Notes under the pieces: generated by a model
The model's input: only the letters and a program-made list of their open reading frames with translations
What the model was told of the DNA's origin: nothing
Databases searched by the model: none
NCBI GenBank assembly: GCA_958295945.1
Contig: OY282386.1
Coordinates: forward strand, 5,078,204-5,142,203
Direction of reading: 5' to 3'
Length of the DNA stretch: 64,000 bases
DNA from: Candidatus Poribacteria bacterium
GTDB taxonomy: Bacteria > Poribacteria > WGA-4E > WGA-3G
Made by a program: the position numbers and the translations under genes
Shown: in pieces, positions 1-64,000 of the stretch
How positions within the stretch are numbered: the first letter of the stretch is position 1
Layout of the letters: every line of letters begins with the position of its first letter

Positions 1-220
1 CTTCCGCTGTTACCTGTTCTACTGCTTGTTCAACTTCATCTGCTATTTCTGTAGAGCAGACATCGTAGTTTGCAAGTGTGCGAGTCAAGGCTGCTTCTAC
101 CTTTGCCTGATAGGTGACATATCCTGCCTCAGAGACATAAGGCAAAAGGCGTTGCATAAATTTATCATCACCGCCATAGTATCTAAAATCTAACGGACTG
201 ACGGCTTCATATAGCTGCAT
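1..220 (-). CDS. purB: Adenylosuccinate lyase, N-terminal fragment (runs off the window)
   Basis: Only the first ~73 residues are present; the gene continues past base 1. The N-terminus carries the 'YEAVSPLDFRYYGG' segment typical of adenylosuccinate lyases (family consensus around SPLDxRY). The enzyme removes fumarate from SAICAR and adenylosuccinate in purine synthesis. Two in-frame ATGs lie at 229 and 220. A GGAGAA ribosome-binding site sits almost against the first and about 9 bases before the second, so 220 is preferred. The annotation rests on this short N-terminal stretch, so the family call is good but not proven. Confidence 0.72.
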   Translation of the reverse strand, partial: MQLYEAVSPLDFRYYGGDDKFMQRLLPYVSEAGYVTYQAKVEAALTRTLANYDVCSTEIADEVEQAVEQVTAE

Positions 221-305
221 AGAATACATTTCTCCATTTTTTTGTCTAATTGTATACTATGCTAATATGAATGTAAAGTGTTTTTGTTGGTAAGAAAGGG
301 TTATT

Positions 306-424
306 TATAGTGGAATGGACAATTAATAGGACACGTCTCAGAGGGCGAGGGAACCTCGCCCCTACGGGACTTGTGGTACTTGCAAGTGCATTGAAATGTC
401 TTCTTAATTCTAAACTTTACTATA
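306..424. mobile_element. MITE-like element, TATAGT family (119 bp variant)
   Basis: Imperfect ~29 bp terminal inverted repeats start with TATAGT at both ends and enclose a central palindrome (gcgaggGAACctcgc type). The ends match the 103 bp family at 13968, 23005, 29376, 33739 and 41596, although the interior here is longer. No coding capacity. The remaining bases of the 221-489 gap show nothing else. Confidence 0.65.
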
Positions 425-489
425 GTATTCGGATTTTCTTGTGTCTTTTTCACAAATGCTAAATGCCCCAAGACGTTAGGAAACAGCAC

Positions 490-1705
490 CTATGCTATGG
501 AATAAACACCGCGTTTTACTCTGACAATTTCGCCTTTATCTATGAGGCGTTTGAGTTCGTTTTTCACTGCTTCAGGATTTCCTTGAATTGCACTGATAAA
601 ATCAGCAGTCTTTTTGTTTCCATTCTCAAGAAGATTTAGAATTTGTATTCGGTAAGGGACACGTAGAGGTGCACCACCCCTTAGCTTTTGTAAAATACGG
701 TTTGCCTGTCTTGAGGAACATCCATAAACTTCTTCAACTTTATCTCTACTGGATTTGGCTGTAAGACTGTCTCTCTCTTTTTCAAAGTCTTTTCGTTTCG
801 CAACCACTTCCGGCAATTTGTCAAGTCCACCAGCAATTACGAAATCTTCCCAATCAAAATGGACGGTTCAGTTCTATCTGATATTCCAGATAAATATATG
901 CCAGTGAGTAATACAACTGTCTTACCTTTCGATCTGTTGAATGTATTACAGTTAAGCATCGGTCTTAGTAGAACATCTATGTTTTGTAAACGCTCATCCG
1001 TATATAGACAGAGAGCTTTATCCTTTTCATAATTAAGCGGTGCATCATCGTTGCCGTATATTATCTGTCCCTGTCGCCATATAGTACCCTGTGGTGGTTC
1101 AGGAGCTCCGACAATCCAAATCACTTGTACTTTTTCAAGAATAGAGTCCAAATTATCCATATTATCAGAAAACTTTATTAAATGGACATTGTCTCTCTTG
1201 ACGATTTCAGATAGTTGTTTGATCCCTGCGACATAGGTGATAACTGCATGAGCAACATTCTCATCTTTTTCAATTTCACCTATAATACCCTTGTAAAAAT
1301 TTATACCTATTTTACTTATGCCAATTACATCCCAGTTCCTGTCATAATCTAAAATCATTTCTCGTGGATAGATTCCTGTCTGAATTTGAAAGATTTTGTT
1401 TTCTTTGTGCCACGAAGGTAGTTCTAAATGTGCTACTTTAACCTCCTCATCAGGAAATGCTCGATTCAGATGTTGTTCGTAGAGTGTTGTAGATTTAATG
1501 AAGAGTTGCTTAACATTTGGATGTAAAATTGGTGGAATCCAGAACTTAAGCACTTTCTTGTCCCATCTCACGCGTGCATCCTCATCTCGTGTGTAATGCT
1601 CAAAGAACCTTTTGAGTTGATGCCAAACTGTCCAATTGGAATTAGTGCATACAGTCTGAATATTCTGAATGTCAGTCACATTTTCAATTTTGAATATACA
1701 CAATT
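490..1705 (-). pseudogene. Frameshifted and IS-truncated large protein, C-terminal part
   Basis: Two minus-strand frames form one broken gene. The upstream frame covers roughly 1705-840 and the downstream frame 850-490. Near 860-845 the first frame reads ..SDRTEPS and then stops, while the other frame reads ..TVHFDWEDFVIAGGLDKLPEVVAKR and continues to a winged-helix-like C-terminus (..KNELKRLIDKGEIVRVKRGVYSIA). A 1-base indel would rejoin them. The 5' end is missing because the ISKra4-like element occupies 1706-2862, and nothing resembling the missing N-terminus is found beyond it. The content (..VIWIVGAPEPPQGTI.., ..YTDERLQ..) recalls the C-terminal half of large plasmid or phage-type helicase/primase proteins. 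This function is a guess from memory; only the disruption is certain. Confidence 0.7.
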
Positions 1706-2818
1706 GGGTGTGTAAAGTTTTTGTCACTAAAACATCCTGCGGTTATTGTGTCTGGATACCAGTCCTTTTCCCAAGTTTTGTTCTTTATCGGACATCTCAA
1801 CTGAAGGATAGCATTAAGCCCTTCATCTGTCCATCTCATAGATGCGCGTCTACACCTTTGTGCCACAACATGTTGGCAGGCACTCTCAATCACGCTACTG
1901 GTAATCTGATACCCTTTTTCTCTAAATGTTTTGGACTGCGGACGCTTGGCATGTTTTTGAAAATAGTCTGTTTCTCTTTCAAAGTTTTTTCTCTCTTCAG
2001 GATTTTCTGTCTCAAGCGCGCGGATGTGTGATACCACTTCAGGGATCCTCCCCTCAAAAAGAAGCGGTTCCACCTTTTGTGTCCACGCCTCTACCTTTTC
2101 AGGCGCAGGCTCTCCAAATGCATATTTTGCAGCAGCGTCCAGATGCGATTTTGCGTGCATATAATCCACAATCTCAACCGCATTCGGAAAGGACTCATCC
2201 GAGTTGTTCCATATCCATGGAACACCATCACCGATAGACACAACTTCTTGCTTCATAATATCTTCTTGATAGATACCGCTACGGGTCGCTAACGCATATA
2301 AATCCTTCCCAGATTGAGCGGCATTCTGACGATTGGCAGTCCAACGAGGACTTTCAGGACGCGCTCTGGAAGGACTATTCGGTCCCAGTTGTGGATAATC
2401 TCTATAAGGACAACTGACTTTTGTTTCCTTCCACCCCTCTGGTGAGTTCGTCCGACATCCATCTGTGCTCACATACCACCGCTCATTGGCACCAAGGGTT
2501 TGACATTCCACTTGTTCCAACGCACGCAAATCTTTTGACCATTCACGCACTTTCTTATGAACGGTCTTGTGGCTCACTATAACTCCCTGACGAGATAACT
2601 CCTCAGCGGCACTCCTAAAGTCAAAGGGTGCCGCAAAACGACAGAGAAGAATCACTGCCAAGATCTCCAACTAAATCGTGCATCTCGTCCACTAAGTTCT
2701 GTGCTGCTTCCGGATTTTCTTTGACTTCACAACTTGACAATGATATACTAAACATTGGTATCCTCTCTGATAAAAAAGGTATTTTAAGAAGGATACCATT
2801 TTTCTTAATACCAAGCAA
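1684..2818 (-). CDS. ISKra4-family transposase, encoded in two frames
   Basis: A short frame (2818-2621) overlaps a longer frame that opens with TTG at 2670 and runs to 1684. The long frame holds the recognisable DDE-type ISKra4 features: 'VSTDGC', 'SIGDGVPWIWN', 'YMHAKSHL' and 'SSVIESACQHVV'. The short frame supplies a plausible N-terminus (..NLVDEMHDLVG) that leads into the long frame near 2665, where a stop lies immediately before the TTG. This could be programmed frameshifting, which is reported for some IS groups of this family, or a disabling mutation. The long frame reads through the left inverted repeat and stops 20 bases outside the element. Combined length is about 370 residues. Confidence 0.75.
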
Positions 2819-2862
2819 GATCTGTATTCAGTTCATTATAGGGACAAAAACTTTACACACCC
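1706..2862 (-). mobile_element. ISKra4-like insertion sequence (1157 bp)
   Basis: Near-perfect terminal inverted repeats of about 20 bp begin GGGTGTGTAAAG on both sides (1706 onward, and the complement ending at 2862). GGG ends are typical of the ISKra4 family. The transposase reading frames fill the element on the minus strand. No convincing direct target duplication flanks it (left ..acacaatt, right tttaacac..). It truncates the gene at 490-1705 and ends 60 bp before the start of the glycosylase gene at 2923. An identical 22-base end is found alone at 6316-6337. Confidence 0.82.
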
Positions 2863-2922
2863 TTTAACACTTTAACACTTGCATTTTGTTGTGATTTATC
2901 ATATAATTCCATAAAAACACCT

Positions 2923-3813
2923 ATGCATATAAATAATATCACAGATTTTAACTTGAAATACACCTTAGAATCTGGACAATCATTTCGATGGAATAGGATA
3001 GATAACACCTATTACGGTGTCGTTGAAGGACGAATAATTAAGATATGTCAAGAGAATGATACCTTAATTATAGATAGTTCGCGTGATGAAGATGAAATCA
3101 CTTTCACATCACACATGTCCCATTATCTTGATCTAAACAAGGATTTGGCTTTTATATTGGATGTGGTGAATGTTGATGCCTATATTGATAGGGCAATAGA
3201 TAAGTTTAGAGGGATGCGACTGCTAAACCAGGAAATTTGGGAAACCATAGCATCGTTCATATTATCACAGAATAACAATATAGTACGTATCCGAAAAATC
3301 ATCCGAACACTTTCTGAAAGGTTTGGACAGAAAGTGGAATATGATGGATATGTGGATTACACTTTTCCAACACCCAACACACTCGCCAACGCAGGTATTG
3401 ACAAAATCTTTGAATGTGGAACAGGATACAGAGCAAGTTATCTTTGGAATGCTGCCAACAACATCGTCAACGGCATATTAGTGTTAGACACGCTCAAACT
3501 ATTGGATTACATTGATGCAAAATATGAATTAATGAAATTGCAGGGAGTTGGAGAAAAGGTTGCAGATTGTATCTGTCTCTTTTCTCTCGGACACCTCGCG
3601 GCATTGCCTATTGATGTGTGGATTAAACGGATTTTCGAGCGCGTATATCTTCGTAAAATTGCAAAGACAAGAGAGATACAAGATTTTGCCAAACAATATT
3701 TTGGAGAATATGTCGGCTACGCACAACAATACCTATTTCATTATGCACAAAACCAAACTAATTGGGACGATGCTGAGCATCTTGCATTGAGTAATAAAAA
3801 AAGGAAAATTTGA
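2923..3813 (+). CDS. ogg: 8-oxoguanine DNA glycosylase, OGG1 type
   Basis: 296 residues. The N-terminal OGG_N domain ('LESGQSFRWNRI' near residue 16) precedes the helix-hairpin-helix GPD domain 'LQGVGEKVADCICLFSLG'. K212 matches the catalytic lysine of eukaryotic OGG1 (VGxKVADC) and D231 in 'LPIDVW' matches the conserved aspartate. The enzyme should excise 8-oxoguanine opposite C and nick the strand. It is a complete OGG1-type enzyme rather than MutM or AlkA. The start is the first ATG; no strong ribosome-binding site precedes it, and the IS end lies only 60 bp upstream, so the native promoter may have been displaced. Confidence 0.9.
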   Translation: MHINNITDFNLKYTLESGQSFRWNRIDNTYYGVVEGRIIKICQENDTLIIDSSRDEDEITFTSHMSHYLDLNKDLAFILDVVNVDAYIDRAIDKFRGMRLLNQEIWETIASFILSQNNNIVRIRKIIRTLSERFGQKVEYDGYVDYTFPTPNTLANAGIDKIFECGTGYRASYLWNAANNIVNGILVLDTLKLLDYIDAKYELMKLQGVGEKVADCICLFSLGHLAALPIDVWIKRIFERVYLRKIAKTREIQDFAKQYFGEYVGYAQQYLFHYAQNQTNWDDAEHLALSNKKRKI

Positions 3814-3912
3814 TATACCTTGTTTTGATTGTCAAATCAACTCTATCGTATCTTGAGATTTGTGATATCGATCATAGATTAATCGCTTTGTATTTTAGAT
3901 TAGGAGGATTCA

Positions 3913-4275
3913 ATGTCTGAAAAAACAGGTGAAAATGTAGTTTCTCTTTTGGAAGAACATGTAGACCTTGCTATCTCTACTGTAAAAACATTAAGAGATG
4001 AAAAACTTGCACTTGAAGCTGAAATCGCACGACTCAACAGCGATATAGCCCAAAGGGATGCAAAAATTCAAGAATTGGAGAACCTCAACAGTGATATGCG
4101 TGAAGCATCAGAACTTGCACGGTTAGCTACTGAAGAGGAACGCGCTGGTATACGTAAGCAGCTTGAAGGTCTCATGGCTGGTCTTAATGAACCGGATGAA
4201 ACATCAGCAAATACTGATGAATTAGATGATAATGCTGAAAATGAGTTAACATTTAAGGCAAATAATATAGAGTAA
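3913..4275 (+). CDS. Small coiled-coil protein, unknown function
   Basis: 120 residues preceded by a good AGGAGG-like site (..ttaggaggattca ATG). Residues ~15-85 form a heptad-rich coiled coil (ALEAEIARLNSDIAQRDAKI..) and the C-terminus is acidic (..DELDDNAENE..). It resembles ZapB-like or other cytoplasmic coiled-coil accessory proteins in outline, but no motif fixes a role. It sits 20 bp before the glycosyltransferase gene and may be co-transcribed with it. No signal peptide or membrane segment is seen. Confidence 0.75.
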   Translation: MSEKTGENVVSLLEEHVDLAISTVKTLRDEKLALEAEIARLNSDIAQRDAKIQELENLNSDMREASELARLATEEERAGIRKQLEGLMAGLNEPDETSANTDELDDNAENELTFKANNIE

Positions 4276-4294
4276 TGCTCTCTAAACAAATTTT

Positions 4295-5425
4295 GTGCGT
4301 GTTTTAATCCTTTCACACTCCTATATAATGAAACCGTATCGGAGGAAGTTTAATCTCATCGCAGCGAAACCGGATGTCACAATGCGGGTTATCACACCTA
4401 ACCGATGGTACGAAAGTTTTCAGATGATAAATTTCGAACCTGAACCCGACATCCACTGTGAAGAGATACCTTGTCCAATACGGTTTTCTGGTTATGGTAG
4501 CAGGTTTTTTTATAAAAGGGGTATTTCCCAACACTTCAAGGAGTTCCAACCAGATATTATTCATCTTGAAGAAGAGGCATGGAGCCTCAATGCTTGGCAG
4601 ACTGTGAGACTGAAACGCAGGTATTGTCCTGATAGTCAATTCATCTTCCGCACCTCACTTAGCATTCCATCAAAACAACGTTTTGGTCATTTACCTGTTT
4701 GGATCGAAAAACAGGTTTTCCAAGAAACTGACATTGCTTTTCCACTCAGTGAGAATGCTGGTAAAATACTAAAACAGAGAGGTTATCTCGGCACGCAAAT
4801 CCCATTTCCAAACGGAGTAGATATTTCGCTATTCCAGAAACAGGATGCGTGTCAACTAAAACAATCTCTCGGTCTCTCAGACTGTTTTGTAATCGGTTAT
4901 GTGGGACGACTTCTTCACATGAAAGGTGTTGATACACTCATTGAAGCAACAGCAGAGCTGGAATTCCCATTCAAACTACTATTGCTTGGAAGTGGTGAGG
5001 ATAAATCAAAGTTCCAAGAATTAGCTATACAACATAATCTTACTGATAAAATAGTGTGGATTGATCCTGTTCCTCCAGAAGAAGTACCAAACTACATCAA
5101 CTGTATGGATACATTGGTTTTACCATCCCGCACAACTCCAGGTTGGGTGGAATTTTTTGGTAGAGTGTTGATTGAAGGAATGGCTTGCGAAGTGCCTGTC
5201 ATCGGTTCAGATTCAGGTGAAATCCCACAGGTTATTGATGACGCAGGTTTAGTTTTTCCTGAAGGAAATGCTGATGTCTTAGCAGAAAAAATTACACAGA
5301 TTGCAAACAATCCATCGCTATATCAATCTCTGCAAGAACGCGGGTTAGTGAGGGTCCAAAACTTCACATGGGAGACAATTGCAGAACGCACCTATGAAGT
5401 TTATCAACAACTTTTAGCAAATTAG
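4295..5425 (+). CDS. Glycosyltransferase family 4
   Basis: 376 residues with the GT-B fold signatures of GT4: a 'MRVLILSHSY' N-terminus, 'IGYVGRLLHMKGVDTLIEA' opening the C-terminal Rossmann domain, and the E-x7-E motif at E286 and E294 ('EFFGRVLIEGMA'). It probably transfers a sugar from a nucleotide-sugar donor to a cell-surface glycan; donor and acceptor cannot be told from sequence. The GTG start at 4295 is chosen because it restores the usual N-terminal strand; the alternative ATG at 4328 would remove it. No clear ribosome-binding site is seen for either start. Confidence 0.88.
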   Translation: MRVLILSHSYIMKPYRRKFNLIAAKPDVTMRVITPNRWYESFQMINFEPEPDIHCEEIPCPIRFSGYGSRFFYKRGISQHFKEFQPDIIHLEEEAWSLNAWQTVRLKRRYCPDSQFIFRTSLSIPSKQRFGHLPVWIEKQVFQETDIAFPLSENAGKILKQRGYLGTQIPFPNGVDISLFQKQDACQLKQSLGLSDCFVIGYVGRLLHMKGVDTLIEATAELEFPFKLLLLGSGEDKSKFQELAIQHNLTDKIVWIDPVPPEEVPNYINCMDTLVLPSRTTPGWVEFFGRVLIEGMACEVPVIGSDSGEIPQVIDDAGLVFPEGNADVLAEKITQIANNPSLYQSLQERGLVRVQNFTWETIAERTYEVYQQLLAN

Positions 5426-5485
5426 TCCTTACTTAGGACACTTTCACCCTTGTCTGTATTATGTGGTGTTGAGAAATAGGGAGGA

Positions 5486-5568
5486 TGCCTCCGACTGGAC
5501 TCGAACCAGCACGCCAATTAAGGCACAGGCCCTCAACCTGCCGTGTATACCAATTCCACCACAGAGGC
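5486..5568 (-). tRNA. tRNA-Leu (GAG)
   Basis: The cloverleaf has a 7 bp acceptor stem (GCCTCTG with CGGAGGC), the TTCGAGTCC T-arm motif and anticodon GAG in a TTGAGGG loop. A long variable arm as in leucine tRNAs gives 83 nt. CCA is not encoded. Confidence 0.93.
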
Positions 5569-5576
5569 ATTTAATT

Positions 5577-5605
5577 ATTATACTCCCCAACAGGCAGAAA
5601 GTCAA
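5577..5605 (-). promoter_or_regulatory. Sigma-70 promoter of tRNA-Leu
   Basis: On the minus strand TTGACT, a 17-base spacer and TATAAT lie just upstream of tRNA-Leu. The -10 box ends about 9 bases before the mature 5' end. Confidence 0.8.
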
Positions 5606-5621
5606 ATTTATCGCTGAAGTC

Positions 5622-5820
5622 GGGTGTGTAAAGATTTTGGCACTAACTTCTCACCATGAATTGTAGGGGCGGGTCTCTGTGCCCGCCCGTTGCATGACAG
5701 GACAAGGAATGGCGGGGCACAGAGACCCGGGGAACGCCAAAAGGCGTTCATACCGTTGATTTCTTGATTACTTGATTGGCACTACAATGGTGACTGGGAT
5801 ATTTTGCCAAAAACATGTCC
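5622..5820. mobile_element. MITE-like element, GTGTGTAAAG family (degenerate right end)
   Basis: The left end GGGTGTGTAAAG and the interior hairpin (gcgggtctctgtgcccgc with gcggggcacagagaccc) match the copy at 16159-16312. The right end 'ttttgccaaaaacatg' has lost the TTTACACACC part. About 50 bases near 5740-5795 are extra compared with the other copy and include a segment that recurs inverted at 37667-37686. Confidence 0.6.
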
Positions 5821-6315
5821 ATTGCCAAAAAATAACTTGACATAAGTCCATTTATGTGTTAATATGTATTTATTATTTATCTTAACATGAATGTTATATG
5901 TAATATAACAATTTTAAGAAATTTATAAGAGCAAAATAATGGAAACTATTATGAAGATAAAAGACGATATTCATGCAATTCATCACACATTTCTATACAA
6001 AATAACGGACAAATCTCAGCATCTCAGAAAAATCTTACAGTTTGCAAAATTTAAATTTTTAGTGCCATAAAAATATTCCCTATAAACCCATACAGTGACT
6101 GCGTTTATAGGCAATTTGCCCGTCTTACAGTATGTAAGAGATTTCTTACAGTTTCGTAACTTTTCAAGAAGAAGACAGACCATGAAATTGCAAGATAAAC
6201 ACAATGAATTTGCCGTCAGATACTACACAAAAAATACTACTCTCATAGTCCTGGTTAGGTGCGGTTTCCTAACCGAACCTAACGGCACTGGAAGGACGCT
6301 AAATTGACGCTTATA

Positions 6316-6337
6316 GTGACAAAAACTTTACACACCC
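6316..6337. repeat. Solo end of the ISKra4-like element
   Basis: Twenty-two bases, read on the minus strand, are identical to the left end of the IS at 1706 and are also preceded by CAATT. A palindrome of the 'ggttaggtgcggtttcctaacc' type lies just before it at 6252-6283. The rest of the gap 5821-6481 is AT-rich and holds no gene that can be supported. Confidence 0.6.
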
Positions 6338-6481
6338 AATTGTTGTTACTTACTTGACTTTTTGTTGTATTGGTGTTAATCTCTAATTGTGTTTAGGATT
6401 TGATAAGGACTTATCAACTCTATCTAATTTTTAGCCACTTTTTTACTATTCTGACACAGCAAAATATCAGAAGGTATAATA

Positions 6482-7048
6482 ATGGAAAAACTACACGAAA
6501 ACCCATTAATTGTCCATGAACTGAAGCGTATTCTAAAAGAAAATTATCCATTTTTGGAATATAGTGATCAGATGTCTAAAAAATTGTCAGAAGATTTTTT
6601 GGAGCAAGTGAGTAATGATGTCCTATATGTCCGAGTAAAACCAAAAATGGAGCGGACAGAACGTGACGGAAGTGTTATTGAAGACATAAGTGAAAAGCTA
6701 TCTCAAGCGACACAGATACAGTTTATGTCAATAGTGTGTCCCCCAGGTCGGTTCTACAAGAGCGGTTATGAAAGTTCTAGGCAAAATTTAGGGACCGAGT
6801 GGACTGCGTTTCGTTTATATAAAGCAATGATAAACCAAGACCCTAACATTCACCATGGAGCGACAGTGTTTATCGGCACACGGGTACCGATACAGTCGCT
6901 AATTCACCATCTGAAAGCAGGAGAGAGTCTTGATGACTTTCTTGAAGGATTCCCTTCTGTGTCGGAAGAGCAGGCAATCGCATTTTTAGAATTCGCATTG
7001 ACAACGGCAATTGAAGCATACGCACAACAAGATAGGAAATCAAAGTGA
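6482..7048 (+). CDS. DUF433 antitoxin with an N-terminal extension
   Basis: 188 residues. The last ~75 ('INQDPNIHHGATVFIGTRVP..LEGFPSVSEEQAIAFLEFAL') are a DUF433 domain, the helix-turn-helix-like antitoxin fold usually paired with DUF5615 toxins. The first ~110 residues are an extension not present in the usual ~75-residue antitoxins and not recognised here. The gene ends one base before the start of the DUF5615 gene, so the two are translationally coupled. It probably binds and neutralises that toxin and represses the operon. Confidence 0.8.
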   Translation: MEKLHENPLIVHELKRILKENYPFLEYSDQMSKKLSEDFLEQVSNDVLYVRVKPKMERTERDGSVIEDISEKLSQATQIQFMSIVCPPGRFYKSGYESSRQNLGTEWTAFRLYKAMINQDPNIHHGATVFIGTRVPIQSLIHHLKAGESLDDFLEGFPSVSEEQAIAFLEFALTTAIEAYAQQDRKSK

Positions 7049-7049
7049 C

Positions 7050-7382
7050 ATGCGTGTTCTACTTGACGAAAACTTAGACTGGAGATTGGTCCGATATTTT
7101 GATGCCGATTTCCAAGTGACTACTATGGATCGACAAGGGTGGAAAGGAAAGCGAAATGGCGAACTTCTTGAGGAAGCCGCAGAAACGTTTGATGGACTGG
7201 TGACAATGGATAAGGGCTTTGAATATCAACAGAACATCAGCAAATACGCTATCGGTGTCATTATCATCTCTGCCAAAAGCAATAAACTACAGGACATTCA
7301 ACCGGCTATGTTGGAAGTGAATCAAGTGCTCAGAAACGTGCAACCCGGACAAGTTATCCACGTGAATGCCAATGTGTCATAA
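7050..7382 (+). CDS. DUF5615 PIN-like toxin
   Basis: 110 residues from the ATG at 7050, which begins the canonical 'MRVLLDENLDWRL' of DUF5615/Mut7-C-like PIN proteins. Conserved acidic residues sit in 'LLDEN', 'TMDRQGW' and 'LVTMDKGF'. These are likely metal-binding residues of an RNase-type toxin. A longer in-frame extension upstream overlaps the antitoxin gene and is not favoured. It forms a two-gene toxin-antitoxin module with the DUF433 gene. Activity is inferred from the family. Confidence 0.84.
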   Translation: MRVLLDENLDWRLVRYFDADFQVTTMDRQGWKGKRNGELLEEAAETFDGLVTMDKGFEYQQNISKYAIGVIIISAKSNKLQDIQPAMLEVNQVLRNVQPGQVIHVNANVS

Positions 7383-7554
7383 CTGGACACCGTTATCTAT
7401 TACGGTGTGTGAAACAGGCAAACGTAAACTCATCACCTGTTATTGTGTAAGGGGACACTCTAAGTGCTATGAATAAGATCAGACATCTGCTCAGAACATT
7501 TGCTGTTTTCAGTCCATTTCTCCTGACAATGATTGATAAGCAAGGAGAAACGCA

Positions 7555-8154
7555 ATGAATTTTTTTTCTTTTCACGTGAGGAAAAGTTTTATTATTGCAG
7601 TAGGTTCTTTCCTCGTAATTTTGTTCGCAATCTGCTTGTTCGGGAGCTTGTTGTATGAGCTGCCTCTCACAGTAACAAAAGAATACGAAGAAATGGTCAG
7701 AGAGAAACTAGCAGCAGCCTTTGAGTTCCGCCAAAATTATTATGAATGGCGAGGCACTCAATATATTTTAGAAGGAAATTTTACGGCAGCCAATGCAGCT
7801 TTTAACTTAGCGATTGCGTATAATCCCAATAATGCCAGTGCGTATTTGAGTAGAGGCATGCTCAAGTCTCAGCGGGGGCAATACTACCGTGCAATATCCG
7901 ATTTTGATAGAGCTCTTGAATGTAATTTAGAATACGAAGATGAAGAGATCTTGGACTACCAGAAAGCAACTTTATACTTCGAGAGAGCGCGCGCAAGAAT
8001 AAGTCTAAAACCAAATATACGCAAAAACGACCGTGATAAATCACTTGTAGTAAACGATTTAGTTGTGGCAGCGGTCTACGCACGCGTCGCAGGGATGGAA
8101 AATCTCTTAACTCAGATAGATAAACTCAACAACTACTTGGATAAAGGGCAATGA
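7555..8154 (+). CDS. Membrane-anchored TPR protein
   Basis: 199 residues with a strong ribosome-binding site (ggagaaacgca ATG). Residues ~12-36 form one transmembrane segment. Residues ~65-125 hold two TPR-like repeats ('YILEGNFTAANAAFNLAIAYNPNNASAYLSRG' type and the following ~34 residues). The rest should face the periplasm or cytoplasm as a protein-binding scaffold. No enzymatic motif is seen. The partner is unknown and the next gene follows after 100 bases without a clear link. Confidence 0.75.
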   Translation: MNFFSFHVRKSFIIAVGSFLVILFAICLFGSLLYELPLTVTKEYEEMVREKLAAAFEFRQNYYEWRGTQYILEGNFTAANAAFNLAIAYNPNNASAYLSRGMLKSQRGQYYRAISDFDRALECNLEYEDEEILDYQKATLYFERARARISLKPNIRKNDRDKSLVVNDLVVAAVYARVAGMENLLTQIDKLNNYLDKGQ

Positions 8155-8255
8155 TGTTTTGCACGAGGAGGATCTGGCTCAAATTGGAAGAACACTATGA
8201 AAAGTCCTACCCCCAATGGCAGCAGATTTAAGTTCTGACACAGAGGAAGTAGATT

Positions 8256-8564
8256 ATGATAAATCCTAAACAACTGGCGAAAACAAGCTTAATTCTTCTT
8301 GAAGAAGCGATCCTCGCCATTTTATTTATTGAACAATCGGAGTTGAAACCCGAAGAAATTGGCAACAGGCTCGGCATTGAAAGAAGTTACCATTTTGAAG
8401 GACGCACCTATCCTGTTATTGGAGGTTTGCTACATAAGCTTGAGAGGGAAGGACGAGTTGAGCGTGACAGGGCTACCTACCCTAAATGGAGACTTACAGA
8501 AAGTGAAAATAGGGAACGGCATAAACTTGCAACCCACCATTCTCTTGATAACAGCGAAAGTTAG
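8256..8564 (+). CDS. Winged-helix-like small protein
   Basis: 102 residues after a good site (gaggaagtagatt ATG). The pattern 'LLEEAILAILFIEQSELKPEEIGNRLGIE..GGLLHKLEREGRVERD' looks like a winged helix-turn-helix that senses or binds DNA, with the wing around residues 45-75. It may be a transcription regulator or the DNA-binding half of a larger system, but no partner is adjacent. It lies 76 bp before the large oxidoreductase gene, which it could regulate. Confidence 0.65.
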   Translation: MINPKQLAKTSLILLEEAILAILFIEQSELKPEEIGNRLGIERSYHFEGRTYPVIGGLLHKLEREGRVERDRATYPKWRLTESENRERHKLATHHSLDNSES

Positions 8565-8640
8565 ATACAGATGCCAACCTTAGCCACAACACAAACACAT
8601 CACAATTCACCAATGAGGATAAAATAGGAACGGGAAACGA

Positions 8641-11580
8641 ATGCAAAATTCTGAACCAATATTAGAACAACTTCTCACCAACACACTTGAGGGAGAAGTC
8701 CGTTTTGACGCATATTCAAAAGCACTCTATAGCACAGATGCAAGCCTTTACCAAATTGAGCCGATAGGCGTTGTTATTCCCAAACATAAACAGGACGTAA
8801 TCAAAACAGTCCAGTTAGCTGCTGAAAGAAAAACACCAATACTCCCTCGCGGTGGCGGAACGAGTCTTGCTGGTCAAAGTGTTGGTGAAGCAATCGTCAT
8901 TGACATGTCCAAATACATGAATCAACTGATTGAGGTTAATGTTGATGAACATTGGGCACGTGTCCAACCAGGCATTATTCTTGATGAGTTAAACCAACTC
9001 CTAAAACCCCACGGACTCATGTATGCACCAGATGTCGCAACAAGTAGTCGGGCAAACGTCGGAGGTACCATCGGCAATAACTCCGCAGGTTCACACTCAC
9101 TCATCTACGGAAAAACCATTGACCATGTCCTGTCCTTAGACCTTGTTCTTTCGAACGGGGATGAGATAACCGCTGAACCGCTCTCATTCACTGAAGTCGC
9201 AGCTAAAAAACAAGGTAATTCTTTAGAAGCAAATATTTATCGCGAACTATGTAGAATCTGTGATGAGAATACGGATGAAATCCGTAAACGTTATCCACGT
9301 ATATTACGCAGAGTCGCAGGATACAACCTTGATGAATACGTAACTGATGCTGGTTCAAAAGAGGTAACTCCCTACCGTCGTGATGGATGCGATGCACACC
9401 GACCATTTAGTCTTGCCAAAATCGTTGTCGGGTCCGAAGGCACACTGGCAACTATCGTTGAAGCAAAAGTCAATCTCGTACCTATTCCAAAAATGACATC
9501 TCTGTGCGTAGTACATTTTGAGTCGATCATTGATGCTATGGAAGCAATGCAACCTATATTAGATTGTAACCCCACGGCAGTTGAACTGATTGACAAAACA
9601 ATACTCAGTATGGCACAAGGTTCCATAGAATTTTCACGACTGACCAGTTTCATACAAGGTGAACCGGAAGCACTCCTCGCCGTGGAATTCTACGGTGAAA
9701 CAGACACTGAACTACACCAACAGATTGACCACCTTGAAAATTCACTAAAGACTGCCGGATTTGGATATGCTTATGTCCGATGTTTTACTGCCGAAGAAAA
9801 GGCACAAGTCTGGGAAACAAGGAAAGCCGGTCTCGGTCTACTTATGGGCATGAAAGGTGATGCAAAACCGATCGGATTTGTAGAAGATGCTGCTGTTCCT
9901 ATTGAAAACTTACCGGAATATGTCCGCAGATTTGATGAAATCGTCACGAAACACGATACCACTGCATCATATTACGCACACGCCAGTGTTGGCTTACTCC
10001 ACAACCGACCAATAATCAATCTAAAATCTGAGTCAGATGTCCAAAAAATGCACAGTATCGCAAGTGAAGTGCGCGACCTACTTCTAGATCTTGATGGTGC
10101 AATGAGTGGCGAACACGGGGATGGACTTGTACGCAGTGAATGGATTGAAAGCATGTTCGGACCACAAATATATCAAGCACTTCGCGAGGTAAAAAACGCA
10201 TTTGACCCAGACGGTATTATGAATCCCGGAAAAATTATTGATCCTCCACCCATGACTGAAAATCTCAGGTTCGGACCAAAATACAACACAATCAAAATTG
10301 ATACTTATTTCGATTTTTCTTCACAAGATGGGTTCGGTAGAGCCATTGAAATGTGTAATGGTGTAGGGGCATGTCGTAAAACTTTAACTGGAACGATGTG
10401 TCCATCATTTATCGCAACACGAGAAGAGGAACATTCCACCCGCGGTCGTGCAAACGCACTCCGTTCCGTTATCTCTGGTGCTCTACCACATACTGATTTC
10501 ACAAGTGAAAGACTCTATGAAGTCCTTGATCTTTGTCTCGGTTGCAAAGCATGCAAGGCAGAATGTCCATCAAACGTGGATATGGCAAAAATAAAATATG
10601 AGATGCTCGCACACTACCGTAAAGCAAACGGACTCCCATTGCGAAATCGACTATTCGGTGAAATTGGATCTCTTGCTGTTTTCGGTTCCGCATTTGCCCC
10701 CGTCTCAAATTGGGCAACAAATAACCCATTATCTAAGTTCATTGCCGAAAAAATTATTGGTGTTGACCGCCGCCGAGATATGCCTACCTTTGTTCATAAC
10801 ACTTTTGAAAAATGGTTCAGAAAACGACACACGCCACAAACTTCAGATAAAAAAGTCGTGCTCTTTCACGATACATTCATGAACTATAGTGAACCCCATA
10901 TCGGTAAAGCAGCAGTCCATGTATTAGAAGCCGCTGGGTATGAAATTATATTGCCAAAAAAACAGTGTTGCGGCAGACCACTCATCTCTGAAGGTATGCT
11001 CGAAAAAGCAATTGAATACGGAAATTACAATATTGAACAACTCCATCCTTACGTTGAGGAAGGAATACCAATAGTAGGCTGTGAACCGAGCTGCACCTCT
11101 GCCTTGATCGACGATTATGTTGAACTCATTAACACACCTAAAGCAAAACGTGTCGCAGAGAATACTTATTCACTTGAAGAATTCCTGATACAGGCTCATG
11201 AAAACAACGACCTCACACTCACTTATGAGACTGAACCGCGTGAAATCTTATTGCACGGACATTGCCATCAGAGAGCACTTGATGGAATTCAACCCGTTCA
11301 ACAAATGCTTGAATTACCACCAACTCATAACGTTACTGTCATTGATTCCAGTTGTTGTGGCATGGCAGGTTCATTCGGATATGAAAAGTCACATTACGAA
11401 ATCTCTATGAAAATAGGAGAACTCCGACTCTTCCCAACTATTCGTGAACAATCTGGGGAATTCACACTAACAGCATCTGGATTCTCCTGTCGACACCAAC
11501 TTGAACACGGTACTAGCATCCTACCAAAACATCCAATTGAAGTACTAAATGAATCGATTACGCCAAAAACAAACATTTGA
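8641..11580 (+). CDS. FAD-linked oxidase / Fe-S oxidoreductase fusion (GlcD-GlpC type, D-lactate dehydrogenase-like)
   Basis: 979 residues. The N-terminal half is a FAD_binding_4 (PCMH) domain with 'PRGGGTSLAGQS' at residue ~69, followed by the FAD-oxidase C domain ending near 'DPDGIMNPGKI'. The C-terminal half has [4Fe-4S] cysteine groups (C572..C587 and C632-x2-C635-x2-C638-x3-C642, 'CLGCKACKAEC') and two CCG-type motifs ('KQCCGRPL', 'SSCCGMAGSFG'). Fusions of this layout oxidise 2-hydroxy acids such as D-lactate, glycolate or D-2-hydroxyglutarate and pass electrons to the quinone pool. Substrate is not determined. The stop overlaps the upstream part of the next gene's ribosome-binding region, indicating an operon with the transporter and PhyH genes. 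Confidence 0.9.
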   Translation: MQNSEPILEQLLTNTLEGEVRFDAYSKALYSTDASLYQIEPIGVVIPKHKQDVIKTVQLAAERKTPILPRGGGTSLAGQSVGEAIVIDMSKYMNQLIEVNVDEHWARVQPGIILDELNQLLKPHGLMYAPDVATSSRANVGGTIGNNSAGSHSLIYGKTIDHVLSLDLVLSNGDEITAEPLSFTEVAAKKQGNSLEANIYRELCRICDENTDEIRKRYPRILRRVAGYNLDEYVTDAGSKEVTPYRRDGCDAHRPFSLAKIVVGSEGTLATIVEAKVNLVPIPKMTSLCVVHFESIIDAMEAMQPILDCNPTAVELIDKTILSMAQGSIEFSRLTSFIQGEPEALLAVEFYGETDTELHQQIDHLENSLKTAGFGYAYVRCFTAEEKAQVWETRKAGLGLLMGMKGDAKPIGFVEDAAVPIENLPEYVRRFDEIVTKHDTTASYYAHASVGLLHNRPIINLKSESDVQKMHSIASEVRDLLLDLDGAMSGEHGDGLVRSEWIESMFGPQIYQALREVKNAFDPDGIMNPGKIIDPPPMTENLRFGPKYNTIKIDTYFDFSSQDGFGRAIEMCNGVGACRKTLTGTMCPSFIATREEEHSTRGRANALRSVISGALPHTDFTSERLYEVLDLCLGCKACKAECPSNVDMAKIKYEMLAHYRKANGLPLRNRLFGEIGSLAVFGSAFAPVSNWATNNPLSKFIAEKIIGVDRRRDMPTFVHNTFEKWFRKRHTPQTSDKKVVLFHDTFMNYSEPHIGKAAVHVLEAAGYEIILPKKQCCGRPLISEGMLEKAIEYGNYNIEQLHPYVEEGIPIVGCEPSCTSALIDDYVELINTPKAKRVAENTYSLEEFLIQAHENNDLTLTYETEPREILLHGHCHQRALDGIQPVQQMLELPPTHNVTVIDSSCCGMAGSFGYEKSHYEISMKIGELRLFPTIREQSGEFTLTASGFSCRHQLEHGTSILPKHPIEVLNESITPKTNI

Positions 11581-11591
11581 GGAAATATAAA

Positions 11592-13056
11592 ATGTCTAAA
11601 TTATTTCAACCACTTGAAGACTTCAAAACTGTTGACTTACCTGAAAAGCAATTACCATTTTGGAAAATTGCTGGACCAGGTGCAATTTTAGTGGGATTGT
11701 CTATCGGTGCAGGTGAAATTGTAATTTGGCCCCGGATCACCGCACAATACGGCAGTAGTATGGTTTGGGCAGCTGTCTTCGGAGTATTTCTTCAACTTTG
11801 GATAAACTTTGAAGTTGGCAGATGGACGATTGCCACAGGGGAAACGGTATACACAGGATATAGTCGTATTTGGCGTGGTTTCGCACCACTGTTCATTCTA
11901 CTAATTTATAGTCGGATGGATAGCACCAGGGTGGGCACGCGAATCGGGGGCTGCTCTTAAGGCACTCATCTTCAACCCAAATTGGCAAGAAGGCACGTTT
12001 TGGGGATCAGATACCTTTTGGACAATCGTAACATTCACTGCAGCTGCTCTAATCCTGTTTGGTCCGAAGATGATTTACAACTCTGTGGAGAACACTGTTG
12101 AGGTACTCGTTGCTGTCGTAACAATTGGACTCATTCTCGTAGCAATTCTGGTCGGTTCTTGGGATACATGGAAAGACTTAGGGGCAGGTATAATTAATGT
12201 AGGACATAAAGACCCCAATATGTCAGTGAAAGAATTGTTTATTGCATTGGTCTTCGCGGGAGCAGGAGGAACAGCAAATCTGTTCTACACATTCTATCTT
12301 CGAGATAAAAATATAGGAATGGGGGCACGAGTCCCAAGCCTGCTAAATCCACTTCGTGAACGGACTGAAAAAGTGCCATCTACAGGTTATCTGTTTGAAG
12401 AAACTGAAGAGAACCGAAACCGATTTGCAGATTGGTGGGATTACATCAAACGAGACCAAATCCTATTCTTCTGGGCACTCAATACTTTCACAATTCTCCT
12501 ATTTATTTTCGGGGCACTCGCAGTTTTACATCCACAAGTGGTTGAAAAAGGTATTGAAGCTGTGCCGAGTAAGCAACAACTCATTTTTGATGAAGCAGAA
12601 ATATTAGGGAACAGTTTTGGTGGGTTCGGTCGCCGCATCTTCCTGTTAGTCGGTGTCGCAACACTTTTCGGAACACAACTTGCACTGCTGGACGGTGTGG
12701 GACGTTCCATCTCTGATATTATCTACACTAATTTTAAAGGGGCACAGAAACGCGCATTGAGTTGGTGGTACCTGCTCATAGTAGGAATATGGATCGTTGC
12801 TGGATGTATCATTACTTATATTATGGAACAATTAAATGTTAGCGGACTCGGTTTCCTATTCAGTGCAGCATATATGGGTGGCTTTGCAATGGCACTCTAC
12901 GTCCCACTTACCCTTTACATGAACCGTCGTTTTTTACCGAGTTTTGCTAAACCTAAAGCAATTTCAACCATTATGATGCTGATCGCATCAGCTGTTTATA
13001 TCGGCTTTGCTATATCAAGTCTAATCTGGGAAATTAATCGACTTATCGGAGGATAA
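11592..13056 (+). pseudogene. Nramp-family metal-ion transporter-like protein, interrupted by a frameshift
   Basis: The start at 11592 (gaggaaatataaa ATG) reads 'MSKLFQPLEDFK..' through 'KIAGPGAILVGLSIGAGEIVIWPRITAQYG', an Nramp-like first helix pair, then hits a stop at 11960. The next frame resumes near 11905 with 'VGWIAPGWARESGAALKALIF' and runs to 13056. Removing one base in the ctactaatttatagt stretch (~11898-11910) restores a ~487-residue protein with about 11 hydrophobic segments, normal for the family. Both halves are otherwise well preserved, so a recent mutation or an assembly error are both likely. Substrate is unknown; its place after a 2-hydroxy-acid oxidase suggests it may not be a simple Mn/Fe importer. 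Confidence 0.82.
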
Positions 13057-13058
13057 AA

Positions 13059-13880
13059 ATGGACAAGAACGCTCAAAAAGCATTGTTTGAAAAAGAAGGT
13101 TATCTTGTTGTTGAAAACCTATTATCTCCTGCAGAACTAGAAGAATGTCAGACAGAAATACAACTGATTCATGAGTTTGCTGCTGGACATGCATCTGATG
13201 AAAAAAAGGAACGGGCAGAGGTCGCACGCAAACACGTACAACGAGAACCTTTCGCGCAAGATAAATCGCAAGGAGATAAATTACCTGTCCTAAGAAAAGC
13301 AGAAAATACACGTCAGTATTCTGATGTGTTTAAGAATTTAGCACAACATCCCAACCTTGTAGCAGTCCTACAAAACCTTCTCGGAGAAGACCTGCTGCTC
13401 TTTAGAAGCACCTTAATGTTCAAACCCGCTTTCCACGGTTCATCACATGGACTGCATCAGGATTCAGCATATTGGCCAATGGAGCCACCAAGATTAGTAA
13501 CGGTAAGCATTTCGCTAAATGATGCAACACCAGAAAATGGGTGCTTTAAAGTCGTTCCACGAAGTCATTTATGGGGCGTTCAAGAATGGGGTGGAATCGC
13601 ACGACAACAGGACGCAGAACTCACAGACCGCAAGGAAGTTGCTGAACAACAGATGGACGTGCCGCTTACCGCTGGCAGTGCACTGTTCTTCCACAGTCTG
13701 ATGGTACACGGTTCAGGTCCCAACACTACTCCTAATCCGAGAAACACGGCTCTTTACGCATATTTTTCTCCAGATGTCAGATATGTTACCAAAGATGGCA
13801 CAGGAGAACGCACATTCCCTGTCGTGGCAGGACTAAACGGAAAAACAGAGATGAAGTTCACCGCACAGAAAGCCTCATAA
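13059..13880 (+). CDS. Phytanoyl-CoA dioxygenase (PhyH) family protein
   Basis: 273 residues. The Fe(II) facial triad is visible as H133-x-D135 ('HQDSAYW') and H217 ('MVHGSGPN'), with a downstream Arg ('NPRNTALY') for 2-oxoglutarate. The enzyme should hydroxylate a small substrate using O2 and 2-oxoglutarate. The ribosome-binding site GGAGGA overlaps the last codons of the transporter gene, so it is translationally coupled to the operon 8641-13056. The substrate cannot be named; PhyH proteins are often expanded in Poribacteria-like genomes. Confidence 0.88.
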   Translation: MDKNAQKALFEKEGYLVVENLLSPAELEECQTEIQLIHEFAAGHASDEKKERAEVARKHVQREPFAQDKSQGDKLPVLRKAENTRQYSDVFKNLAQHPNLVAVLQNLLGEDLLLFRSTLMFKPAFHGSSHGLHQDSAYWPMEPPRLVTVSISLNDATPENGCFKVVPRSHLWGVQEWGGIARQQDAELTDRKEVAEQQMDVPLTAGSALFFHSLMVHGSGPNTTPNPRNTALYAYFSPDVRYVTKDGTGERTFPVVAGLNGKTEMKFTAQKAS

Positions 13881-13967
13881 ACAGGACATAGGCATATACT
13901 GTTGAGCACTTTATAAGTGCTTTGTAATTCAGAATCCATCTATTAGTGAAAATTACCTATGTCCTAT

Positions 13968-14070
13968 TATGGTGAAGTATAAAAATATATCTACACTTTC
14001 TATCTACGGTAGGCGAGGTTTCCTAACCTCGCCTAAGGAATGTGTCCAATTACTTCAATAATTTACCATA
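13968..14070. mobile_element. MITE-like element, TATAGT family (TATGGT-end variant, 103 bp)
   Basis: Terminal inverted repeats start TATGGT on both sides and keep the ACAC at their inner ends. The centre is the shared 'ggtaggcgaggtttcctaacctcgcc' palindrome. The length equals that of the other copies. It lies 24 bp before the SDR start codon and so replaces that gene's upstream region. Confidence 0.65.
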
Positions 14071-14093
14071 AATACAAATCTGAAGGATTACAC

Positions 14094-14888
14094 ATGAAGG
14101 TCGCACTTGAAGAATACGGAGCGATTGTCACTGGTGGAGCAAACGGAATTGGTAAGGCTATTGTGCACGCTCTCATAGAAAATGGTGCCAATGTAGCAAT
14201 TATAGATATTGACACACAAGCAGGCACTCAAACCGTACAAGAAATACAGAAACGTGGTAGTACTTGTATTTTCGTTGAAGCAGATGTTAGCAACCCAGAA
14301 CAGATGGAAGCAGCTGCCAAAAACATCGCTACGCAACTCGGTGGAATACAAATACTCATAAACAATGCTGGTATCAACACAAGAAGTGAACGCGTACCAA
14401 TCCATCAATACACTCTAGACGATTGGCACCGCATTCTTCAAGTCGACCTAACAGGTGTTTTTGTCGTTAGCCGTGCCGTAATCCCTCACATGCTTGAAAA
14501 AACTCCCGGACGCATTGTCAATATCAGTTCTATAGCAGGATTAGTACCGCTGCGTCTTCAGAGTGCTTTCGTCGCAGCAAAAGCGGGAGTAGCAAATCTC
14601 ACACGATCAATGGCATTGGAACTCGGACCGAAAGGAATACTTGTCAACGCAGTAGCACCGGGTTCAACATTAACCCGAGGCACAAAAGCACTCTTCTATG
14701 GTCCAGATGGAGCATACACTGAAAACGCGGAAAGTCTCCTATCACACATCCCACTCGGACGACCAGGAAATGTTGAAGAGATTGCTGCAGCAGTACTATT
14801 TTTGGTCGCACCAGATGCAAGTTATATCAATGGTGCAATACTCACCGTTGATGGCGGTTGGACTGCCGGATACACGCGAGACTGGTAA
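14094..14888 (+). CDS. Short-chain dehydrogenase/reductase with Tyr-to-Phe change in the active site
   Basis: 264 residues from the ATG at 14094 after 'gaaggattacac'. Cofactor motifs are intact: 'TGGANGIG' (T13-G20), 'DADV'-type acidic residue region, and 'NNAG'. The catalytic Ser is S146 ('NISSIAG') and Lys is K163, but the residue 13 after S146 is F159 ('SAFVAAKAG') instead of Tyr. Classical SDRs need this Tyr as the acid/base. The protein may bind NAD(P)H without normal turnover or use other chemistry. The C-terminus '..ILTVDGGWTAGYT' is normal. Substrate not inferred. A longer GTG-start reading frame from 14040 lies inside the MITE and is not favoured. Confidence 0.88.
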   Translation: MKVALEEYGAIVTGGANGIGKAIVHALIENGANVAIIDIDTQAGTQTVQEIQKRGSTCIFVEADVSNPEQMEAAAKNIATQLGGIQILINNAGINTRSERVPIHQYTLDDWHRILQVDLTGVFVVSRAVIPHMLEKTPGRIVNISSIAGLVPLRLQSAFVAAKAGVANLTRSMALELGPKGILVNAVAPGSTLTRGTKALFYGPDGAYTENAESLLSHIPLGRPGNVEEIAAAVLFLVAPDASYINGAILTVDGGWTAGYTRDW

Positions 14889-14912
14889 GAACAATACAAC
14901 AACCATCATACA

Positions 14913-15329
14913 CTATGGATTTGGCGGAGAAGTACAGATTAACACCTCCAAAGTCTCATCACCAGTATTCTCAATGCCGTGCTCACACCACGGAGGAAGA
15001 TGTATAAACGTCCCCGTCTGCACAGGAACTTTTTCATCTGCTATCGTCATGGTTCCTTCACCACGCATGATAACATAACACTCCTCAGTATGATGACTCC
15101 CCGGTTCCAAAACAACATGTGGTGGAACAAAAAACATCACCATCCCTAAATTCTCAGCAGGTGCTTTCGGATTCGCAGGATGCACAACACGCACACCAAT
15201 CCCATCACAACCCGGATATTTCACCGGCACACCATCTTGAACAGTGACGACATTAGCGCGCACTTGTCCCTTAGGTTTTGGAATCGGAGGTTCTCCTTCA
15301 TAACCTTTAAACTGATTAATTTTTGCCAT
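14913..15329 (-). CDS. Cupin-domain protein
   Basis: 138 residues with one cupin-2 barrel: 'PGSHHTEECYVIMRGEGTM' carries motif 1 (HH..E..G) and 'HLPPWCEHGIENTG' motif 2 (H). It should bind a divalent metal and act as a small dioxygenase, isomerase or sugar-binding protein. The start has a good GAGGTGG site 4 bases upstream. It follows the FAH gene by 15 bp on the same strand, so the two likely form an operon for catabolism of an acidic or sugar-derived metabolite. Confidence 0.82.
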   Translation of the reverse strand: MAKINQFKGYEGEPPIPKPKGQVRANVVTVQDGVPVKYPGCDGIGVRVVHPANPKAPAENLGMVMFFVPPHVVLEPGSHHTEECYVIMRGEGTMTIADEKVPVQTGTFIHLPPWCEHGIENTGDETLEVLICTSPPNP

Positions 15330-15344
15330 CTGCCACCTCTAACC

Positions 15345-16094
15345 TCAATCCACAACAGGATTACTTAGAACCCCGATTCCTTCAATCTCTACCTCAACCA
15401 CATCTCCTGCTCTCAATGCAGTTGTAGTACCGGGTGTGCCAGTATAAACCGCATCACCTGGATTTAAAGTTATCGCTTGTGAAATAAAACTAACTATCAC
15501 AGGTACAGGAAAAATAAGATCTCCAGTGGTTTGAGACTGAACTGCCTCACCATTAATGCGTGTTTCTAACTGTAAATCACCATAATTAACATCAGTCGCA
15601 ATGAAAGGTCCCATAGGTCCAAATGTATCTGATGCTTTCGCACGCCACCATTGCATATCATCCGATTGCCATGTGCGAGCACTCACATCATTCCCACAAG
15701 TTACGCCTAAGATGTTTGCTGCCGCTTCTTCAGGAGTCGCTTTACTCGTCCTTGCCTTCATTATAACAACCAATTCACCTTCAGCATGAACATCATCATC
15801 ACCCGATGGAAGTACAATATCACCACCAGGATCGTTAATACAGGATGGTGTCTTGATAAAGATTTCTGGATTTTTAGGTTCAGGAGCATCTCCCAAATGA
15901 CTCCGGTAATTCAATCCCACTGCTAACACCTTAGATGGTCTTGTCGGTGCAAGTACTTTCACATCCTCTAAAGCAACGGTTTCACCTGTCTCATTGAATT
16001 CCGTAAAAGGACAAGCATCTAACATTTTTAGATTATTTCCATCAACAATACCGTATTCAATTTTCTCATTCAATTCAAATCGAGCAAATTTCAT
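15345..16094 (-). CDS. Fumarylacetoacetate hydrolase family protein
   Basis: 249 residues from the ATG at 16094, which has a strong GGAGG eight bases upstream; an in-frame extension to 16403 runs through the MITE and is rejected. FAH motifs are present: 'VGLNYRSHLGD', 'IFIKTPSCI', metal ligands in 'HAEGELVVIM' and 'VTCGNDVSARTWQ', and 'YTGTPGTTTAL'. Members hydrate or decarboxylate 2-oxo acids, cleave acylpyruvates or act in sugar-acid breakdown. The substrate is open. Divergent from the SDR and co-directional with the cupin gene. Confidence 0.9.
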   Translation of the reverse strand: MKFARFELNEKIEYGIVDGNNLKMLDACPFTEFNETGETVALEDVKVLAPTRPSKVLAVGLNYRSHLGDAPEPKNPEIFIKTPSCINDPGGDIVLPSGDDDVHAEGELVVIMKARTSKATPEEAAANILGVTCGNDVSARTWQSDDMQWWRAKASDTFGPMGPFIATDVNYGDLQLETRINGEAVQSQTTGDLIFPVPVIVSFISQAITLNPGDAVYTGTPGTTTALRAGDVVEVEIEGIGVLSNPVVD

Positions 16095-16158
16095 AAATAA
16101 GTCCTCCACCATTATTTTCACATGAATCTCCCATTTTGTCAACTGATTGTCACTATTA

Positions 16159-16312
16159 GAGGTGTGTAAAGTTCTTGGTACTAACTTCTTACTATCCATT
16201 GTATTGCGGGGTCTCCGTGCCCCGCAGTTGTTGGTAGATTCAAAGATCGCGGGGTACGGAGACCCCGTAATACAGTGGTTGATGTGATATTTTGCCAAGA
16301 ACTTTACACATC
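16159..16312. mobile_element. MITE-like element, GTGTGTAAAG family (complete, ~154 bp)
   Basis: Both ends carry GRTGTGTAAAGTTCTTGG repeats in inverted orientation. The interior has a near-perfect stem: 'gcggggtctccgtgcccc' against 'cggggtacggagacccc'. The terminal bases match the ends of the ISKra4-like element at 1706-2862. It sits between the divergent FAH and pyrK genes. Confidence 0.78.
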
Positions 16313-16450
16313 TCTTATCTGTCATTTCTCTTGTGTTTCCACCTGAAGCGTGGTATAATACAGAACTAAAATAAACGGTAAGCATCAAGCATGCGAAAAT
16401 CAACGTAGATCACAAACCTTTGTTGCTTGATATGATCTGTTTGCAGTCTA

Positions 16451-17257
16451 ATGCCATATATGTACACATACGATACGTATACCACAATTCTGTCAAATGA
16501 GAGAGTAGCGGAAGATCATTACCTGTTACGTTGTGAATGTATTGACATAGCACAGCATGCAGAACCGGGGCAATTTATTCATGTCCTCATATCTTACGGA
16601 ACAGGACTTTTACTCCGTCGTCCATTCACGATATATACGGTTGATGATAGACATATAACTATGTTGTATCAGATCATTGGTGAAGGAACACGACGGTTAT
16701 CAGAGTTACCAAGAGGCGCGTCAATACAAGTATTAGGACCGCTTGGTAACACGTTTGACATTGTTGGCAATCCCAATCCTGCGATTTTAGTTGGTGGAGG
16801 TGCGGGTATAGCATCCCTCATGTTGCTTGCAGTTTCATTGCGGACACAAGGCATTGAGACATTAGGATTGATAGGGGCACAACACAGCGAAAGATTGCTC
16901 AGTGTCGACGATTTGGAAGGAATCGGTGTGTCTGTACATATTGCTACAGATGATGGGAGTGTTGGTCATCACGGATTTGTTATTGATGTTCTAATTGATA
17001 TTCTCCATAAGAATGATTTGAATCATCCGACAATCTATGCTTGCGGTCCACACGGAATGCTCGCTGCTGTCAGTAAGATTACATCAGAATTTGGAGTCCC
17101 AACGCAAGTTGCTATGGAAAATCGGATGGGGTGTGCTATGGGTGTATGTCTTGGCTGTGTATGTCCTATACGTATTGGAGATAATCAGATAGAGTATCAA
17201 CGTGTCTGCACTGAAGGACCTGTCTTTAATGCTACTGAAATCGCATGGGAAATATAG
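16451..17257 (+). CDS. pyrK: Dihydroorotate dehydrogenase electron transfer subunit
   Basis: 268 residues. The ferredoxin-reductase fold has the FAD motif 'RRPFTIY' (residue ~57) and NAD-binding 'ILVGGGAGIASL'. The C-terminal [2Fe-2S] cysteines are in 'ENRMGCAMGVCLGCVCPI' and 'RVCTEGPVF', the PyrK pattern. It would pass electrons from type 1B PyrD to NAD+. pyrD itself is not in this window. It lies 22 bp before bioB. The start ATG lacks a clear ribosome-binding site; nearby ATGs at 16460 are possible. Confidence 0.85.
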   Translation: MPYMYTYDTYTTILSNERVAEDHYLLRCECIDIAQHAEPGQFIHVLISYGTGLLLRRPFTIYTVDDRHITMLYQIIGEGTRRLSELPRGASIQVLGPLGNTFDIVGNPNPAILVGGGAGIASLMLLAVSLRTQGIETLGLIGAQHSERLLSVDDLEGIGVSVHIATDDGSVGHHGFVIDVLIDILHKNDLNHPTIYACGPHGMLAAVSKITSEFGVPTQVAMENRMGCAMGVCLGCVCPIRIGDNQIEYQRVCTEGPVFNATEIAWEI

Positions 17258-17279
17258 TTTGTATACAGAAACAGATAAA

Positions 17280-18377
17280 ATGAAACCAGAATTCTTCCAG
17301 AAATTGACAGAAACAAGTTTGCAGGGTGAATTGCTTTCGGACACTTGTTGTGAGAAAATATTATCAATATCTGAAGTGGAATTACTTCCTTTATTAGACG
17401 CTGCTTACCAAGTTCGTAAAACATATTATCAGAATACTGTGCAGTTGCACATTCTCAACAACGCACAAAACGGCAATTGTCCAGAGGATTGTAACTATTG
17501 TGTGCAGGCAAAAACTGCAACAGCAGATATTGATACCTATTCATTAAAACCGATGTCAGAGATTCTCGCTGAAGCGGAACGGGCATATCAATCTGGTGCA
17601 TATCGTTATTGTATCGTGATGAGTGGTAGAGGACCTAACTCAAAGAAGGTTAAACAACTGTCACACATAATCCAAACAGTCAAAAGCCGTTACCCTATTG
17701 AAGTTTGTCTATCTGTTGGATTGATCGATGAACCTGCTGCCCTAACATTAAAAGAAGCAGGATTGGACAGATTAAACCACAATCTCAACACATCTGAAAC
17801 CCACTATCCAAACATCTGTAGCACGCATACATATCAAGATAGGATGGATACATTAAAGGCTGCACAAACTGTAGGACTTGCTTGCTGTTCAGGCGTGATT
17901 GTCGGTATGGGTGAGGATAACGGTGACTTGATTAGTGTTGCCAAAGAACTCCGAAAACTAAAAGTTGCCTCAATTCCAGTCAACTTTTTCCTACCAATTG
18001 CTGGCACGCAGGTCCAGGACAGTACATCATTAACGCCAGATTTTTGTCTACGTGTATTATGTCTATATCGGTTCCAAAATCCCACAGCGGAGATAAGGGT
18101 TGCTGCAGGACGAGAACATCATTTGCGCGGCATGGAGGTAATGTCGCTATATCCTGCGAATTCAATGTTCTTAGATGGATACCTGAATGCGAAAGGGAAG
18201 GAAGCATATCGCACACTACAAATGATAGAAGATGCTGGATTTACGATTGAAACTAACGGGGATATATCTGAATACCTTCAACATCCACCGAACAAACAAG
18301 TAAATGTGCCGCTAAAAGAATTAGAAGTACTTCGTCCGCGTATGGAATCCAGAGCACAAGTATTTGGTAAGACCTAA
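17280..18377 (+). CDS. bioB: Biotin synthase (radical SAM)
   Basis: 365 residues from the ATG at 17280, which begins just after pyrK ends; an upstream in-frame start would overlap pyrK. The SAM cluster motif is C67-x3-C71-x2-C74 ('CPEDCNYC'). Other BioB features are 'LHILNNAQNGNCPEDC', 'NHNLNTSETHYPNI', 'CSGVIVGMGED' and 'VAAGRE'. It converts dethiobiotin to biotin by inserting sulfur. No other biotin gene is nearby. The gene overlaps the methyltransferase stop tail to tail by 4 bases. Confidence 0.93.
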   Translation: MKPEFFQKLTETSLQGELLSDTCCEKILSISEVELLPLLDAAYQVRKTYYQNTVQLHILNNAQNGNCPEDCNYCVQAKTATADIDTYSLKPMSEILAEAERAYQSGAYRYCIVMSGRGPNSKKVKQLSHIIQTVKSRYPIEVCLSVGLIDEPAALTLKEAGLDRLNHNLNTSETHYPNICSTHTYQDRMDTLKAAQTVGLACCSGVIVGMGEDNGDLISVAKELRKLKVASIPVNFFLPIAGTQVQDSTSLTPDFCLRVLCLYRFQNPTAEIRVAAGREHHLRGMEVMSLYPANSMFLDGYLNAKGKEAYRTLQMIEDAGFTIETNGDISEYLQHPPNKQVNVPLKELEVLRPRMESRAQVFGKT

Positions 18378-19345
18378 TAGCAGTTGCAGTTTTCTTCATG
18401 CAGCTCTAAGGAAAGTTGAAGGGATTGTGGTGCCGTTGGAACAACACTACCATTGGTTTTGATTTTTTTAGAGTCAATATCCCTCCTGTCTTCTGGTATT
18501 ACAAAGTAGGACTTCAACACTTCCCAATCCTTGTCTGTCATTGTAATGATTTCGTTGAGATAAAAACTAACCCAGACATCCCCGATTTTTGAGTTTGCCG
18601 ATTCTTTGGCTAATTTCTGTTGAGTGATCTGGACATATTGAGGGTCAATATCTATACCGATGACGTTTCTTCCCAATCTTGCAGCTGCGACAGCTGTTGT
18701 CCCGGTTCCCATAAACGGGTCCAGCACCACGTCGCCTTCATCTGTGCTCATCAAGAGAATACGCTCTAAAAGATGTACTGGGAGTTGACATGGATGTGGG
18801 TCTCTATGTTTATTATGGCGAATGCGATGGATATCTGACCATATATCAGAAACAAGCGGACCAAAGGGATGTAGAATCTTCTTTTTCCCTCCATAGTCTT
18901 TCAACAAGAATCCACATTTCCGACATCGCTTATGTGGATAGCGGATTTCATAAAACTTGTTTTCACGTTGATTCTTGGTATAAAACAAAATACCGTAGTG
19001 TGAGGGTTGCAATGTCTTTCCCATAGGTGCTGTTGGGGCATCCCATGCAATCCAGTGACGAAAATCTGCGACATCGTTTAAGAACTGAGTGTAATAAGTA
19101 AGCCACTTAGGAATATTGTGCAAGAATATGGATCCGCTCGGCTTTGTAACCCTCGCCAGTTCATAGATCCACTGTTTGCACCAATTGAGATAATCGCTGG
19201 CTTCCTTCTCGTCCTTGTAAGTTCCATATTTCTTTTTGAGGTTAAAGGGTGGATCGGCAAATGTAACGTCAATACTATCTGAAGGAATCTGCTGCATAAC
19301 CTCTGTACAATCACCGTGAATGATTTTGTTGATTAATTTTTCCAT
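18374..19345 (-). CDS. DNA methyltransferase, beta-type (N6A/N4C), apparently orphan
   Basis: 323 residues from the ATG at 19345 (AAGGTG site upstream); a start at 19366 is also open. Catalytic motif IV 'FADPPFNL' precedes the SAM motif 'LDPFMGTGTTAVAAARLGR', the order of beta-class methyltransferases. A 'CRKCGF' pair in the middle may hold a zinc. No endonuclease gene flanks it, since bioB and serS are the neighbours, so it may be a solitary regulatory or defence-remnant methyltransferase. Target sequence unknown. The 217 bp gap after it shows nothing else. Confidence 0.87.
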   Translation of the reverse strand: MEKLINKIIHGDCTEVMQQIPSDSIDVTFADPPFNLKKKYGTYKDEKEASDYLNWCKQWIYELARVTKPSGSIFLHNIPKWLTYYTQFLNDVADFRHWIAWDAPTAPMGKTLQPSHYGILFYTKNQRENKFYEIRYPHKRCRKCGFLLKDYGGKKKILHPFGPLVSDIWSDIHRIRHNKHRDPHPCQLPVHLLERILLMSTDEGDVVLDPFMGTGTTAVAAARLGRNVIGIDIDPQYVQITQQKLAKESANSKIGDVWVSFYLNEIITMTDKDWEVLKSYFVIPEDRRDIDSKKIKTNGSVVPTAPQSLQLSLELHEENCNCY

Positions 19346-19562
19346 AGTACACCTTGAATAAATCATGAGAGATTATTAATATTCTGTTATTTTAAAACGG
19401 CAATATTTTCCTCAAAAACTCTATCATTGTACCAGAAAGTATTATATGTTATGACGGTATTGACTTTTTCATCGGTGGTTCTTGCCATTTAATTATCCTT
19501 TTTAGGATGTATCTTCTATCTGAATTCAATGGTTGTTTCCGGCAAGTTGAATAAATCTGATC

Positions 19563-20852
19563 TCACCCAATCTGCTTCAACCCGCCCATATACGGCTGCA
19601 ACACTGCAGGCAAACGCACTGTCCCATCCGCATTCTGATACGTCTCAAGGAGTGCGATGACAACGCGCGGCAGTGCTGTACCAGATGCATTGAGCGTATG
19701 AACAAACTCCGGTTTCGCACCTGCTTCAGGACGGTACCGTATATTAGCACGACGTGCTTGGAATGCCTCAAAGTTACTACAAGAAGACACCTCTAAATAC
19801 CTTTCCCTTGCAGGGGCCCAAACTTCAATGTCATAGCATTTTGCTGCAGCGAATGATAGTTCCACCGTGCAATGTTGCACAACGCGGTATACAAGACCGA
19901 GTGCCTGCAGTACAGTCTCCGCATTTTTCAATAGAGATTCATGTTCTGCATAAGAAGTTTCTGGGGTAGTGAACTTCACCATCTCTACCTTGTCAAATTG
20001 ATGGATTCGTTGCAACCCGCGTGTATCTTTTCCATACGCGCCCGCTTCACGGCGGAAACATGGCGTATAAGCAGTATAGTAAATAGGCAACTCGTCAACA
20101 GATAAAATTTCACCTGCAAATAGGTTGGTAACAGGCACTTCTGCAGTCGGTATCAGGAACAGATCGCTATCTGGGTTTTCTTCATGCCTGTCACACCGAT
20201 ACATATCCGATTCAAATTTTGGAAGTTGTCCTGTGCCTGTCATTGTCGGCCGATTGGCAACGAACGGTGGTGATACCTCAGTGTACCCATGTTCGGTGGT
20301 GTGCAGATCAAGCATGAACTGAATCAAAGCGCGTTCCAACTTTGCTCCCAAACCTTTAAACAACACAAAGTTACTACCTGCTACCTTTGCACCCCGTTGG
20401 AAATCAACAATGTCCAATTGTTCAGCGATCTCCCAATGTGGTTTGAGGTCAAAATCACAACTCGGTTTTTCTCCCCAGGTCTTGATTTCAGTGTTATCAT
20501 CTTCACTTGTGCCATAAGGCGTGCTTTCCTCTGGCATATTCGGAATAGTCAATAGGATAGCATCTATATCCGATTTTAGTTTGTTGGCTTCAGCAGTTCG
20601 TTCCTTTATGTCCTGTGAGAGTTTCCGCATTTCAGCAATTGTTTCTGAAGCATCCTGCTTTTCCTTCTTCAATTGGGCAATCTGTTGGGATACTTGATTT
20701 TGGTGTGCTTGTAGTGTTTGCGTATGCGTCAAATTCTCTCGCCACTGTGTATCCAGATCTATTAGTTCGTCTAACGCTGCATCTGTTTGGCGATCTGCTA
20801 ACACCTTGCGAACTGCATCGGTATTTTCTCGAATAAATTTGAGGTCAACCAC
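19563..20852 (-). CDS. serS: Seryl-tRNA synthetase
   Basis: 429 residues with the N-terminal coiled-coil arm (residues ~30-100) and class II motifs: motif 2 '[18 protein letters not shown]' and motif 3 '..[16 protein letters not shown]'. It charges tRNA-Ser with serine. The start is GTG at 20852 with GAGGAGC about 12 bases upstream. It lies just downstream of the tRNA-Val/Asp transcript and on the same strand. No T-box structure was recognised before it. Confidence 0.95.
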
Positions 20853-20971
20853 TTCGGTTTTGCTCCTCTATTGTAGGGGGTTGTATAAAACACATAAGTG
20901 CATGTGAGAAATGTAACGAAAAAACCACAGTATTGTTTAACACAACCTGTGGCTATTCTTCGTAATATGAA

Positions 20972-21047
20972 CGGGCCCGACGGGACTTGAACCCGCGACC
21001 TCCTGCGTGACAGGCAGGCGCGCTAAACCAAACTGCGCCACGAGCCC
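20972..21047 (-). tRNA. tRNA-Asp (GTC)
   Basis: 76 nt cloverleaf with acceptor GGGCTCG/CGGGCCC, discriminator G, GGTTCAAGTCC T-arm, and anticodon GTC in a CTGTCAC loop. CCA is not encoded. Confidence 0.93.
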
Positions 21048-21066
21048 ATAAGATACCTCTAACAAG

Positions 21067-21140
21067 TAGGCGGGACAGGACTTGAACCTGTGACCTACAG
21101 CTTGTAAGGCTGTCGCTCTAGCCACCTGAGCTACCCGCCC
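21067..21140 (-). tRNA. tRNA-Val (TAC)
   Basis: 74 nt cloverleaf with acceptor GGGCGGG/CCCGCCT (a G-U pair at 1-72), T-arm GGTTCAAGTCC and anticodon TAC in a CTTACAA loop. It is transcribed ahead of tRNA-Asp from the promoter at 21182-21210. Confidence 0.9.
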
Positions 21141-21181
21141 AAAGTGAGATGGTAGCATCATCTCATCTCAAGACAATGTTA

Positions 21182-21210
21182 AGTATAACACAAACGCTGC
21201 GGTTTGTCAA
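21182..21210 (-). promoter_or_regulatory. Sigma-70 promoter of the tRNA-Val/tRNA-Asp unit
   Basis: On the minus strand TTGACA, a 17-base spacer and TATACT. A ~35-base leader with a TGAGATG..CATCTCA stem follows before tRNA-Val. Confidence 0.82.
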
Positions 21211-21390
21211 GAAAATATGATTCTCTTTTACACACCCTCTTTTACTAGTATTTAGACCTTGTCCCTCTGCTCAACAATCTTACAATGTGTCAAATATGAC
21301 GGACACTGAAATACCATCCTACAATCTGTGGAGGATTAATTTCTTGAATTGACGTTTAGGATGCGGTGTGTTTTTAGTCTATTACATCCA

Positions 21391-21870
21391 TTATTTCTTG
21401 AGTAATTTCTTCAACTGACTTTTCGTCAACACATATAACTTTTGTAAAATACGCTTTGTTGCCAACATTCTTAGATATTGGGATCTGTGAACATATTCCT
21501 TCATAATTGTCCGTATGTATCCATCATTTATACCATTGTTTCGTTCTAATAGTCTTTCATGTTGAGTTTTCTCAGACTGTACATCCAGAAAAAAATGTTT
21601 GCCTTTTTCAAAGTATTGACTGTCAATGAGACCGCATTTCAAAAACCTGTCTTCACTCCCCTCACTTAGGTGACCGACAGGAAAAAGTATGGAAGATGCA
21701 TATTCTGATATGATAACAATACCTTTCTTATCTAGATCCTCTAAATATATTGTAAATTCACGCTTACCATCATAAACAACAGATTCGGGTATAAGGGTTC
21801 TTAGGTGATATGCTAATGTAGTCTTGCCTGCACCTTGCACTCCACTCAATGATATTATGTTAGATTCCAT
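21391..21870 (-). CDS. P-loop NTPase/kinase-like protein
   Basis: 159 residues beginning with a Walker A motif 'GVQGAGKTT' (residues ~10-18). A later 'FFLDVQSEKTQHERLLERN' resembles the Arg-rich lid region of small-molecule kinases and AAA_33-type proteins. It may phosphorylate a nucleotide or other small molecule. No partner is adjacent and the C-terminus is Lys/Leu-rich. Start ATG at 21870 reads 'MESNIISLSG', fitting a first beta strand. Exact function unknown. The following gap to 22210 shows no gene. Confidence 0.75.
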   Translation of the reverse strand: MESNIISLSGVQGAGKTTLAYHLRTLIPESVVYDGKREFTIYLEDLDKKGIVIISEYASSILFPVGHLSEGSEDRFLKCGLIDSQYFEKGKHFFLDVQSEKTQHERLLERNNGINDGYIRTIMKEYVHRSQYLRMLATKRILQKLYVLTKSQLKKLLKK

Positions 21871-22210
21871 CTGTATCCTTCTTGATAGTAATTCTGTAGA
21901 TATGATTAATCTTAGTGAGACTTTATATTATGCACCTATCCCCACACACATTGTATGTTTTGTCGTTTTCTAAAATTATCAAGACTCCACAATTACTAGG
22001 GTATCAAGAAAAAATGATGCTACAGTCCTCTAAACTGTGAAGCATCAACTAAAGAACTTTGTATCTTGTTGGAGGGAATTGGAAGATCGATCTTTTGAGT
22101 CTCAACCTATAAATGGGGATTAGAAACCCGACAAATACCAAACGCGTATTTGGAGTTGATTCACTCAAACATGTCATAAGTGCCAACTTAGGTTAATACA
22201 ATTCATTCTC

Positions 22211-22849
22211 TCATGCATCATTATGCCATTCCAACGGACGATTCTCCAAATAAGGACGCAATAACTCACGGAGCCGTTTATGTGCATGATGTAAATGGGT
22301 TTTCACCGTTCCCTCTGAACGATTAATAATTACAGCTACCTCTTTAATCTGTAGTTTCTGTTCATAACGCAGTCTGAAAACCCGTTGTTGTTTAGTTGGC
22401 AACTGATCCACCGCTTTGTTAATAATGTCTCCGAGTTCCTCCATCTCAACCAGATGAGACGGAGATGGATACTTGCTAATCAAAATCTCCTCGGGACTAG
22501 CAGTTAATTCGTCATACGGAACAGTCTTCCTCCGATTTTGCTGTCGCACATAGTCAATACAACAATTCATAGCAATACGATAAAGCCAGCTATAGAACGC
22601 AGATTCACGCTTAAATTTTGGAAGTGACTTGTATGCCTTCAAGAATGTCTCTTGGCAAAGATCTTTTGTAGTTTCCGCATCATTCGTGTTTTTGTATATG
22701 AGTTTCGCAATACGGTTCTGATATTTTAGGACAAGTGTATTAAAAACGCTCTTATCACCATTCTGGAACTGGGTAACCAATTCATCATCATCAATCTTTT
22801 CTAATTCATCAGCAGCAAACAAATCCATATTTCTATTGGTTTCTTGCAT
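22211..22849 (-). CDS. RNA polymerase ECF-type sigma factor
   Basis: 212 residues from the ATG at 22849, chosen because GGAGA lies 7 bases upstream; the ATG at 22855 would sit almost on it. Region 2 ('DLCQETFLKAYKSLPKFKRESAFYSWLYRIAMNCCIDYVR') and region 4 ('QQRVFRLRYEQKLQIKEVAVIINRSEGTVKTHLHHAHKRLRELL') are intact. A 'QRRK'-rich linker between them is normal. It should direct transcription of a stress or envelope regulon. No anti-sigma gene flanks it. Confidence 0.92.
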   Translation of the reverse strand: MQETNRNMDLFAADELEKIDDDELVTQFQNGDKSVFNTLVLKYQNRIAKLIYKNTNDAETTKDLCQETFLKAYKSLPKFKRESAFYSWLYRIAMNCCIDYVRQQNRRKTVPYDELTASPEEILISKYPSPSHLVEMEELGDIINKAVDQLPTKQQRVFRLRYEQKLQIKEVAVIINRSEGTVKTHLHHAHKRLRELLRPYLENRPLEWHNDA

Positions 22850-23004
22850 TCTCATTCTCCTGTTTATGGTGTGGTTAGCGGATTACAAATTGGACATGCA
22901 ATATGTGGAAAACACTATAATTATACACTAAAAGTAGTGAAAAGTTCCATATACCTTAATAATAGACAACTGAGGGTTCTATTTTGTTCAAAAAAACTAC
23001 TTCT

Positions 23005-23107
23005 TATAGTGAATTATAAATATAAGTTGACACTTTCGTCACATGGTAGGCGAGGTTTCCTAACCTCGCCGATGCAGAGTGTTCAAGTCCTTTCAAAATC
23101 TACTATA
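23005..23107. mobile_element. MITE-like element, TATAGT family (103 bp)
   Basis: The ends are TATAGT inverted repeats of ~29 bp, and the centre is 'ggtaggcgaggtttcctaacc' with its complement. It has the same organisation as 33739-33842 and 41596-41698. No ORF. Confidence 0.75.
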
Positions 23108-23209
23108 ATGCCCATTTCTATCTGAACCAACAAAGTTCCAGTACTCGTTACGTATAAGTTACCGTAACGACTTATGCTAGTTGTCTAATAGTTAAGTTGG
23201 TTTTACAAG

Positions 23210-23340
23210 TGTCTATATTCTGTAGGAGCGACCTATTATTGTCGGGATTCGGAGTTTCCTCCTGCATCTAACGGTGTCAAAAAGTTGAAAACACCGCAGA
23301 ACTAACCCGAACTTTGAAATCTGTTGGGAATCCATTGTGT
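23210..23340. repeat. Dispersed repeat, copy 1 (inverted copy near 59393-59545)
   Basis: The stretch 'atctaacggtgtcaaaaagt..' to '..ctgttgggaatccattg' and the preceding part recur in reverse complement at 59393-59545 with scattered differences. Neither copy has an ORF that can be supported. Confidence 0.6.
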
Positions 23341-23389
23341 CACTCTTTGATAATCCTCCCCGCACACACAAAAATCAATTATAAGAATA

Positions 23390-23550
23390 ACGTGAGTTTG
23401 ATAATTATACAGGACGGACGCATTCCCCCTTGATAAGGGGAAAGGGGGGTTAAAAAGTCGCTATTTCAGTGATTTAACCCCCTAAATCCCCCTTATCAGT
23501 GGGACTTTAAGAGGCAATGTGGAAGTCATAACTATTTATCAAACTCACGT
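23390..23550. mobile_element. MITE with 8 bp target duplication (161 bp)
   Basis: Terminal inverted repeats ACGTGAGTTTGATAA are perfect on both ends. The flanks 23382-23389 and 23551-23558 are both TAAGAATA, an 8 bp direct duplication. The interior holds another inverted pair (cccccttgataagggg.. with ..cccccttatca). No ORF. The remainder of 23108-23965 is otherwise non-coding as far as can be seen, apart from the repeats noted at 23210-23340 and 23779-23799. Confidence 0.85.
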
Positions 23551-23778
23551 TAAGAATAACAATATAAAAAAACGCAACCGCAGAATGCGTAAACGAATAC
23601 TTCAAACTTATACGATTTAAGAAATCGCTCGTACGTATCTTACATTGTTGGAGTGGTTTCAAACCACAATTACATAGTTGAAGGGTTTTCAACCCAATGA
23701 ATACTATATGCACATTCGGCTTTGAATTGGATTGATTGGATTTCAAGTTTTCCTCCGACATGAAAATGAAACGGTTCA

Positions 23779-23799
23779 TGCCAAGAACTTTACATACCC
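23779..23799. repeat. Solo end of the GTGTGTAAAG element family
   Basis: 'tgccaagaactttacatac' is the right-hand end of the MITE family at 16159-16312; no left end is found nearby. Confidence 0.5.
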
Positions 23800-23965
23800 T
23801 TGAATTCAATAGGGTTTGACTTTTCTGTCAATATACATTATAATATTTTCCAATATCTTCAATAGGAAATCTCATATCTAAACTGATGTTATTCAGGAAT
23901 GCTAAAATCCACAACATTTACTCATACCAACCGGCGATTAAACAAATACACGCCAGGAGAAATAA

Positions 23966-24211
23966 ATGGCAACGATAGTAAAACATAAGGCAACTGGAAA
24001 AAACTACTGCTTACTCGGAACAGGTTTTGGTGCCTACCAATCCAAGAAGCCAAGTATGTTTTTAGGTAATTGGATGGCAGATGTAGACGAAGGCCAATTT
24101 GCAATGGCATGTGTCTGTGATAGCACAGGTAGAGTAAGTTGGGTACAAGCAGAAGATATTACCGTTGTCAGTATTGATGGACAAGACATCAGCAGTCTAC
24201 CACTGGCATAA
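23966..24211 (+). CDS. Small conserved-looking protein, unknown
   Basis: 81 residues preceded by 'ccaggagaaataa ATG'. The composition is that of a small globular protein ('GTGFGAYQSKKPSMFLGNWMADVDEG', then 'CVCDSTGRVSWVQAEDITVVSIDGQD'), with no membrane segment. It is not recognised. It lies 72 bp before the next gene and may belong to the cluster around the E1-like enzyme at 24864. Confidence 0.7.
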   Translation: MATIVKHKATGKNYCLLGTGFGAYQSKKPSMFLGNWMADVDEGQFAMACVCDSTGRVSWVQAEDITVVSIDGQDISSLPLA

Positions 24212-24283
24212 CTAACTCTCTTTCTTAACGCACAAGAGAGAAAATAACTAACAGACTTTTCACGAAAGGAAACTTTTCACCGT

Positions 24284-24862
24284 ATGGATTTACAACAGAT
24301 TAACGTCAAAGTTTTCGCTACCGAAGAAAGCGAAATTAACTACACAAACTTTATCAAAGTTTTCAACCGTTGGATGGAAGAAGCAGACTCCGATGACTAC
24401 CTTAACTACGCGGATTATTCACACGTTGAGGCAGGGCCTGGAGTCTTATTGATTTTGAAGCAAGCAAACTATAGTATTGACAATGCCTATCATCAGGCAG
24501 GACTTCTATACAACAGAAAACATGAAGTAGATGGGGATAACGGAGATAAAATCCGACAGGCACTCACTGAGACCCTTTCTAAGTGTGAACTACTTGAAGC
24601 ATCTGAAGAATTAGAAAATGCTATCCAATTCAACGGATCGGACATACTATTTATGATAAACAATCGTCATATCGCACCGAACACTGATGAAACTGCGGAA
24701 GCAATTCAATCTGACCTTGAACCCGTACTCAAACAGATGTTCGATGGCGATGATTTCACGATTGAACGCACCTCCAATGATGCACGTGAACGTTTCGCAG
24801 TACGTATCTCCGCAAATTCATCCAAACCGCTATCTGAACTCATCTCCAATCTCGGAGGATAA
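24284..24862 (+). CDS. Unknown protein with a C-terminal Gly-Gly, upstream of an E1-like gene
   Basis: 192 residues, acidic, no membrane segment, ending ..SELISNLGG. The gene ends one base before the ATG of the MoeB/ThiF-like gene. A terminal Gly-Gly next to an E1-like enzyme recalls MoaD/ThiS-type carriers, yet those are ~70-90 residues and this one is longer. The last two codons GGA-GGA are also the ribosome-binding site of the next gene, so the Gly-Gly may be a by-product. The transporter gene at 11592-13056 likewise ends in Gly-Gly over such a site. Fold not recognised. A gaaagga site lies 13 bases before the start. Confidence 0.75.
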   Translation: MDLQQINVKVFATEESEINYTNFIKVFNRWMEEADSDDYLNYADYSHVEAGPGVLLILKQANYSIDNAYHQAGLLYNRKHEVDGDNGDKIRQALTETLSKCELLEASEELENAIQFNGSDILFMINNRHIAPNTDETAEAIQSDLEPVLKQMFDGDDFTIERTSNDARERFAVRISANSSKPLSELISNLGG

Positions 24863-24863
24863 T

Positions 24864-25670
24864 ATGTTTAACTTTTCCAAAGAACAAATTGAGCGATATA
24901 GCCGACATATTATCCTCAAAGAAGTCGGTGGAATGGGACAGACAAAACTCCTTGAGTCAAAAGTCCTCCTCATCGGGGCAGGTGGACTCGGTTCACCTAT
25001 TGCTGTCTACCTCGCAGCAGCTGGAGTCGGCACACTCGGCATCATTGACGATGATGTCGTGGATCTCAGCAACCTGCAACGCCAAATCCTTCACGGAACA
25101 AGTGATATCGGCATACCCAAGACCAAATCCGCAGAAGCCACTATCACTGAGATGAACCCCGATGTCAATGTAATTTCCATCAATGAACGCATCAACTCTG
25201 AGAATGCCTTTCAAATCTTGGAACAGTATGATTTAATTGTAGACGGTTGCGATAACTTTCCAACACGCTACCTAATCAACGACGCATGTGTCATGCTTGG
25301 AAAACCGATAGTACACGGCAGTATATTCCAGTTTGATGGACAAGTCACAGTGCTATATCCAGGTAAAGGACCTTGCTATAGATGCATCTTTCCAGAACCA
25401 CCTCCCGCAGGACTCGCACCGAGTTGCCAAGAAGCAGGTGTCTTCGGTGTCCTCCCAGGTATTATCGGCACAATTCAGGCAGTTGAAGCAATTAAAATCC
25501 TCTTAGACATAGGAGATTCATTAATCGGCACTCTCCTACTCTTTGATGCGCTAACAATGACTTTCAATCGAATGAAACTCCGCCAAGATGAAGACTGCCC
25601 AATGTGTGGTGAAAATCCTACCATTACAGAACTCATTGATTACGAAGAATTCTGTGAAGTTCAATGGTAA
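24864..25670 (+). CDS. E1-like adenylyltransferase, MoeB/ThiF/HesA family
   Basis: 268 residues from the ATG at 24864, with GGAGGA 4 bases upstream; the longer in-frame opening is rejected. The ATP site 'LLIGAGGLGSPIAVYLAAAGVG', Arg finger region 'SNLQRQILHGTSDIG', and 'DGCDNFPTRY' are intact. Zinc cysteines appear as 'CYRC' and 'CPMC', and 'SCQEAGVFGVLPG' holds a likely catalytic Cys. The enzyme activates the C-terminal Gly of a ubiquitin-like or sulfur-carrier protein. No MoaD or ThiS gene of normal size is adjacent, so its partner is open. MoeB, ThiF or HesA cannot be told apart from sequence alone. Confidence 0.9.
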   Translation: MFNFSKEQIERYSRHIILKEVGGMGQTKLLESKVLLIGAGGLGSPIAVYLAAAGVGTLGIIDDDVVDLSNLQRQILHGTSDIGIPKTKSAEATITEMNPDVNVISINERINSENAFQILEQYDLIVDGCDNFPTRYLINDACVMLGKPIVHGSIFQFDGQVTVLYPGKGPCYRCIFPEPPPAGLAPSCQEAGVFGVLPGIIGTIQAVEAIKILLDIGDSLIGTLLLFDALTMTFNRMKLRQDEDCPMCGENPTITELIDYEEFCEVQW

Positions 25671-25732
25671 TAAATACAACATCAATAGGACTTACAGAAA
25701 AAAAGATGAAATGAAAGCACGGAGGATATCAA

Positions 25733-25912
25733 ATGGTAATGTCATTAGTTGCACTTACACCACTCTTAATCTCTATTTTCTTTACAACTTTATTCATACT
25801 TATCGTATTAGAACTTAAAGCTATATCAAAAACCTTAACCAACATTGAGAGATATCTTATTGAATCCAATCGTAAGGATGAAGGCAGACAATCATCCACC
25901 CAAATCTACTAA
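25733..25912 (+). CDS. Small single-pass membrane protein (59 aa)
   Basis: ATG at 25733 after a strong GGAGG (ggaggatatcaa ATG). 59 codons encode one hydrophobic segment (residues ~4-30) followed by a charged cytoplasmic-type tail '..NIERYLIESNRKDEG'. It is not recognised. It follows the E1-like gene by 62 bp and precedes a similar small gene; possible small accessory proteins of that cluster. Confidence 0.6.
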   Translation: MVMSLVALTPLLISIFFTTLFILIVLELKAISKTLTNIERYLIESNRKDEGRQSSTQIY

Positions 25913-25998
25913 ATCAGATTCATTGTTGGTGGGGTTTCCACCCCGATATATCCTAACATCACCTAACATTTTAATGTCATTGCCGAAGGAATCTAAAT

Positions 25999-26169
25999 AT
26001 GCTGCTCCCCATTTTAAAGATAATAATAATTGTAGTCCTATTTGGTATTCATAAGGAACTCAGACTAATAAGGTATATAATGCGGGATATCCAGCAAAAT
26101 AATGCTAATAATAGCAACATGGAAGAGAAGGAACTACCATTATATTTGAACCAAAAAACATACTCTTAA
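25999..26169 (+). CDS. Second small membrane protein (56 aa)
   Basis: ATG at 25999 with 'gaagga' 8 bases before. It begins 'MLLPILKIIIIVVLFGIHKELR' as one short hydrophobic segment and ends with a hydrophilic tail rich in Asn and Glu. Not recognised; its layout resembles the 59-residue protein just upstream. Confidence is limited by the short length. Confidence 0.45.
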   Translation: MLLPILKIIIIVVLFGIHKELRLIRYIMRDIQQNNANNSNMEEKELPLYLNQKTYS

Positions 26170-26241
26170 GAAATAACAAGTCAGTTCTCACACAATTTAT
26201 TATACCTCTTACATTCTACAACTCCGTTTAAACCTATTATT

Positions 26242-27282
26242 TCACAATGAAGTCTTATCTTCAGATATGGTATCGGTTCTGGATTTTCCCTTAAACACAG
26301 CATAGAGATACCAGAAGGCAGGAACAAGGATGATAACCCCAATGACAACTATTATCAATATCGGACGCAACACAGAATTTGGTGCTGCAGTGTTAGAAAA
26401 AGTTAGGTTTGGTGAAACAAGATAAGGATATTGAGCAAATCCCCATCCCAGAATAATCAACACAACTTGTATCGGAACAAGAACACGTGCAAGGTGGAAG
26501 TGCCGTCTCCAAATTGACCAAATTGTCCATATTGAGACTGCACCTGTTAAGAAATGAAACGGAATAGACCAGACACTATTTCCCAAACCGCGGCGTATTG
26601 AAGGTGCACCTTCAGCAGATAAAAGAAAACTGATCCCTGCCATCAGACCGACACTGAACGCTGCGATGAGAGCACGTATACGAAAATCTTCACGCAATTC
26701 AGGATCATCTGTTTCAAGTGTCAGGTAAACCGCAGCGATCAATCCACAGAGAGCCAATGTGAAAAAACCGATTGCAAATGGGAACGGCGTCAACCAAGAT
26801 GAGATAAAATCAGTATCTACATGCCCAGTTTCTATATTCACATGTATTGTTCCAGATGCGACTGCACCTAAGGTGACACCCAACATAATTGGCGTAATTA
26901 TGCTGGCGATGGCGAACACACGACTCCAACGTAGATGTGTAGTCTCGGATTGGTCATCATACGTTCTGAATACAAATGCTGTCCCTCGAAGTACAATTCC
27001 GAACAGCATGAGTGTCAGTGGGATGTGTAGAGCAGTGCCAATGGTTGCGAATGCAACGGGAAACGCAGCGAATAGCAGAACAATAATGACAATCAACCAG
27101 ACGTGGTTTGCTTCCCAAATTGGTGCAAGTGCGTGGGTAATTAGGTCACGTTGAGATTTTGCCCGTTTACCAGTCGCAAATAGATCCCAGATACCGCCAC
27201 CAAAATCTGCACCTCCTGTCAGCATATAGATGATCAGTGAGATTAGCATTACACCAGCGATCCAGATTTCAAGACCTAACAT
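26242..27282 (-). CDS. cydB: Cytochrome bd ubiquinol oxidase subunit II
   Basis: 346 residues with 8-9 predicted membrane helices. The N-terminus 'MLTGGADFGGGIWDLFATGKRA' and 'ANHVWLIVIIVLLFAAFPVAF' are typical of CydB. With CydA it forms the quinol-oxidising, O2-reducing terminal oxidase in the inner membrane. It starts after a GGAGAAAGCAA site and lies 54 bp after cydA on the same strand. No third small subunit gene was recognised in the gap. Confidence 0.93.
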   Translation of the reverse strand: MLGLEIWIAGVMLISLIIYMLTGGADFGGGIWDLFATGKRAKSQRDLITHALAPIWEANHVWLIVIIVLLFAAFPVAFATIGTALHIPLTLMLFGIVLRGTAFVFRTYDDQSETTHLRWSRVFAIASIITPIMLGVTLGAVASGTIHVNIETGHVDTDFISSWLTPFPFAIGFFTLALCGLIAAVYLTLETDDPELREDFRIRALIAAFSVGLMAGISFLLSAEGAPSIRRGLGNSVWSIPFHFLTGAVSIWTIWSIWRRHFHLARVLVPIQVVLIILGWGFAQYPYLVSPNLTFSNTAAPNSVLRPILIIVVIGVIILVPAFWYLYAVFKGKSRTDTISEDKTSL

Positions 27283-27336
27283 TTGCTTTCTCCACAGTTA
27301 TAGGTTCCATACTACGAACAGGTGATAACAATATGA

Positions 27337-28626
27337 TTATTCTTGGAATATTTGTCGCCGCATTAGGATTACAACAATTATTGAGAGGAAAATGTAAAGT
27401 ATCGTAAATCCGAGAAAAGGAACTACAAGATTTGGCATTGGAGTTACAGCATCTGCTGTCCGCATGTAATTGTAAATGACCCACGGTTGCCGGCCAACTT
27501 CTGTCACTGTCCAACCCGCTTCTATAGCAATGAACCCGAGCGGTGCACAACATGTGACAAACCTGAGATACCATCTATCAATAGGTATCCCTTTACGTTT
27601 CCATGCTAACCATCCACCAAGTAGACCAGCGGCAATCATTACCATTCCACACGCAACCATAATCTGAAAAGCATAGTGGACAATTGCAACGGGAGGACGA
27701 TCTTCGGGTGGATATTCTTTGAGTCCTTTTATTTCAGCATTGAAATCAAAATGGGCAAGGAAACTGAGTGCTTTTGGGATTTCTATGGCATAACGGGTTA
27801 CTTCGTCCTCTTCGTCAGGAATGCCGCCGATACGCAAGGGAGCCCCATTTTCTGTTTCCCACTGTGCCTCCATTGCAGCAAGTTTAACAGGTTGATGTTT
27901 TGCCACCTTTTTCGCACTGATGTCTCCAGAAATTGGTTGTAGGATTGAAAATACAGCTCCAACACTCAACGCAATCGCGAATGCTTTGCGATGAAAAGAA
28001 CTCTCCGGATCACGCCTAAGAAAATAGGCATGTATACCAGCAACAGCGAATCCAACTGCAAGGAACGCAGCGATGGTCATGTGAAGACATTGACTGAATG
28101 AGGATGGGTTCAACATCGCTGCGATTGGGTCAATGTTAGTAAAGGTGCCATCAATATATGTAAATCCAGTGGGAGTGTTCATCCAAGCATTTGCAGTAAC
28201 AACGAATATACCGGACATTGTGCCACCCAGTAGCACCATCACACCTGCTAACCAGTGAACTTTCTTTGGAACACGATCCCATCCATATAGATAGATGCCG
28301 AGAAAGATTGCTTCAATAAAGAATGCCAAACCTTCCAAAGAAAACGGCATTCCAATGATACGACCTGCATGTGCCATAAAGGTTGGCCACAACAACCCAA
28401 GTTCAAAGGATAAGACAGTACCAGAGACTGCCCCAACAGCAAACATAATTGCTGTCCCTTTCGACCACCGTTTAGCAAGTGTTAGATAGGTGTCATCGTT
28501 GGTTCTTAGCCACAAACCCTCGGCAATCACCATAAGTAACGGCATTGCTATACCAACGGAGGCAAAGATGATATGAAAGGCGAGAGACATCGCCATCTGC
28601 GCGCGTGCTGCTAACAGGTCTTCCAT
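27337..28626 (-). CDS. cydA: Cytochrome bd ubiquinol oxidase subunit I
   Basis: 429 residues from the ATG at 28626 (a TTG start at 28647 is possible). The heme-ligand region 'AFHIIFASVGIAMPL', 'SFSQCLHMTIAAFLAV' and the conserved 'EVGRQPWVIYNYMRT' are present. The Q-loop between the middle helices is short, as in the short-loop CIO-type bd oxidases. It is the first gene of the cydAB operon. Low-oxygen or cyanide-tolerant respiration is the family role; no regulator site was recognised upstream. Confidence 0.95.
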   Translation of the reverse strand: MEDLLAARAQMAMSLAFHIIFASVGIAMPLLMVIAEGLWLRTNDDTYLTLAKRWSKGTAIMFAVGAVSGTVLSFELGLLWPTFMAHAGRIIGMPFSLEGLAFFIEAIFLGIYLYGWDRVPKKVHWLAGVMVLLGGTMSGIFVVTANAWMNTPTGFTYIDGTFTNIDPIAAMLNPSSFSQCLHMTIAAFLAVGFAVAGIHAYFLRRDPESSFHRKAFAIALSVGAVFSILQPISGDISAKKVAKHQPVKLAAMEAQWETENGAPLRIGGIPDEEDEVTRYAIEIPKALSFLAHFDFNAEIKGLKEYPPEDRPPVAIVHYAFQIMVACGMVMIAAGLLGGWLAWKRKGIPIDRWYLRFVTCCAPLGFIAIEAGWTVTEVGRQPWVIYNYMRTADAVTPMPNLVVPFLGFTILYIFLSIIVVILMRRQIFQE

Positions 28627-28903
28627 AGGATTATTTCCAATCTGCAACTGTTTGTTTTAGATGGATGAAATAAGATTCAGGAGATATTACGGCATTTGAA
28701 TTTCAATCCGATGGGATGAGATAGTAAATGTCATCGTGCATGGACGAACATTGGAAGTGATCAAGACTATGATTCGTGGCACTCGTCATTGGATATTGTC
28801 ATTTGGATATGATTCATGCTGTATTGAATTGACAGAACAATACGGAGACTATATGGTTACATAGCAATATCTCTGGTTTTAGTCCTCTACTTAAACTAAG
28901 CAC

Positions 28904-29296
28904 TTATAAAGCTATCCTAACGATCAGAACAAGGATACCAAATGATACACAACCTGTTGATGCATGGTACATTTGAAGTCCTTGTGTTTCTCTATGAAAC
29001 TCGTTCGTGTAATGTGCCACGTATTCTGGAGTTTTACCGATAAATGCGTCTGCGGGAAGTGGATGTTTGTAAACTAAAGCGGCACCGACACCAACGACAT
29101 TTCCAATGAAACCTGTCAGACGCCATAGTGTGCCGTTTATAACTTTTTCTGCATCTCTTTTTGCATCTGCGATTGCTTGTGATTGTGTTGATTGTTGCTC
29201 ATTAGCGATTTCTGCAGCATGAACGGTTGTTGAAACGATGAGTAGTAATGAACATATTACTAAGTATCTACACCAGATTTTTCTATATTTTTCCAT
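28904..29296 (-). CDS. Small exported/membrane protein, unknown
   Basis: 130 residues from the ATG at 29296 ('MEKYRKIWCRYLVICSLLL') with a signal peptide ending near 'VHAAE'. A central part of ~70 residues, including 'LTGFIGNVVGVGAALVYKHPL', and a C-terminal hydrophobic stretch follow. It is not recognised. It lies upstream of cydA on the same strand, 277 bp away, with nothing else in the gap. A respiratory accessory role is only a neighbourhood guess. Confidence 0.65.
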   Translation of the reverse strand: MEKYRKIWCRYLVICSLLLIVSTTVHAAEIANEQQSTQSQAIADAKRDAEKVINGTLWRLTGFIGNVVGVGAALVYKHPLPADAFIGKTPEYVAHYTNEFHRETQGLQMYHASTGCVSFGILVLIVRIAL

Positions 29297-29375
29297 GAAA
29301 CTAAATGTAAGATTCCCCCAGTTGTAACAACACATGGTTAAAAAGTTGGATGTTCTATACCCCGTTCAATAAGAT

Positions 29376-29477
29376 TATAGTAGATTTTGAAATCACTTGA
29401 ACACTCTGCATCGGGGAGGTTAGGAAACCTCGCCTACCGTGGAACGAAAGTGTCAAGTTATATTCATAATTCACTAA
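29376..29477. mobile_element. MITE-like element, TATAGT family (right end eroded)
   Basis: The left end TATAGTAGATTTTG and the central 'ggttaggaaacctcgcctacc' are as in other copies; the right end lacks the last ATA. Confidence 0.65.
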
Positions 29478-29621
29478 ACAATTAAAACTATTGCAACTAC
29501 CATGAATTATCAATAGTATTGTCTAAAATGGTGCGTGTCAGATAATGTTGCTCAATAACCACTGTATGTTGTAAGCGCACTTACAAAGCGCGCCTACCGT
29601 TTGTCTTAGTCATTGCAATAA

Positions 29622-30443
29622 TTATGCTACCCACGGATCAAGACCGAGAAGTTTTTTCCCTAAAGGTGTCAGTTCAGCAGTTTTCCCTTCATTGTGTTCC
29701 TTCTCTTTTTGTTTTTTACCAAGTCCTGTGAGTCGTTCCTTCCATCCTGTTACCCGACTTTCGCTTGTATCTTTGCCATCATTTGGTGCGGGTGACATGG
29801 TGATATATTGTGCTAAACGGGGACGTTCAGCGGAATTTGGACTACTGCCATGGGGTAAGGCACTGTGCCATATAACGAGATCGCCTGCATTTCCTGCGAT
29901 TGGAACGATTTGATCTTGATAGCCACGCACAATATGTTGTGGATTTTGATCATCAGGGAGCCTGTCTAACCACGCTTCCAATTTTCGATGGAAACCGGGA
30001 ATGCAGGTAAATGCTCCCTGATTACTTGGTGTATCTGCCAGATAGAGAACGCCTTGCACCTTTAACGTTACCGGCATATTATCTAAAGACATATCCCAAT
30101 GTAGATACGGACCGGGGAATTTCCAATCATCACGTTCTGGTGGATTCATACTTGCGCGGTCAAAACTGACCCATAGTTTTTCGTTATTCCAGATTTCTGT
30201 GAATGCTTGGTGCACCCGTGGATATTGTCTGTTATCCCACAATGCTTGGTGTTGATATATTTCGACCATGATACCCCGACGATCTGTTGGATACCAACTA
30301 TCGGGGTTGTCTCCATCCATTTCAAGGAAGTCCCATACAGCCTGTTCTGCTGCACGGCAATTTTCAAGTGGAACTGCTTCAGTGACAACGACATAGCCGT
30401 GTTCATCCCAAAATTCTAGATCTTCTTTAGTAAAGACTGGCAT
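29622..30443 (-). CDS. Phytanoyl-CoA dioxygenase (PhyH) family protein
   Basis: 273 residues. The iron ligands are seen in 'YLHWDMSLDNM' (H-x-D) and 'IWHSALPHGSSPN' (H), with an Arg shortly after ('ERPRLAQY'). The N-terminal 'FTKEDLEFWDEHGYVVV' is typical. A 2-oxoglutarate-dependent hydroxylase of unknown substrate. It ends a long minus-strand run but has a separate 113 bp upstream gap from the nucleotidyltransferase. It differs from the PhyH at 13059 in sequence and length of the C-terminal tail. Confidence 0.88.
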   Translation of the reverse strand: MPVFTKEDLEFWDEHGYVVVTEAVPLENCRAAEQAVWDFLEMDGDNPDSWYPTDRRGIMVEIYQHQALWDNRQYPRVHQAFTEIWNNEKLWVSFDRASMNPPERDDWKFPGPYLHWDMSLDNMPVTLKVQGVLYLADTPSNQGAFTCIPGFHRKLEAWLDRLPDDQNPQHIVRGYQDQIVPIAGNAGDLVIWHSALPHGSSPNSAERPRLAQYITMSPAPNDGKDTSESRVTGWKERLTGLGKKQKEKEHNEGKTAELTPLGKKLLGLDPWVA

Positions 30444-30556
30444 GAGTTACTCCGATCATATAAAATTTGACCGTTATAGGTCAATCCGTTGTTGATACAA
30501 GATAAGACGCTCAGTTATCTTACATAAGTTTTCAATGTATAACGATAGGAAACGGT

Positions 30557-31240
30557 TTATGTTACAAAATGCTTTCTGGCATATTCAAGTCGTTCTGGTA
30601 CACCGATGTCTATCCATTCGGCTTCGACTTTATGGACATAAAGTTGAGATAGGAAAGGGAAGACATCACGTTCAATAGAAAAGACATCCTGCTTTGGAAA
30701 AGCATTGATTATAGCGCGGTTGAAAAGAAAAATAGCAGCGTTTGCACATCCCGGTCGCGCGACTTGTTGTTTTTCTCTAAACTCATTGATGCGTCCCTGT
30801 GTATTAGAAACAATTTCTCCGTAAGATGTTAGATCTTGCACTGAAATCCCGAGTAATAATCCATCCATTTCAGGACGTAGGTGAGTCAGCATATCGGACA
30901 ATGAGATGTTTTTCAACAATATGTCACCGTGTAGAACAAAGACTGGAAAATCATCAATGAATCGGAATGCGTTTTTAATCGCGCCACCTGTTCCCAATCG
31001 CTTATCTTCCTTGGCATACCGTATTGTCAGACCAGCACATTCCTCGCCTACTTGTGTATATAACACATCATGCAAATGTCCTGATGCAAGTATCACTTCA
31101 TTGACCCCTGCGGAGGAGAGCAGTTCAAGCTGCCATTCTAAAACAGTTCTCTCACCGATTTTCAATAGTACTTTTGGAAGTGTTTGTGTTGTTTTACCGA
31201 GTCTTGTAGATAGTCCCCCGCAGAGGATAATGGCTTGCAT
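30557..31240 (-). CDS. Sugar-1-phosphate nucleotidyltransferase (HddC/RmlA-like)
   Basis: 227 residues with the nucleotidyltransferase signature 'AIILCGGLSTRLGKTTQTLPKVLL' and 'YAKEDKRLGTGGAIKNAF'. 'VLHGDILLK' should carry the metal-binding Asp. It activates a sugar phosphate with an NTP, probably for surface glycan synthesis. It resembles HddC (D-glycero-alpha-D-manno-heptose-1-phosphate guanylyltransferase) in length and in the first motif, but the sugar is not certain. It lies 32 bp after yraN. Confidence 0.83.
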   Translation of the reverse strand: MQAIILCGGLSTRLGKTTQTLPKVLLKIGERTVLEWQLELLSSAGVNEVILASGHLHDVLYTQVGEECAGLTIRYAKEDKRLGTGGAIKNAFRFIDDFPVFVLHGDILLKNISLSDMLTHLRPEMDGLLLGISVQDLTSYGEIVSNTQGRINEFREKQQVARPGCANAAIFLFNRAIINAFPKQDVFSIERDVFPFLSQLYVHKVEAEWIDIGVPERLEYARKHFVT

Positions 31241-31272
31241 GAGTTAATTTCCTTAGTACGCTGTTGACATTC

Positions 31273-31668
31273 TCAACTGAAATCAGTTTCGGGTAGAAAA
31301 TCAAATGCACTCTGAATTTGCTCAAGCTGCAGCACCTCAAACTGAGATGACAACTGGATTGCTATAACATCAAAACGGCACGGGACATCCATTAGATTCT
31401 GCGTCTGTAAATATGCCAATGCGATTTTTGAAATTTGACGTTGTTTCTTTAGAGTTACTGCGTGTTGCGGTAAACCAAACTTTAAACTGCGTCGCGTTTT
31501 AACCTCAACGAATACAATCCTATCTTCCTGCTGCACGATTAAATCTATCTCTCCGCGTTGAAAACGGTAATTCTGTGCAAGTATCTGATAACCGTGTGCT
31601 TTTAGATAGTCTGCAGCAGCGGATTCACCGATTTTAGCAATGTCTAAATGTGGATGACGTTTTGACAT
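31273..31668 (-). CDS. yraN: YraN-family (UPF0102) endonuclease-like protein
   Basis: 131 residues with the family core 'GESAAADYLKAHGYQILAQN', 'GEIDLIVQ' and 'IVFVEVKTR', matching the PD-(D/E)xK nuclease fold of UPF0102. Its usual position near rnhB and rplS is conserved here. DNA-processing role is presumed for the family and not proven. Confidence 0.9.
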   Translation of the reverse strand: MSKRHPHLDIAKIGESAAADYLKAHGYQILAQNYRFQRGEIDLIVQQEDRIVFVEVKTRRSLKFGLPQHAVTLKKQRQISKIALAYLQTQNLMDVPCRFDVIAIQLSSQFEVLQLEQIQSAFDFLPETDFS

Positions 31669-31714
31669 GCTATGTTTCCCTCTTATGTTGAGGATAGTCT
31701 ATGATTAGATGAAA

Positions 31715-32305
31715 CTAATCTGGCAGCAACTTGAAAGTATTCCGATGAATTGCAGTAGCACCGAACTTTGCAATTGCTTGACGATGCAGTGCAGTTGGAT
31801 ACCCTTTGTGCTGCCTAAATCCATAATTTGGATATTTTGCATCATATTCAATCATCAATCTATCCCGTGTCGTTTTAGCAACAACAGATGCAGCAGCAAT
31901 TGATATACTAAGGAAATCCCCTTTTGGGATTGCTTCACTTGGAACATCAATGTCAGGCAGTTTGGAGCCATCAACTAGTAGATAATCAGGTTTCGGAGTT
32001 AGTTGTTGAATGGCATGTTTCATTGCAAGTAATGACGCTTGTAAGATGTTTATCCGTTCAATAGTGCGGTTATCTGCGGAACCAGTACCGATTGAAATCG
32101 CTACACTATGGATTTTATCAACTAGCACCTCACGCTGATTGGGTGTCAATAGTTTTGAGTCTGTTAATCCCTCAATTTGACAATCAGTAGGTAAGATGAC
32201 AGCCGCAGCCACGACGGGACCTGCCAATGCACCTCTCCCTGCTTCGTCCACCCCCGCAATTTGTATGAAACCATTGAGTCTACAAGCTCGCTCATAAGCA
32301 TCCAT
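31715..32305 (-). CDS. rnhB: Ribonuclease HII
   Basis: 196 residues from the ATG at 32305; a GTG at 32332 would overlap rplS and is less likely but possible. The RNase HII motif 'IAGVDEAGRGALAGPVVAAAVIL' holds the first catalytic Asp-Glu. 'SVVAKTTRDRLM' and 'YPNYGFRQHKGYPT' follow as in the family. It removes ribonucleotides from DNA. It lies in the rpsP-trmD-rplS run, a common arrangement. Confidence 0.93.
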   Translation of the reverse strand: MDAYERACRLNGFIQIAGVDEAGRGALAGPVVAAAVILPTDCQIEGLTDSKLLTPNQREVLVDKIHSVAISIGTGSADNRTIERINILQASLLAMKHAIQQLTPKPDYLLVDGSKLPDIDVPSEAIPKGDFLSISIAAASVVAKTTRDRLMIEYDAKYPNYGFRQHKGYPTALHRQAIAKFGATAIHRNTFKLLPD

Positions 32306-32309
32306 CTTG

Positions 32310-32654
32310 CTATCTTCTGCGTTCCTTGACACGAGCGGCTCTTCCAGTTCGGTTTCTCAGATAGTATAACTTTGCACGCCTAACTGCCCCGTATCTGACC
32401 ACTTTAATGCTTTCAATATTGGGTGAGTGTAATGGAAATGTTCGTTCACTACCAGTGCCAAATGCAACACGTCGCACAGTAAATGTAGCGCGTGTCCCAC
32501 TATGTGCACGACGAATCACGGTGCCCTCATAAGCCTGAAGACGTTCCTTCTGACCTTCCCGGATACGAGTATTTACTCTTACAATGTCTCCAGGACCAAA
32601 CTCTGGTAGGTCGGTTTTCTTATATTGATTTTCTACAGATTCTATTAAATTCAT
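32310..32654 (-). CDS. rplS: 50S ribosomal protein L19
   Basis: 114 residues from the ATG at 32654 with GGAGGT a few bases upstream; a longer reading frame to 32702 lacks a good site. 'FGPGDIVRVNTRIREGQKERLQAYEGTVI' and 'SPNIESIKVVRYGAVRRAKLYYLR' are diagnostic. Ends RAARVKERRR. It binds at the 30S-50S interface. Confidence 0.95.
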   Translation of the reverse strand: MNLIESVENQYKKTDLPEFGPGDIVRVNTRIREGQKERLQAYEGTVIRRAHSGTRATFTVRRVAFGTGSERTFPLHSPNIESIKVVRYGAVRRAKLYYLRNRTGRAARVKERRR

Positions 32655-32717
32655 TGTTTTACCTCCTTCATAAGATTCTTCTACCTGTAAAATAAGCGTC
32701 ATGAATGCACTACTGGC

Positions 32718-33446
32718 TTACGAACCATTTTTTGGCGTATTGAGGATATTTAGTTCCTCATCAGACAATTCAAGGTTTTGGAGTAAATCAGGTCTGCATT
32801 GTGCGGTGCGTTTTAGTGCCTCCACCTGCCGCCATTTTTTTATATTTTCATGATGTCCACTCAATAGCACTTGAGGTACTTCCATCCCTTCATACACCGC
32901 AGGACGGGTGTAGTGAGGATGGTCAAGTAAATCTTGACTGAAAGAGTCCTCATGTGCAGATTCAAAGTCTCCTAATGCTCCAGGTAACACACGTCCGATT
33001 GCATCAATTAGCACAAGTGCTGCAATCTCACCGCCACTTAAAACATAATCACCGATAGAAATTTCAGTCGTGACGATTTGTTGGCGTACTCGCTCATCAA
33101 TGCCTTTGTAGCGACCACAGATAAGAATAATGTGTGTTTCCAAAGACATTGCTTCAACCAGTGATTGTGTTAGGGGTGATCCCTGCGGGGTTAAGAATAC
33201 GACGTTGGCATCAGATGTTGTATTTAACGTTTTAACGGCAGCAAAAAGGGGTTCTGGTTTGAGGATCATTCCCGCTCCACCACCGTAAGGATAGTCATCA
33301 ACTGATTTGTGTCTATCAGTAGCCCAATCTCGCAAGTTATAGACATTGATGGTGAGTCCACCAATGTCCTGAATTCGTTTAAGAATTCCTGTTTGCAGTG
33401 CGGGAATGATTATCTCTGGGAAGAGGGCGAGTACATCCAATTTCAT
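32718..33446 (-). CDS. trmD: tRNA (guanine-37-N1)-methyltransferase
   Basis: 242 residues with the TrmD trefoil-knot motifs 'PYGGGAGMILKPEPL', 'LICGRYKGIDERV' and 'EISIGDYVLSGGEIAAL'. It methylates G37 of tRNAs reading CNN codons. It lies between khpA and rplS as usual, but rimM, which normally sits between khpA and trmD, is absent. Confidence 0.96.
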   Translation of the reverse strand: MKLDVLALFPEIIIPALQTGILKRIQDIGGLTINVYNLRDWATDRHKSVDDYPYGGGAGMILKPEPLFAAVKTLNTTSDANVVFLTPQGSPLTQSLVEAMSLETHIILICGRYKGIDERVRQQIVTTEISIGDYVLSGGEIAALVLIDAIGRVLPGALGDFESAHEDSFSQDLLDHPHYTRPAVYEGMEVPQVLLSGHHENIKKWRQVEALKRTAQCRPDLLQNLELSDEELNILNTPKNGS

Positions 33447-33467
33447 TTTGATGTATGCCTATTATCG

Positions 33468-33722
33468 CTATTCTTCTTCGGTTCTCGGCTCCTCAATAAG
33501 TTCAAGAATCACCTTTTTTTGGGCTTTCAATCCAGCAGTGTACAACAGTGTCCTAATAGCTTTGAGCGTCCTTCCGTATCTACCGATAATTTTACCTAAA
33601 TCCGCTTCTGCGACAATCAGTTCAATAATAACCACCTTTTCGCCAGTCACCTCACGGACTATCACATCATCTGGATAGTCAACAAGGGATTTTACGATGT
33701 ATTCTATAAGTTCTTTGAACAT
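33468..33722 (-). CDS. khpA: KH-domain RNA-binding protein
   Basis: 84 residues from the ATG at 33722 (a GTG at 33734 is also open). The KH motif 'DLGKIIGRYGRTLKAIRTLLY' (GxxG) is clear. KhpA binds RNA and often partners KhpB. The MITE at 33739-33842 ends only 16 bp before the start and separates it from rpsP, so expression signals of this gene now come from MITE DNA. Confidence 0.9.
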   Translation of the reverse strand: MFKELIEYIVKSLVDYPDDVIVREVTGEKVVIIELIVAEADLGKIIGRYGRTLKAIRTLLYTAGLKAQKKVILELIEEPRTEEE

Positions 33723-33738
33723 AACTAACTTCACTGGT

Positions 33739-33842
33739 TATAGTAGATTTTGAAATTACTTGAACACTCTGCATCGGCGAGGTTAGGAAACCTCGCCTAC
33801 CATGTGACGAAAAGTGTCAACTTATATTTATAATTCACTATA
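33739..33842. mobile_element. MITE-like element, TATAGT family (104 bp), inside the rpsP operon
   Basis: Complete TATAGT ends and the shared central palindrome. It lies between rpsP (ends 33887) and khpA (starts 33722) within an otherwise contiguous ribosomal-protein operon. Confidence 0.78.
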
Positions 33843-33886
33843 TATTGAACTATTGATATGCAGACAATGAAATTAAACTGGAATGA

Positions 33887-34324
33887 TTATTCTTCTTCAG
33901 AAGAGCTTGACTGTGCTTCAGACGATTCAGTATCTTCTTCAACCGATTCAGGAGATTCATCAGTGTGAATTGCTTCCTGTTCATCATCGGAAGGAACTGT
34001 TTCGGTATCTTCAGTGGGTTCGTCTGTAGTACTTTCTTCTACATCGGGAAGTGGTTTTCCAAGTTTTTCGAAAGTAAATTTCTTCCAGATGCCTTGTTGT
34101 GAAAGCAGTCTCTTGGCTGTATCTGTGGGTTGTGCCCCACGTCTTAACCATTTTAGTGCCTTCTCTTCATCAATAACGACATCCGCGGGTTCCGTAATAG
34201 GATTATAGTGACCGATTCGTTCTAAAAAGACACCATCCCGCTGGGCTCGTGCATCAGCTGCAACAAGCCGATAGAAGGGACGTTTCTTTCTGCCGAGTCG
34301 TTGTAATCTAATTCTAACTGCCAA
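33887..34324 (-). CDS. rpsP: 30S ribosomal protein S16 with a long acidic tail
   Basis: 145 residues against ~80-90 usual. The first ~90 residues are typical S16 ('[21 protein letters not shown]', 'GHYNPI', '[17 protein letters not shown]'). The last ~50 are a Glu/Ser/Thr-rich disordered extension ending in SSSSEEE. The start is TTG at 34324, confirmed by GGAGGT 6 bases upstream (ctaggaggtaatttTTG). First gene of the segment after ffh, from which it is 242 bp away. Confidence 0.94.
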
Positions 34325-34566
34325 AAATTACCTCCTAGGTCAATTGTTTGGGATTACACAAAAATAGAGTGTATTGTAATTTCGCTAATTAAGGTTTTTT
34401 ATTCGTTTTATGACTTACGCTTTGTTCACGTTTTATTTAACAAATCTGTCGTAAATGATGTAATTTTCATTGGAATTCAGGATTTCCCCAGCGCGCTTTC
34501 ATACTGTCAAATCATTGCTGAACACCCATTTAGCATTCAACGCCTACGTTGTAAGCAAGTCCAGCG

Positions 34567-35955
34567 TTATTTACGTCTTCTACGTTTTCGTGGTTTTCTT
34601 GATTTACGTTGTGTTTGAGGGAAAGCACCCAATTTTCCACCCATCTTCGGCATAGACATAACTCCCTGCTGGTTGAACATGTTGTTCATCATACGCAGTT
34701 GAGAAACCAATTGATTAATCTGATTAACCGAAGTGCCACTCCCCTTGGATATACGCATCTTTCGACTACGATCCAATTGAACGGTGTTGCTCCGTTCAGC
34801 AGGTGTCATAGACTGAATGATCGCCTTCGCATGTTTAATTTGGTTTTCATCTGGTTGCAGGTCTTTGATGGGTAATTGGTTTTTAAATGGGACAAGATCA
34901 AGTATTTGGTCAAGGGGTCCCATATTCTTGATTTGTTCAAGCTGGGTGAGTAAATCACTGAAATCTATACCTTTTTGTTCTGTTAATTTTCGTTCTAATT
35001 CTTTTGCCTGATCTTCACTGAATACTGATTCGGCTTTTTCCATCAAGGTTTGGAAATCACCTTGACCGATAATACGCGATGCCATCCTTTCAGGGTGGAA
35101 TTCCTCAAGAGTATTTGCGTCAATCTTCTCCCCGACACCAATGAATTTAATGGGTTTGTCTGTGACAGATCGGATAGACAGTGCGGCCCCACCGCGTGCG
35201 TCTCCATCCATCTTCGTCAAGATTACACCACTTATATCCAGATCGTTATTGAAGTTCTCAGCGACGTTTACAGCATCTTGACCTGTCATCGCATCAACAA
35301 CGAGAAGAATTTCTGATGGATTGACAGCATCCTTGATACCCTTTAATTCGTCCATCAAGGTTTCATCAATGTGCAAACGACCTGCTGTGTCAATAATCAC
35401 ACAATCATAACCGCGTTTCAGTGCATCTTGCACTGAATCCTTAGCGATTTTGACAGGTGAGACATCTGTGCCCAACGCAAACACAGGACAATCAATCTGT
35501 TCACCAAGTACCTGAAGTTGCTTGATTGCTGCGGGACGGTATACATCACCAGCTGCGAGCATCGGATTGCGTCCATCCTTACGGAATTTTAGTGCCAATT
35601 TCGCTGCGGCTGTTGTTTTACCAGCACCCTGCAATCCCGCTAACATCACAACCGTTGGTCCACTTGGAGACATCTGAATCTTCGCAGATTCTGTTCCCAT
35701 CAAAGTGGTTAATTCTTCTTGGATTATCTTCGCAATCTGGAGTTCAGGTGTGAGACTCCCCATCACCTCTTGCCCAAGTGCACGTTCTTTGATGCTTTCA
35801 ATAAAATCGCGTGTGACCTTGAAGTTCACATCTGCTTCTAAGAAGGCGCGACGCACTTCTCGCAGGGAATCAGAGATGTTTTTCTCTGTCATTTTCCCCT
35901 GACCTTTTATCTTTTTGAAGGTGCTTTGCAGCCGATCACTTAAACTCTCAAACAT
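34567..35955 (-). CDS. ffh: Signal recognition particle protein (SRP54)
   Basis: 462 residues. N domain at residues 1-90, then the GTPase with G1 'GLQGAGKTTAAAKLAL', 'DTAGRLHIDETLMDEL' and 'TKMDGDARGGAAL'; the Met-rich M domain ends '..KSRKPRKRRRRK'. It targets nascent membrane proteins with 4.5S RNA (not found in the window) to FtsY. Its place ahead of rpsP is the classic arrangement. Confidence 0.97.
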   Translation of the reverse strand: MFESLSDRLQSTFKKIKGQGKMTEKNISDSLREVRRAFLEADVNFKVTRDFIESIKERALGQEVMGSLTPELQIAKIIQEELTTLMGTESAKIQMSPSGPTVVMLAGLQGAGKTTAAAKLALKFRKDGRNPMLAAGDVYRPAAIKQLQVLGEQIDCPVFALGTDVSPVKIAKDSVQDALKRGYDCVIIDTAGRLHIDETLMDELKGIKDAVNPSEILLVVDAMTGQDAVNVAENFNNDLDISGVILTKMDGDARGGAALSIRSVTDKPIKFIGVGEKIDANTLEEFHPERMASRIIGQGDFQTLMEKAESVFSEDQAKELERKLTEQKGIDFSDLLTQLEQIKNMGPLDQILDLVPFKNQLPIKDLQPDENQIKHAKAIIQSMTPAERSNTVQLDRSRKMRISKGSGTSVNQINQLVSQLRMMNNMFNQQGVMSMPKMGGKLGAFPQTQRKSRKPRKRRRRK

Positions 35956-36188
35956 GCGTTTAAATCCTTAAACATAGGGAGATTAATTAAAGAATTATAG
36001 CAGGTTTAATGGGTTCTGTCAAGTTTTTTTGTAGTTGCTGGGGTGTTGGGAAGTATGGTTGAATTGCGGATTTACGCGGATTACACAGATTTCGGGGATT
36101 GTAACATTTTAGTCTGAAATGTAGATTTTCACGGATTACGCAGATTAGAGTACTAGATAGAGGTTCAGAAGCATTCAATTATTAAAAG

Positions 36189-36560
36189 TTTTGTGTTTTT
36201 TTTCACTATTTTTTGTATTTTAACTGTAGTTTGGACAGTTTTTTATAGACTTGAATAATAGTCTGGACAAGGAGAATCACAGTCATCATTCCTATTTCTT
36301 CAATGGGACACCTGTCGCCCCGCTGGGGCTATAGATTGTATGTTCACGATGTGCTGCTATACACCTGTCGCCCCTCTGGGGCTATAAATGATTTGTTCAC
36401 GATGTGCTGGACACCTTTCGCCCCGCTGGGGCTTATGTCTGTGTTGATATTAGGTGCTGGACACCTGTCGCCTCTACGAGGCTTTCATAAATCACATATC
36501 AGCACCAGCGGTGCGAAAGGTGTGTATGATCAAAAATAGACTTCAAAAATCCTTCACAGG
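36189..36560. repeat. ~370 bp direct repeat, copy 1, with internal hairpin units
   Basis: This stretch recurs in the same orientation at 37103-37470 with few differences. It begins with an AT-rich run and 'ggacagttttttatagacttg', then contains three to four spaced units of 'cacctgtcgccccgctgggg' with spacers of ~35-45 bases, and ends '..agcaccagcggtgcgaaagg' and 'ccttcacagg'. No ORF can be supported. Short degenerate repeats of 'gattacgcagatt' type lie upstream at 36060-36150. Confidence 0.75.
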
Positions 36561-37102
36561 TAAATATCTCCTTAAATTGATGCCTATGCTGTGTATGTAT
36601 GAGGTACAATGAATTGCGCGTGTCATTTGACAATGCACTCTCTGTGAATTTCTGCTAAATTCATTGAATTTTCCGTTATCAAAAGTGTACAGAAATTGTA
36701 TATAATTTCGTACATCTGTACAGTTTTTTTAAGTGCTTTGAGAGCAGTCTGTATCAAGGTTAATATGGGATTTATAAAAAAACAAAAATTTTTTAATTTG
36801 TACATTTTCACTATTCGTCTTTTGTCGCGTGAAATCGGTTGGCCGAGAATGACACTTGTCCAGCATTTTACGTATGCAGAATAGAATGTATTTAATGTCA
36901 AAAGTTGCACACTGCATACGGACTCGGTGTTTCTTTGAAATGTGTTTCTATGTAACGGAAAGATTGCTTGTAGCATAATCTTTTTTCTTTGCATGAGATG
37001 TTTTGTTTTCATAATTCACTGTCTTGACGTTAAGGTTTATGTGACATGTATTATAACCCGTAAAATAACGTAAGTCAAGTATATTTTTACATTTTTGGCA
37101 TA
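36561..37102. other. AT-rich spacer between the two long repeats
   Basis: 542 bases without a supportable gene. A hairpin 'gtacagaaatt..aatttcgtac' is near 36688-36714. The minus-strand opening at 36623-37012 reads as low-complexity and lacks a ribosome-binding site, and is not called. Confidence 0.5.
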
Positions 37103-37470
37103 TTTTGTATTTTTTTTCACTATTTTTTGTATTTTAACTATAGTTTGGACAGTTTTTTATAGACTTGAATAAATAGTCTGGACAAGGAGAATCACAGTCA
37201 TCATTCCTATTTCTTCAATGGGACACCTGTCGCCCCGCTGGGGCTATAGATCGTTTGTTCACGATGTGCTGGACACCTGTCGCCCCGCTGGGGCTTTCGT
37301 CTGTGTTGATATTACGTGCTGGACACCTGTCGCCTCTCCGAGGCTTTCATAAAGCACATATCAGCACCAGCGGTGCAAAAGGTGTATAGAAAATGCCCGC
37401 CACAAGAAAACAAGCACCAGCGGTGCGAAAGGTGTGTATGATAAAATAGACTTCCAAAATCCTTCACAGG
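37103..37470. repeat. ~370 bp direct repeat, copy 2
   Basis: Same elements as copy 1 (36189-36560). It has fewer hairpin units and an extra 'agcaccagcggtgc' unit. Together the copies bracket the 542 bp AT-rich spacer. Confidence 0.75.
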
Positions 37471-37667
37471 TCAATTTAAGGATTTATTTGCATGGCGATA
37501 ACGTTCTTTAGTCCCGTATGAAGATTAAGAAATAAATCAGGTAATTTCCTTGAGAAGTTCGGAGCGGTTAGGAAACCGCACCTACCGGGTTTGAGAAAAT
37601 GAGAATTACCCGTTTAATAATTTAATCTTCATTAGGCGTTCCCCCAAATCAACGCCAAATGCGCCAA

Positions 37668-37796
37668 ATCAACGGTATGAATGCCATTAGACGAATACGC
37701 GTGTGGTATTCGCCATGATTCCCCGTGTGGCATTTGTCGGGTATGAATGCGCTTAGACGAATACGCGTTTGGTATTTGCCATGATTCCTCGGATCT
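37668..37796. repeat. Two-unit tandem repeat (~63 bp unit)
   Basis: The unit 'ggtatgaatgccattagacg..gattcc' is repeated with changes as 'gggtatgaatgcgcttagacg..gattcc'. Its first bases match, inverted, a segment at 5746-5765 within another repeat. Confidence 0.6.
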
Positions 37797-37893
37797 CCGT
37801 GTCCCGAAGTTGTTACGGAGGAGAGATGGCGGGGCACGGAGACCCCGCACTACAATGGTTACTGCGGTATTTTGCCAAAAACATTACACACCC
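37788..37893. mobile_element. GTGTGTAAAG-family MITE remnant (left end lost)
   Basis: The interior hairpin ('ggcggggcacggagaccccgc') and right end 'tgccaaaaacattacacacc' are present. It ends 46 bp before the lipoprotein gene. Confidence 0.6.
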
Positions 37894-37938
37894 TTTGTCA
37901 AGTTAGTCTTGACAATAATCAGATTCTGTGGTAAAAAT

Positions 37939-38958
37939 ATGAGTATGAAAAACACATCAATTAAAACAATATACAGTTTATTTACAATAGTTCTATTACT
38001 TGCATGTCAAGGTTGTGCAATGAATTTTACCCCTGGCGATTCTGCCCTTGACATATTGGAAAAATCTGGGGAACTTACCGAAAATGAAGTATGGGAAGGT
38101 CGTGTATATGTAACAGGGACGGTCATCGTGCCAGAAGGTTTAACATTAACGATACGTTCAGGCACCATCGTGGGTTTTGAACCAATAGATGAACGTGTTG
38201 CAATCATTGTGCTTGGTGAACTCTATGCCGAAGGCGCGCCAGACAGAATGATAGTGTTTGGTTCTTTGGGCAAACCGCAAGAAATCAAGACACCTAAACC
38301 AGGTTTGGAAAACACTAGGTCAGTTCAACCAGTGCAACCTGCAAAAAATGCTGCTCCACCGAAAGCAGGAGATTGGCAAGGAATTAGGATTGAAACACAG
38401 AGTCCCAACAGCAGATTCACCTATTGTCGTATACAACATGCAGCCAACGGAATTGCCTGTTTCACGGATTCAGTTCAAATTGAAAGGTGTCTGTTTAGTG
38501 AGAACAACATCGGTGTGCTGTGTGAAAATACTAATCCAGCTATATCTGCAAACGAGTTCAACAGGAATGGGAGTGGTGCCCAATTTAGAGGGGCAGCAGC
38601 TCCTGAAGTAGAATACAACGAGTTCACTGCTAATAGATATGGTATTGTGTGTGAAGACGATTCCCGTCCACGTATCCAACATAACAACATCCGATCAAAC
38701 TATGAATACGCTATCATTTGCTATTCGACCTCATCACCCGAAATCGTATCTAACAATATCACTTTGAACAACGGTTGGGCAGTTTACGATGGTGGGAGAT
38801 TAAGAGATAATTATATCAATGGAAATAAGCAGGTGGGACCGAATGTCACTGAGTTGAGTATTGCTACGCAGAGTGACCAGTTTTATGGCGTTGATGAAGT
38901 ATTTGATCCGAGAGATACACCCGTTTCAGAAGCAGGTGTGCCAAGTGATAGGTATTAA
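37939..38958 (+). CDS. Lipoprotein with right-handed beta-helix repeats
   Basis: 339 residues from the ATG at 37939. The N-terminus has a lipoprotein signal with Cys in 'LLLACQGCAM' (lipobox candidates C and C+3). From residue ~110 to ~290 the sequence is a series of PbH1-type turns with Asn ladders ('NGIACF', 'NNIGVLCEN', 'NRYGIVCED', 'NYEYAIICYS'), the pattern of parallel beta-helices in pectate lyase-like or NosD-like proteins. It may bind or cleave polysaccharide, but no catalytic residues were identified. A longer in-frame opening runs through the MITE remnant and is rejected. The stop is 4 bp before the UbiA gene start. Confidence 0.82.
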   Translation: MSMKNTSIKTIYSLFTIVLLLACQGCAMNFTPGDSALDILEKSGELTENEVWEGRVYVTGTVIVPEGLTLTIRSGTIVGFEPIDERVAIIVLGELYAEGAPDRMIVFGSLGKPQEIKTPKPGLENTRSVQPVQPAKNAAPPKAGDWQGIRIETQSPNSRFTYCRIQHAANGIACFTDSVQIERCLFSENNIGVLCENTNPAISANEFNRNGSGAQFRGAAAPEVEYNEFTANRYGIVCEDDSRPRIQHNNIRSNYEYAIICYSTSSPEIVSNNITLNNGWAVYDGGRLRDNYINGNKQVGPNVTELSIATQSDQFYGVDEVFDPRDTPVSEAGVPSDRY

Positions 38959-38962
38959 TCAC

Positions 38963-39889
38963 ATGAGTCGAGTCAAAGCCTATCTTGAACTCATCCGTTA
39001 TCCACTATTCGGCATTCCTATAGTTGCTACACTTCCCGGTGCGCTCATTGCAAGTGAAGGACAATGGACATGGCGTGTTGCTGCTGCATTAGTGATTGCG
39101 TCATTCGGTTACTTCGCTGGAATGATAAAGAACGATTATTTCCACCGTGAAACAGACGCAGTAACCAATCCAGACCGTCCGCTACCTTCACACCGTCTAA
39201 CGCCGAAACAAGCACTCGTGCCTGCAAGTATTATCTATTCGTTATGTGTCATTTTTGGATTTATGCTTGAGGTAAAAGCAGGACTCTTAGTGATGGGATT
39301 GGTCGCGATCTCACACCTCTATAATGCTTTTTTCAAAGCAAGAGGCATCTTAGGAAGTATCACATTACCTTTAGGTATTGGTTTGTTGAACGTCTTTGGT
39401 GCGTTAGTTGTGATTGGAAGTGTGCCGCGTTTAGTGTGGTATGCCTTTGCTGCAACAACACTTTACGATATTGGCACACATATTACAACCACGTTTAAGG
39501 ATATAACGCGCGACAAAGAGCATGGTATCACAACGACACCCGTGCAACTCGGTATACGTCCCGCGCTGTTGTTTTCTGCTGCCGCTACAATATTAGCTTT
39601 TGTTGTGGCACTTCTACCGTATTGGTTAGAGGATTCACTTGCATATAAGAGTTATGCTGTATGGGTCGTTTTAGGGTTGCTTGCTGCTGTCATAACACGG
39701 ATCCCACTCTATATGCAACCGACAGAGAAAAACGGGTACTTTGCATTGAAGGGTTCAATGATAGGTTCAATACTATTTTTTCCGTGTTTAATGGGAGCAC
39801 AAGTGCCAATTCTGGTTTCTGTGGTCATAATTCTACCTTTGCTACTTGTAACAGTGCTCCTGTTAAGAACTTCCCGCCAAGAAGTATAA
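38963..39889 (+). CDS. UbiA-family prenyltransferase
   Basis: 308 residues from the ATG at 38963 with about nine membrane helices. The first Asp-rich motif is 'NDYFHRETDAVTNPDRPLPS' (N-D-x2-x..D) and the second is 'KDITRDKEHGITTTP', the two metal-prenyl-diphosphate sites of the family. It attaches an isoprenoid to an aromatic or other acceptor (quinone, heme O, phospholipid or similar). The acceptor is not clear. It starts 4 bp after the lipoprotein gene and 28 bp before the sulfatase-fold gene. Confidence 0.88.
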   Translation: MSRVKAYLELIRYPLFGIPIVATLPGALIASEGQWTWRVAAALVIASFGYFAGMIKNDYFHRETDAVTNPDRPLPSHRLTPKQALVPASIIYSLCVIFGFMLEVKAGLLVMGLVAISHLYNAFFKARGILGSITLPLGIGLLNVFGALVVIGSVPRLVWYAFAATTLYDIGTHITTTFKDITRDKEHGITTTPVQLGIRPALLFSAAATILAFVVALLPYWLEDSLAYKSYAVWVVLGLLAAVITRIPLYMQPTEKNGYFALKGSMIGSILFFPCLMGAQVPILVSVVIILPLLLVTVLLLRTSRQEV

Positions 39890-39916
39890 AATAGACTATC
39901 AAATGAAAGGAGATAT

Positions 39917-41365
39917 ATGAAAAACATCGTTTTACTAATTACCGATACATTTCGTTATGACAATCTCGGTGAACGTGCGGAAAAGCCTATCCGCACACCG
40001 ATGCTTGATAACTTTGAAGCAGAACGTGCAACTGCTATTGACAAGTTCTATATGAGCAGCTTCCCCACGATCCCGCATCGCACGGATGTTGCGACTGGCA
40101 CACTCGGATGGCCTCACTATGGGTGGCAGGCGATCGATCTGAGTGGACCAAACCACATTGCTCAACTTCTTGCAGGACAGGGATATGCAACGCAACTGAT
40201 TTGCGATTGTCCACATCTATTTAATGCCCGTTTTCAGCATGGATTTCAGGCAGCTTTCCAACACCGTGGACAAGAAGGAGATAAACCGCTGCTACATCTC
40301 AATGATGTAATACAAACCATCATGCCAGATGACAAAACGCGACCGCAACCTGCCTTCCGTGGCAACACATTGCCAAATACTCACAGATGGACAAACCGAT
40401 ACTACCAATATGAAGCAGAGACTTTTTCTGGGAGAACATCACAATCAGCAATACGATTCTTAGAAGAAAACTATCGTTCCGGTCCCTTTTTCCTATGGGT
40501 AGATTTCTTCGATCCGCACGAACCATGGGATCCACCCGAGTATATCGTAAAACGATATGATGCAGATTATACCGGTCCGCCAATGTTACACCCGAATTAT
40601 GGACGTTCATCAATTTACACCGATGCGGAGCTGCATAATCTTTGGGCACACTATGCTGGTGAATCAGAACTGATTGATAGACATATCGGACAGATTATTC
40701 AAAAAGTTGATGACCTTGAACTATGGGATGATACCCTCGTTGTTGTAATGTCTGATCACGGTATGTCTATTGGTGAACATGAACGCACAGGGAAATCTAA
40801 CATTGATTCAGAAGACCCACGGTATTGGCCGACATATCCTGAGATTAACCATGAAATGTTTATGATTGCAGGTGGAGATGTGCCACAAGGTCAAAAACTT
40901 GATATGATTGCACAACCGATGGATATTTTACCTTCTTTGTGTGATCTTGCTGGTGTTACACTTGAGCCACGAAAACCATTTGATGGACGTTCTTTTGCTG
41001 AGGCACTTCTCACTGGGGATTCGCAGCATAGAGAGTATGCGGTAACAGGCACTCACATCGGTTCACGAAACGGCAATATGCCCCGTCGCGCGACTACACC
41101 ATTTCTTGTGACTGAACGTTGGGGATACGCACCAGTTGGCGAACTCGGTTTGCCTGAACTGTTTGATTTGACAGTTGACCCTATCGCAACGAACAATCTT
41201 GCGGAGGACAATGTTGCACTTGTTGCGGAACTGCATCAACTCTTTATGGCACATTTATTGGAACATAATGCACCGGAAAACTTCCTTGCCCTTTGGCAAG
41301 AACCCCCTACCGGAGATGGACGCGGAAAATGGGCGATTGACTATCCTGATGAAGAAAAGGAATAA
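39917..41365 (+). CDS. Sulfatase-fold (alkaline phosphatase superfamily) protein
   Basis: 482 residues with a strong site (aaaggagatat ATG). Metal ligands are in 'LITDTFRYDN' near the N-terminus and in 'MSDHGMSIGEHERTGK'. The usual C/S-x-P-S-R nucleophile region reads S48-F-P-T51 with R55 ('SSFPTIPHRTDV'), so there is no Cys to become formylglycine. It may use Ser or Thr, as do phosphatase or phosphotransferase members of the clan, or act as a type of unusual sulfatase. No maturase lies nearby. No signal peptide is evident, which is odd for an exported hydrolase. Confidence 0.85.
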   Translation: MKNIVLLITDTFRYDNLGERAEKPIRTPMLDNFEAERATAIDKFYMSSFPTIPHRTDVATGTLGWPHYGWQAIDLSGPNHIAQLLAGQGYATQLICDCPHLFNARFQHGFQAAFQHRGQEGDKPLLHLNDVIQTIMPDDKTRPQPAFRGNTLPNTHRWTNRYYQYEAETFSGRTSQSAIRFLEENYRSGPFFLWVDFFDPHEPWDPPEYIVKRYDADYTGPPMLHPNYGRSSIYTDAELHNLWAHYAGESELIDRHIGQIIQKVDDLELWDDTLVVVMSDHGMSIGEHERTGKSNIDSEDPRYWPTYPEINHEMFMIAGGDVPQGQKLDMIAQPMDILPSLCDLAGVTLEPRKPFDGRSFAEALLTGDSQHREYAVTGTHIGSRNGNMPRRATTPFLVTERWGYAPVGELGLPELFDLTVDPIATNNLAEDNVALVAELHQLFMAHLLEHNAPENFLALWQEPPTGDGRGKWAIDYPDEEKE

Positions 41366-41382
41366 TATAACCTGGGTTGCCA

Positions 41383-41419
41383 CCTATGTAGTATAATCTG
41401 TTAGATTGTGCTACATAGG
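41383..41419 (+). terminator. Hairpin after the sulfatase-fold gene
   Basis: CCTATGTAG..AATCT pairs with AGATT..CTACATAGG around a GTT loop (15 of 17 pairs). No run of T follows, so it may be a weak terminator or the end of a small repeat spanning 41369-41499. Confidence 0.4.
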
Positions 41420-41595
41420 GCGAAATCTGACAAAAAATGCATAATTCTCTACAATTCACTTTGGCTGAAGACCCAGAACCTTAGGTAGCAACTTGGGTCA
41501 TACTGATGCAGTTACAGTCAAAATTAACTAAAGTTTAGTAACATCATAATAAAATAAACATTCAACATAAATCCGATTTCAGTTGTCTATCTTAT

Positions 41596-41698
41596 TATAG
41601 TAGATTTTGAAAGGACTTGAACACTCTGCATCGGCGAGGTTAGGAAACCTCGCCTACCGTGGGACGAAAGTTTCAACTTATATTTATAATTCACTATA
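41596..41698. mobile_element. MITE-like element, TATAGT family (103 bp)
   Basis: Complete ends and centre as in the other copies. It lies directly before the truncated reading frame at 41730. Its bases can be read as codons in that frame back to 41607, but no ribosome-binding site supports a start there. Confidence 0.75.
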
Positions 41699-41729
41699 CC
41701 GTAAACTTCCCAAATTTCATTATATTCAG

Positions 41730-42083
41730 ATGATGGCAAAATTTTATGAAGGCAGATGCTATTTTGAGGCTGCAAAACCAATTGATTATATAGATGGGGA
41801 TCCACCTGCAAAGTTAAATACAGACCTTCTCAAAAAATCTATTGCTGCCTTTCAAGAAGTGAGTAAAAGGTATTCTGATGCAAACTTTTTACCATGTGTA
41901 AATAATGGGTTATATCAGGACTTTCCTGAACGTATTACGCAGGTAGAGGCTGCACTGATGGACGAAGCACAATCACAGGAGATGCTTGGAAACTATGATG
42001 CAGCTCGGAATTGTTACATGAGAATTCCTGAGAATAGTGAATTCTATGAACAGGCACAACTTCAATTAGAAAACTTACAGTAA
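41730..42083 (+). CDS. Short TPR-like protein or truncated fragment
   Basis: 117 residues if started at the ATG at 41730. The content ('MMAKFYEGRCYFEAAKPIDY..AAFQEVSKRYSDA..AQSQEMLGNYDAARNCYMRI') shows one or two TPR-like helices typical of the C-terminal end of a longer scaffold. The 5' side is occupied by a MITE, so the gene has probably lost its beginning. It may be a non-functional remnant. Confidence 0.5.
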   Translation: MMAKFYEGRCYFEAAKPIDYIDGDPPAKLNTDLLKKSIAAFQEVSKRYSDANFLPCVNNGLYQDFPERITQVEAALMDEAQSQEMLGNYDAARNCYMRIPENSEFYEQAQLQLENLQ

Positions 42084-42205
42084 GAGATAAGGTCTCAGAT
42101 GATAAAACTAATTTTCTTGAACAAAAATCTATAAAATGGTGATTTTGAGTTGAATAAAACCCATTCTTTTATAATCCTTGATACTTGAAAGAGATACGGA
42201 AACAC

Positions 42206-43516
42206 ATGGAAAATTCCAGTTCATTGAACGAAGAACTCAGTGAATTTGTCGGACAGACGGGTATACTATCTGATACTAAGAATTCATACTATTCTTATGA
42301 CGATTGTGTTCCGAAGGCAGTTGTTATCCCAGAATCTGTTCAAGAAGTGCAAGATGTACTTCGCTATGCATCAGAACACGGTTATACGGTAATACCTGCT
42401 GGGGCAGGTACAAAACTTGGTATCGGCAACTTATCAGAAAAATGTGGTATTGTTCTCACATTGACCCGTCTTAACAGCATCGTAGAATATGAACCTGCTG
42501 ATTTGACTGTGACTGTTGAAGCAGGTATCCGTTTAGCAGACCTACAAACTGAATTGGCAAAAAATAGGCAGTTTCTCGCAATGAACCCGCCGTATGCAGA
42601 TCGCTGCACTATCGGCGGGATCGTTGCAACGAATGCCAGTGGTCCGCTCCGACTTCGCTATGGCACTGCACGAAACCAAGTATTAGGTTTGCGTGTTGTA
42701 CATGCAAGCGGAACTGTGGTGAAAAGTGGTGGAAAAGTCGTAAAAAATGTCGCAGGATATGATCTAAACAAACTTTATATTGGTTCGTATGGAACACTTG
42801 GAATAATTACGGAGGTCACCTTAAAGTTGGCACCGTTACCAATACATCAGGCAATCATAGCATCTCAATTTCAGAATGTTCAGGATGCAGTCAAAACGGG
42901 ATTGAGTGTTGTAAGTTCCCAAACACTGCCAACATTCGTAAATCTATCAGTCAATCATCCACTTGAATTGTTCTCGGAACAAAAACCAACGCTAATAATA
43001 GGATTTGCCGGTGAACCTGAGACTGTCACTTGGCAGCTAAATACAGTTCAAACACAATTGGAACAAAATAGTGCTGACGGTGTGCAAATTGTTGAAGATG
43101 AATCGTATCATTCTATGTGTAGTGAAATTCAGGAATTTCCAAATGTTGTCAGCGAATTAGATCATGTTGTCGTTAAAGTTAATCTCAAACGGACAGATAT
43201 CGCAAATTATCTGGTAGAGAATCTTAATGGTTCAGAAGAAGTGATGGTATTATTGGGTAATGGTGTGATCTATTTCAATATAGCGATAACCTCTGGTAGT
43301 GATCTTCAACAGATAGTACATACACTATCACAAATGCGTCAACGTGCAATAGATGTGGGAGGAAATCTTATTATTGAATCTGCACCGCCTGAAGTAAAAC
43401 GACAGATTGATGTTTGGGGGTCGATTGGGGCCACGCAAAACTTAATGAAACAAATCAAAGCAAAATTTGATGAAGCTGCATTGCTCAATCCCGGTCGTTT
43501 CGTTTCAAGCATATAA
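42206..43516 (+). CDS. FAD-binding oxidase, GlcE-like
   Basis: 436 residues from the ATG at 42206 (a TTG at 42185 is in frame). The PCMH FAD domain carries 'VIPAGAGTKLGIGN' and 'TVTVEAGIRLADLQ', then 'PYADRCTIGGIVATNASGPLRLRYGTAR'. The C-terminal domain ends 'EAALLNPGRFVSSI'. Length and layout match the GlcE subunit of glycolate oxidase more than GlcD, but no GlcD/GlcF genes are adjacent; the fusion at 8641 could be a partner. The substrate is a 2-hydroxy acid by inference. Confidence 0.85.
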   Translation: MENSSSLNEELSEFVGQTGILSDTKNSYYSYDDCVPKAVVIPESVQEVQDVLRYASEHGYTVIPAGAGTKLGIGNLSEKCGIVLTLTRLNSIVEYEPADLTVTVEAGIRLADLQTELAKNRQFLAMNPPYADRCTIGGIVATNASGPLRLRYGTARNQVLGLRVVHASGTVVKSGGKVVKNVAGYDLNKLYIGSYGTLGIITEVTLKLAPLPIHQAIIASQFQNVQDAVKTGLSVVSSQTLPTFVNLSVNHPLELFSEQKPTLIIGFAGEPETVTWQLNTVQTQLEQNSADGVQIVEDESYHSMCSEIQEFPNVVSELDHVVVKVNLKRTDIANYLVENLNGSEEVMVLLGNGVIYFNIAITSGSDLQQIVHTLSQMRQRAIDVGGNLIIESAPPEVKRQIDVWGSIGATQNLMKQIKAKFDEAALLNPGRFVSSI

Positions 43517-43612
43517 TCTGTTTGCCACATATCTCTCTTTCCCGAGCAACATTTTTACTTATTTGGCAGTTCTTGAAAAACATATATCATTCTATATTAT
43601 AGGGGTGACAAC

Positions 43613-45226
43613 ATGGATAAAACAAAACGGAGGATCTTGTGGATTGATGATGTTGATGAATTACTTCATACAGTTCCAAATTTGAAATCTGAGTTGAAGC
43701 CCTATATTCGCTTCATGGAGTTTCAAGGATACGATGTATCCTATGCTGATAGCGATATTGATGGGATTGATTTACTCAAGGATAAGACATTTCACGCGGT
43801 TATACTTAATTGTGAAGGGCAAAACAGTGAATTCTTACCGATAGTTCGGGCAGCAGATGCACATATACCTATTATTCTTCTGACAGAGACTGGTGGACAG
43901 GAGATAATGGCGCAAGCAAGTATGCATGGCATTGACGATGTGTTGATTATGCCTACAAGTCCAATGCAACTTGTTTCATCACTTAGACTTTTGCTTGAGA
44001 AGGAGAGAATGCGGGAGGCATATACCCCTCAAATTTATGTAAAGAACTACAATAGGCAACACACATTAGACAGCCACCAGACGTATACGCCATCTGATCC
44101 AAATCTGAATGACGACTGGCAAGGGTGGATAGATACATATATCCAATTTGTAGAATGGGATATTTTGTTTGATGGTCTTTCAAACGTGGATGAACTAAAA
44201 ACAATTCATGCACGTGAGAGACGGGAAGCCAACGCAAACTTTACAGAATATGTCCAAAAAAATTATAATTTATGGCTTGAGAGTGAAAACTCTCCTACTT
44301 TGTCTGTAGATGTCTTTTACAAATATGTTATTCCTGAGATCCAAATTGGTAAGTCTGTGCTTTTTGTCGTGATGGACTGTATGCGGTTAGACCATTGGTT
44401 GAAAATTGAGCCAATTCTCTATCCTGATTTCTACATGAAAAAGCATTATTACTATTCAATTTTACCCACAACAACACACTATTGCAGAAATGCCATATTT
44501 AGTGGACTATTCCCAAGAGATTTGTCTGATAGATATCCGGAATTATACGCTGAACCCGGTAATGAACACACAAGTATCAACCGTTTTGAAAAAGAGTTGA
44601 TGCTTTTACAACTGGATCGACATGGTATAGTGTTGAAACCATCACCACACTATTTCAAAATATTTGATACCCGCGGGGAAACACAATACTTGCAATGGTT
44701 ACACGAGACAAATCGGATTAGTTTGGCCGCAATGGTTGTGGGTTTTCTGGACAAGTTTACACACTTACGAAGTGAGGTAGAACTATTTCAACAACTTGTC
44801 CCAAATGAAGAGTCGTTTCGATCTTTTGTACAGACTTGGTTTCAAAATTCACCTATACATAATATTTTTAGACTTGCAGCTGAACGCGGTATGACAATAA
44901 TAATAACATCAGACCACGGTTCTATCTTATGTCAGAACCCCGCAAAAATATCAAGTCGTCATGAACTTACAAGCGGTCTACGACTTAAAGAGGGGAAGGA
45001 TATCATTTACAGTCCTGATTCGGGTTTTCTAATTGATGAACCAGAAAAATACAGATTACCTGACAACGGCTCGGAAAAGAACTACATCCTTGCGTTAGAA
45101 GATAATTATTTAGTCTACGAAAACCAGTTTAATACATATAAAGAGATATTTCAAGGGAGTTTCCAGCACGGTGGCATATCTCTTGAAGAGATTATCCTGC
45201 CTGTTGTTGTCCTTGAACCAAGATAA
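43613..45226 (+). CDS. PorX-like protein: degenerate receiver plus PglZ domain
   Basis: 537 residues. Residues ~7-125 are a response-regulator receiver with 'ILWIDDVDELL', but the phosphoacceptor Asp is N66 ('AVILNCEG') and the conserved Lys is M113 ('LIMPTSPMQL'). Residues ~230-535 are the PglZ alkaline-phosphatase-like domain with 'VVMDCMRLDHW', the nucleophile Thr group T286-T288 ('LPTTTHYCRNAIFSG'), 'TSDHGS' and 'FQHGGISLEEIILP'. The whole layout matches PorX, the type 9 secretion regulator of Bacteroidota. The receiver cannot be phosphorylated normally. Target of the phosphatase domain is open; no PorY or T9SS gene is in the window. The site gggtga precedes the start. Confidence 0.9.
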   Translation: MDKTKRRILWIDDVDELLHTVPNLKSELKPYIRFMEFQGYDVSYADSDIDGIDLLKDKTFHAVILNCEGQNSEFLPIVRAADAHIPIILLTETGGQEIMAQASMHGIDDVLIMPTSPMQLVSSLRLLLEKERMREAYTPQIYVKNYNRQHTLDSHQTYTPSDPNLNDDWQGWIDTYIQFVEWDILFDGLSNVDELKTIHARERREANANFTEYVQKNYNLWLESENSPTLSVDVFYKYVIPEIQIGKSVLFVVMDCMRLDHWLKIEPILYPDFYMKKHYYYSILPTTTHYCRNAIFSGLFPRDLSDRYPELYAEPGNEHTSINRFEKELMLLQLDRHGIVLKPSPHYFKIFDTRGETQYLQWLHETNRISLAAMVVGFLDKFTHLRSEVELFQQLVPNEESFRSFVQTWFQNSPIHNIFRLAAERGMTIIITSDHGSILCQNPAKISSRHELTSGLRLKEGKDIIYSPDSGFLIDEPEKYRLPDNGSEKNYILALEDNYLVYENQFNTYKEIFQGSFQHGGISLEEIILPVVVLEPR

Positions 45227-45292
45227 TACATAGTGAAATACAATACACTAAATGCATTCAGAAAAGATTTCTCTATTTAGGAGAATTAATAT

Positions 45293-47167
45293 ATGACTAA
45301 AATCACTCGACTCAATATACTGTTTCTATTGATTCTGTCAACCTGTTTCACAACAATTTTTCCATTTTCTGCAAATGCTCAGTTTCCTGAATTAGATTTG
45401 TCTGGTGATCTACCCTTTGAAAAACTCACCGCCGAAACCTATATTTCTTATGATAAAGTTCAACCTGGCAATGAATTCCATATTGCAGTTGTCGTGACAA
45501 TAGCGGATGGTTGGCATGTTAACGCGAATCCTACCCGCGCCCCTCTTATGCCAACAAAGATTACAGCACCTGATTTGCCGAATATAACCTTCGGAGATGT
45601 TGTATATCCGGCAGGTGACACGCTCAATATCGCCTCAATCGGTTTAGCTTCAGTATATCACGATACTGTATCCTTCGGTATTCCCGCAATTTTACTGCCA
45701 AGTGCCCCTGTTGAACCTATTGCTGTGGATTTAGAACTTCATTATCAGGCATGTAATGATGAACAGTGTTTGTTGCCTGAAACCTTGAATGTTTCTATAC
45801 CTATAGATGTTGCCAGTACAGAAGAGACTGTCATGTCAGTTAATGACACGATTTTTGCAAGTATTGCATTTGATGGACAACAGAACGATAGTAGCGAAAA
45901 TCAAGGCGGACTTGCCCGGGCACTATTAGGTGGGAACCTATTGCTTGCATTCATATTTGTATTCGGCGCAGGAATTGTAACTAGCTTAACACCTTGTGTC
46001 TATCCTTTGATACCGATAACGGTTTCAATCTTTGGTGCGAATGAGTCAACTGGGATCCTAAAGTCGTTTTTACTTTCTTTTGTATATGTAGTAGGTATTG
46101 TCATTACATATTCTATATTAGGTGTTGCTGTGGCATCAACAGATGCGGTTTTTGGACAGATTATGGCGGATCCGAGAGTAATTATTCCTATTTGCCTGAT
46201 TCTTGTTGCACTAGGGTTGTCAATGCTCGGCATTTATGAAATTAGACTGCCTTCTACAATGCAAAACAGGTTAAATACTGTTGGCGGTGCTGGATTCATC
46301 GGAGCATTCACGATGGGGACTGTCGCTGGAATCATCGCCGCACCATGCACAGGTCCTGCCCTTGCCGCTGTTCTTAGCTACATTGCTAATATAAATGAAG
46401 ATGATCAAACGCGTAAAATCATATTAGGGTTTTCGCTCATGGCGACCTATGCATTCGGTATGGGATTATTATTCATTTGTCTCGGCACCTTTTCCGGTTT
46501 GATTTCCTCCTTACCTAAATCTGGCGGATGGATGTACATCTTGGAAAATATCTTTGGGATTGCGATTATTACAATGGCACTATACTTTCTTAAAGATTTA
46601 GAGGTATTTACATCAGTGGAAGGTTTTTTACAGAAGACATTTCCGTATTTAGTTGTCATCGGTGGATTATGGCTCAGTGACTTAACACAACGTTTTAGAG
46701 GACTCCCACGTTTGATGCAGCTTCGAAAAGCATGTGGTGTTTTAGTAGCAGTCCTTGGTGCTTTTTTGATTATTCTAGGACCACAACAACCTGCTGCCGG
46801 TCCGCATTTGATCTGGGATTACGACAATGAACCAGTTGCACTGGAAGCAGCAAAACAGCAAGAAAAACTGGTGATACTTGACTTTTATGCGTCGTGGTGT
46901 GCTGCTTGTAATGAATTAGACCATAAGACATTTTCAGATCAAGAGGTCATAAATAGGTTAGCTAATTATGTTACTGTAAAACTTGACTTCAGTACAAAAT
47001 CTGATGAGGTATTGACAGAAAAATATAAGATTGTTGGTTTGCCGGTTGTCATATTTATGGATGGAGAAGGCAATATCTATGAACGAATAGAAGGGTTTGT
47101 TGAGCCGGAGGAAATGCTCAAAATAATTGACAAAGTTGAATCAAAAGCCAAAGATAACAAATTGTAG
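45293..47167 (+). CDS. dsbD: Thiol:disulfide interchange protein DsbD
   Basis: 624 residues. A signal peptide ends near 'SANAQ'. The N-terminal periplasmic domain contains 'YQACNDEQCLLPE' (redox Cys pair), then eight membrane helices with C235 ('SLTPCVYPLIP') and C352 ('AAPCTGPALAAV'), then a thioredoxin domain with C536-x2-C539 ('YASWCAACNELD'). It carries electrons from cytoplasmic thioredoxin to the periplasm. It starts after a 'taggagaattaat' site and is followed 9 bp later by a TPR gene, likely one operon. Confidence 0.95.
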   Translation: MTKITRLNILFLLILSTCFTTIFPFSANAQFPELDLSGDLPFEKLTAETYISYDKVQPGNEFHIAVVVTIADGWHVNANPTRAPLMPTKITAPDLPNITFGDVVYPAGDTLNIASIGLASVYHDTVSFGIPAILLPSAPVEPIAVDLELHYQACNDEQCLLPETLNVSIPIDVASTEETVMSVNDTIFASIAFDGQQNDSSENQGGLARALLGGNLLLAFIFVFGAGIVTSLTPCVYPLIPITVSIFGANESTGILKSFLLSFVYVVGIVITYSILGVAVASTDAVFGQIMADPRVIIPICLILVALGLSMLGIYEIRLPSTMQNRLNTVGGAGFIGAFTMGTVAGIIAAPCTGPALAAVLSYIANINEDDQTRKIILGFSLMATYAFGMGLLFICLGTFSGLISSLPKSGGWMYILENIFGIAIITMALYFLKDLEVFTSVEGFLQKTFPYLVVIGGLWLSDLTQRFRGLPRLMQLRKACGVLVAVLGAFLIILGPQQPAAGPHLIWDYDNEPVALEAAKQQEKLVILDFYASWCAACNELDHKTFSDQEVINRLANYVTVKLDFSTKSDEVLTEKYKIVGLPVVIFMDGEGNIYERIEGFVEPEEMLKIIDKVESKAKDNKL

Positions 47168-47176
47168 GTAATTCAC

Positions 47177-48265
47177 ATGGAATCAAACAAACAGTCAGAA
47201 AACAGATCGTACTTTTCTTTTCACCGTTGGTTAGTGTATTTAGAAATAATTGCAGTCATCGGTTTTTTAGTGGTTGCTGTATTATACACGCAACGCGGTG
47301 GTGCCGAACCAGATACGCCATCATTGTCGCAAGCGGGAAAGTTCCTTGCTGAAGCTGATGCACACTATGACAAACAGGACTTGGCTACAGCAATATTCCT
47401 CTATTGGCAGGCGTTACAAGCGTTAGAAACTGACAGAACTGAAGAGAATAAAGCAGATCGTTTACATGCAAACCTACGAATCGCAGAGATATATTCTCAG
47501 AGTAATTGGTTCAAAGATGCGAAATCACGACTTGCTCATGCAGCACAGATCCAGCCTGATCATAAGGATGTTCTGCTTTTAGGTGGAAAATTTTTGCGAG
47601 ATGAAAGTCTACCTGAAGAAGCAACTGAAAAGTTCTTGGCTGTCTTGGATAAACATCCAGATGATGCAGAAGCACACTATCTACTCGGTGTCTTATATCA
47701 AGGAAGCAAGCAGTATGAAAATGCATCAAAACACTATCGTGCCGCAATTGATAACGACCCGGAACTTACATATATTCCTTCTGAAAAAGCACCAATCGGT
47801 ATACTTGCACGCTTGCAATTGTCACGCACCTATAATAAGATGTTTCTTGGTTATAGATTTCTTGACAGAGAACTTACCGACGAAGATATGAAAGAGATTT
47901 CTCGACTTGAATCTCAAGCGATTATTCTGTTAGAGGAAGCCATCCAACTGAACCATGGGACACCTGAGATTATAGACGATCTTATTCGTTTACTGTACGT
48001 GAGGGCAAACGCACTCAAACGCGAAGCTGCGACACGACCTTATGCTGATGCCCTTGAAGTATATGAAAGAATTGTGGAACTTGATCCCACGGAAATTCAA
48101 GCATGGCAGGAGATGGGAGATATCCATTACGGTTTTCTTGTTGATAAAGAAAAGGCACTTGAGATGTACCGTAAGGTATATGAACTTGAATCACACGCAA
48201 CGACTTTAGCCGTAATCAAATCGCTTGAAGCAGAAATTGCTGATGGTATAGAAGAAGTAGAATGA
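47177..48265 (+). CDS. Membrane-anchored TPR protein
   Basis: 362 residues. Residues ~18-38 form one transmembrane segment ('LVYLEIIAVIGFLVVAVLY'). From ~50 onward several TPR units are visible ('DLATAIFLYWQALQAL', 'LPEEATEKFLAVLDKHPDDAEAHYLLGVLYQGSKQYENASKHY', 'ADALEVYERIVELDPTEIQAWQEMGDIHYG'). It is expected to sit on the periplasmic side and bind partner proteins. It is coupled to dsbD, so a role in envelope protein assembly is a reasonable inference. Confidence 0.8.
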   Translation: MESNKQSENRSYFSFHRWLVYLEIIAVIGFLVVAVLYTQRGGAEPDTPSLSQAGKFLAEADAHYDKQDLATAIFLYWQALQALETDRTEENKADRLHANLRIAEIYSQSNWFKDAKSRLAHAAQIQPDHKDVLLLGGKFLRDESLPEEATEKFLAVLDKHPDDAEAHYLLGVLYQGSKQYENASKHYRAAIDNDPELTYIPSEKAPIGILARLQLSRTYNKMFLGYRFLDRELTDEDMKEISRLESQAIILLEEAIQLNHGTPEIIDDLIRLLYVRANALKREAATRPYADALEVYERIVELDPTEIQAWQEMGDIHYGFLVDKEKALEMYRKVYELESHATTLAVIKSLEAEIADGIEEVE

Positions 48266-48311
48266 AGTATTTATTAATTGGTGTGCCGAAAGAATTGTGC
48301 AGGCAAGAGAG

Positions 48312-48385
48312 AAGCCGATGAGAGGATTTGAACCTCCGACCTACTGATTACGAATCAGTTGCTCTTCCCCTGAGCTACACCGGCT
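48312..48385 (-). tRNA. tRNA-Thr (CGT)
   Basis: 74 nt cloverleaf with acceptor AGCCGGT/ATCGGCT, GGTTCAAATCC T-arm and anticodon CGT in a TTCGTAA loop. It lies downstream of tRNA-Phe in one transcript. Confidence 0.9.
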
Positions 48386-48407
48386 TAACATATAGTGCAA
48401 AGAGAAA

Positions 48408-48480
<73 letters not shown>

Positions 48481-48490
48481 TTAGATATTT

Positions 48491-48519
48491 ATAATACCAT
48501 TAAATGATAGGATTGTCAA
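48491..48519 (-). promoter_or_regulatory. Sigma-70 promoter of tRNA-Phe/tRNA-Thr
   Basis: On the minus strand TTGACA, a 17-base spacer and TATTAT, 10 bases before tRNA-Phe. Confidence 0.82.
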
Positions 48520-48536
48520 GTAATTTCGATGAATTT

Positions 48537-49556
48537 TTACTCCTGCCAAATACCGATTTCCTTATAAAAACGGATTGCCCCTGGATGAAAAGGTGTACCT
48601 ACATCTCTGGCAGCATTTTTTTCATTAATCGCTTTACCTGCACCATGTGCCTTAACGACTTCAGCACGATGCATATATAAGGTTTTCGTAAAGTGATAAA
48701 CCATGTCTTCGTCTACGTCTGCTGCAGTGATAAGATGCATTGAACCAACATTCATGGTATTAAACGGTTCAGTCAGTACTCTCTTGTATGCATCTACAGG
48801 TACTGTAATAGGATTGAAGAATGGATATTTTTCAAAGAGAGTCTTTTTCACTGATTCTTCAAACGGAATGAAGACAATGTCCATTTTCGAACTCGCTTGG
48901 GTGACAGCAGGCGTAGGAATTGCACCACCCATAAATGCTACTGCAGATGTACCGTCTGACAAATAATCAACTGCATCACCATAAGTTCCATTTACAGGAG
49001 TAAAGTCCTGATATGTGACACCATGTTCTGCTAATATCGGTTCCAAAAAGTATTCAAAGCCTGCTCCTGCTGGACCCACAACGACTCGTTTGCCCTTCAA
49101 ATCAGCGATTGATTTTATCCCAGATGATTTTGTAGTGACAAACAACCCTACATTCGGTGCAAGTGTCATGACAGCACGGATCGGGTGTTCAGTTTTCCAT
49201 GCACCTTCGCCGCGAACCGCAAAATACGAAATCGCAGCATTTGCCATTCCAAATTCTATCGTACGGTCTTCGCTCACAAGTAAACGGATGTTTTGCTGTG
49301 TGCCTTTAGTGCCTTCGGCAGTGATCTCCCAATTTTTGCCTTTGATATTCCGTGCAACAACGTCTGCAATTGCACTGCCTACGGGGTGAAAAGCACCACC
49401 AATTGGCGCAGTCCCTATACTGATGAATTGTCGTTCTGTTTTATTCTCATCCGCAACTTTATCATCGTTTTTCTTTGATGCATTATCACATCCAATGCCT
49501 AAACTCAGTATTGAGATGAGACAAATAATGGGTAGATAGTATCCATAAAACTTCAT
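48537..49556 (-). CDS. TAXI-family TRAP transporter solute-binding lipoprotein
   Basis: 339 residues from the ATG at 49556 (GGAGAA 9 bases upstream). The lipobox is 'LSLGIGC'. The mature part begins 'ISIGTAPIGGAFHPVGSAIADVV', and 'LKGKRVVVGPAGAGFEYFLEPIL' and 'AVAFMGGAIPTPAV' follow the TAXI pattern. It captures a solute, perhaps a dicarboxylate or amino acid, for a TRAP permease. No permease gene is adjacent, so the partner lies elsewhere or the protein acts as a receptor. Confidence 0.9.
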   Translation of the reverse strand: MKFYGYYLPIICLISILSLGIGCDNASKKNDDKVADENKTERQFISIGTAPIGGAFHPVGSAIADVVARNIKGKNWEITAEGTKGTQQNIRLLVSEDRTIEFGMANAAISYFAVRGEGAWKTEHPIRAVMTLAPNVGLFVTTKSSGIKSIADLKGKRVVVGPAGAGFEYFLEPILAEHGVTYQDFTPVNGTYGDAVDYLSDGTSAVAFMGGAIPTPAVTQASSKMDIVFIPFEESVKKTLFEKYPFFNPITVPVDAYKRVLTEPFNTMNVGSMHLITAADVDEDMVYHFTKTLYMHRAEVVKAHGAGKAINEKNAARDVGTPFHPGAIRFYKEIGIWQE

Positions 49557-49625
49557 ATATATATATTCTCCTACAATCATTACGTGAATATTTACTTAAA
49601 TGTTTTTTGTCATTGAAAATCTATT

Positions 49626-50903
49626 TCAGTGTGAAGAATGTTCAAGTGGTACCTCTGGAGGAAAATAGCAGGTTTTTGACATATCGGGAAAGATATGTGT
49701 TACGTCTCGTCTATAGACATCTCCACTTAATATGTCAACAATACCTCCAAGATGTTGCGGATATTCAGACAAAAATCTAGCAAAACTGAATTCTTTTGTG
49801 TAGAAAGCGTAGACAAGTTTTCGAAATGCCTCCATTCCCTCAATAAAAGTTTGCCCAAAACTCCCTAACTTCTGTTCGGAGAAATCGTCTTTTTGAAATG
49901 CATCCACAATAGCATCTGCTGCCATTTCACCTGATTTGAGTGCTAAGAACAAGCCAGTTGAATAAACCGGATCCAAAAAACCGAATGCATCACCAATTAG
50001 CACCCAATTCTCACCTGCGATTCTGCTTGCACGATACGAGAAATCCTTTGTCGTCTGCATTGAAAACAGTTGTTTAGCACCTTCAAGTCGTTGCTTCAAT
50101 GGTTGACATTTCTCAAGTTCCTCATTGAATATTTTCTGTGTATTGAGTTTGCCATCAGGTTCTCTGCGGTTTTGCAGCAGGTAGTCTAAACCACCGACGA
50201 CACCTATGCTGGTGCGATTATATGGGAGTGGAATTGACCAGAACCATGAGTCTTTCTCTTCAGTGTGCAAGATTAAGGTAGCACCTTCGTCAAGTCCTTC
50301 ATCCCGATGTCCACCTTCATAGTGTGTAAAAAGAGATGCCTTCTTCAGATTAGGTTCTACTGTATTTAAGTCTAACTGCCTTCCGATGAGAGAACGTTGT
50401 CCGGTTGAGTCTACAATAACTGTCCCGTGTATTGTTTCAAAGTTATTATTTTTTCCATTCTGTGCAGCAATTCCAATTGCTTTGTCACCTTCAAAGAGAA
50501 CTTTACGAACACTCACACCTCTGCGAACTTCTACCCCTTTTTCAGTTGCGTTATCCAAGAGCATCTGGTCAAATTCGCTTCGTAGCACCTGCCATGTTAT
50601 TGCACTTTCGTGTGGATTGGTTTCAAAAAAGTAGAATGGGTTAGTGGCTTTACCTGTACGCGTGAAAAACTGCACACTGAACTTCTGTGGGAAGTTGCTA
50701 TTTCGCAATTTCTCAAGCATACCCAGACGTTTGAATGTCCAGTATGTGGCTGGGATCAATGACTCACCGATTTTGAAGGTCGGTTCAGCATCGCGTTCCA
50801 GGAGTAACACACGATAACCTTGCTGTGCAATGAGGGTTGCTGCGGTGCTGCCTGCAGGTCCTCCTCCGATGACGATGGTGTCGTAGTTTTGGTTTGTGTT
50901 CAT
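49626..50903 (-). CDS. FAD-dependent halogenase-like monooxygenase
   Basis: 425 residues. The N-terminus has the Rossmann 'DTIVIGGGPAGSTAATLIA', then 'RDAEPTFKIGESLIPATYW'. The motif W220-F-W222-S-I-P ('DSWFWSIPL') fits the W-x-W-x-I-P signature of flavin-dependent halogenases. 'VLIGDAFGFLDPVYSTGLFLALKSG' follows. The length is shorter than tryptophan halogenases (~500) and close to the phenolic/pyrrole-type or geranylgeranyl-reductase-like flavoenzymes. No biosynthetic cluster flanks it. A halogenation role is plausible but must be tested. Confidence 0.82.
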   Translation of the reverse strand: MNTNQNYDTIVIGGGPAGSTAATLIAQQGYRVLLLERDAEPTFKIGESLIPATYWTFKRLGMLEKLRNSNFPQKFSVQFFTRTGKATNPFYFFETNPHESAITWQVLRSEFDQMLLDNATEKGVEVRRGVSVRKVLFEGDKAIGIAAQNGKNNNFETIHGTVIVDSTGQRSLIGRQLDLNTVEPNLKKASLFTHYEGGHRDEGLDEGATLILHTEEKDSWFWSIPLPYNRTSIGVVGGLDYLLQNRREPDGKLNTQKIFNEELEKCQPLKQRLEGAKQLFSMQTTKDFSYRASRIAGENWVLIGDAFGFLDPVYSTGLFLALKSGEMAADAIVDAFQKDDFSEQKLGSFGQTFIEGMEAFRKLVYAFYTKEFSFARFLSEYPQHLGGIVDILSGDVYRRDVTHIFPDMSKTCYFPPEVPLEHSSH

Positions 50904-50951
50904 TTAATTCATCAGAATATGATAAAGTACTTTTAATCCTAATACCTAAAG

Positions 50952-51152
50952 TTAGTCTGCAGCTTTACCGTCTTCTGTCTTCGTAACTTCTGGTTCCTCA
51001 TCTGGTGGATCCACAAATTTGTATTTGCCAGACTTCCGGTATTCCATTTCTAATGCCTGATAGTGAGCGATCAGTTTGTCGACATCGTGATCAAACTTGG
51101 CAGAGATTTCTCTTCAAATTCTGTGAATTTCGTCAAGTTCATAGTTCGTCAT
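50952..51152 (-). pseudogene. Short antitoxin-like gene with an in-frame TGA
   Basis: Reading from the ATG at 51152 gives MTNYELDEIHRI, then TGA at 51116-51114, then REISAKFDHDVDKLIAHYQ and on to a stop at 50952. The two parts look like one 66-residue protein with a charged N-terminus and 'YRKSGKYKFVDPP' C-terminus. This layout resembles small antitoxin-like proteins of cyanobacteria and others. No toxin is adjacent. Nonsense decay is the simplest reading. Confidence 0.55.
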
Positions 51153-51235
51153 TTTCGTGTCACATTAGAAGACATAGAACTTATGAAGTGCCAATTATCC
51201 TCTATCCTAAAAAGCATTCTGTAAAACATCTCTAC

Positions 51236-51604
51236 TTAGGGCAAATTCTCTATTCTTACCTGCCCATCTTTAACAACATTCATAATCACACGATTTCCAT
51301 CAAGTAGTGCCATGCCAACTAACGGATCACCCTCCACTTGAAGGACAGGTACTTCACATGTTTTGCTAACCCAAACTACTCTTGCACGAAACAAGTTAAA
51401 GACCGCTCTATTCCCATCACCGAGAATTGCTTGTCGGTAGCCTGCTGGTCGTAGACCGAGTCGGTTTATCATATAAAGAGGAAGAGTCAAATACCCATCA
51501 AAACCTGTGTCAATAGTAGCAACAATTCTCTGTTGCCAATTCACACCGATAACTTCCAATTCAATAAGGGCTTCTCGGTTCTCAGAGATTTTCCCAATAA
51601 TCAT
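51236..51604 (-). CDS. Retropepsin-like (clan AA) aspartic protease
   Basis: 122 residues with the single active-site motif 'ATIDTGFDGYLTLPLYMI' (D-T-G) and a later 'PLVGMALLDGNRV' typical of the flap and C-terminal strand. Single-domain enzymes of this type work as dimers. The start ATG overlaps the stop of the upstream 89-residue gene (ATGA), so the two are coupled. Substrate unknown. Confidence 0.8.
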   Translation of the reverse strand: MIIGKISENREALIELEVIGVNWQQRIVATIDTGFDGYLTLPLYMINRLGLRPAGYRQAILGDGNRAVFNLFRARVVWVSKTCEVPVLQVEGDPLVGMALLDGNRVIMNVVKDGQVRIENLP

Positions 51605-51870
51605 TGAGTTGGCACCGATACCTTAAATCCAATTCGGTAGGCAGCTGGAAATCCTATACGGAGGCCGTAAACTGTAGCATTTGGTCGTTTTGACAGTAAA
51701 CGGTCTGTAGCTACTAAATCTTCATCAGCAATAGCATAATCGCCAGTATCAATGTCAACAACCAAGTATTTTCCCTTGTTTTCTGTTTCAACTTCGTCCC
51801 GAATTTCCTGTTGATACAGTTCCTCACCGCGCATAGCAATGATTTCAGGAGTTATATTAGATTTATGCAT
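51601..51870 (-). CDS. Small protein paired with the retropepsin-like gene
   Basis: 89 residues, acidic, soluble ('EELYQQEIRDEVETENKGKYLVVDIDTGDYAIADEDLVATDRLL' then a C-terminal 'YGLRIGFPAAYRIGF' stretch). No motif is recognised. It overlaps the protease gene by 4 bases and may be an inhibitor, substrate or chaperone of it. The gap 51871-52179 holds nothing that can be called. Confidence 0.68.
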   Translation of the reverse strand: MHKSNITPEIIAMRGEELYQQEIRDEVETENKGKYLVVDIDTGDYAIADEDLVATDRLLSKRPNATVYGLRIGFPAAYRIGFKVSVPTQ

Positions 51871-52179
51871 TATTTATCCTTGTAATATTGACATTACACT
51901 TACAATTAAGAATGAATTATACCTATTCTAAGAATGATTTTCACTTTTTTATTTAAATGTAAGAGGTCCAATGAATTGCGCTTGGAGAATGTGCTTATGG
52001 CATTCACATTGAATCAGTTATTTCTTTAATGGCATGTTCTTAATTAGAGATGGTATCATATCATTCTTCTGTCAATTTAGATGCATGAAGTTTGGCATTG
52101 TTATATTGGTAAGCATCATGATTATAACATGAATATGTGTAGCAGTTCAATATATTCTATCGCAGTTTGTTCATAACAC

Positions 52180-53424
52180 CTAACGTTCATCAGTAAATCG
52201 CTTTGACTTCAACTCATATCTGGGTAAAGACCCGTGTGATACAACTTTAACAATTGCACGCAAACCTAATGCGTCTCTGATAGCAGAAGTTATTGCCAAC
52301 GCAGTGTCAGTAGGATTTGGATTAGTGGTTTCAATCTGGACTTCAAGTTCATCAAGAGTTTCAGTTTTGTATGCACGCACAGCAAATTCAATCACATCAG
52401 GAAACTTAAGGATGATGTTTTCAATTGTTGCAGGATACACGTTCAAACCGCGAATGATGATGGCATTGTCAATACGTCCGATAACACCACTGTCAAGGAC
52501 ACGGTGTTGACTTCCACATTCGCACGGTGTTGGTTTGAGTTTGACATAATCACCTGTTCGATAACGAATCACTGGCATTCCGACACGACCTAAATTTGTG
52601 ATTACCAACTCACCTTCATCTGATGGAGTATCCGTTTCCGTGTCAAGCACTTCACAAATAAATTCATCTTCGTTCAGATGGACACCGGCTTGTGGTCTAC
52701 ACATCACACCCCATGCTCCTACTTCTGTCGCACCAGCATGGTCATAAGCGTGAGCACCCCAACGTTCCTCAATTCGTTGCTTTGTCGCGGGCAGACTTGC
52801 ACCTGGTTCTCCTGCATGTATAGTTACCCTAACGATAGAGTCTTTATTTAGATCAATACCTTCCTGTTCAGCCACTTCAGCGAGTCGTAATGCATAAGTC
52901 GGTGTGCAAATTACCACCGTCACATCATTACTGAGGATAGCGCGTATCCGTTGTTCTGAGGTAAATCCTCCATTTGCTAATGTGAGTGCACTGAGTTGTT
53001 GCGCGCCATGATATGCACTCCAAAAACCGATAAACGGACCGAACGAGAACGCAATCATGAACCGATCAGCAGATGTTATACCCGCAGCGTCGTATATGTC
53101 TCTCCAACATTTTCCCCACCAATCCCAAGATTCTTTGGTGTCTAACCAACGCAAAGGGGAACCTGTTGTACCTGAAGTTTGATGCAGACAAGTATAATGT
53201 TCTAACGGAAATGTGAGATTAGTGCCGTAAGGTGGATGAGATACTTGATTGGAACTCAGTTCATCCTTTGTTGTGAATGGAAGTTGCTGATAATCTGATA
53301 CTGTTTGTATTTCGTTTGGGAGGTTAATTCCTGCATCGGTGAGTTTCTGCTTGTAGAAGGTGTTTGTCTTTAATACCTGAGCAAGCATCTTGTGGAAACG
53401 TGTGAGTTGTGTTGTAATATCCAT
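52180..53424 (-). CDS. Phenylacetate-CoA ligase-like (PaaK family) enzyme
   Basis: 414 residues with the AMP-binding motif 'LHQTSGTTGSPLRWLDT' and later 'EVGAWGVMCRPQAGVHLNEDEF' and 'YRTGDYVKL', followed by 'GRIDNAIIIRGLNVYPATIENIIL', which are the adenylation and C-terminal domain signatures. It activates an aryl or acyl acid to a CoA thioester. Phenylacetate itself is only the family name; substrate is unknown. It lies 11 bp after the DUF433 gene on the same strand. Confidence 0.88.
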   Translation of the reverse strand: MDITTQLTRFHKMLAQVLKTNTFYKQKLTDAGINLPNEIQTVSDYQQLPFTTKDELSSNQVSHPPYGTNLTFPLEHYTCLHQTSGTTGSPLRWLDTKESWDWWGKCWRDIYDAAGITSADRFMIAFSFGPFIGFWSAYHGAQQLSALTLANGGFTSEQRIRAILSNDVTVVICTPTYALRLAEVAEQEGIDLNKDSIVRVTIHAGEPGASLPATKQRIEERWGAHAYDHAGATEVGAWGVMCRPQAGVHLNEDEFICEVLDTETDTPSDEGELVITNLGRVGMPVIRYRTGDYVKLKPTPCECGSQHRVLDSGVIGRIDNAIIIRGLNVYPATIENIILKFPDVIEFAVRAYKTETLDELEVQIETTNPNPTDTALAITSAIRDALGLRAIVKVVSHGSLPRYELKSKRFTDER

Positions 53425-53435
53425 TTTGCTTGGGT

Positions 53436-53645
53436 TCAGACAGCGAACCTAATAGTTTGCACCGCATAATAAAACGCCGCACGAATCCCTTCATCAGTAA
53501 GTCTTGGGTATTCTTCAAGCAATTGCTCAATTGTCTCACCTGCAGCAATTTTTTCCAATATTAAATCAACAGGTAGACGGGTGCCAGCGATAACAGGTTT
53601 ACCCATCATAATTGACGGGTTGCATTCAATGAGTTTTGTTTTCAT
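53436..53645 (-). CDS. DUF433 antitoxin-like protein, without adjacent toxin
   Basis: 69 residues that are nearly all DUF433: 'IMMGKPVIAGTRLPVDLILEKIAAGETIEQLLEEYPRLTDEGIRAA'. Unlike the DUF433 gene at 6482 it has no N-terminal extension and no DUF5615 partner. It lies between the radical SAM and PaaK-like genes on the minus strand. It may be a solitary antitoxin or regulator. Confidence 0.78.
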   Translation of the reverse strand: MKTKLIECNPSIMMGKPVIAGTRLPVDLILEKIAAGETIEQLLEEYPRLTDEGIRAAFYYAVQTIRFAV

Positions 53646-53678
53646 GGTTTCTTCCTTTTGTGCGTATGTATGAAATTT

Positions 53679-55019
53679 CTATGTATACCGTGTATTCTGA
53701 TATTCGGGTGCATAGAAATTTGGCAGCAAACCGTCAACTTGTAGCAAGCCGCGTTGTGTCAGTTGAATTTCATCTGCATCCGCGTTAAAGCGCAACATGC
53801 CATCGTTTTGCAGTTTTCGGTATGCATCTGAATATAATGTTAGTATATCGGCATCAAACTTGGATTTGAAATAAGAAGGTCGGATTGTTCCAATTTTGAG
53901 TTGTAGTATCATCTCCCGTGTCAATTTTTCAGCATCAGTTGGTTTGAGTGCACGGTAGACAGGCAGTTTATCCTCATCAAGATTGCTGAGATAGTCACCC
54001 CATGATGGTGCATTTTGAAAATGAATACCACTGAGATGTGAAAATGATGCTACACCAGTGCCAATCATATCGCTTCCTTGCCACACTGCATCACGATAAA
54101 CAAACTGACACGGCTTATCTTTCTTGAGCACTGTGTATGCACTTGATTGTGCATAACCTGCTTGGTCAAATTGTTCAAAAGCATATTGATGCCATTCCCT
54201 TTTCAATTTCCAATCTGCAACTGGCAGTGCATCACCACCAAGGATGTCTTTTGAATAGACGGTGTTAAACGGCAATTCAAGCTGATATACGGTAATGCTA
54301 TCCGGATCAAGATCAATCGTTTTTTGCACGGTGTCACGCCAACTTTCCCACGTTTCTCCAATCATACCTGAAATGAGATCAATATTAACCTGATCAAATC
54401 TCAATTCCTTTATCCACGGGGCAATACGATATACCTCTTTTGAAAGATGAGCTCTACCATTTTCAGCAAGAATTTCATCGTTTAGGTTCTCAACACCGAG
54501 GCTCAAACGAGTTACACCGATTTCTTTGATGGCAACCAACTTCTTCTGTGTGAGAGTACCGGGTTCACATTCAAATGCAACCTCTTCGGTAGCATCCCAT
54601 GACATGACTTTTTTGATTCTGTCAACCAAAGTAGTCAGATGTTTGACGCTAATGTATGATGGAGTACCACCCCCAAAATATACAAACCGCAAAGGTCTAT
54701 CTGCTATTGCCGGTTGTCTGCTGTAAAGTTCGATCTCTTTCGCAAGAGCATTTAGGTATGTGTCAATTTCCGAACTATTTTTGTCTGTATATACCCTAAA
54801 ATAACAGAACTTACATCGTTTACGACAGAATGGGATGTGTAGATAAAGTCCTAATGTAGCATCGGGAAGTGGTTGTGCACCCAATGCTTGATGCACATCT
54901 GATACAGCATCGTCATTCCATGTAGAATATGGTGGGTAGTTGGAAACAAAAACGCTACCTACCGTTGTCTGTTTAGATTCTATGCCTGCTGTTGCAGGTT
55001 CTGGTCTGTTTTCAGACAT
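53679..55019 (-). CDS. Coproporphyrinogen III oxidase-like radical SAM protein (HemN/HemW family)
   Basis: 446 residues. The radical SAM cysteines are in 'FCRKRCKFCYFRVYTDKN' (C-x3-C-x2-C), 'YFGGGTPSYIS' and 'SLGVENLNDEIL' follow, as in HemN/HemW-type enzymes. The N-terminus (60 residues with 'SNYPPYSTW') is longer than in E. coli HemW. Heme synthesis or heme trafficking versus another reaction cannot be settled. It is followed by a small repeat in the 55056-55170 gap. Confidence 0.82.
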   Translation of the reverse strand: MSENRPEPATAGIESKQTTVGSVFVSNYPPYSTWNDDAVSDVHQALGAQPLPDATLGLYLHIPFCRKRCKFCYFRVYTDKNSSEIDTYLNALAKEIELYSRQPAIADRPLRFVYFGGGTPSYISVKHLTTLVDRIKKVMSWDATEEVAFECEPGTLTQKKLVAIKEIGVTRLSLGVENLNDEILAENGRAHLSKEVYRIAPWIKELRFDQVNIDLISGMIGETWESWRDTVQKTIDLDPDSITVYQLELPFNTVYSKDILGGDALPVADWKLKREWHQYAFEQFDQAGYAQSSAYTVLKKDKPCQFVYRDAVWQGSDMIGTGVASFSHLSGIHFQNAPSWGDYLSNLDEDKLPVYRALKPTDAEKLTREMILQLKIGTIRPSYFKSKFDADILTLYSDAYRKLQNDGMLRFNADADEIQLTQRGLLQVDGLLPNFYAPEYQNTRYT

Positions 55020-55055
55020 TATATGTTTTCCTTATATAAAAGTGTAGTCAAGGTA

Positions 55056-55170
55056 ATACCATTTCTATAAATGTTTACTCCATTAACATTTGTTAAGAAT
55101 GTCTTGAAGGACTGCACAAACTGAAAGTTTGTGCTACAAAAATGCGGCATTTTCTATTAGAAATGGTATA
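55056..55170. repeat. Small inverted-repeat element with internal hairpin
   Basis: Ends 'ataccatttcta' and its complement 'tagaaatggtat' bracket 'gcacaaact gaa agtttgtgc', a perfect 9 bp stem. No ORF. Confidence 0.5.
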
Positions 55171-55207
55171 AATCTATATCGTGTATTGAGTAGAACTCAT
55201 TATTGAT

Positions 55208-55603
55208 CTACCATCTTTCCAATTGGAGAGACTCCACTATATTGAAATGTACATCTCGTGTAACAAGAATCAAGTCACGTTGCCTAGCGATTGCAGCAAT
55301 CCAAATATCATTATCAGGAATGAGGTGTCCTATTTGTCTCAGTTGAGTCTTGATTATGCCATACCACCGTGATGTTTCTATACTACATGAAATGCAAGGG
55401 ATCTGAGTTGAAAGATCGTTAATTTTCTCGATATTTTCTATAGGTCTATCAGAATAGCGAGCACCGTAGTATAATTCACCAACCACAGGAGTAGACAAGT
55501 AAACTTTTCCCGTTCTTTCTATTTCTTCCTCAATGTTTATTTTATTAGCAAACATTGCAATAACGATATTTGTGTCTAACAAGTATCTACCATTCTGATT
55601 CAT
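55208..55603 (-). CDS. PIN-domain toxin (VapC-like)
   Basis: 131 residues from the ATG at 55603. PIN motifs 'YLLDTNIVIAMF', 'STPVVGELYYGARYS' and 'IPDNDIWIAAIARQRDLILVTRDVHF' hold the four conserved acidic residues. It is an endoribonuclease toxin by family. The start lies inside the antitoxin gene, overlapping it by 17 bases; an opening upstream to 55627 also exists but is less likely. Confidence 0.86.
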   Translation of the reverse strand: MNQNGRYLLDTNIVIAMFANKINIEEEIERTGKVYLSTPVVGELYYGARYSDRPIENIEKINDLSTQIPCISCSIETSRWYGIIKTQLRQIGHLIPDNDIWIAAIARQRDLILVTRDVHFNIVESLQLERW

Positions 55604-55820
55604 TGATTTGTTGACATCCTTCTTCAATGGCTTGCTTCATCTGTTCAAGGTCTTCTGATTGAATTGTTCCTGAGAATTTTAGGAATTCGTGAATTGGAGC
55701 ACCTTCTGGTATTTCATACTCGTTAAGTCTTAAAGTGAAATCTAATACCTGTTTTTGCAGAATAGGTGGAAACTTCTTTAACCGTTCCACGATCTCTTGA
55801 ATGGTTGACGCATTATTCAT
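55587..55820 (-). CDS. DUF2281-like antitoxin of the VapC-like toxin
   Basis: 77 residues, charged, with 'TIQEIVERLKKFPPILQKQVLDFTLRL' resembling DUF2281 proteins. It overlaps the start of the PIN gene, which is the usual order antitoxin then toxin. It should neutralise the toxin and probably autoregulate the operon. Confidence 0.78.
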   Translation of the reverse strand: MNNASTIQEIVERLKKFPPILQKQVLDFTLRLNEYEIPEGAPIHEFLKFSGTIQSEDLEQMKQAIEEGCQQINESEW

Positions 55821-55947
55821 TGTTTAGTCTCCTTGATATACTTCGGAATTAGTTTCGCAAATCATTCTGTTGTGAAAATTCTACAATAGGTATGCTTAGA
55901 ATAACACTTTTTTGTTCAACTAAGAACCTATCAAGCAAAACAGCAAA

Positions 55948-56403
55948 CTATTTTACTTTAATTGAATGAATGTTCTGAAAGTTTTCTAGTGTGATAAAAC
56001 TTTCATCAAATCTTCCTTTCCATTCCCAACCACCGTCAATTTTATTTTTCTCATATTGATTAATATTCCCTCCAGAAACAATTATATGCGGTTGAAAATA
56101 TTTGACAAGTAAGTAACCCTTTCGGTCATAAAAGGAAATATTAAGAAATTCTTTTTTAATCGATTTTGGTTTAGCAGAAGAAGGAGGCTTCGGAGTGAAG
56201 TATTGAACCATGTAGTAGTAAGATCCAACTTTTTTATCACCGGTGATTTGGCTATTCGGTTTATACTCTATTTTGATATTAACACGAGCACCATCTTCCA
56301 TTGTGTGTACAAATACTCTTGATGTTTTCGGATTCGTACAACCGATAAAAACAAATAGGGAGCATATAATAAGATGCAAGTGTAACTTGAGAAATTGATT
56401 CAT
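55948..56403 (-). CDS. Predicted lipoprotein, unknown function
   Basis: 151 residues. The signal ends in 'LFVFIGC' as a lipobox. The mature part is rich in Tyr, Lys and Ser ('YYYMVQYFTPKPPSSAKPKSIKK') and has no recognised domain. It is separate from the propeller gene by 33 bp on the same strand and may be in its operon. Confidence 0.68.
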   Translation of the reverse strand: MNQFLKLHLHLIICSLFVFIGCTNPKTSRVFVHTMEDGARVNIKIEYKPNSQITGDKKVGSYYYMVQYFTPKPPSSAKPKSIKKEFLNISFYDRKGYLLVKYFQPHIIVSGGNINQYEKNKIDGGWEWKGRFDESFITLENFQNIHSIKVK

Positions 56404-56436
56404 AATACTATCTCAAATAAAAAAGTCCATGTAGGA

Positions 56437-57627
56437 TTATTTTTCTCCAAAGCAGTAGAGGATTCCATCCTCTGTTCCAATATATATCCTACCATCAGCA
56501 ACACTTGGTGACGAAACGATGGATGATGCTGTATCAAACTCCCATACCGAATCTCCGGTTGCAATATCTAGTGCAAGGAAAACCCCACGAGTCGTGCCAA
56601 AAAACACGCGTTTCCCTACGACAACAGCTGAGGATTCAATTCGTGATTTGGCTGTGTATGTCCATATCGGTTCACCTTTTTCAGGTGTGAGGGCATGCAT
56701 CATCTTGTCGCGGCCACCGATGAGAACAATGTTATTCGTTAAGGCAGCAGAGGCAAAAAATGGTAGTTGCCGCATAGGATGTTGATAACGCCATGCAATT
56801 TCTCCTGATGTTAGATCAACACCTAATATTTCATTCCCATAAGTTCCACAATAGGCGCGTGATTTTGGTTTGTTTTGTGATGCTCCGTTTGTTCTTAATA
56901 TCGCGGGACTTGCTCCGACATAGGCTCCTAAGTTGACCTCTTGTTTCTGTGTGCCATCAGCGATATTAATGACCCGCAAATAACTATCACACCCCGTGAC
57001 AATCACAAAATTTTCGTATATAGCGGGCGTACCGTGTACATATCCTTCGGTTTCATATTTCCATGCCAGTTCACCATTTTTTATGTTTAAACAGTAGAGG
57101 AACCCATCATACGAACCGAATAACACGCGGTCACCAAAGAAATTTGCTGATGATATAATTTCGCCTTCAGTGGTATACTGCCATCTCTTTTTTCGTGTCA
57201 CAATATCCACAGCATGGAATATTCCACCTCCATCCCCGAAGTAGATAACACCATCTTTAATAGATGGAGAGGATTTAATTGAATCCGTTGCTTCATACTT
57301 CCATGTGCTTTTCCCTGTTTGTGTGTCAATCGCATAGAGTATTCCATCTAATGCACCGATATAGACCGTGTCATCTACGACTGCAGCAGTAGATTCTATC
57401 ATATCTCCCGCTTGAAATGCCCAGAGCAAATCAAGTTTTTCAGGCAATTGTGTTTCAGCAACACCAGTCAGTTGTGGATTTCCTCTGAAACTTTTCCAAT
57501 CAGCATTAACAGGATGAATAACTATAAACAGGAGAATAAAAACAGGTAAATAGCATCTTAATATTAAGTGATAATCCTCTCTTGTTAAACATCGCTTCGA
57601 GTTGAATTTGTCAATGAACTTTCTCAT
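56437..57627 (-). CDS. PQQ-like beta-propeller protein, exported
   Basis: 396 residues from the ATG at 57627, chosen because GAGG precedes it; a longer opening overlaps the Fe-ADH gene more. A hydrophobic segment ending 'VIHPVNA' at residue ~43 acts as the signal. It has seven or eight PQQ-type blades with 'DGILYAIDTQTGKSTWKYE', 'GGIFHAVDIVTRKKRWQY', 'DGFLYCLNIKNGELAWKYE' and others. BamB-like or dehydrogenase-like roles are possible; no catalytic residues are clear. It overlaps the Fe-ADH gene by 17 bases, so the two are coupled. Confidence 0.83.
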   Translation of the reverse strand: MRKFIDKFNSKRCLTREDYHLILRCYLPVFILLFIVIHPVNADWKSFRGNPQLTGVAETQLPEKLDLLWAFQAGDMIESTAAVVDDTVYIGALDGILYAIDTQTGKSTWKYEATDSIKSSPSIKDGVIYFGDGGGIFHAVDIVTRKKRWQYTTEGEIISSANFFGDRVLFGSYDGFLYCLNIKNGELAWKYETEGYVHGTPAIYENFVIVTGCDSYLRVINIADGTQKQEVNLGAYVGASPAILRTNGASQNKPKSRAYCGTYGNEILGVDLTSGEIAWRYQHPMRQLPFFASAALTNNIVLIGGRDKMMHALTPEKGEPIWTYTAKSRIESSAVVVGKRVFFGTTRGVFLALDIATGDSVWEFDTASSIVSSPSVADGRIYIGTEDGILYCFGEK

Positions 57628-58732
57628 AGAGCCTCGTAAAATCATGTATATGCATGGAACGCGGATTAAACTGTGCTGTCCACTGTGCTGCGGCATCCTG
57701 TGCTAGAGTAGGAATGTCAGTTGACCTGATATGACGTTGGACAAGACAATCTTGTATTGTGTTCGGTAAATCGCCAACTTTCATTAACACTTCAATTCTG
57801 TCTGCTAAATGTGCATCTGTGCAAAGTTCAGAATAGGATTTCTCTGCAATTGTGCTGTTGAAACGAATTACGTGCGGTAACATGAGAGCCACTGCAATGC
57901 CATGAGTGATACCGTATCTGGCAGTCAGTGGATTTGCACATGCATGTGCTGCGCCCAACATGGAATTTTCTATGGCAAGTCCTGCAAGATATGCTCCAAA
58001 TAACATCTTACCGCGTGCTTCAAAGTTATTTTCCTCAAGTGCCAATTCATAGTTTGCGTTCAGCAGCTTCCAAGCTTGCAAAGAGAACATCTGTGATAGA
58101 GGATTTCGTCTGGTTGATACATAACTTTCAATTGCGTGTGCGATTGCATCAATTCCTGTGATTGCTGCGACTAATCTTGGTAAGGTCTTTGTCAATATTG
58201 GGTCTAAAATCACAGTACCGAATTGCGCTTTCTTATCCCCACATGCCATTTTGACATGGGTATCTTCTTGTGCAATTAGTGCATAAGATTGTGCTTCACT
58301 TCCTGTGCCGATTGTTGTCGGGATACCGACAGAAGGCAACATCGGTTTTGCTGCTTTGTTTGTTCCCCAGTAATCCTCCATTTTCCCACCGTTTGTCAGC
58401 AGAAAATTCACACCCTTCGCACAATCCATCGCGCTGCCGCCACCGAGTCCAATTATTATGTCAATTGGTGTGTTTGCCTTCGCGAATTTAACGGCTTCTT
58501 CAACATGTTTTGTTGTCGGATTCGGTTCAACATCAGAGAAAACATAACATGGAATCTTCTCATTATTTAGGGCAGAATACGCTCGGTTAAGAATACCTGC
58601 ATCTTGAATGCCAGGGTCTGTAACAAGTAATACTCGACTACCACCAAGGGCTATCGTAGATTCGGCAAGTTTATCAATACTGTTTACACCAAAGATGACA
58701 CGTTGTGTCAAATCAGAATCAAACGGTTCCAT
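57611..58732 (-). CDS. Iron-containing alcohol dehydrogenase
   Basis: 373 residues. NAD-binding 'IIIGLGGGSAMDCAKGVN' and 'IPTTIGTGSEAQSYA' precede the metal-binding helix 'GIDAIAHAIESYVS' and 'GAAHACANPLTARYGITHGIAVALMLPHV', giving the Asp and three His ligands of the Fe-ADH family. It reduces an aldehyde or oxidises an alcohol; the substrate is not inferred. It is first in an apparent operon with the propeller gene. Confidence 0.92.
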   Translation of the reverse strand: MEPFDSDLTQRVIFGVNSIDKLAESTIALGGSRVLLVTDPGIQDAGILNRAYSALNNEKIPCYVFSDVEPNPTTKHVEEAVKFAKANTPIDIIIGLGGGSAMDCAKGVNFLLTNGGKMEDYWGTNKAAKPMLPSVGIPTTIGTGSEAQSYALIAQEDTHVKMACGDKKAQFGTVILDPILTKTLPRLVAAITGIDAIAHAIESYVSTRRNPLSQMFSLQAWKLLNANYELALEENNFEARGKMLFGAYLAGLAIENSMLGAAHACANPLTARYGITHGIAVALMLPHVIRFNSTIAEKSYSELCTDAHLADRIEVLMKVGDLPNTIQDCLVQRHIRSTDIPTLAQDAAAQWTAQFNPRSMHIHDFTRLYEKVH

Positions 58733-58825
58733 ATAAATCTATTCCAAGATTTGTTAACACCAATAGATAAATTTCACTTAATTATATCAGTATTTTGTCG
58801 TTTTTTCAAGTGAAACAGAAATACG

Positions 58826-59068
58826 GGGTGTATAAAGTGTTTGTCATTAACCGCAAAATTCATTGTAGGAGGAAACACGAATTCTCAATGTTTCGCGATT
58901 CGGAGATCGCACATACAGACCACGACACGGAGCGAGTCGGAGATCGTTCAATAGATGTCAATTTAGTGAAAACTACCGCCACCATTGTAGTGCGGGGTCT
59001 CTATGTCCCGCCCATTGTTTGAATGTAGCAGATTTCGGCGGGGCACGGAGACCTCACACCACTACTAT
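58826..59068. repeat. Composite of GTGTGTAAAG-family sequence
   Basis: A 'ggggtgtataaagtgtttgtc' start and a later hairpin 'gcggggtctctatgtcccgcc..ggcggggcacggagacc' at ~58990-59060 are related to the MITE at 16159. Ends are not cleanly defined. Confidence 0.45.
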
Positions 59069-59076
59069 AACTCACT

Positions 59077-59110
59077 AAACGTTACCAAAAGTGTTACATT
59101 GGTAACGTTT
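59077..59110. promoter_or_regulatory. Perfect 12 bp inverted repeat, possible operator or terminator
   Basis: AAACGTTACCAA and TTGGTAACGTTT around a 10-base loop. A third TTTTGGTAACGTTTTG lies at ~59190-59205. No gene is adjacent enough to assign it. Confidence 0.4.
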
Positions 59111-59392
59111 TCATTATTAACGATGATTCCATACGGCTATTGGGATCGTGGGCACATTTTTTGACGTTTCTATTTTTATAATAACGGGATTTTGGTAACG
59201 TTTTGTGTCCTGTGTTTGAATGATTTTTTGATAAGTGCCATATCTTTCGTATATGAGTGTGAAGTATTCGTTTTTGCATTCTGATTGTGTTTTTTATTTT
59301 TGGGTTTTCTGCGTTCGCGCTTTTTTATAGAGTTATTATAGCTGATTTTTGTGGGTGCGGGGAGGGTTATCGGTGAGTAGCGCAATGGATTC

Positions 59393-59545
59393 GCAATAGA
59401 TTCCCAATAGGTTTCAAAGTTCGGGTTGGTTTTGCGGGGTTTTCAACTATTTTGACACTGTTAGATCTTAGGAGTGAACTCCGATTCTTGACAACAAGAT
59501 ATCGCGATTCGAAGATCGCTCCTACAGAAGATGTATCAACTTATT
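59393..59545. repeat. Dispersed repeat, copy 2 (inverted copy of 23210-23340)
   Basis: Reverse complement of the repeat at 23210-23340, with the '..tttcaaagttcgggttgg' core. It is followed by a TATAGT-type end at ~59532-59561, so it may be the inside of a larger MITE starting near 59338. No ORF in 58733-59711 can be supported. Confidence 0.55.
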
Positions 59546-59711
59546 TTTTTATTTCACTATATAGTTTACTTGCTGAAGGGATTTCAACCTCGAAAGTCAT
59601 AAACGCATTCAAGGTTGATTTGGACTATCACGGTTTACAAGCCATCCAACAAGAAAAAACTTAGCTAATACAATATATATATGTATCCTACAAGTAATTG
59701 TGATGTATGTT

Positions 59712-60077
59712 TCAAGCTGTATGCGGTGTTTGTGTGATAGGAACCTGTTTTCTCATTCGGAAATGGAAGGTAAGACCGCGCCACAATCCCCATAGAATTC
59801 CAACAACAGGAAAAAGCAAAAAACCATATTCACCACCAGGAGTGATGAACAATACAACTTTTTGTTGAATAGAGAGAACTACTCCTTTTCCTGCAAGTTG
59901 GTGTGTTTCGTTGACAATCCCGTAGTATTCAATCAAATCATCTTCCATCTGATGTTTCATTTCAGCATCCGCAAGCGTGTTATAAAAAATAAACGGCATC
60001 ACAGGATAATACCACAAGATACCCAAAAACACGAACACAATGAAGTATACACAAATAATAAGAAATGCTTTTTGCAT
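59712..60077 (-). CDS. Small membrane protein, unknown
   Basis: 121 residues from the ATG at 60077 with GGGTGA 6 bases upstream. Two hydrophobic segments (residues ~3-28 and ~80-105) flank a hydrophilic middle with 'HQMEDDLIEYYGIVNETHQLAGKG'. No family recognised. It stands alone between two non-coding gaps. Confidence 0.65.
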   Translation of the reverse strand: MQKAFLIICVYFIVFVFLGILWYYPVMPFIFYNTLADAEMKHQMEDDLIEYYGIVNETHQLAGKGVVLSIQQKVVLFITPGGEYGFLLFPVVGILWGLWRGLTFHFRMRKQVPITQTPHTA

Positions 60078-60086
60078 AATTATCAC

Positions 60087-60723
60087 CCAATAAAATAAGA
60101 AGTCTACAATATGATTTAGATAATCTTTTATGTACTGAACTATAATATGTATATATTCAATTTCTTATATATTGACTCTATCCATATATGTTTCAAATCT
60201 TGTTCTTCCACTCATTCCTAATTCATCAATGGAAACATAACAAACAGGTATTTTGTTTCAAATTAATAAAACCACATGGAATCTTGTTCTAATCTGATAA
60301 ATCTTACTGCTACTTCATGTAGTCAATTTATAGAAATGTAAATTAGAAGTTTTGTGGTTAAAAATTAATTTTTGCGAGATGTCTTTATATTTTACAGAAT
60401 TTTGTGTAAGCTCTTGGTGCTTAATGATTTGAAGATTTTAACGCCAATTTTTCTGTATTTGTTACTATAATTTTAAAGTTTATATATTGCATTCACTATT
60501 TTCTTGAAATTACGAGCTGCAATAAATTAATCAGATATGTTTTCTATCCTATAGAAGAATAATGTCTCAATACATTAAAAATTGTGAATTCTAATGAATT
60601 GAGTGAATTGTAATATATTGACATCCGCACCAAATTCTCTATTTTTAAGATTATTTTCCATCAATTAATTTTGCTTGCATTATTTTGGAATAATGTATAT
60701 AGTTATACAGGGGATAATTTCAA
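60087..60723. other. AT-rich non-coding gap
   Basis: About 640 bases of very high AT content between two divergent genes. No ORF, tRNA or clear repeat is seen; promoters of both flanking genes should lie here. Confidence 0.5.
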
Positions 60724-61668
60724 ATGAAAAATGAATTGAGGTTCCGCGAAGATAAGAGTTTTAAGATCATCCAGTTCACAGATATTCACTGGCAGAACGG
60801 TGATTCTACCGATCAGAAATCTGCTGTCTTGATGGAAAGTATTACTGAAGCAGAGGCTCCAGACTTAATTGTGTTGACAGGGGATATCCTATCTGGTGGC
60901 GGTTGTGATGATGCTGCTGAGTCTCTTCGGCAGGTTATAGAAATTACAGAAAGAAGTGGAATTCCTTGGACGGCAGTTTTCGGTAATCATGATGATGAAG
61001 GTACTGCGAATCGTCAAGAACTTATGTCTGTCATGGAGGAAAGTGATCTGGTGCTTGTGGAACCAGGTCCGGAAGATGTTTCAGGTATTGGGAATTTTGT
61101 TTTAACTGTTCAAAGTGCTGAGGGGTCTAATGCTGCCGCACTGCTCTATTTTATTGATTCAGGAAGTTATGCACCTACAGACATAGGTGGTTATGACTGG
61201 ATCAAACGCTCTCAAATTGAGTGGTTTCTCAGTGAATCTGCACGATATAACAGTTCACTTAGACACCCGTTGCCTGCCCTTGCTTTTTTTCACATACCCA
61301 TTCCTGAATACCACGAAGTATGGGATTTTCACGCCTGTTATGGGGCAAAATATGAAGATATCTGTGCACCAAGAATAAATACTGGATTTTTTGCTGCTTT
61401 ACACGAAGCTGGAGATGTAATAGGAACATTTGTTGGACATGATCATATCAACGATTTCTGTGGAGATTTGCATGGGATTCGTCTATGTTATGGGAGAGCA
61501 TCTGGTTACAACACTTATGGAAAAGATGGGTTTCCACGCGGGGGACGGTTAATTGAATTAAAAGAAGGTGAACGCCAATTTGAAACATGGCTCCATCTTG
61601 TCAATGGAACTATAGTGCGTAATCAATCACAACATACACCATTACAACGCACTTTCACTGAAGATTGA
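60724..61668 (+). CDS. Calcineurin-like metallophosphoesterase
   Basis: 314 residues. The metal-binding motifs are in order: 'FTDIHWQ' (D-x-H), 'VLTGDILSGG' (GD), 'AVFGNHDDE' (GNHD), 'FFHIPIPEYHE' (H) and 'FVGHDHINDF' (GHxH). It hydrolyses a phosphomono- or diester; DUF4861-type or purple acid phosphatase-like homologs exist. No signal peptide is seen. The start has a 'ggggataatttca' site. Confidence 0.9.
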   Translation: MKNELRFREDKSFKIIQFTDIHWQNGDSTDQKSAVLMESITEAEAPDLIVLTGDILSGGGCDDAAESLRQVIEITERSGIPWTAVFGNHDDEGTANRQELMSVMEESDLVLVEPGPEDVSGIGNFVLTVQSAEGSNAAALLYFIDSGSYAPTDIGGYDWIKRSQIEWFLSESARYNSSLRHPLPALAFFHIPIPEYHEVWDFHACYGAKYEDICAPRINTGFFAALHEAGDVIGTFVGHDHINDFCGDLHGIRLCYGRASGYNTYGKDGFPRGGRLIELKEGERQFETWLHLVNGTIVRNQSQHTPLQRTFTED

Positions 61669-61799
61669 CATTTTAATTGATTACAATTGAGATTATTCTT
61701 ATGTAGGCATAATTGAGGGATATGGTTTAAAACTGCATTTCAATAACGTGAGGTATTTCAAAATTATATACTATGGTTTCTAATCATTTGGAGGACATC

Positions 61800-62144
61800 G
61801 TGAGAGCACAACCACAGATCTCTATTCGACACGAGGGTGATGTCGCTATTTTTGACATTACCGGTTACCTAACAAACGAATCTGAGGAAGCAATTAATGA
61901 CACGTATGCAGATAATGGAGTTCAGGACGCAACCAAAATATTACTAAACTTTGACAGACAAAGTTTCATCACCAGTAGTGGATTTGGAACAATAATAAAA
62001 CTTCTTTGGAAAACACGGGACAAAGGACAAGCATTGCGAATCGCACATCCCGCAATGCAAGTGCGAACTATATTCAACACCATTGGTCTTACCCAAAGCA
62101 TAGGCGTATATGCTTCTGAAGAAGAAGCATTGGAAGAGTTTTAA
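61800..62144 (+). CDS. STAS-domain protein (anti-sigma factor antagonist type)
   Basis: 114 residues from a GTG at 61800, chosen because TGGAGGACATC gives a strong ribosome-binding site; an ATG at 61773 has none. The STAS core 'VAIFDITGYLTN..ILLNFDRQSFITSSGFGTIIKLLWKTRDKGQALRI' is present. The 'TSSG' in the loop matches the phosphorylatable Ser region of SpoIIAA-like proteins. It would bind an anti-sigma factor, but no partner gene is adjacent. It converges with the DUF6785 gene. Confidence 0.85.
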   Translation: MRAQPQISIRHEGDVAIFDITGYLTNESEEAINDTYADNGVQDATKILLNFDRQSFITSSGFGTIIKLLWKTRDKGQALRIAHPAMQVRTIFNTIGLTQSIGVYASEEEALEEF

Positions 62145-62146
62145 GG

Positions 62147-64000
62147 TTACGGGAAGAGGGTGTACATGTTCTTGTTAAATAGTACACCTAACAAACTCCA
62201 AAGGCTGCCTGCAAGGAATTGACCAAAGATAAGACCCAAAAACAGTGGTAACGCATTACGGTAAGCACGGACACCACCACCTGTGAAAAGTATCCTCTTG
62301 AATAACCACCCTAAGAATATGGAAAACCACATCCATCCGATCGCCCAACCGTTACCCACAGCATATCCCACTGGATAAAACGGCCACCACAAAAACTGCC
62401 GTTTTAGTAATGTCAAAACACCAGTCAATAGGAAGCCAAATCCTATATGTTGGACTGCAGTTATATTAGGCGATCTCGGTGTAGTAATCCAGTTTTGTAG
62501 TCTGTTAAATTCACCGACACCCCATCGCGCAAACCGAAATTCATAATATAATGCGACGTGACCGACTATAGAAATAACTGCACCAACAATTGATGCTACT
62601 ATCAAAGCGATAACAATTCTATTTTCTCGGAGACGAAACTGTCTACCAATTTTAAATGCCTCTAACTGATGTGGCATAGGATGGCACCGATACCCGTAAG
62701 CAAGCCACGATAGTAAGGTTGTATTTGTCAAATTCTGTGCACCTAACGGACGACTTCCTAAAAAGAGTAGCATTAAACGGTCAGGATGTACGCCGTGTAG
62801 TTCGTGAGTCGGTGGACCGAGTTCAGCACGCATACGCGTCATACCGATGCACAATACCAAATAGATACCAAAATATCCGAGTGCTACCCACGGTGATAAT
62901 CCAGCAAAATACCAAAAGACTAATACTATTGCCAATCCGATTATCAACCCATAAACAGCAAGTTGATATAAACCGTCTTTTGACTTGAATGAAAACACGT
63001 TAGCAAGCACCCTTAATATCTCTCTCCTACTTGTTACCAATGCGAGTAGTCCAATGCCGATCCACGCGCCTGTCCGTTGTTCCGTTTGAAAACTAATTGC
63101 CGTTGTCCATCCCGTTCCACTGAAAAAGACACGTTGCAATCCCCAGAACAGGTAAAATCCCCAGAAGGACAACGCTAAATCTAACGGCATCAGATATCCA
63201 AGTCCTATTGCAAACGGATATACATAGATAGGTAATCGTCCCATTGCATTCCAAGGACGATCTTCAAAGAAAAGCAGATACTTTATTTTCAAAGATGGTA
63301 TTACAGGAAAAAGAAAATTGAGTCCTCCCATTATTTCAAGTCCAAAGGCAATGCCAAATCCAAGCCATATTAGTTTGTTACGAAATAGATTGGATGTATT
63401 TCCAAGCAATTCAACGGGAAGTGTTGTTAATGGATAACTTAACTTTTCATGATCTATCCACTGTTTCCGAATTATGATGTTTATACATAACATGATAAAG
63501 AGCAGAACAATCACCAAAACACTCCATGCGACAATAGGCCATAGCCATGCTTCCATATAACGAGGTTGCCAGAATGAATCATCCCCTTCAAAATAACCTT
63601 GTAATATTTTACGATCAGTAATCGTCAACCAAGTCGGTAGAAATCGAAAGAAGATATCTGCCCACTCATTTTCCGGCGTGGCAAACCATCCAGCATTAGC
63701 AATCATCGGTACTAATTGTCGGACGATGTCGTGTCCTGCAAGTGCTGTCGCAACAGACACCATGATGTAGGTCATTGCAAGTTCGCGTGATGTGGGGGCA
63801 GCGCGTTTTAATAGTTTTCTTAGGAACGGGGCAAGAGCAGCCAACAGAAAGAAGGTAAAAATGACGGTAGGAAAGATTGAAAAATCTGTGAGTTCCCAAA
63901 CAACGCGGTTTTCAGCTGATATTATCCAATAACAGGTAAGAATAATGAGAATAGAACCGAAGAGAAGCGTACCAATAAGAAATCGGATGGTTGAAGGTGT
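62147..64000 (-). CDS. DUF6785-like multi-pass membrane protein, partial
   Basis: At least 618 residues; the frame stays open to the window edge, so the true start lies beyond base 64000. There are many hydrophobic segments, and 'PTSRELAMTYIMVSVATALAGHDIV', 'ENEWADIFFRFLPTWLTI' and 'RMRAELGPPTHELHGVHPDRLML' are shared by DUF6785/DUF6784 transport-like proteins of planctomycete and poribacterial genomes. An opening at 63844 is only an internal TTG. The substrate is unknown; a transporter role is presumed from the helices. Confidence 0.8.
   Translation of the reverse strand, partial: TPSTIRFLIGTLLFGSILIILTCYWIISAENRVVWELTDFSIFPTVIFTFFLLAALAPFLRKLLKRAAPTSRELAMTYIMVSVATALAGHDIVRQLVPMIANAGWFATPENEWADIFFRFLPTWLTITDRKILQGYFEGDDSFWQPRYMEAWLWPIVAWSVLVIVLLFIMLCINIIIRKQWIDHEKLSYPLTTLPVELLGNTSNLFRNKLIWLGFGIAFGLEIMGGLNFLFPVIPSLKIKYLLFFEDRPWNAMGRLPIYVYPFAIGLGYLMPLDLALSFWGFYLFWGLQRVFFSGTGWTTAISFQTEQRTGAWIGIGLLALVTSRREILRVLANVFSFKSKDGLYQLAVYGLIIGLAIVLVFWYFAGLSPWVALGYFGIYLVLCIGMTRMRAELGPPTHELHGVHPDRLMLLFLGSRPLGAQNLTNTTLLSWLAYGYRCHPMPHQLEAFKIGRQFRLRENRIVIALIVASIVGAVISIVGHVALYYEFRFARWGVGEFNRLQNWITTPRSPNITAVQHIGFGFLLTGVLTLLKRQFLWWPFYPVGYAVGNGWAIGWMWFSIFLGWLFKRILFTGGGVRAYRNALPLFLGLIFGQFLAGSLWSLLGVLFNKNMYTLFP

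Follow-up and report, generated by a model that had tools for sequence, protein, structure and literature searches.

A PorX paralogue of Candidatus Poribacteria that combines a pseudo-receiver with an intact zinc site throughout its lineage

The window analysed here is a stretch of 64,000 nucleotides (positions 5,078,204-5,142,203) from the single-contig, 5.34 Mb genome of a sponge-type bacterium, Candidatus Poribacteria. On its forward strand lies a gene for a 537-residue protein of the PorX family, in which a receiver, a helical bundle and a PglZ phosphodiesterase domain follow one another in that order (Table 1). The genome carries two PorX copies that are 41% identical; we refer to the window copy as PorX2 and to the canonical copy elsewhere in the same genome as PorX1. 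The latter is found at 4,064,137-4,065,690, 1.06 Mb from PorX2, and has the DDE, Asp, Thr, Phe and Lys of its receiver all present.

Table 1. Position and basis of assignment of PorX2, its domains, key residues and conserved neighbours (positions are those of the window).
Feature	Position	Strand	Basis
GlcE-like FAD-binding oxidoreductase, conserved upstream neighbour of PorX2	42185..43516	+	Pfam, neighbour clusters
Shine-Dalgarno-like AGGGGTGA, 4 bases 5' of ATG	43601..43608	+	recognised by eye
PorX2 open reading frame, 537 aa	43613..45226	+	family model, Pfam, phmmer, AlphaFold2 model
Pseudo-receiver domain, residues 1-130	43613..44002	+	Response_reg below cut-off; receiver helix/strand order in model
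D12-D13-V14, acidic pocket remnant (DDE in PorX1)	43646..43654	+	alignment
Insertion of ~11 residues after acidic pair, limits approximate	43661..43696	+	alignment, model
N66, codon AAT, phosphoacceptor position (D54 in F. johnsoniae PorX; D58 in P. gingivalis PorX)	43808..43810	+	alignment
M113, codon ATG, switch lysine position (K104 in F. johnsoniae PorX)	43949..43951	+	alignment
Three-helix bundle, residues 131-245, limits approximate	44003..44347	+	PorX alignment, model
PglZ / alkaline-phosphatase-superfamily domain, residues 246-537	44348..45223	+	Pfam PglZ, model
D255, zinc ligand (D237)	44375..44377	+	55/55 family copies; 22/22 PorX1
T288, catalytic nucleophile (T271)	44474..44476	+	55/55 family copies; 22/22 PorX1
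G377, auxiliary-pocket Asn position (N357)	44741..44743	+	D or G in PorX2, N in PorX1
D380 and H384, zinc ligands (D360, H364)	44750..44764	+	55/55 family copies; 22/22 PorX1
D434-H435, zinc ligands (D414, H415)	44912..44917	+	55/55 family copies; 22/22 PorX1
H519, zinc ligand (H499)	45167..45169	+	55/55 family copies; 22/22 PorX1
DsbD-like thiol:disulfide interchange protein, conserved downstream neighbour	45293..47167	+	Pfam, neighbour clusters
TPR protein, conserved downstream neighbour	47177..48265	+	Pfam, neighbour clusters
Residue numbers in brackets at positions 255 to 519 are those of F. johnsoniae PorX.

PorX2 matches the curated NCBIfam equivalog T9SS_RR_PorX (NF052313) with 436 bits (cut-off 300), and has the receiver, three-helix bundle and PglZ domain that together make up the PorX architecture. 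A phmmer search of the PDB returned five sequences, at E-values from 8e-82 (7pv7) to 2e-80, all of them response regulators of PorX entries. Pfam recognises the PglZ domain (1.8e-11); its Response_reg model reaches 21 bits (E 3.5e-4), below the cut-off of 30, where PorX1 of the same genome scores 74 bits. The fold of the receiver is nonetheless recognised in an AlphaFold2 model (mean pLDDT 85, built from 52 sequences comprising the window protein and its relatives), which receiver structures match at Z 16-18 over residues 5-135. Solved PorX structures match the model over its full length with Z 48-52 (7pvk_A, Z 52) at an rmsd of 8-9 Å over ~500 residues; so high an rmsd suggests that the placement of the domains relative to one another differs from that in the PorX structures. 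A search of genome contigs yielded one true relative, in a Candidatus Poribacteria MAG (80% identity). A second match, in Piscicoccus, was disregarded as weak and limited to 37 residues.

With the residue numbering of F. johnsoniae PorX (PMC11320123 and PMC10951265), D10-D11-E12 of the acidic pocket align with D12-D13-V14 of PorX2, the acceptor D54 with N66, T82 with T91, the switch aromatic Y101 with V110 and K104 with M113; the receiver has thus lost its acceptor, lysine and switch aromatic together with one acidic residue, while the switch threonine is retained. Lacking the Asp acceptor, the Lys and the full acidic pocket of a phosphorylatable receiver, PorX2 is classed here as a paralogue within the PorX family rather than with the phospho-regulated PorX proteins, and the loss of phosphotransfer residues places its N-terminal domain among the pseudo-receivers (PsR, also aspartate-less receivers, ALR). 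A preliminary description of this DNA had put N66 at the phosphoacceptor and M113 at the switch lysine, and alignment with solved PorX proteins bears this out, with no other Asp filling the acceptor position. Sequencing error at N66 is excluded by the orthologues, since a copy from another genome with 80% identity (L050) also has N and M there. The same description reasoned that the input must differ from that of PorX or the enzyme be constitutively active, and indeed a receiver without the usual aspartyl-phosphate capacity must have an input that is different or absent. The insertion that follows the acidic pair is longer in other members of the window's family (~24 residues), and in the window protein the model falls below pLDDT 50 at residues 16-24.

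Some match to PorX occurs in 90 of the 97 genomes searched, a set made up of the window's own genome and relatives from genus level out to other phyla. Full-length PorX2 is present in 54 of the 57 genomes of the window's family, at 55 places, and in 10 of the 14 remaining order-level genomes; PorX1 accompanies nearly every PorX2 among these family genomes. No full-length PorX2 was found in three genomes of the family (G010, which is 73% complete, G039 and G040) or in four at order level. Partial or weak matches (G039, a fragment, and G076, G079, G080, G088, G090, G093 and G094) stand outside the alignment, and L001-L004 were removed before counting as duplicates of the window, L071, L050 and L051. 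One family genome, G052, has two PorX2 copies on different contigs (G052:C175 and G052:C42; L122 and L135), which may reflect duplication or contamination (6% listed).

Among the 55 family copies the acceptor position never holds Asp (N in 47, S in 7, C in 1) and the switch position never Lys (M in 36), so that both replacements are general in the window's family and no product of chance. The acidic pair, which the preliminary description regarded as kept, is present in the window protein but lost in most of the lineage, with Asp at position 13 in 3 of the 55. At order level the decay is less advanced: three of ten copies retain the acceptor Asp (N in 6, S in 1) and all ten the Lys, and in the three that retain the acceptor the Asp at position 13 is gone. 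By these counts each PorX2 among the 45 is missing one or more of the five conserved receiver residues, and decay is partial in the sister families of the window's family. The receivers of PorX1 are intact in 22/22 and in 27/27 proteins, two sets that overlap by seven and so comprise 42 distinct proteins. A class-level PorX2 (L044; G073:C30; L044:4559-6118) has a fully intact receiver and is interrupted by one in-frame TGA. This TGA may reflect either loss of the gene or a fault in the assembly.

In a tree computed on bundle and PglZ columns, with the receiver columns excluded, 46 PorX2 rows form a single clade with support of 100/100; the tree was rooted with four PorX of other phyla, and its long branches are chiefly those of the outgroup rows. 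Being interrupted, L044 is represented there by its first piece only and is outside the 45 PorX2 rows used for counting. The most parsimonious history has two losses of the acceptor Asp; confining it to a single loss is worse by 6.1 log units, a difference too small for rejection (p-AU 0.18).

In the catalytic domain, each of the 55 family copies has all seven residues of the zinc site, the catalytic Thr among them (the list is taken from PMC11320123), in agreement with the earlier statement that the PglZ part retains its Thr and metal motifs. In F. johnsoniae PorX an auxiliary cleft formed by R275, K329 and N357 binds a second phosphate-like ion, as described in PMC11320123. The R and the K are invariant across 22 PorX1 and 45 PorX2 rows. 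The third position is N in all 22 PorX1 proteins in which it was counted (20 PorX1 fetched later are outside this count), D (36) or G (9) in all 45 PorX2 rows, and D or G in 55/55 family copies. The second piece of L044, a protein whose receiver is intact, likewise has D here, and the change from N to D or G therefore probably predates the decay of the receiver. Such a change in the pocket hints at a possibly altered substrate in PorX2. The PglZ dimer-interface serines, S384 and S388 in F. johnsoniae PorX and required for its activity, have drifted as well: at the corresponding positions 404 and 408, Ser is found in 2/45 and 1/45 PorX2 and in 19/22 and 18/22 PorX1. Given this drift, neither PorX-like dimers nor enzyme activity are assured for PorX2.

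Rates of change differ between the two domains. Across 27 genomes that have PorX1 as well as PorX2, receiver distance divided by PglZ distance has a median of 2.05 for PorX2 and 1.05 for PorX1, and is higher in PorX2 for 338 of 343 pairs, which are non-independent; pairs with PglZ identity of 97% or more, or with identical receivers, were dropped. For 19 pairs of closely related PorX2, dN/dS falls in the range 0.02-0.11 in PglZ and 0.05-0.41 in the receiver. The PorX2 receiver is thus under relaxed but non-neutral selection, and the zinc site of PglZ under strong purifying selection. Computed per structural element over 22 family genomes, entropy in PorX2 is highest in the phosphorylation-site loops (means of 1.67, 2.05 and 2.23 bits, compared with 0.09, 0.24 and 0.13 in PorX1), and helix 1, an element of 9 columns, is the sole part of the receiver that is more conserved in PorX2 (0.55) than in PorX1 (0.85). 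This pattern would fit a fold retained for structure or binding.

The two copies also keep different company. A histidine kinase of one family is encoded directly upstream at 19 of 22 PorX1 loci, including that of the window genome, and at none of 19 PorX2 loci; in many PorX1 loci RNase G/E follows downstream. PorX2 sits apart from this kinase-linked locus in an operon of the form GlcD-GlcE-(NUDIX)-PorX2-DsbD-TPR, with the GlcD-GlcE pair preceding it in most loci and the DsbD and TPR clusters 3' of it in 17/19 and 16/19.

The preliminary description considered the organism as not obviously carrying a type IX secretion system (T9SS) in this window, a view that the whole genome overturns, as it encodes sorting domains, PorV, PorU-like proteins, a SprA relative and a canonical PorX with its kinase. 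The sorting domain model TIGR04183 has 47 matches above cut-off, and all eight of those inspected sit at the C-terminus of their reading frame; a 500-residue stretch upstream of one sorting domain had no Pfam match. The PorV family has seven matches above cut-off and 16 in total. Three PorU-like C25 proteins of 1753-2161 residues carry sorting domains themselves and score below cut-off for the sortase model NF033707 (285 of 420 bits). A 2140-residue SprA/Sov relative (G000:C1:1010676-1017098; L084:677-7099, + strand) matches TIGR04189 in five stretches (1.8e-43), also below cut-off at 148 of 200 bits. SprA_N matches occur in 82 of the 97 genomes, above cut-off in 35. Since this reading frame had no phmmer match among PDB chains and nothing useful in Pfam, its identity as SprA is taken from TIGR04189 together with the weak SprA_N match. 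GldL and GldM were not found in the genome; the GldL model likewise gave nothing above cut-off in genomes where SprA and PorU are strong, so that no absence is claimed. Taken together, the SprA relative, PorV, the PorU-like proteins and the proteins with sorting domains point to a divergent T9SS in Poribacteria, in the same genome as PorX, with SprA and PorU-like members below cut-off. A 2014 paper on Poribacteria reported T9SS sorting domains and did not find the structural genes of the system, by its own account (PMC3909097), and the SprA, PorV, PorU-like and PorX relatives bear on the question that it left. The PorU-like loci number three rather than one sortase (G000:C1:1641740-1647286, 3203091-3207449 and 4090210-4095306).

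We propose, with a probability of roughly 0.55, that PorX2 is a kinase-uncoupled duplicate, probably a zinc phosphodiesterase that works without phosphorylation on an altered substrate. An old duplication of PorX in Poribacteria would have left PorX2 apart from the kinase-linked locus; the pocket residue would have changed first, from N to D or G, with aspartyl phosphorylation lost stepwise thereafter and the zinc phosphodiesterase site retained under strong purifying selection. The resulting enzyme may act on a nucleotide-type substrate other than that of PorX1, and its output may be set by expression, by zinc or by a partner on the remaining receiver fold, and not by a histidine kinase. We infer activity, substrate and partner; the sequences themselves show a duplicated gene, a receiver that has lost acceptor and lysine, an intact zinc site, and the patterns of selection and gene neighbourhood. 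That phosphorylation of the receiver controls the PglZ part, as the preliminary description assumed, holds only in part even for PorX: the F. johnsoniae protein is described as having comparable phosphodiesterase activity with or without phosphorylation (PMC10951265), as remaining active after D54A substitution or removal of the receiver, and as dimerising with zinc alone when D54A, zinc-induced dimerisation being independent of D54 (PMC11320123). The relation between phosphorylation, zinc and phosphodiesterase is itself unsettled in the PorX papers. It is tempting to speculate, though with considerable doubt, that one T9SS is served by two PorX branches, of which PorX1 is controlled by a kinase and PorX2, with a scaffold receiver and N357 changed to D or G, does without one and would degrade a second oligonucleotide signal. 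If so, PorX signalling could proceed without phosphorylation, and the intermediates would show the order of change, with the pocket first, then the acceptor, and the lysine and loops last.

The chief rival, which we consider unlikely, is that PorX2 forms intertwined mixed dimers with PorX1 and thereby tunes or blocks its phosphorylation-driven output, the receiver serving as a dimerisation surface. The nearly constant pairing of the two copies in the 54 of 57 family genomes would fit such a role, PorX is described as dimerising through both receiver and PglZ interfaces (PMC11320123), and the constraint on the receiver, with helix 1 more conserved than that of PorX1 while the phosphorylation loops drift, is compatible with it. 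However, PorX2 has a pocket change of its own and diverged interface residues, and shares only ~40% identity with PorX1; contact between the two is purely putative. Still less probable is that PorX2 is a locked docking protein of the T9SS motor whose receiver binds PorL/GldL without phosphorylation. Although the isolated receiver of F. johnsoniae PorX binds GldL and T9SS parts are encoded in this genome, D54A abolishes that binding (both according to PMC10951265), and N, S or C at the acceptor is not phosphomimetic; nor were GldL and GldM found, a result tempered by the failure of the GldL model in genomes with a clear T9SS. Decay toward a pseudogene is very improbable and we reject it: the active site of the receiver is lost, the G073 copy has an in-frame TGA and three family and four order-level genomes show no full-length PorX2, but the gene is open and full-length in 54/57 family genomes with conserved gene order, and dN/dS (0.02-0.11 for PglZ, <0.5 for the receiver) and seven invariant zinc-site residues speak for retention. 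The weakest candidate, a PglZ that serves phage defence as in BREX and not secretion signalling, retains next to no plausibility, for although the model matches BREX PglZ (BrxZ; 9zn5_B, Z 24, rmsd 3.9, 331 residues) and NCBIfam BREX_PglZ_3 scores 82 bits, this compares with a cut-off of 250 (and 30 bits with one of 200) where the PorX equivalog reaches 436 of 300, PorX1 produces an equivalent BREX match (91 bits), and neither the Pfam-scanned window neighbours nor the named neighbour clusters include a recognised BREX gene.

The likeness to BrxZ concerns the PglZ catalytic fold and leaves out the receiver (model range 140-537). With PorX of P. gingivalis and F. johnsoniae, PorX2 shares the order of domains, ~30% identity over the full length, the whole-length fold and all zinc and nucleophile residues; unlike them it has no acceptor Asp, Lys or switch aromatic, an altered acidic pocket with an insertion behind it and a replacement at N357, and it stands without an adjoining kinase gene in a genome that encodes a canonical second PorX. 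PorX2 resembles pseudo-receiver (ALR) regulators in that the receiver fold stays and the phosphotransfer residues are gone, and RitR, with Asn53, likewise has Asn at the acceptor position (PMC4395418). Unlike these regulators, PorX2 has a PglZ phosphodiesterase as its output, and partly decayed forms of it persist in its sister families. The main text of two pseudo-receiver reviews does not contain the term PglZ, and one review calls it a mystery how bacterial pseudo-receivers are activated (PMC12632262). A literature search, run mostly without subscription papers, found none that describes a PorX whose receiver is degenerate, and a search for Poribacteria and type IX secretion returned nothing on this topic by title and abstract. 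Across its lineage, PorX2 is a PorX paralogue that bears a pseudo-receiver, and within its clade the passage from receiver to pseudo-receiver can be followed in grades while the output domain stays the same. Given a natural PorX that has lost the phosphorylation part only, matched intact paralogues from those genomes and relatives in mid-decay, phosphorylation, zinc and phosphodiesterase activity can be separated directly.

The genes around PorX2 name no pathway. At all ten order-level loci (L034-L043) a NUDIX hydrolase gene lies directly upstream of PorX2, at most 16 bases away or overlapping; the eight family loci examined have no such gene there, GlcE being the immediate neighbour of PorX2. 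No close relative of this NUDIX gene was found anywhere in the eight family genomes searched; close relatives are present in G058 and G059, where PorX2 was not found. The NUDIX hydrolase as an obligate partner of PorX2 was rejected on both counts. Three genes upstream of PorX2, at 39917-41365 on the + strand, the window also encodes a sulfatase-family protein, which adjoins genes of the UbiA family and for a right-handed beta-helix protein.
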